Translations under genes and position numbers: made by a program
Notes under the pieces: model-generated
What the model saw: only the letters and a program-made list of their open reading frames with translations
Databases searched by the model: none
Told to the model about the DNA's origin: nothing
In this document: one piece after another, positions 1-22,115 of the stretch
Layout of the letters: every line of letters starts with the position of its first letter
Position numbering within the stretch: position 1 is the first letter of the stretch
Source: a virus
Virus record (IMG/VR): IMGVR_UViG_3300032285_004504
Location: 1 to 22,115 of that record
Length of the DNA stretch: 22,115 nucleotides
Reading direction: 5' to 3' (one strand)

Positions 1-1
1 T

Positions 2-667
2 AGAAGTCAAATCGGTAAGAATGATTTTGACTATAATGGACACACTATTGTGGGATTTGCTCCTGACCCTTTTAGAAATTTTAGAACTGAGGGTGACAAA
101 AGTTTTTTGGTCGATGCAATGAAAGCAAAACCAGGACCAGCATTCAAAGACTTCAAAGAAGCTATTAATAACGGTTCAATTTTTTCAATTATTACTGCAA
201 GAGGACACAATCCAAATACATTAAAAGAAGCAATTTACAATTATATCATTAATGATTTTAATGGTATTAGTAAAGATGAATTAGTTAAAAACTTAAAGAA
301 ATATAGGTCATTTGTAGGGGAAGATGAAATGTCTGATGATGAATTAATCAGAAGTTACTTAGCCCTTAACAAATACCACCCCGTTTCTTTTGGAGACGAA
401 AAAGGTGCTGCTAATCCTGAAGAAGCAAAGGTTCGTGCTATGGACGAGTTTGTGGATTACATAAAAGGTATGGCTGCGGTACTTAATAAAAGAGCATGGT
501 TAAAAAAAGATGTAAGTAATAATTTCATACCAGCTATGCCAACTATTGGTTTTTCAGACGATGACCCTAAAAACGTAGAAGTAATGAAAAAACATTTTAA
601 TAATAAACCAGATAATATAGTTAAGACTTATTCTACTGCTGGAGGAATTAAAAAGGAAGTTAAATAA
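2..667 (+). CDS. HAD-like phosphohydrolase, 3' part (5' end outside window)
   Basis: The frame is open to the left edge, so the GTG at position 50 is not needed as a start and about 16 more residues are visible upstream of it. At 186-203 the frame reads SIITAR, which fits HAD motif II (hydrophobic strand ending in S/T), and near 550-575 it reads GFSDDDPKN, which fits the acidic motif IV that holds magnesium. Motif I, the nucleophile DxD, would lie upstream of the window. HAD enzymes hydrolyse phosphate esters; the substrate cannot be told from sequence. The gene sits just before the tail tube gene, an unusual place for an enzyme, so it could be a phage nucleotide or sugar phosphatase or a structural protein that borrowed the fold. 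It ends in TAA inside the loop of a weak hairpin. Family assignment is moderately sure, substrate unknown. Confidence 0.6.
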   Translation, partial: RSQIGKNDFDYNGHTIVGFAPDPFRNFRTEGDKSFLVDAMKAKPGPAFKDFKEAINNGSIFSIITARGHNPNTLKEAIYNYIINDFNGISKDELVKNLKKYRSFVGEDEMSDDELIRSYLALNKYHPVSFGDEKGAANPEEAKVRAMDEFVDYIKGMAAVLNKRAWLKKDVSNNFIPAMPTIGFSDDDPKNVEVMKKHFNNKPDNIVKTYSTAGGIKKEVK

Positions 668-683
668 GAATATTCCTTTTAAT
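651..683 (+). terminator. weak stem-loop at end of HAD-like gene
   Basis: The arms AAAAGGAA (651-658) and TTCCTTTT (673-680) pair over 8 bp around a 14-base loop that holds the TAA stop. The right arm ends in four T. The stem is AT-rich and the loop long, so this may be only a weak terminator or a 3' end stabiliser. Confidence 0.35.
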
Positions 684-718
684 TAATAAAGTAAAGAGAA
701 AAATTTTTCAACACACTA

Positions 719-726
719 TATTTATA
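719..726 (+). promoter_or_regulatory. TATTTATA motif before tail tube gene (candidate late promoter)
   Basis: This is an exact TATTTATA octamer, 32 bases before the tail tube ATG. The same octamer precedes the starts at 1320, 2245, 4147 and 17247. Its reverse complement is TATAAATA, the T4 late promoter core. The promoter role and its direction are inferred from repeated position only. Confidence 0.5.
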
Positions 727-758
727 TGATATAAACAAAGAAACAAAAATTTAATAAT

Positions 759-1247
759 ATGGCTGATTTACTGATGAAAATGCCGATTCCTTATGAGCCG
801 AAACGTCAAAACCGATTCATTTTAAGGTTTCCATCTAGCTTAGGAATTAACGAGTGGTTTGTAGAAAGTACTGCTAGACCACATATCCAAATCAACGCAA
901 CAGAAATACCTTTCCTTAATACATCAACTTATGTTGCGGGAAGATTTACGTGGCAGACTATTAACTGCGTATTCAGAGACCCTATTGGACCTTCAGCGGC
1001 TCAAGCTCTTATGGAATGGGTTCGTCTATGTGCGGAATCAGTTACAGGTAGAATGGGATATGCTGCAGGTTACAAAAAAGATATTGACTTGGAGATGTTA
1101 GACCCAACAGGTGTTGTTGTTGAAAAATGGATTTTATATGGTACATTTATGACTGATGTAAACTTCAACTCATTAGCGTACAATACAGATGCTTTAGCAA
1201 CAATTGCAGCAACGTTAAGAATGGACAGATGTGTATTGGTTTACTAA
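759..1247 (+). CDS. 19: tail tube protein (T4 gp19 family)
   Basis: This encodes the subunit whose stacked hexamers form the inner tail tube through which DNA passes. The protein is 162 residues, almost the length of T4 gp19 (163). It shows the family layout: an early segment with RFILRFPSSLGINEWFV, then a beta-rich core with WQTINCVFRDPIGPSAAQAL and a C-terminal strand region TLRMDRCVLVY. The start is ATG after TTTAATAAT with no Shine-Dalgarno sequence. The gene stands alone between a candidate promoter at 719 and a strong terminator at 1280, which suits a product needed in high copy. No membrane segment or signal peptide is seen. Confidence 0.88.
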   Translation: MADLLMKMPIPYEPKRQNRFILRFPSSLGINEWFVESTARPHIQINATEIPFLNTSTYVAGRFTWQTINCVFRDPIGPSAAQALMEWVRLCAESVTGRMGYAAGYKKDIDLEMLDPTGVVVEKWILYGTFMTDVNFNSLAYNTDALATIAATLRMDRCVLVY

Positions 1248-1250
1248 TAC

Positions 1251-1258
1251 TATTTATA
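1251..1258 (+). promoter_or_regulatory. TATTTATA motif upstream of gp26-like gene
   Basis: This exact TATTTATA octamer lies just after the tail tube stop and 61 bases before the next ATG. A strong terminator-like hairpin lies between the motif and that ATG, so a transcript started here would have to pass it. Confidence 0.4.
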
Positions 1259-1279
1259 AAAAAATCAAAACAATTATAT

Positions 1280-1317
1280 TTAACCGTAAGGACATAAACC
1301 TTACGGTTAATTTTTTT
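1280..1317 (+). terminator. strong intrinsic terminator after tail tube gene
   Basis: A perfect 12-bp stem (1280-1291 with 1299-1310; left arm TTAACCGTAAGG) closes a 7-base loop and is followed by seven T (1311-1317). It is placed to end the tail tube transcript. The next start codon begins at 1320, directly after the T run. Confidence 0.88.
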
Positions 1318-1319
1318 AT

Positions 1320-2063
1320 ATGGAAGACCAATCAAGAGAATACGGACAAAGAGATTTCACATTACCACATGACGTAGTACCGCTACCATCAGAAGGTATA
1401 TTTTATAAAAACAAAAAGAAATCTGTTAAAGTTGGTTATTTAACTGCCAACGATGAAAACACTTTAATGGGTGGTGTTACAGATATTACCACAACATTAT
1501 TAAGAAATAAAATTTACGAACCAGATTTAAGAGTGGAAGATATGTTAGAAGGAGATGTAGAGTCGATTCTAATATTTTTGAGAAATACTTCGTTTGGGCC
1601 TGAAATGGAAATAACAGTTACAGACCCTGCAACAAGAAAACCTTTCCAAACTACTGTTGATTTAAGTCAGTTAACAATCATTAAAGGACAATCACCAAAT
1701 GAGGATGGTACGTTCACAATATCGTTACCTAAGTCACAAGTTTCTGCTAAAATTAAGCCGTTAACTTATGGTGAGTTAATGGAAATACAAAGATTGGGAG
1801 ATTCATACCCTCAAGGTAGAGTAGTTCCAAAAGTAACATGGAGATTGAACAAACAGATTGTTGAATTAAATGGTACCTTAGATAAGGCTGAAATTGCTAA
1901 GTTTGTGGAACAAATGCCGATAGCAGATTCAAAATACATAAAACAATTCATGGACGATAATGAACCAAGATTGGACATGAGAAAAACAGTAACGACCCCA
2001 TCAGGAGAAAAACTAACAGTCAACGTTGGTTTTGGGGCTGACTTTTTTCGTCCTTTCTTCTAA
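1320..2063 (+). CDS. 26: T4 gp26-like baseplate/tail assembly protein (tail chaperone candidate)
   Basis: The 247-residue protein begins with a segment typical of T4 gp26-like baseplate proteins: VVPLPSEGIFYKNKK near residues 19-33, followed by VGYLTANDENTL. T4 gp26 is 208 residues, is needed for hub assembly and is not a major part of the finished tail. Position supports the role: the gene lies between the tube and the tape measure, where many tailed phages carry tail assembly chaperones made as a short and a frameshifted long form. The frame ends at TAA 2061-2063, and an overlapping +1 frame carries on to 2202. ATG 1320 is the first start that keeps the conserved N-terminus. It has no ribosome-binding site, because the terminator T run ends two bases upstream. 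Identity is likely; the chaperone role is inferred. Confidence 0.7.
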   Translation: MEDQSREYGQRDFTLPHDVVPLPSEGIFYKNKKKSVKVGYLTANDENTLMGGVTDITTTLLRNKIYEPDLRVEDMLEGDVESILIFLRNTSFGPEMEITVTDPATRKPFQTTVDLSQLTIIKGQSPNEDGTFTISLPKSQVSAKIKPLTYGELMEIQRLGDSYPQGRVVPKVTWRLNKQIVELNGTLDKAEIAKFVEQMPIADSKYIKQFMDDNEPRLDMRKTVTTPSGEKLTVNVGFGADFFRPFF

Positions 2064-2202
2064 TTACAGACAAGGACAAATAGATGAGTTTTACTATTTG
2101 AGTAAACTTATGGGTATTTCGTATAGTGATTTTCTGGTAATGCCAGTTTTTATGAGAAAATATTTGTTAGATAAATGGATTGAGGATAATAAAAAGGACT
2201 GA
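2050..2202 (+). CDS. gp51-like extension, probably joined to gp26-like protein by +1 frameshift
   Basis: The +1 frame relative to 1320-2063 is open from 2017 to TGA 2200-2202 but has no ATG before 2110. From 2062 it reads like a real protein: NYRQGQIDEFYYLSKL, then MGISYSDFLVMPVFMRKYLL. This helix-rich, P-x-x-x-R pattern resembles the small partner of phage tail assembly chaperones. A slip site is visible where frame 0 reads TTT TTT C (2043-2049): tRNA-Phe can move one base forward and still pair on TTT and TTC. The shift would give a fusion of about 243 + 50 = 293 residues. Alternatives are a separate 30-residue protein from ATG 2110, a TTG start in the overlap, or a sequence indel. The coding signal is good; the mechanism is inferred. 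Confidence 0.55.
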   Translation, partial: VLSSNYRQGQIDEFYYLSKLMGISYSDFLVMPVFMRKYLLDKWIEDNKKD

Positions 2203-2217
2203 AAAATCAGTCCTTTT
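2192..2217 (+). terminator. intrinsic terminator overlapping the stop of the frameshift frame
   Basis: A perfect 11-bp stem (2192-2202 with 2207-2217, left arm AAAAGGACTGA) closes an AAAA loop and ends in TTTT. A-runs before and T-runs after could let it work in both directions. The TGA that ends the +1 frame is the last part of the left arm. Confidence 0.8.
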
Positions 2218-2218
2218 G

Positions 2219-2226
2219 TATTTATA
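2219..2226 (+). promoter_or_regulatory. TATTTATA motif before tape measure gene (candidate late promoter)
   Basis: This exact TATTTATA octamer starts two bases after the terminator arm and ends 18 bases before ATG 2245. A terminator followed at once by this motif suggests a new transcription unit. Confidence 0.5.
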
Positions 2227-2244
2227 TAAAAAAGAGATTTAATA

Positions 2245-4110
2245 ATGGCGGATAGTAATCAATCCATAGGGGATTTTTTTTCCGAGTTAGGTGAAGCTTT
2301 CCATTTCAAAGATGGAAAGATAAACATGGCTGGATTTGTCGAAGATTTAGGCAGTGCGGTTTCATCGTTGACATCATATTCAACAGAAATCAACAAAACC
2401 TTTGGTCAAACAAGACAAAGAATTACTGAGATTCAAACAAATCTTGCGGATACTTTACCTGGTATCACAAGATTAGGTGGTGGTATTAAAGATGTTCAAG
2501 AAACACTATCTAGCATTGCCGAAGAGAGTAATAGGAATGTACTAGCAACTACAACTCAAACTGAAAAACTATTTGCGGCTACTAAAGTTACAGGTGAATC
2601 TGCAAAAACCTTAGTTAAAGATTTCACAGACGTTGGTGTCGGATTGACACAAATGAATAGCCAAATTGAAAAAAGTGTAAACTATATTCAAAGTATTGGT
2701 GGTAACACACAACAAGTCTTTAAGATTGTTACCGCAAACATGGACCAATTAAACCGATATCAATTTGATGGTGGTGTTGAAGGGTTAACAAAGATGGCGG
2801 CTCAAGCTTCAATGTTAAGATTTAACATGAATGAAACTTTCAGATTAGCCGATAGAGTTTTAACTCCTGAAGGTGCCGTTGAGACCGCAGCTGCATTCCA
2901 AAGATTAGGTTTGGCTGTTGGGGGATTGGGAGACCCTTTTCAATTGATGAACCAGTCAATCAATGACCCATCGGGACTCCAAGATAGTTTGGCAAATGTT
3001 GCAAAACAATTTACATATTTTGATGACAAAACAAAAACATTCAAGATTAATCCACAAGGTGTTTTAACACTTAAAGAGTTAGAAAAACAAACAGGTGTTA
3101 GTGCAAGTGAAATGTCTAAACTTGGTTTAGCTGCAAAAGAAGCTGACCAAAGAATTTCTGCAATCAATGCTGCGGGATTAAATGTTAAAGAAGAAGATAG
3201 AACATTACTTGCGAACATAGCAAGAATGGGTGATGGTGGAGAATATGAAGTTGAAGTTAAAGATAAGGATGGTAAACAATATTATGAAAAACTAACAAAT
3301 TTAACACAAGACCAATTAGATGCGACAATAAAACAACAAAAAGACGGACCAAAAACCTTAGAAGATATTGCTAGAGCTCAGATGAATTATAGTGAGAAAC
3401 TTGTATCTGATGTTAAAGCAATTAAAGATAAGGTGGTTTATGGACTTGCATCACCAAGAACTGGGTTAGAAGGTTTGGAAGGTATTGGAAGATTAGTAAC
3501 AGATGCATTCAGTGGAGAATTATCTAAATTTGGTAAAACCAACGATTATAGGAAAGTAACTGAAACGGCAATTGATGATATTAAAGGTTTGGTGAAAGAT
3601 ATCAAAAGTGGTAAAGGTCTTGGTGAAAGCTTTGCCAATCTTTTAGATAAAGTGAATGACCAATCTAAAACGATGGGTTCCGATTTCAAAAAAGGAATGG
3701 ATAAAGTTCTTGATAATATCTATGGAAAAATTAGTGATAAAACATCAGGAGAGGTTTTAGCCAAAGATTTAATGGGACAACTGTTAGGAAAAGATGCATC
3801 GAAAGGGGCGGTAAAAACAAATGAAACAAAACCATCATTATATAATCAACTCAATGGAGGGGCGACAGCGGAAAGTCTGAGTCGAGCAACTTCTCAACCA
3901 TTAACAACAAACACAACACAAACTAAAACAAATGTAGATGTTGGAGGAAAAATTATGGTAGAGTTTAGTACGCCAAACGGTTCAGAACTAACAAAAAAAA
4001 TGTTGGATGACTGGGCAAATAGTCCACAAACTAAACAATATTTTATGAACTTAACTTCACCAAATAACCCAACAAAAGCACCTGTTAATACGAGTTATGG
4101 TAATTCATAA
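2245..4110 (+). CDS. probable tail tape measure protein
   Basis: The 621-residue protein is close in length to T4 gp29 (590), the protein that sets tail length. It is rich in Ala, Gln, Thr, Lys and Asp and is mostly helical in outline: long stretches without proline at residues 40-200 with repeated hydrophobic spacing suit a coiled rod. A glycine-rich hinge TRLGGGIKDVQ lies near residue 75, and a Thr/Asn-rich linker with many TNTTQT-type repeats (near 545-575) precedes a short C-terminal domain. No clear membrane segment or peptidase motif was seen. The place after the gp26/gp51-like pair and before the baseplate genes is the usual tape measure position. Start ATG 2245 follows GATTTAATA. The call rests on length, composition and synteny rather than a recognised motif. 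Confidence 0.6.
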   Translation: MADSNQSIGDFFSELGEAFHFKDGKINMAGFVEDLGSAVSSLTSYSTEINKTFGQTRQRITEIQTNLADTLPGITRLGGGIKDVQETLSSIAEESNRNVLATTTQTEKLFAATKVTGESAKTLVKDFTDVGVGLTQMNSQIEKSVNYIQSIGGNTQQVFKIVTANMDQLNRYQFDGGVEGLTKMAAQASMLRFNMNETFRLADRVLTPEGAVETAAAFQRLGLAVGGLGDPFQLMNQSINDPSGLQDSLANVAKQFTYFDDKTKTFKINPQGVLTLKELEKQTGVSASEMSKLGLAAKEADQRISAINAAGLNVKEEDRTLLANIARMGDGGEYEVEVKDKDGKQYYEKLTNLTQDQLDATIKQQKDGPKTLEDIARAQMNYSEKLVSDVKAIKDKVVYGLASPRTGLEGLEGIGRLVTDAFSGELSKFGKTNDYRKVTETAIDDIKGLVKDIKSGKGLGESFANLLDKVNDQSKTMGSDFKKGMDKVLDNIYGKISDKTSGEVLAKDLMGQLLGKDASKGAVKTNETKPSLYNQLNGGATAESLSRATSQPLTTNTTQTKTNVDVGGKIMVEFSTPNGSELTKKMLDDWANSPQTKQYFMNLTSPNNPTKAPVNTSYGNS

Positions 4111-4125
4111 AAACTATTAATAATC

Positions 4126-4133
4126 TATTTATA
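4126..4133 (+). promoter_or_regulatory. TATTTATA motif before baseplate operon (candidate late promoter)
   Basis: This exact TATTTATA octamer ends only 13 bases before ATG 4147. If it acts as a -10 element, the transcript would have a leader of only a few bases. Confidence 0.5.
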
Positions 4134-4146
4134 TTAAAAATAATAA

Positions 4147-7100
4147 ATGCCAAGTCCTTTAGACTATATTAGTTCAGAAGGGTTTCGAAAGAAACTTATG
4201 GTAAGGAATTTAATACCTTACGCTAAGTCTCCTGATAGACCATCCCCACCTATTACATTCGAATATCAACAATCTGATATATCGGTACAGGACAGTCCTG
4301 ACCAATTGATTGACGAACCTACGTTTGCTAATAGGTTATATCCTTTGAATGAGTGGGGTGCTGAAGGTGGATATAGACAAGTTCCTGACCCAAATGGGTT
4401 AATGAATACAATATCCAATCAAGGTGAATATGGTCCTGGACAACAAGATGCTCACATAATTGATGAAGGATATGATGCTGTTAGATATTGGAGACCATTA
4501 AATGCGTATGCTGATGGTTTGAATGTATTCGATTCTGCGGAATCTTTTTCATCTTTAGATACTGTTAGAGTAGACCAAGATAGACAAGGTAATGGACAAC
4601 CATATCCTGCGGGACTTGTGGGTTCAAGTTATACTCCTGTATCGATTTTACTATCTCCTGACCCACAAGGAAGTAATGGATTATTAAGCCAAGACTCATT
4701 TATTGCTCGTTTAGGTGCTAAAGTCTTAAAAGATGGATTCGAAAAAAGAATTGCTCGTCAAATTTATCTTCAAACATTGGCTAAGGCTAACGTTTTTAAT
4801 GTTAGAAGTGGTACTGATATTCTTAGTTTGGTGACAGGTAGAGTTCCTTTGATTGAACCTAATTATACAATTACAGTCCCATCTAATCCAATTTTAGCTG
4901 CGACAGATTTTGCTTTAAGACTTGCAGGTAGTATTTTACCTGTGTCTGAAATACCTGGTTCTTATTTTGACCCAACAATCAATTCGGGACAACCTACAAC
5001 GATACAACAACTTAATAATGCTTTTAGAAAAAGCACATTAGGTAATTTAGTTACAGGTTTATTAGGTGCTGGTAATACGGGTTCACAAATCATGTATAAC
5101 AACATGGGTGGTGGACAAAAGTCTAGATTGTTTGGAAACATTGATTACAACAGATATAAGCCATATTTCGAAAGAACTTTATTTGATAGATTAGGTGGGG
5201 CACTTGTTGGTTCAACAACAAGTAACTCTAACTACTATATTGGTTCAGTTAATAGTGAACCATCAAATATTTTTTCACCAGCTGGTTCACAACCAATCAA
5301 CTCATTTGGTGTACCTCAAAAGTCACCAGTATTTGGACCATCTGAGTTAGCACAACTTTATGAAGGACCAAGTCAATCAATCAGATTGGGTGCAAATGGA
5401 CCTACCTATAGTAACGGTGGGGGTATTGAAGGTGGATTCACATGGGTATCACCTAAGTACAAAGAGAATGCTGGTTTTACTGTTGGTATTGGTGGAGAAA
5501 TTGTTAATCAATCAAATAACAAACCATCATCATATAATTCAACGGAGTCAACTAATAATACATTCAAGGATGGTTCAATATTAGATAAGACTCAAAGAAT
5601 TATCGACAGCCAACCCCAAGGAGCGAAAAGATTACAACATGCGGGTAATGCTATTGACCAAGTAAGTAAGGTCTTTAATGACGGTTATAAAGAGCTTACA
5701 AAGGGTTCTAGAGTAATTACCTACACAGGCAATATTGGTCAAGAAGTTGGTACAGAATATTGTAGAGTATTTGCAAAAGACATACCTTATTTGAATTACA
5801 GAAACTTACAAAAAGTTGATGGTATTACGGTAAACGGCAGAAGGTTCAGTAATTCGGTTCTTGATAACACATATAACTTAAACATAGTCCCTAACAAACA
5901 AGAAGGTGGACAAAGTTCCACTAACCTTATTAATGGACCTGGTGGTAGTAGTACAAACGCGGCTTATGCTAAGAAGTATATGTTTTCAATTGAAAACCTT
6001 GCTTGGAGAACATCAAACACACCTGGATTCACAGCTTCAGATTTATCTATTTGTGAAAGAGGTCCAAATGGTGGTAGAGTTATGTGGTTCCCACCATATG
6101 GATTGACATTCACAGAATCAGTTACTGCAAACTGGAACACTAGTGATTTCTTGGGAAGACCTGAGCCAATATATACGTATAAGAATACTTCAAGAGGAGG
6201 TTCTTTAACGTGGAAAATAGTTGTAGACCACCCTTCAATTCTAAATACAATTGTCAACAAAGTGCTCAGTAATGAGTCAAATAAAGAAAGAGTTAACTCA
6301 ATCTTGGATTCGTTCTTTGCTGGATGTAGAAAATATGATATATATGAGTTAGCCAAGAAATATTATACTGTAAATCCAAATGATTTATATCTTCTTCAAA
6401 CTGCAATTACTTCAAAAGAATTAACAAGGGAACAATTAATTGTAACCAAAGAAACAATTCAATCAGGATTTAATGCTCCAGATTCAGGTGCAAATTCAGT
6501 AGGACCAGCTATTAATGATGATTATTGGAATTCAAATTATGGTAAAATAGGGTTTTACTTTGCTAATGATTACCCAAAAAAGGGTGACGTTACACCATAT
6601 AACTCACAGTATGATTTGTATGTTGCACAAAAAACTAATTACCAAAAACAACCAAACGCGAACCAAACAAGTGAATTTTTTACTAGTGTTGTAGATGCGA
6701 ATTTCACACAACTAAACAAGATGGTTGACGACATTGTTAGTCAAATGACTCAAAATAAAGAAGCTAAATTGACAATTACAATTAATGCAAGTTGTTCTGC
6801 ACCCGCAACCTCATCATATAATGTTGAATTATCTACAAGAAGAATAACATCAGCAAAATTGTTTTTCGAAAAAAATACAAAACTAACAACCCTTATTAAT
6901 AAAAGATTGTTTGTTCAAGAAACAAAATTACCACCAGGAGAAAATACACAAGTATTACAATTTGATGTAAATACCAAAAAATTCAAACCAGGTTCAACTG
7001 TTAACTGTTCAGATAAGGATGTTAGTACTAAAGGTGGAGACACCCAAGTTGGTAGTAATGATATTTTTACAACAAATGCGATGGCATGTAGAAGAGCGGT

Positions 7101-9174
7101 AATGACATCATTCAAATGGACTACACCACCACCGACACCACCAACACCAAACTATGTTACGGTAACAAAAAATAATGTTGTAACAGATACAATCAGAACA
7201 ACAGAACTTGAAAAAACTTGGAAGCCAAGAGACAACATCACTAAATTTGTTTTGAGGTCTTTATTATCTGAATGTGATTATTTCGAAACGGTAAAAGAAG
7301 CAAGTCCAATGGTTTATGATAATTTGAGAGAAAAGTTGAAGTTTTTTCAACCAGCTTTCCACTCAATGACTCCTGAAGGATTGAATACAAGATTAACATT
7401 CTTACAACAATGTATGAGACCTGGAGACACAATACCAACGATTAAAGATATTGGTGGCTCAACCGTATTACAATACAATGAGGCTACTAATACATCATTT
7501 GGAGCACCTCCTGTTTTGATATTAAGGATTGGTGATTTTTATAATACAAAAATAATACCAACAACTTTGGGTATTACCTATGAAGAATTAGACATTAATC
7601 CTGAAGGCATTGGTGTTCAACCAATGATTGCAAATGTGACAATGGCGTTTAATTTTGTAGGTGGAAGTGGATTGAAAGAATCAATCGACAAATTACAAAA
7701 TGCATTAACATTCAACTATTATGCTAACACAGAAATTTATGATGATAGAGCAGACTCTACAGATAAAGAAGAATTTTTAGCAGTTTTGGACCAACAATTC
7801 TTACAAGGAACAAATCCTCCTAGTCCACCAGCGTTGAATCAAGCGGAACCAAGCGCAGGTCAAAGTAATAATGCTACCATAGGTTCAATAATAACTTCGA
7901 ATATACAAGCATCTGGTGAAACAGGAACAATAAGTTATGGTGATTTTATGACCAAAGTTGTTGCGGATTCTCAAACTTACTTTACAAATATATTGAATAA
8001 AAACAAAGAAGTTTTAAGTCAATATAATAATGCGATGCGTCAACAGTGGATGGTGTCAAGAAATTATTATAAAGGTAATCTTTTAACAAACACCCCTGAC
8101 GTTCAAATTTTTGGAAAACCAACAGGATTACAAGCAAGAGTCGATGAAATATTCACAACCTTGGTAGAAAATATTTCAAAGGGAGACGAAGGATTTATTA
8201 AATTTATATCTAATACATCAAAAAATTTTTCCCCTAGATTGATTCAAACTGTTAAAGACAATTATGTTAATTTTTTGAATGGTAAAAAATCATCATACCA
8301 AACACCTGTATATAAAACAATTCAAGATTTGGTTAATATAGAACAAGGGTATATCCAAACACTTGCTAAAGTTAATACAATAACATATCCTGGTACCGTA
8401 AACACAGGTACAGATGGATTACAAGCCAAATCAGGACCCGTAAAAGTTTATGTAACTGAAGGTACAAAAGATGTTTCAACATCGTCAAATGGAGCTGCAA
8501 ATACATTAGTTGAATTAATAAATGACGTTACAAAAGTCCAACAAGATTTGATTGCATTTAACGATACAATATCAACAGAAACTAAATTTATTTATTCTGG
8601 CGATAAACAAGAATATTCTGCACCATTTGTGTTTGCACTTCAAAATGACGGAACAACTAATCAACTCAAAACAATTGATGTTTTTAATCCATTTAGTAAA
8701 ACAGATTTATTCAATGACAGAATTTTCAGAAGAGTTTATATGTTAATATCTAATGATGTTACTGATAGTAAAAAATATGAAACCTTCAAAAAAGCACTTA
8801 TTGGTAATATAATTGGTAATAGTTCAATAATCGGTAAAGGTCAAGATGATATTGAAACTCAGTTTGATGCGTATTGGGATAAAATTGCGAAACCAGCATT
8901 TAACACTGAAACAAATATTACAACAGAATTTATAAATAATTTAGAAAAAGATAAACTTAAAAAATATTTGATTTACACTCCTTTTGATACTAAGAAGAGG
9001 GTTTTTACTTATAACTCACAACCTGTAAGTAATGTTGCAAATAAAACAGCCCAAGAAAATTTGATTAAAGGATTAGGAGCAACAGGAAACCAAAATACAA
9101 ATAAATTAACATGGAACGACCCTAACGGAATTTCAGGTTTCGGAAGTTTCATTTCAAAGGCAAAACTTAACTAA
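4147..9174 (+). CDS. giant baseplate protein: tube-initiator-like (gp48/gp54 type) domain split by an OmpA-like domain
   Basis: The protein has 1,675 residues and no signal peptide or membrane segment. Residues about 645-697 hold RVMWFPPYGLTFTESV followed by FLGRPEPIYTYKNTSRGGSL. Residues about 1066-1174 hold PEGLNTRLTFLQQCMRPG and APPVLILRIGDFYNTK. Together these look like the two halves of the tube-like beta fold of proteins that start the tail tube on the baseplate (T4 gp48/gp54). Between them, at about 799-910, lies an OmpA-like segment: a FYFAND strand, a helix, then YNVELSTRRITSAKLF. N892, L895, S896 and R899 match the N-x-x-L-S-x-x-R pattern of peptidoglycan-binding OmpA domains. The position usually held by the cell-wall-contacting Asp is Ser884. 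The gene overlaps the next by one base (TAATG), so the two are probably translationally coupled. The baseplate role is likely and the domain assignments are moderate. Confidence 0.65.
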   Translation: MPSPLDYISSEGFRKKLMVRNLIPYAKSPDRPSPPITFEYQQSDISVQDSPDQLIDEPTFANRLYPLNEWGAEGGYRQVPDPNGLMNTISNQGEYGPGQQDAHIIDEGYDAVRYWRPLNAYADGLNVFDSAESFSSLDTVRVDQDRQGNGQPYPAGLVGSSYTPVSILLSPDPQGSNGLLSQDSFIARLGAKVLKDGFEKRIARQIYLQTLAKANVFNVRSGTDILSLVTGRVPLIEPNYTITVPSNPILAATDFALRLAGSILPVSEIPGSYFDPTINSGQPTTIQQLNNAFRKSTLGNLVTGLLGAGNTGSQIMYNNMGGGQKSRLFGNIDYNRYKPYFERTLFDRLGGALVGSTTSNSNYYIGSVNSEPSNIFSPAGSQPINSFGVPQKSPVFGPSELAQLYEGPSQSIRLGANGPTYSNGGGIEGGFTWVSPKYKENAGFTVGIGGEIVNQSNNKPSSYNSTESTNNTFKDGSILDKTQRIIDSQPQGAKRLQHAGNAIDQVSKVFNDGYKELTKGSRVITYTGNIGQEVGTEYCRVFAKDIPYLNYRNLQKVDGITVNGRRFSNSVLDNTYNLNIVPNKQEGGQSSTNLINGPGGSSTNAAYAKKYMFSIENLAWRTSNTPGFTASDLSICERGPNGGRVMWFPPYGLTFTESVTANWNTSDFLGRPEPIYTYKNTSRGGSLTWKIVVDHPSILNTIVNKVLSNESNKERVNSILDSFFAGCRKYDIYELAKKYYTVNPNDLYLLQTAITSKELTREQLIVTKETIQSGFNAPDSGANSVGPAINDDYWNSNYGKIGFYFANDYPKKGDVTPYNSQYDLYVAQKTNYQKQPNANQTSEFFTSVVDANFTQLNKMVDDIVSQMTQNKEAKLTITINASCSAPATSSYNVELSTRRITSAKLFFEKNTKLTTLINKRLFVQETKLPPGENTQVLQFDVNTKKFKPGSTVNCSDKDVSTKGGDTQVGSNDIFTTNAMACRRAVMTSFKWTTPPPTPPTPNYVTVTKNNVVTDTIRTTELEKTWKPRDNITKFVLRSLLSECDYFETVKEASPMVYDNLREKLKFFQPAFHSMTPEGLNTRLTFLQQCMRPGDTIPTIKDIGGSTVLQYNEATNTSFGAPPVLILRIGDFYNTKIIPTTLGITYEELDINPEGIGVQPMIANVTMAFNFVGGSGLKESIDKLQNALTFNYYANTEIYDDRADSTDKEEFLAVLDQQFLQGTNPPSPPALNQAEPSAGQSNNATIGSIITSNIQASGETGTISYGDFMTKVVADSQTYFTNILNKNKEVLSQYNNAMRQQWMVSRNYYKGNLLTNTPDVQIFGKPTGLQARVDEIFTTLVENISKGDEGFIKFISNTSKNFSPRLIQTVKDNYVNFLNGKKSSYQTPVYKTIQDLVNIEQGYIQTLAKVNTITYPGTVNTGTDGLQAKSGPVKVYVTEGTKDVSTSSNGAANTLVELINDVTKVQQDLIAFNDTISTETKFIYSGDKQEYSAPFVFALQNDGTTNQLKTIDVFNPFSKTDLFNDRIFRRVYMLISNDVTDSKKYETFKKALIGNIIGNSSIIGKGQDDIETQFDAYWDKIAKPAFNTETNITTEFINNLEKDKLKKYLIYTPFDTKKRVFTYNSQPVSNVANKTAQENLIKGLGATGNQNTNKLTWNDPNGISGFGSFISKAKLN

Positions 9175-9500
9175 TGGCGGCATCACAGTATTGGAATAGA
9201 TATAGTCAATTTTTACTTAACGGTGAACAAACAGTTGTACCTTTCGTGAATTTACCACAAAAGACAACTGATAAGGCTTACATATATAAAGTTGCTAAAA
9301 GTAGATTAGATAGAGTTTCACAAGAGTTTTACAATTCACCATATTTTGGTTGGTTAATATTACAAGCTAACCCTAAATTTGGAGGACTTGAAAACTATAT
9401 TTATGACGGTGCTATATTGATTATTCCATTTCCTCTACTACCATCTCTACAAGATTATAAGGCGGCGGTAGAAAATCATTTTTATTATTATGGCAGGTAA
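9174..9500 (+). CDS. 53: baseplate wedge protein, gp53-like with LysM-type fold
   Basis: This 108-residue protein matches the core of the T4 gp53 family, which clamps neighbouring wedges in the inner baseplate. The N-terminus reads YWNRYSQFLLNGE; then comes the LysM-like part: RLDRVSQEFYNSPYFGWLIL, a NPKF turn, and DGAILIIPFPLLPSL, where a glycine-led strand ends in IP as in LysM domains. T4 gp53 is 196 residues, so this copy is little more than the core domain. The ATG overlaps the previous stop as TAATG, and the end overlaps the next ATG by 11 bases. It thus sits in a tightly coupled baseplate operon with the tube-initiator-like and hub proteins. No cell-wall role is implied. Confidence 0.75.
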   Translation: MAASQYWNRYSQFLLNGEQTVVPFVNLPQKTTDKAYIYKVAKSRLDRVSQEFYNSPYFGWLILQANPKFGGLENYIYDGAILIIPFPLLPSLQDYKAAVENHFYYYGR

Positions 9501-12500
9501 CATTCAAGCGGATAATAGCGGAAACATTTATGTTGAGTTCGACTATAATAATATTATCGTAGTTGACCCAAACAAAACTATTGATAATCAAGGCAAAATT
9601 CAAGAAAGATTAGTAGACCATGAAAAATTGGTAATGTATGCTAACCTTGAGGCTGAAGTATTGCCAAGAACAAAGTTAGCTGTAGGTGCAACACCTACGG
9701 ATAGAATAAGAACTATTTCGGTGGCGAAAATAGATTTCTTAAAGCCAACAAAAAATTCTTATCTGAGTACAGGATATTATGATGAATTGACTGGTAATAA
9801 TACTACAAAATTCAAAGGTGATAATCAAATGATATCTACTGTTCAGGTTCCAAAAGACGGTAGTAAACCTTATGTTGTAGACCAACCTGCAGATTTGAAA
9901 AATATTATGGATAACGGTTTGTTGGGTATAAGTGATATTTCAATAACAACAAATAGTTCTTTTATTCCTTCGGTCAAAATTAAATTACAAGATGTACAAG
10001 GAAGAGCTTTATTCCAATTAGGAAATAACTCGCCATACGCAGCTTTCTTTAACTTACCATATCCACCATTCTTTTTAACTTTGAAAGGTTATTATGGACA
10101 AGCAATTAGATATCAATTGAACCTCGAAAAGTTCAATGCAAGATTTAATTCGTTTAGTGGTAACTACGAAGTAGATTTAGAATTCAGAGGATACAAATTT
10201 AATATTTTGAATGAAATATCCATGGGACACTTATTGGCATTACCACACATGTATACTCAACAATTTAGTGTTGCGCAAACACCAGTTGGACCACAACAAA
10301 CAAACAAAAGTGCAGAATCACAAGCCTCAACTCAAGTTGGACAAATAAAAAATAATGCAACTGGTACTGAACAAGTTGTTGGTTCAATATACACAAACAA
10401 AGGATACCAAAAAATAGTAGAAGTTTATAGTGATTATAAATCAAAAGGGTTGATACCACCTGATTTTCCAGAATTGACATTAGTTCAACTAATGAATAAA
10501 CTTCAAACGTTTGAACAAACAATTCAAGATTCTTATTTTAAGGCTGAAGTTGAATCTTTAACAAATATTAGAACTTACAAAGAATATCTTCAAGAATATT
10601 TTAACGAGATAAGGGGGGATAATTCTTGGTTTTCTAAATACTTGAATCCAAGACCAATAATTTTGACTAACAATTCTGGTAAGGTTTATGTGTTTAACAA
10701 CATAGACTTAAAAGATAAAGATGATGCTATTGAAAGACTTAAAAATGATATCAAAGTATTCAATCAATATTTGGCAGGAAACCCAACTTTAGGAGATGCT
10801 GGACCATCTAAGATTCCAAACCCTATAAATTATGATACTATAGTTTTTTCAACACCATCATTCCAACAAATAGATTGGGCTGCAACAACAACACAACAAA
10901 CAGGGATTCCTAACCCCGACAAAGCTCAACAACAAAAAGTTATTGATAGTTATTCAGGTTTGTTCACACCCGTAGTTGCTAAAGATAAAAATAATAATTT
11001 GGTCGATGTGAGACCTAAATTTTTTATTTTTGAAGGTGATGGAAGATTTGACAAGACCATTGCTTCAATTGATTCTCAAGCAACAAAGAAACTACAAGAG
11101 TATGAGGCAGATATTAGTGCAAAACTTTTGAAAAAATTAGAAGACCGTACTAAAGGTTTAGGATTCAGACCTACAGTTAGAAATATGATGGCGGTTGTTT
11201 TGGCATCAGCTGAGGCATTTTTAAGATTAATGGATGATGTTCATACAAATGCATGGTCATTAAAAAACGACCCCGTTAGAAAAAGTGCAATATTAAATAA
11301 CATTTCATCAGCACAAAGTTCAGATAGTAGAGATAATCTTCCAGTCACACCACAATCATTATCGGATAATTCAAATTATGATTATTCTCAAATTCCAATT
11401 TACCCATGGCCTCAATTTTTTGTTGAAACACCCGAAGACAAAAAAGGTAGATTTCAATTGAAATACATTGGAGACCCTTCAGTTTCAGATTTAACACAAG
11501 GTTATTTATATGACAAATGGCCTGAGGTTGAGTTTGTTGAAGAATATTTGAAAGGTCTTACTAAGAAATTCAATGCTCCTGAAGTACCTGATACCTTACA
11601 AAATCAAAATTATACTAATAACATTAATATCAATGCGATTGAATTCCCGTCTGCAGGACTAACTTATCTAAATAAAGAAGAATTAAAATTCTTTTATGAA
11701 ATTTGGGAAAGACAATTTTTAACATCCCACTATTCAGGATTAATTAGAGCCAACTCAAATCAAATAAATGATTTGATTAAGTTGAACACGGAGGCTGAAG
11801 TTAATAACATTTACGATAGTATCAACATTAGTGCACCTTATCTTAGTTTGAAACTAAAAAACTATGATTTGAATGCACAGAACTATGTACAAAATCTTGA
11901 AAACTTTTCAAACGGAGGTACAGGTAAATCATACCAAGACTTCATAAGAGATTTCTTTGTTACGCCATATATCAGAACAATAACAGAAAACCCAACAGCA
12001 ATTCTTAGTACACTTGAATTAGGTCAAATACCACAGATGCACACAGACTCAGCGGCTTTGAAAAATTTAATTGCAGTTGCGTCGAACGATAAATTAATTG
12101 TTGATGTATTACCATTTTCAGACCCAAATTGGTGTTTGAATAACTTACCTGATGGTGCCAAAACTCAAAACAATGAAGTTTATAGTACAAAAAAATCTCT
12201 GACGGTTTTTGAACCAAGAAAGATAATTTCAAACTTCAACGATGTTTATAATTTTACTTATAATAGACCTGTCACAAACTTTTCGTATACTAACTATGCT
12301 AATCCAACAATAGATGCACTATATTATGTTAATAATGGAGTAGGACTGAGACCGTTTTATTTAACTAGATTACCAAATCAATTTGCCTTAACTGAAGGTA
12401 ATTGTAGTTATGTCTCGCCAACACAAACAGCATCACCATCAACAACATTACCTTACATTACAACAACTTCTTTGTTGAACACACCATATTTTGTAAATTC

Positions 12501-15500
12501 AATTCAGACAGGTGTACAAGGAATTAGAAGTAATTCTCCATATCCATTCGTACAAGCCGCGTATTTGTTTTTGAATTCATTACCCTTAGCGTCTCTGAGT
12601 GAGAGATATAAGAATTTGAATGGAACAACAATGTCTGAACTAGATTTTATATCATCTTGTTTTAACAAGTTTGGTGCTATCCATAAAATACCATACGCTT
12701 GGATGATTAAATTAGGTTCTATTTGGTACAGATATAAAAAGTATAAAGAGTCTGGAGTAGACATCCTCACAAACGTTTGGAAAAACTTTGAATATACTGT
12801 AAATTATAGTCCTGTTCTTAGTTCAACAACTCAAACATATGATTTTGTTTATCAAGGACAAAAGGAAAGTATTGTTCTCCAACAAGAAAGTAATGATATT
12901 ATAACAATCAATACAGGATTTTACCCACAACTGATGAACGACTTTAATGTATTCTTCAACGGGTATGAATTGTATACAGGATACAATAATTCAGACATCC
13001 AAAAAAGTATTGATTCAGGAGTTAAAATATTTAGTTTCCCCGATTCAAAAATTAATGGATTGAAACAAGGTTCTAAAAATTTGATACTAAAAACTTGGTC
13101 AGTACTATTACCTGACACAGAGTTGATTACTTCAAATTGTGACCCAAAAACAAATACAAAAGGTAACAAGTATTTTATTGTTCCATCATTTGGTTCTCAG
13201 ATAAACCAAACAATAGATGAGTGTGTTATAAATGTAACCTCAACCCCACAAACAGTTGTGAACTTGACTAACAACACAAGTATGTATAATGGTTCTGTTA
13301 GAACCATTTGGTCAACATCAAACTTTGGTTATTTTGACAATAATCAAATTGTGATGCCAACACCGTATGAATACATTAACCACATTGACCCTAAAACAAC
13401 AGACCAATCGCCATTCAAGTTATTGACTACTGATGATTATTCTAAAATAGAAGATATCTTCGGAGTTTTTGAAAAAAGAGATTTAGACAAATTCGAACAA
13501 GAATTTTTGAATTTCTGTAAACCTATAACAAATGCGGATACAACTCAAGATAGTGCACAATACAATGTATCTACAACAAATGCGAATGCTAATTTTAGAA
13601 ACTTCCAATCGTTACTAAGAAGCATGATGACTGTTCCAGCACCACCAAGCGGACAAAAAGATTTGGAGTTTTTCCAAAATACAATCAACATACAAAATGA
13701 ATTTGTAAAAAATGAAATAACAGCATTTTTACAATATGACATATTATTCAAGAATGGTAATCCATCTAAATATAGGAGGAGAGTATTTGATTCTTATTTA
13801 TCTTATTTGGGTACTCCTATAATAACTGACCCAATTCCGTTCAAACATTATGTCGTTGGCAGTTTACCAACAAAAGGTGGAAATGTTTTGTTAAGTCAAT
13901 CTAAACTTAATTATCCCGATGCTTGGTTTGCATTAGAAACCGAAGTAGGGTTTTCAACAATAAATGGTGTAACATATAGTTCTACAGGTTCATATATTAC
14001 CGACTTTTTTGTTGATAATGATATCGAATTTAGTGTAAATAATGTTGTTATATTGGCACCGTTAATTAAAATGTATGCAGCTAGAAAATTAGAATCACCA
14101 CAACTAAGTGCTGCACAATTCAAAAATCAGCTTAGACTATATTTGAATTCTGAAACTGAATTACAAAATAATTTCTTGAACTTAGTGTTGGCGGGAGTTA
14201 GATTAAAATTACCAAATCAACAACAACTACCTGCAAAAGTTATATCAAGTGCAACAAGTGGAGACCAAAGTAAATCTGAAATTTATGAGGTGTTCAAAGC
14301 TCTTAATGACAAATGGATATCAGGAGATGACTTCAAAACAAAAACTCTATTTGAAGACATGTTGTTTTTGGATAGAGCTTCAAGAAATATTGGAGACACA
14401 ATTTTGATAGATATATTTGATTTACAGGGTATGTTTTCTGAAAACTCTCTGAACCAAGTAATGAGTGTTTTTACTTTTATAAGTGGTATTTTGATTAAAA
14501 ATAATTTTGTGGTAATGAACTTACCAGGTTATGTAAATTTTTATAACATACAAGACGTTGATGGAACTACAATACCTCAACCTGAAGGTTCTTTACAATT
14601 TGCCAATAGTATGTGGGGAACATTCTTGGATGTTGATTATAGAAATTCAGGTCCAAAGATGGTTTCTTTCTATGCGGGAAAACCTTCGCAATATTTAGAT
14701 TTACCAAAAGGGAATTTTAGGTATAGAGACGATGCGTTTGAAATGAGAAGAGCATCCGAAAATCCATTACTTGAAAATCAGCAAAACAAAAAAGATTGGG
14801 CTTTATCAAACAGATGTGTTGGATTTAATATTGATATGGGTATAAGAAATCAAAATATATTTTATTCATTCAGTGTTTCTCAAGAAAACGGAACCGCAAC
14901 ATCTGAGGTAATCAACACTCAATTGACTATGGTGAATAATGCGACAGGTAGAAATGTTGCAACACAAAACGTAGGTTTATTTAATTTATATAAACAAAGA
15001 AGTTATAGAGCGACGGTAACTTGTTTAGGTAATGCTTTATTACAACCATCAATGTATTTTAACTTGAGACATGTACCAATGTTTAACGGTCCTTACATGA
15101 TTTTAGATGTACAACATCACATAACGCCAGGAAATTTCCAAACAACATTTACAGGTGTAAGACAAGGAATTTATGACTTGCCATCGATTGATAATTTCTT
15201 ACAAAGTATCAATCAAAATTTATTAACTAATTTACAAGCAGTATTAAAAATCAAAAAGGATACTCCAACAGTTACACCAATCACAAATACTCAAAAAGGA
15301 AGTCAAGTTGTACAAAAGGCTAACAACACACCTGATACCGCAAACAGTTGTGTAAGTAATGTTGATACAAATCTTTACTCTAACTATCAAAACGTTAAAG
15401 CAACATTAACACCATTAACTGAATTAGAATTTGCCACTAAGTTGAAAAACTTATTACCTGGAAAGGAATCACTTCAAGCAATTATTTACTCAATATCTTA

Positions 15501-16596
15501 TATCACTTCATATCAAAATGACAGTAATAATAATGGTAAATTCAAAGGATTTAATAATAACTTTGGTGGAATTTCGCTATATTTGAATTGGTCTCCGACA
15601 ACGCAATACTTTGAAAAATCTTATGCTTGTGTTAATGTAAAAACCTCTGCATCAACAGCGGGAAAATCAGAACCTTTGGTTTCGTTCGTGACTGTTGATG
15701 AGTATATCAAATTTATGGCCGCAAGACTTGAAGCTAATGTTTCTAGAATCTTAAAAGATGGATTGCCACAGTATTATGTTTGTAACTGGCCTAAAGAAAG
15801 TGTCAGTGTTGATTATTATCAATCACATAAAGACGACTTTGCAACCGTGAGAGAAACAATTTCTAAGGCTTTAGATTCATGTGTTACAGTCAAAATTATT
15901 GTACCCGAAACAGGTAATCAACTGAAACAACAAATAAAAGCTGTACAGAATAAATTAAAACAACCAGGAGTGACACCAACACCATCAGCATTGCCTATAT
16001 TACCAGGTCAAACTTGTCCACCACCATTAATTTCTACCTTCTCACCATTAACAGGTAATACTGGAACTATTTTACAAATTAATGGTAGAAACTTAAATAT
16101 TGTTAGTGGAATCACTTTTGTTGATTCAACAAATACACAAGTTGTTTATGCAACCGCAAAATCTAAAGATATAACCATTTTGAATAGTGAAACGTTAAGA
16201 GTTAGTATACCACAATTTGGTGATGGAAAACTTTTAAGAAAGAGTAAAATTATTCTTAAGAGTCCATATGGTGATTATGTAAGTTCAAACTTAGGATTTA
16301 CAATATTCACATTTGACCCAGCATATACTGCGGCAGCTGCGTCATCACCTGGAGGTTATGCTGGAAATAGCCAATCAACAGCTGCACCAACTGCACCTAC
16401 CGTTAATACCAATCCACAAAACACAGGACCTGTGACGTTGTTGTCTAAATCAGAAACTTCAGTTGGTGGTAAGATAACTAATAAATTAACAGTAAATGTT
16501 AATCCTGATGCTGGTGTTTGGATTCTTGATAAGAGTGTTGAAATGAATATATCTGTATTTGATGTTATAACAAGTAACAATAATACAACACAATGA
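9490..16596 (+). CDS. giant baseplate hub / tail spike-like protein with lysozyme-like and IPT/TIG domains
   Basis: This 2,368-residue protein holds a hub-like N-terminal domain at about 146-255 (LGISDISITTNSSFIPSVKI, then YPPFFLTLKGYYGQ). A matching hub-like C-terminal part at about 1838-1898 (VTCLGNALLQPSMYFNL, then FNGPYMILDVQHHITPGNF) resembles the strands that close gp27/gpD-type hub folds. Residues about 1977-2160 look like a lysozyme or glucosaminidase fold: LQAIIYSISYITS, then GKFKGFNNNFGGI. No Glu is seen in the helix where the catalytic Glu is expected. Residues about 2176-2278 form an IPT/TIG Ig-like domain (PPLISTFSPLTGNTGTILQI, then NGRNL). It replaces separate hub, lysozyme and spike genes of T4. 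The frame stops at TGA 16594-16596 but continues open to 17214. Hub identity is likely; the lysozyme-like call is weaker. Confidence 0.65.
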   Translation: MAGNIQADNSGNIYVEFDYNNIIVVDPNKTIDNQGKIQERLVDHEKLVMYANLEAEVLPRTKLAVGATPTDRIRTISVAKIDFLKPTKNSYLSTGYYDELTGNNTTKFKGDNQMISTVQVPKDGSKPYVVDQPADLKNIMDNGLLGISDISITTNSSFIPSVKIKLQDVQGRALFQLGNNSPYAAFFNLPYPPFFLTLKGYYGQAIRYQLNLEKFNARFNSFSGNYEVDLEFRGYKFNILNEISMGHLLALPHMYTQQFSVAQTPVGPQQTNKSAESQASTQVGQIKNNATGTEQVVGSIYTNKGYQKIVEVYSDYKSKGLIPPDFPELTLVQLMNKLQTFEQTIQDSYFKAEVESLTNIRTYKEYLQEYFNEIRGDNSWFSKYLNPRPIILTNNSGKVYVFNNIDLKDKDDAIERLKNDIKVFNQYLAGNPTLGDAGPSKIPNPINYDTIVFSTPSFQQIDWAATTTQQTGIPNPDKAQQQKVIDSYSGLFTPVVAKDKNNNLVDVRPKFFIFEGDGRFDKTIASIDSQATKKLQEYEADISAKLLKKLEDRTKGLGFRPTVRNMMAVVLASAEAFLRLMDDVHTNAWSLKNDPVRKSAILNNISSAQSSDSRDNLPVTPQSLSDNSNYDYSQIPIYPWPQFFVETPEDKKGRFQLKYIGDPSVSDLTQGYLYDKWPEVEFVEEYLKGLTKKFNAPEVPDTLQNQNYTNNININAIEFPSAGLTYLNKEELKFFYEIWERQFLTSHYSGLIRANSNQINDLIKLNTEAEVNNIYDSINISAPYLSLKLKNYDLNAQNYVQNLENFSNGGTGKSYQDFIRDFFVTPYIRTITENPTAILSTLELGQIPQMHTDSAALKNLIAVASNDKLIVDVLPFSDPNWCLNNLPDGAKTQNNEVYSTKKSLTVFEPRKIISNFNDVYNFTYNRPVTNFSYTNYANPTIDALYYVNNGVGLRPFYLTRLPNQFALTEGNCSYVSPTQTASPSTTLPYITTTSLLNTPYFVNSIQTGVQGIRSNSPYPFVQAAYLFLNSLPLASLSERYKNLNGTTMSELDFISSCFNKFGAIHKIPYAWMIKLGSIWYRYKKYKESGVDILTNVWKNFEYTVNYSPVLSSTTQTYDFVYQGQKESIVLQQESNDIITINTGFYPQLMNDFNVFFNGYELYTGYNNSDIQKSIDSGVKIFSFPDSKINGLKQGSKNLILKTWSVLLPDTELITSNCDPKTNTKGNKYFIVPSFGSQINQTIDECVINVTSTPQTVVNLTNNTSMYNGSVRTIWSTSNFGYFDNNQIVMPTPYEYINHIDPKTTDQSPFKLLTTDDYSKIEDIFGVFEKRDLDKFEQEFLNFCKPITNADTTQDSAQYNVSTTNANANFRNFQSLLRSMMTVPAPPSGQKDLEFFQNTINIQNEFVKNEITAFLQYDILFKNGNPSKYRRRVFDSYLSYLGTPIITDPIPFKHYVVGSLPTKGGNVLLSQSKLNYPDAWFALETEVGFSTINGVTYSSTGSYITDFFVDNDIEFSVNNVVILAPLIKMYAARKLESPQLSAAQFKNQLRLYLNSETELQNNFLNLVLAGVRLKLPNQQQLPAKVISSATSGDQSKSEIYEVFKALNDKWISGDDFKTKTLFEDMLFLDRASRNIGDTILIDIFDLQGMFSENSLNQVMSVFTFISGILIKNNFVVMNLPGYVNFYNIQDVDGTTIPQPEGSLQFANSMWGTFLDVDYRNSGPKMVSFYAGKPSQYLDLPKGNFRYRDDAFEMRRASENPLLENQQNKKDWALSNRCVGFNIDMGIRNQNIFYSFSVSQENGTATSEVINTQLTMVNNATGRNVATQNVGLFNLYKQRSYRATVTCLGNALLQPSMYFNLRHVPMFNGPYMILDVQHHITPGNFQTTFTGVRQGIYDLPSIDNFLQSINQNLLTNLQAVLKIKKDTPTVTPITNTQKGSQVVQKANNTPDTANSCVSNVDTNLYSNYQNVKATLTPLTELEFATKLKNLLPGKESLQAIIYSISYITSYQNDSNNNGKFKGFNNNFGGISLYLNWSPTTQYFEKSYACVNVKTSASTAGKSEPLVSFVTVDEYIKFMAARLEANVSRILKDGLPQYYVCNWPKESVSVDYYQSHKDDFATVRETISKALDSCVTVKIIVPETGNQLKQQIKAVQNKLKQPGVTPTPSALPILPGQTCPPPLISTFSPLTGNTGTILQINGRNLNIVSGITFVDSTNTQVVYATAKSKDITILNSETLRVSIPQFGDGKLLRKSKIILKSPYGDYVSSNLGFTIFTFDPAYTAAAASSPGGYAGNSQSTAAPTAPTVNTNPQNTGPVTLLSKSETSVGGKITNKLTVNVNPDAGVWILDKSVEMNISVFDVITSNNNTTQ

Positions 16597-17214
16597 TTAA
16601 ATGTTCAGGTTACATTGAAAAAGAGTGACTTTGTAAACAATAATACATTTACAATAACACGTGATGATATTACACCAATATTAACAACAAGTGAGCCATT
16701 TAAGACAACACCAATTAAACCAACACAAGTAGTTACAATTCAATTTAATATTCTTGCAAATGCTGGAGATAAAGTGAAATACCCACAACCAACGGTTCAA
16801 TCATTTAATTTTAATTATAGTGATGGGACATCTACAACACCAACGCCAGTAAAAAATACATTCCCTGAGCAACCACTATCAATAACATTTGTTGGAGAGA
16901 GTGCATTTATACAAGGAGATGGACCTGAATATTTCAACGTCAAAAAGACAGGTGGAAGATATCTTACTTATAAGTTCAACGCACCTAAATTTCAGGATAG
17001 TAATTTAGTAAGTAAAATAGTTATAGGGTCCGATGGGTTACCAGTTTCAGCATCATACTTATTAGGTTCTGACACAAAATACACTTATGTTTGGACTATA
17101 AATTCTGTAGGTAAGTTTAATTTTGTTGTTGAATATTTACCATATGCTTACACATCACCAAATGGTGGAGAAGTGTTAAAACAAACTGTGGTTAGCCCAC
17201 CTTTCACTTTATAA
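16597..17214 (+). CDS. in-frame C-terminal continuation of the hub protein beyond a single TGA
   Basis: After TGA 16594-16596 the same reading frame runs on for 205 sense codons to TAA. There is no ATG anywhere in it; the only near-start is TTG 16615, with no ribosome-binding site. The text runs smoothly over the stop: VEMNISVFDVITSNNNTTQ, stop, LNVQVTLKKSDFVNNN. This looks like a beta strand, a turn and another strand of one domain. The rest is Thr/Pro/Asn-rich and beta-like (VTIQFNILANAG, LSITFVGESAFIQGDGPEYF, YVWTINSVGKFNFVVEYL), as expected for Ig-like or spike domains. It may be made by stop-codon readthrough, be a nonsense mutation (for example AGA or GGA to TGA) or reflect a sequence error. 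A separate gene from TTG is the weakest option. Total frame 9490-17214 would be 2,574 codons. Confidence 0.6.
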   Translation, partial: LNVQVTLKKSDFVNNNTFTITRDDITPILTTSEPFKTTPIKPTQVVTIQFNILANAGDKVKYPQPTVQSFNFNYSDGTSTTPTPVKNTFPEQPLSITFVGESAFIQGDGPEYFNVKKTGGRYLTYKFNAPKFQDSNLVSKIVIGSDGLPVSASYLLGSDTKYTYVWTINSVGKFNFVVEYLPYAYTSPNGGEVLKQTVVSPPFTL

Positions 17215-17224
17215 CATAACAATA

Positions 17225-17232
17225 TATTTATA
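17225..17232 (+). promoter_or_regulatory. TATTTATA motif before small gene pair (candidate late promoter)
   Basis: This exact TATTTATA octamer lies in the 32-base gap after the hub continuation and ends 14 bases before ATG 17247. It would drive the 17247 and 17476 genes. Confidence 0.5.
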
Positions 17233-17246
17233 ATAAAAGATTTTTT

Positions 17247-17471
17247 ATGGATTTAAGAGCATCATTAAACAATTACCTTGGAAAATCAGTTAGATATTCT
17301 GAGGAAGATAATGGAGATGGAACTAAACAAGTTTGTGACTTGGATACAGGCGATTGTTATACTGTAAGAGAAAGAGATGGTCTAATCGAAAGAGCGGGTC
17401 ATCAAACAACAATAAATAAAAGAGTTAGAGTTGAAACTGCAAGAGGAGTTAAGACTTTATTAAACGGATAA
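17247..17471 (+). CDS. small protein of unknown function
   Basis: I do not recognise this 74-residue protein. It is charged and soluble-looking, with no membrane segment or signal peptide. Two cysteines lie close together in QVCDLDTGDCYTVRERDG, and the C-terminal half is basic (NKRVRVETARGVKTLL). The strand-turn-strand feel of KQVCDLDTGDCYTV suggests a small beta domain. It starts with ATG after a TATTTATA motif and a T run, without a Shine-Dalgarno sequence, and ends four bases before the next ATG, so the two genes are probably co-transcribed and translated together. Its place at the end of the tail block suggests a minor structural or assembly part; that is inference only. Confidence 0.65.
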   Translation: MDLRASLNNYLGKSVRYSEEDNGDGTKQVCDLDTGDCYTVRERDGLIERAGHQTTINKRVRVETARGVKTLLNG

Positions 17472-17475
17472 CAAA

Positions 17476-18156
17476 ATGAGTTTAGATAAAAAAATTATTA
17501 GCGAGATTGAAAGATATAGAAATATTAATAACTATATCTTAGAACAAGCGGCACCACCGCCTGATTTGGGAGCATTGGCACCTGAAGGTGGGGAAGGAGC
17601 GGGAGCACCGCCACCACCAGTACCAGCTGAAGCGACACCGCCACCAGCACCTGATGCAGGTCCACAAAAAATTGATGTGGATAATGACCCAGATGTTGAA
17701 AAGGTTGACGATAAAGGTAAACCAGAAGATAAAGGTGACGGTGACGACGAAGGAACTGAAACTTTAGACATTACTGATTTAGTTGATTCTCAAAAGAACA
17801 TCGAAAAAAAACAAAATGAATATTTTGAAAACCTATTTGGTCAAATTCAAAATCTTGAATCTAAGTTGGGTGAAATGGATTCAATTATGAACAAGTTGAA
17901 TGCACTTGAAAACAAGATTGAAAAATATAGAGAAAAAACACCACAAGAAAAATTAGAATTAAGAAGTTTAGATTCATATCCATTCAACCAAAAGTTATCA
18001 CAATTCTTTGATGATAAACAAGAGGACATGGAAAAAACAGGAAAACATGATTATATTTTAACAACAGATGATGTTAAAGATATTAATGTTAATGATATTA
18101 AAAACTCGTTTCAACCAGGAGGTGGAGACAAGTACAACGACGAATTCAAACGTTAA
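17476..18156 (+). CDS. acidic, proline-rich, coiled-coil protein of unknown function (structural candidate)
   Basis: I do not recognise a family for this 226-residue protein, but its layout is clear. Residues 1-24 form an amphipathic helix (KKIISEIERYRNINNYILEQ). Residues 26-63 are a Pro/Ala/Gly linker with runs such as APPPPVPAEATPPPAP. Residues 65-100 are very acidic with Asp/Glu/Lys. Residues about 103-165 form a heptad-like coiled coil (IQNLESKLGEMDSIMNKLNA). The tail is polar and ends in a glycine-rich turn. Such proteins often serve as scaffolds, linkers or prohead core parts. It is followed by a strong terminator that ends the structural block. The GC-rich proline codons stand out from the AT-rich surroundings but stay in frame. 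The coding call is firm; the role is unknown. Confidence 0.75.
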   Translation: MSLDKKIISEIERYRNINNYILEQAAPPPDLGALAPEGGEGAGAPPPPVPAEATPPPAPDAGPQKIDVDNDPDVEKVDDKGKPEDKGDGDDEGTETLDITDLVDSQKNIEKKQNEYFENLFGQIQNLESKLGEMDSIMNKLNALENKIEKYREKTPQEKLELRSLDSYPFNQKLSQFFDDKQEDMEKTGKHDYILTTDDVKDINVNDIKNSFQPGGGDKYNDEFKR

Positions 18157-18166
18157 AAATAAATAG

Positions 18167-18192
18167 AAGGTCATCGAAAGATGACCTTTTTT
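18167..18192 (+). terminator. intrinsic terminator ending the structural block
   Basis: A 9-bp stem (18167-18175 with 18180-18188, left arm AAGGTCATC) closes a GAAA tetraloop and is followed by a T run (18187-18192). It separates the tail block from the replication block. Confidence 0.88.
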
Positions 18193-18193
18193 A

Positions 18194-18225
18194 TTTGACA
18201 TACGCCTTATTTATTACTATATTTT
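18194..18225 (+). promoter_or_regulatory. Bacteroidota-type promoter for the gp32-like gene
   Basis: TTTG at 18194-18197 is followed after 20 bases by TATATTTT at 18218-18225. This matches the Bacteroidota -33 TTTG / -7 TAnnTTTG pattern except for the last base. The same stretch also reads as TTGACA (18195-18200), 17 bases, TATATT (18218-18223) for a classical sigma-70 promoter. It lies directly after the terminator and about 30 bases before the ATG, so host RNA polymerase could transcribe the SSB early. Confidence 0.65.
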
Positions 18226-18256
18226 ATAAACAATTTAATAATTTAATTTTAACAAC

Positions 18257-19117
18257 ATGAGTAACGTATTAGACGCCGTATTGGCACAGTATGAGAAATC
18301 ACAAAGCGCATCGGGCGGGGCCCAAAGTAAAATGTCGCAAGACGAAAGAATGAAAAAGTATTTCGCTTTAATCCTTGGAGATAAAGAGAAATCAGGTCAA
18401 AGAAGAATTAGAATCCTACCAACAACAGATGGCTCATCACCCTTCAAAGAGGCTTGGTACCACGAAATTCAAGTAGGTGGACAATGGCAAAAGTTCTATG
18501 ACCCAGCTAAGAATAACAACGAACGTTCACCTTTGAATGAGGTTTATGAAGAGTTGATGTCAACTGGTAAAGAATCTGATAAAGAATTGGCGAAACAATA
18601 TAAGTCTCGTAAGTTCTATATCGTAAAAGTAATCGACAGAGACCACGAAGAAGATGGTCCAAAGTTTTGGAGATTCAAACACAATTATAAGAATGATGGT
18701 ATCTTAGATAAAATCATTCCTATTTGGAGAAACAAAGGTGATATCACTGACCCTGAAAAAGGACGTGACTTAATCATCGAGTTAACAAAATCTAAAACAC
18801 CTGCGGGTAAAGAGTACACAAGTGTATCTACAATTATGTATGAAGACCAAGGTCCTGTTCACGAAGAAAAAGAACAAGCAAACGCTTGGATTAACGATGA
18901 GTTAACATGGAATGATGTATATAGTAAAAAACCTGTAGAATATCTTGAAGCTATCGCAAGAGGAGAAACTCCAAAATGGGATAATGAAAAAGGTGGATAT
19001 GTTTACGGAGATGCAACTGTATCTGAAGAAAGTTTTGGTGGAACTAAAAAATCAACACCATCTAAAGTGGTTGACCCACAAGCAGATGCTGATGTGGACT
19101 CAGATTTACCATTCTAA
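18257..19117 (+). CDS. 32: single-stranded DNA-binding protein (T4 gp32-like)
   Basis: This 286-residue protein coats ssDNA during replication and recombination and would work with UvsX and the replisome. The OB-fold core shows RRIRILPTTDGSSPFKEAWY (residues 49-68), then H69 and GGQWQKFYDP, which line up with the T4 segment ending in the zinc site. In T4 that site is one His and three Cys; here the CPVC-like pair aligns with SPLN (residues 91-94), and the whole protein has no cysteine, so zinc binding is not expected. The C-terminus ends in acidic DVDSDLPF, like the D-D-D-I-P-F tip of bacterial SSB that recruits partner proteins. It has its own promoter and is flanked by terminators, which suits a product needed in high amount. 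Start ATG 18257 follows TTTTAACAAC. Confidence 0.88.
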   Translation: MSNVLDAVLAQYEKSQSASGGAQSKMSQDERMKKYFALILGDKEKSGQRRIRILPTTDGSSPFKEAWYHEIQVGGQWQKFYDPAKNNNERSPLNEVYEELMSTGKESDKELAKQYKSRKFYIVKVIDRDHEEDGPKFWRFKHNYKNDGILDKIIPIWRNKGDITDPEKGRDLIIELTKSKTPAGKEYTSVSTIMYEDQGPVHEEKEQANAWINDELTWNDVYSKKPVEYLEAIARGETPKWDNEKGGYVYGDATVSEESFGGTKKSTPSKVVDPQADADVDSDLPF

Positions 19118-19124
19118 ATTATAC

Positions 19125-19151
19125 GGGTGGAGATGAAACTCCACCCTTTTT
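19125..19151 (+). terminator. intrinsic terminator after the gp32-like gene
   Basis: An 8-bp GC-rich stem (19125-19132 with 19139-19146, left arm GGGTGGAG) closes a six-base loop and is followed by five T. Genes downstream to the helicase show no clear promoter of their own, so partial readthrough here may set a high SSB to recombinase ratio. Confidence 0.85.
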
Positions 19152-19161
19152 AATCTATAAT

Positions 19162-19467
19162 ATGACATTCAAAGAAGAAATTGACTTACAATTAAGAGAT
19201 AACAAGACGATATCTTATGAGTTATTAAGTCAATTGAAAGATAAAGGATACTTTTCAGGTAGACCTAAACAAATTGGTGATACCGTTTTATTCGGTATGT
19301 TAAGAGAAGGTGGTGATGTAGATAATGAAGGTGAATCAACTATTAAACTAATAACATTCCATGAAGATGAAATAGGTGAACTTTATGAAGAGGATAAAAT
19401 ATTCTACAACCGAAACAAAACAAATAAATTACCAAGTATTAAAAGAATAGAACATGGCGGGAATTAA
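19162..19467 (+). CDS. small protein of unknown function between SSB and UvsX
   Basis: I do not recognise this 101-residue protein. The N-terminal half looks helical (FKEEIDLQLRDNKTISYELL), followed by GYFSGRPKQIGDTVLFGMLR, which reads like a turn and a beta strand, then a very acidic stretch (FHEDEIGELYEEDKIFY) and a basic end. No Cys, membrane segment or catalytic motif is seen. Start ATG 19162 comes 11 bases after the terminator T run, and the end overlaps the UvsX start by 14 bases, so the two are probably translationally coupled. The position suggests a helper of recombination or replication, but it does not look like T4 gp59 or UvsY by length or motif. Confidence 0.7.
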   Translation: MTFKEEIDLQLRDNKTISYELLSQLKDKGYFSGRPKQIGDTVLFGMLREGGDVDNEGESTIKLITFHEDEIGELYEEDKIFYNRNKTNKLPSIKRIEHGGN

Positions 19468-20437
19468 GAAAAAAGAAAGTGGAGGATTTAAGGATAAGTT
19501 CTCAACCAAAACAAAATACAAAGAAACAGCTTACTACTTTTGTGGTGATGCTTTCTTAAATGCCAGTGGACTACCAGGTCCTGTCATGGGTGGTATTAAT
19601 ATGTTCTTAGGGCATAGTAATAGTTCCAAAACAACGGCTATGATATTAGCAGCGGCTGATGCTCAAAAGAAAGGTCATTTACCTGTCTTCATTATCACTG
19701 AGAAGAAGTGGAGTTGGGAACATGCTGTTGAGTTAGGATTAGATGCTAAAAAGAATTCTGACGGAGAATGGGACGGAGATTTTATTTTCAACGATAGTTT
19801 TGACTATATCGAGCAAGTAACTGATTTCATGAACGAAGTATTAGACGCTCAAGAAAAAGGTGATATACAACAATCTATTTTATTCCTTTGGGATTCAGTA
19901 GGTTCAATCCCTTGTAAGATGACCTTCGATGGTAAAGGTGGTAAACAACATAATGCAGCAACTCTTGCAGATAAGATTGGTATGGGTATTCATTCAAGAA
20001 TTTCTAAATCAAAGAAAGAAGATTATTCTTACTACAACACATTAGTTGTTGTTAATCAACCTTGGGTTGCTCTTCCTGACAATCCGTTTGGACAACCGAC
20101 AATCAAGGCAAAAGGTGGGGAGGCGTTATGGTTAGCGTCTTCATTAGTATTCTTATTTGGTAATCAGGCAAGTGCGGGTATCAACCACATCACAGCAACT
20201 AAAGGGGGAAGAACTGTTAGATATGCAATTAGAACTAAAATATCAATATTGAAGAACCACGTAAATGGTTTAGGATATAATGATGGAAAGTTAATTGCGG
20301 TACCACAAGGATATATTGAGGATACTAAAGAAGCTTTAGAAGCTTATAAGAAAGAGTATTCACAATATTGGAATGGTATCTTATCAGGAACTGGTGAGTT
20401 AACCTTAGAAGAAACAACTGATGATATCAGTGAGTAA
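19454..20437 (+). CDS. uvsX: UvsX/RecA-like recombinase
   Basis: This 327-residue ATPase of the RecA/UvsX family forms filaments on ssDNA and drives strand exchange, recombination-dependent replication and repair. The Walker A loop is at residues 53-60, GHSNSSKT: Lys59 and Thr60 are kept but the usual Gly before Lys is Ser, as T4 UvsX also departs from the consensus here. E83 in FIITEKKWSWE sits where RecA has its catalytic Glu. Walker B is SILFLWDS with D147 (residues 141-148). Later, TLVVVNQPWVAL and KAKGGEALWLASSLVFLF resemble the DNA-binding loop region and the conserved GG-A-W/L segment. Length is near that of RecA and somewhat below T4 UvsX (391). It is coupled to the gene before it and followed after 32 bases by the 5' nuclease. 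Confidence 0.88.
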   Translation: MAGIKKKESGGFKDKFSTKTKYKETAYYFCGDAFLNASGLPGPVMGGINMFLGHSNSSKTTAMILAAADAQKKGHLPVFIITEKKWSWEHAVELGLDAKKNSDGEWDGDFIFNDSFDYIEQVTDFMNEVLDAQEKGDIQQSILFLWDSVGSIPCKMTFDGKGGKQHNAATLADKIGMGIHSRISKSKKEDYSYYNTLVVVNQPWVALPDNPFGQPTIKAKGGEALWLASSLVFLFGNQASAGINHITATKGGRTVRYAIRTKISILKNHVNGLGYNDGKLIAVPQGYIEDTKEALEAYKKEYSQYWNGILSGTGELTLEETTDDISE

Positions 20438-20469
20438 GAAACAATTTTTATCACCTCTAATTTAACAAA

Positions 20470-21465
20470 GTGACTAAAACACTTTTAGTAGACGGAAACA
20501 ATTTATTCAAAATAGGATTTCACGGAGTAAGAGATTTATATAGTGATGGAGACCATTTAGGTGGAATCTATCACTTTATAAACATTCTTAGAAAATTCTT
20601 GGAGGAACATGACCACGATAAAGTGGTTGTATTCTGGGATTCCAATTCCTCCATTCGTAAATCAATTTACCCACAATATAAGGCAAATAGACGCCAAGAT
20701 ATGAACGAGTACAAGTATGAGTCATATCTAAATCAACAAGCAAGAGTCAAACAATACCTTGAGGAAATTTTTGTAAGACAAGTTGAAATGATTGATAATG
20801 AGGCAGATGACCTTATTGCGTATTATTGTAAAGTTGCTACTGATGAAAAAATAATCATCTTCTCAGCTGATAAGGACCTCACTCAGTTGATTAACGAGAA
20901 CGTCAGCGTGTATTCACCCATCTCAAAGCAATACTTCGGGAATGGGGATAATATCATCATTAATAAGGTTAATATACCTCATTACAACGTATTACTTTGT
21001 AAGATATTCACAGGAGATAAATCTGACAACATAGATGGTATTGAAGGACTTGGTGAAAAGACTTTAATAAAATACTTCCCACAAGTGCAGGAAAAACCAT
21101 GCACTGTCGAAGAATTACTCGATATTGCACGAAATATCCCGCAAAAGAAACCTATTAAAACATTAGTAAATCTTTTGACTGGTAAGACTAAATCATCTAT
21201 ACTTGGAGAAGAGTTTTATATTACAAACAAAAAAATTGTTGACCTTACAAACCCATTAATCACTGACGATGGAAAGACTTTAGTTGAACAAATTCATACT
21301 GATATAATTGACCCCACTGATAGGGGTTACAAAAACTTAATGAGAATGATGATGGAGGATGGTCTCTTTAAGTATCTACCTAAGGATGATAATGCTTGGG
21401 TAAACTTCCTCAAACCTTTTATGAAATTAACAAGAAAAGAAAAACGAAACACAAACAAAAATTAA
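20470..21465 (+). CDS. rnh: RNase H-type 5'-3' exonuclease (T4 Rnh / FEN family)
   Basis: This 331-residue PIN-like 5' nuclease removes RNA primers and 5' flaps from lagging-strand fragments; T4 RNase H has 305 residues. The metal ligands are visible: D8 in LLVDGNNLF, D57 in VVFWDSN, E111, D113 and D114 in NEADDLIAYY, D134 and D136 in FSADKDLTQL, and D183 and D186 in TGDKSDNIDG. YPQYKANR (67-74) gives the basic residues of the arch. DGIEGLGEKTLIKYF (189-203) is the helix-hairpin-helix DNA-binding element. The start must be GTG 20470: a TAA lies 12 bases upstream in frame, and the motif LLVDGNN follows at once. No Shine-Dalgarno sequence is seen. The next gene starts five bases after the stop. 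Confidence 0.9.
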   Translation: MTKTLLVDGNNLFKIGFHGVRDLYSDGDHLGGIYHFINILRKFLEEHDHDKVVVFWDSNSSIRKSIYPQYKANRRQDMNEYKYESYLNQQARVKQYLEEIFVRQVEMIDNEADDLIAYYCKVATDEKIIIFSADKDLTQLINENVSVYSPISKQYFGNGDNIIINKVNIPHYNVLLCKIFTGDKSDNIDGIEGLGEKTLIKYFPQVQEKPCTVEELLDIARNIPQKKPIKTLVNLLTGKTKSSILGEEFYITNKKIVDLTNPLITDDGKTLVEQIHTDIIDPTDRGYKNLMRMMMEDGLFKYLPKDDNAWVNFLKPFMKLTRKEKRNTNKN

Positions 21466-21470
21466 ACGCT

Positions 21471-21923
21471 ATGAAAGAAATGGACAGCACCAAAATGGAG
21501 TTTCTCTTGACACTTAACGATAACATCGTTGTTCAAAGATTCTTCAACGTTAGAGGGTTCAACCCGAAGGCAAAAAACTCTTTAGAGTTGTATGAGTTCA
21601 TGAAGTCTCTAAAAGAAGAGCTTCAGTATTACCTAAAGATGAAAACAGTTATCTACATGATGGATAACAGAAACGCGATTGAAAGCGACGCAAGTATCAT
21701 GAACACATCGTTCACTGATGGACCTGAAGTTTTCAACCTTTTTGTTAAGGTTGGAGAGCAGACAATTTGTCATAGAATTTTTGACGGAAAATTGTTTCCA
21801 CCAAAAGTTCGTTATACGGTTGATGTACGACCATTTTTGAAAGATGTCTTGAGAGAGTTGACTGACATTTTTTCAAACAGGAAATTAACTTACGAATATT
21901 TGGATTTCGACTTGAGCAAGTAA
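21471..21923 (+). CDS. protein of unknown function between 5' nuclease and helicase
   Basis: I do not recognise this 150-residue protein. The start chosen is ATG 21471, five bases after the nuclease stop; a TTG at 21396 would add 25 lysine-rich residues translated from within the nuclease gene and is less likely. The sequence is compact and globular, alternating helix-like (SLELYEFMKSLKEELQYYL) and strand-like parts (FNLFVKVGEQTICHRIF, VRYTVDVRPFLKDVL), with no membrane segment. YMMDNRNAIE near the middle may be a conserved turn. Its place inside the replication block suggests a replication accessory role, but no enzyme motif supports this. It ends 34 bases before the helicase start. Confidence 0.75.
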   Translation: MKEMDSTKMEFLLTLNDNIVVQRFFNVRGFNPKAKNSLELYEFMKSLKEELQYYLKMKTVIYMMDNRNAIESDASIMNTSFTDGPEVFNLFVKVGEQTICHRIFDGKLFPPKVRYTVDVRPFLKDVLRELTDIFSNRKLTYEYLDFDLSK

Positions 21924-21957
21924 GTATTTAATAATACAAGGGGATACCACAGAACAT

Positions 21958-22115
21958 ATGAATAAAAATTTTGACTACTTAGGGAACACGTTCCAATTAC
22001 AATTAATTAACCAAATCATAGAAGACAAAGAATTCGCATCATCAATTATTGATGTGATTGAGAGTCAATATTTTGATAACAAATACTTTAAAATCATCTT
22101 ACAGATGATTAAAGA
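21958..22115 (+). CDS. 41: replicative DNA helicase, N-terminal part (T4 gp41 / DnaB-like), runs off the window
   Basis: From ATG 21958 the frame is open to the edge (52 codons plus two bases). It reads MNKNFDYLGNTFQLQLINQI, then EDKEFASSIIDVIESQYFDN and KYFKIILQMIK. This F-Q-x-x-L ... D-x-x-F ... YFDNKYFKII pattern is typical of the helical N-terminal domain of gp41/DnaB-like hexameric helicases, which unwind the fork and recruit primase. Synteny with UvsX and the 5' nuclease supports it. The ATPase motifs lie beyond the window. AGGGG near 21938-21942 is about 16 bases or more from the ATG, too far to act as a normal Shine-Dalgarno sequence. Confidence 0.75.
   Translation, partial: MNKNFDYLGNTFQLQLINQIIEDKEFASSIIDVIESQYFDNKYFKIILQMIK

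What the first reader, a model, noticed from the sequence alone, without database searches (positions are those of the whole stretch)
16570..17214. Single TGA inside an otherwise continuous hub reading frame: readthrough or nonsense mutation
The 2,368-residue hub frame stops at TGA 16594-16596, yet the same frame stays open for 205 more codons. The continuation has no ATG at all and only a TTG as possible start. The residues on both sides read as one beta-rich domain. The stop context is CAA TGA TTA, and among recognised reading frames only this one and the frameshift frame end in TGA. A leaky TGA would give a minority of hub proteins a 206-residue extension (counting the recoded TGA), as phage Q-beta does with its coat readthrough protein. 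In T4-like baseplates such an extension could change spike tip or receptor contact.
Basis: partly seen in the sequence, partly recalled or inferred. Interest (0 to 1): 0.75.

Follow-up and report, generated by a model that had tools for sequence, protein, structure and literature searches.

The report
Lone nonsense codon in tail gene
A very large tail protein gene of an uncultured phage carries one stray stop codon where its relatives have an ordinary amino acid, so it is most likely a recent nonsense mutation (or a sequence error) and not a programmed readthrough switch.

Summary
In detail: frame 9490-16596 (2,368 codons) stops at TGA 16594-16596, and the same frame stays open for 205 codons to TAA 17212-17214. 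Chance does not explain that.

Relatives settle the meaning. In 6 of 6 close-relative contigs the "extension" continues the hub frame through a sense (arginine) codon; two hold the whole gene unbroken. In a wider alignment, 50 of 68 rows besides the window have a residue in the TGA column, and all 50 codons are sense. Most hubs end elsewhere: near the end of an IPT/TIG-like domain, about 71-97 residues past the TGA, or about 191-215 past it. The extension is under purifying selection like the hub as a whole, so the stop is young, unreal, or leaky. Another hub record (L122) has a lone in-frame stop that is its only difference from an intact record over 27,815 bases.

I found no readthrough signal: RNA folds no better than shuffles, no UCA-anticodon tRNA in a 317-kb relative.

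Verdict: ordinary one-base nonsense change or consensus error. Leaky readthrough is not excluded; nothing shows it to be programmed.

The parts
9490..16596 (+). Large tail ('hub') ORF, 2,368 aa, cut short by TGA
   Evidence: aligned along its length with intact 2,578- and 2,584-aa relatives; 6 of 16 family members weakly match PHROG 52 'tail protein'
16012..16308 (+). IPT/TIG-like domain near the C-terminus (approximate limits)
   Evidence: weak: family profile A4 matches SGBP-B 7k44 (E 0.0022) and IPT/TIG-domain protein 5e7h (E 0.24) in this part; start placed, end judged by eye
16414..16866 (+). Following beta-rich region, interrupted by the TGA (approximate limits)
   Evidence: homologues L051, L053, L107, L108 and L126 end 91 residues past the TGA column; weak model places the codon in a strand of a hairpin (pLDDT 52)
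16594..16596 (+). Lone in-frame TGA (codon 2369)
   Evidence: sense codon in 6 of 6 close-relative contigs and in 50 of 50 hub rows with a residue in this column
16597..17214 (+). Cut-off C-terminal part of the same gene, 205 codons plus TAA
   Evidence: 91-92% (3 contigs) and 68% (3 contigs) identical to the C-terminus of relatives; dN/dS 0.083 against L008
16615..16617 (+). TTG where the 6 close-relative contigs have an in-frame ATG (Met); argues against restart
17247..17471 (+). Next gene (74 aa), intact; also follows the hub in the close relatives
   Evidence: 98.6-100% identical in 7 loci from the 6 close-relative contigs

Best explanation
The TGA is a one-base nonsense substitution in an arginine codon of a single long tail-protein gene (9490-17214). 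The downstream 'readthrough extension' is the normal C-terminal 205 residues of that protein. Either the sampled phage lineage recently acquired the stop, so that ordinary termination gives a protein lacking the rest of one beta-rich region and the terminal region, or the assembled consensus carries a wrong or minority base. Shown: relatives are continuous with a sense codon, the change was seen only here, and the extension is not decaying. Inferred: termination at the TGA and loss of the C-terminal part in virions that carry it. Not resolved: mutation versus consensus error.
For: 6 of 6 close-relative contigs have a sense codon and a continuing frame; two of them hold the whole gene, 2,578 and 2,584 aa. 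A degenerate DNA scan of viral contigs that would have accepted TGA there found only the same 6 contigs, all sense. In the wider alignment (63 of the 80 loci, 5 close-relative loci and the window; 69 rows) 50 rows besides the window have a residue in this column and 50 of 50 are sense; they form 33 groups at 98% identity. dN/dS against L008 is 0.083 in the extension and 0.081 over the whole upstream part. On the window branch of the extension 8 non-synonymous and 14 synonymous changes were resolved, on L008's branch 6 and 14; about 45 non-synonymous would be expected if the whole branch were unselected, and the 95% bound on an unselected period is 22-25% of the branch. L122 has another lone in-frame stop and differs from intact L091 by that one base in 27,815.
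Against: No reads were available, so the base itself is unchecked. Purifying selection on the extension would also fit continued translation by leaky readthrough, which is how PMC7918605 reads many in-frame stops with low dN/dS in bacteria (abstract; it calls TGA 'leaky'). The rate comparison is uneven: the 400 codons just upstream have dN/dS 0.221 against L008, and the extension has 0.198 against L010 and 0.207 against L006; 27 of 70 differences could not be placed on a branch. The alignment at the TGA column is gap-rich for distant rows. 11 of the 13 other window ORFs could be compared with relatives, one of them only in part, and none is broken, so the contig is not generally decayed or error-rich.
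Confidence: 0.93

Rival explanations
1. Programmed or tolerated UGA readthrough: a minority of hub proteins receives the 206-residue extension, and short and long forms both assemble, as in Q-beta A1.
For: The extension is conserved with dN/dS 0.083 against L008. TGA is described as leaky in bacteria, with tryptophan inserted (PMC7918605 passage). The 317-kb relative encodes a tRNA-Trp(CCA). 12 hubs of the family end naturally at 2,259-2,268 aa without this part, so a short form might assemble.
Against: The stop was seen in this record only: 0 of 50 other hub rows with a residue there have one. RNA at the stop folds no better than shuffles (z 0.61, -0.59, -0.07). No UCA anticodon among 20 tRNAs called by ARAGORN in the stretches of the 317-kb relative that hold its Rfam tRNA hits, and the one further Rfam hit shows none by eye. 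No Rfam family in the window. The TGA lies at none of the common natural ends. Purifying selection is also the expected history of an intact gene.
Confidence: 0.04
2. Gene fission: the TGA ends one gene and the downstream part is made as a separate protein by restart at TTG 16615 or a later GTG.
For: Only 18 bases lie between the stop and the TTG; an AGG lies a few bases before the TTG. GTG codons are in frame further on.
Against: The 6 close-relative contigs have ATG where the window has TTG, so the possible start became weaker. No row shows a split at this place.
Confidence: 0.02
3. Reassigned genetic code: UGA is a sense codon in this phage.
For: TGA is rare as a terminator in the window.
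Against: One in-frame TGA against 20 TGG and 58 AGA codons in 9490-17211. The 11 other window ORFs that could be compared show no in-frame stop. 4 of 51 family hubs end in TGA. No UCA-anticodon tRNA was found in the 317-kb relative.
Confidence: 0.01

Closest known systems
Isolated in-frame stop codons in prokaryotic genes (Belinky et al. 2021, PMC7918605; abstract and passages seen)
   Same: One in-frame stop in a gene still showing low dN/dS, with intact relatives. The paper reports such stops as widespread, over-represented in the category 'Mobilome: phages and transposons', and many as short-lived.
   Different: The paper treats bacterial genomes and takes low dN/dS as a sign of frequent readthrough, though it assumes that the vast majority are not functional recoding. 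Here there is one record of an uncultured phage, and I read it as a young stop or an error.
L122, a hub of the same family with a lone in-frame stop, against the otherwise identical L091
   Same: Single-base in-frame stop in an otherwise intact long hub gene.
   Different: Different place (codon 1188) and stop codon (TAA); an intact record identical over the rest of the 27,815 bases exists.
Phage Q-beta coat / A1 readthrough
   Same: UGA followed by an open in-frame extension.
   Different: In Q-beta the arrangement is a fixed feature (recalled). Here the stop was seen in one record and relatives have a sense codon.

Membership tests
Programmed stop-codon readthrough gene (Q-beta A1 type) | In-frame stop conserved at the same position across relatives | tested here: not met
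   0 of 6 close-relative contigs; 0 of 50 hub rows with a residue in the column
Programmed stop-codon readthrough gene (Q-beta A1 type) | Extension open and under protein-level selection | tested here: met
   205 codons open; dN/dS 0.083 against L008; equally expected from a recently intact gene
Programmed stop-codon readthrough gene (Q-beta A1 type) | Stimulatory RNA structure or suppressor tRNA | tested here: inconclusive
   RNA folding z 0.61, -0.59, -0.07; no UCA-anticodon tRNA found in a relative's 317-kb record; the window's own phage is a fragment with no tRNA gene, so its own tRNAs are unknown
Programmed stop-codon readthrough gene (Q-beta A1 type) | Readthrough product detected | not testable with these tools
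   no proteomics held
Nonsense substitution in an otherwise intact gene | Relatives carry a sense codon one base away in a continuing frame | tested here: met
   6 of 6 close-relative contigs; whole gene in two
Nonsense substitution in an otherwise intact gene | Base confirmed by reads | not testable with these tools
   no reads held
T4-like baseplate hub | Detectable homology to a hub family | tested here: inconclusive
   no Pfam or PHROG match for the window ORF; 6 of 16 family members match PHROG 52 'tail protein', best E 1.3e-4; no hub among PDB matches

The most novel reading that the evidence does not exclude
The stop is a real, recently risen variant that is tolerated because low-level UGA decoding (for instance by a Trp tRNA such as the one that a relative of this phage encodes) still supplies some full-length protein. 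Virions would then carry mixed short and long tail tips, a transient way to vary host contact.
Probability: 0.04. Interest if true: 0.5.

Novelty: already known. Interest (0 to 1): 0.1.

Why it matters
It removes a false lead: the '206-residue readthrough extension' is the ordinary C-terminus of a long tail protein. If the stop is real in the population, it marks a phage losing terminal tail domains, a part that the family naturally varies, which would matter mildly for host contact (inference). It also shows that isolated in-frame stops occur in assembled viral contigs: of 81 hub records whose start is in view (the window and 80 fetched loci, 27 of the 80 cut by a contig end), two carry a lone in-frame stop and one a frame break.

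Tried and rejected
Programmed readthrough, gene fission and code reassignment were each examined and set aside (see rivals). Three hubs (L064-L066) end in TGA followed by 87 open codons, and two (L076, L101) end in TAA followed by 87. These looked like repeats of the pattern, but the 87 codons hold the next gene (homologue of 17247-17471, with its own ATG) lying in the same frame.

AlphaFold models of the C-terminal 372 aa (pLDDT 38) and of 138 aa around the site (pLDDT 52) were too weak to carry weight, so no fold search was run. Searches without a match: phages collection by protein for the C-terminal 468 aa (E up to 1e-3), the extension (E up to 1), the whole hub (E up to 1e-5) and the family member L079 (E up to 0.01); genome contigs with A1. 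Pfam gave nothing at its cut-offs. A PDB search with three close hubs gave only chance-level matches. Paper searches gave one paper that I used; the rest were seen as listings only. I make no claim about what is not in print.

Rows left out: one search returned 80 of 93 relatives. Of the 80 loci, 17 with under 2,150 aa of hub in the contig were left out (63 used). 18 of the 68 rows besides the window have no residue in the TGA column: 3 cut by the contig end before it (L057, L059, L078), 12 short hubs, and L063, L085 and L119. L085 (2,328 aa) does not fit the three common end places: it has 26 aligned residues past the column and none in it.

Full report
The window is a 22,115-base virus record. 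It holds a T4-like tail and replication block: tail tube (PHROG 4542), a baseplate-hub-like protein (PHROG 150), a baseplate-wedge-like protein (PHROG 7145, E 5.8e-4), three long genes without a PHROG match, a single-strand binding protein, a UvsX-like recombinase and an exonuclease. The nearest phages in the phages collection are distant: Flavobacterium phages 'immuto' for the recombinase (37%) and Microcystis phage Mel-JY01 for the tail tube (45%).

Observation. ORF 9490-16596 (2,368 aa) ends in TGA, and the same frame is open for 205 codons to TAA 17212-17214. By base composition the chance of such an opening is about 7e-8. The continuation has no ATG, but has TTG 16615 and GTG 16774, 17173 and 17188 in frame.

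Close relatives. A search of IMG/VR with the 205 aa gave 6 contigs (three at 91-92% identity, three at 68%). In 6 of 6 the hub frame continues into this part and the codon in question is a sense codon for arginine. Two hold the whole gene, 2,578 and 2,584 aa with no internal stop; the other four hold only its C-terminal part. A degenerate DNA pattern over the site that would have accepted TGA found the same 6 contigs and no other; the tool warns that records very near the window may be left out. In these relatives an in-frame ATG stands where the window has TTG 16615, six codons lying between it and the stop. A restart would therefore have been weakened, not strengthened.

Wider family. A search with the hub alignment gave 93 relatives, of which 80 loci were returned. 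In 53 of 80 a stop lies inside the contig; 27 are cut by the contig end. Setting aside one with a lone early stop (L122) and one with a frame break (L105), 51 hubs end in TAA (33), TAG (14) or TGA (4). I aligned the C-terminal parts of 63 of the 80 loci (those with at least 2,150 aa), 5 close-relative loci and the window, 69 rows in all. 50 rows besides the window have a residue in the TGA column and 50 of 50 have a sense codon; they form 33 groups at 98% identity and include the 6 close-relative contigs. 18 rows have no residue there. The alignment is gap-rich at this place for distant rows, so single residues there are uncertain; that the frames run on is not.

Where hubs end. 12 hubs end at 2,259-2,268 aa; five of these 12 were compared with the window, and their match ends at window residues 2,246-2,280, near the end of an IPT/TIG-like domain (the domain call itself is weak, E 0.0022). 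Others end 71-97 residues past the TGA column, or 191-215 past it. L085 (2,328 aa) fits none of these. The window's TGA is at none of the common ends.

Selection. Against L008 the dN/dS (Nei-Gojobori) is 0.081 for the whole upstream part and 0.083 in the extension; the 400 codons just upstream have 0.221. Against L010 and L006, whose extension is of another allele type, the extension has 0.198 and 0.207. On the window's branch of the extension 8 non-synonymous and 14 synonymous changes could be placed, on L008's branch 6 and 14; 27 of 70 differences could not be placed. If the extension had been unselected for the whole branch, about 45 non-synonymous changes would be expected (P of 8 or fewer 1.7e-11); the 95% bound on an unselected period is 22-25% of the branch. 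So the stop is recent, or not real, or the extension is still made. The first two need nothing special.

Control. L122 has a lone in-frame TAA at codon 1188 with 1,417 open codons after it, while L091 is intact at 2,605 aa. The two loci are identical over 27,815 bases but for that one base. Isolated nonsense changes, or consensus errors, thus occur in this gene in the same collection. L105 has a frame break near its contig end.

Readthrough signals. RNA at the TGA folds no better than shuffles (z 0.61, -0.59, -0.07). Rfam finds nothing in the window. In the 317-kb relative 21 Rfam tRNA hits pass the cut-off and one does not. ARAGORN tRNAs in the stretches that I fetched around them, including Arg(TCT) and Trp(CCA), none with a UCA anticodon. 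The one hit that it did not call shows no UCA in its loop by eye. The relative's record may be a fragment, and the window's own phage is one, so its own tRNAs are unknown. UGA is not a sense codon on this evidence: one TGA against 20 TGG in 9490-17211, and the 11 of 13 other window ORFs that could be compared with relatives are unbroken (2245-4110 was compared from residue 136 on, and the ORFs 2-667 and 759-1247 were not compared).

Conclusion. This is one long tail gene with a single-base nonsense codon seen in no other record, either a young mutation or a wrong base in the assembly. What would follow in the phage (a protein without its last 206 residues) is inference. Belinky et al. 2021 (PMC7918605; abstract and passages) describe in-frame stops as widespread in prokaryotic genes, over-represented in the mobilome category and in many cases short-lived. 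They read low dN/dS around them as suggesting frequent readthrough, which is the reading I rank second here, while assuming that the vast majority are not functional recoding. The name 'hub' rests on gene order and weak matches.

The odds did not need to change.

Noticed in passing
window 2017-2202 (+): A second frame overlaps the end of ORF 1320-2063 (stretch GACTTTTTTCGTC) and ends in TGA. It is conserved at protein level (93% and 85%) in the two relatives fetched for this region, which would fit a programmed frameshift before the tape-measure-like gene.
   Followed up: partly
window 21449-21453: L005/L010 (one contig) and L007 have about 750 extra bases here, at the end of the exonuclease gene; the window and L009 lack them. 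Perhaps a small mobile or optional gene.
   Followed up: no
window 16850-17214 (approximate): The last part of the hub exists as two allele types: window, L002, L003 and L004 against L005, L006 and L007 (68% identity to the window), while the whole hub is about 92% identical to L008 and L010. It looks like an exchanged tip module.
   Followed up: partly
L069-L076, L080, L101, L106, L128: 12 hubs end naturally at 2,259-2,268 aa, near the end of an IPT/TIG-like domain, so the C-terminal part is optional in the family.
   Followed up: partly
L122 10001-17815, compared with L091: Lone in-frame TAA at hub codon 1188; the only difference from L091 in 27,815 bases.
   Followed up: yes
L047 (G001 131000-140000): The 317-kb relative carries 18 tRNA genes within 9 kb.
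   Followed up: no
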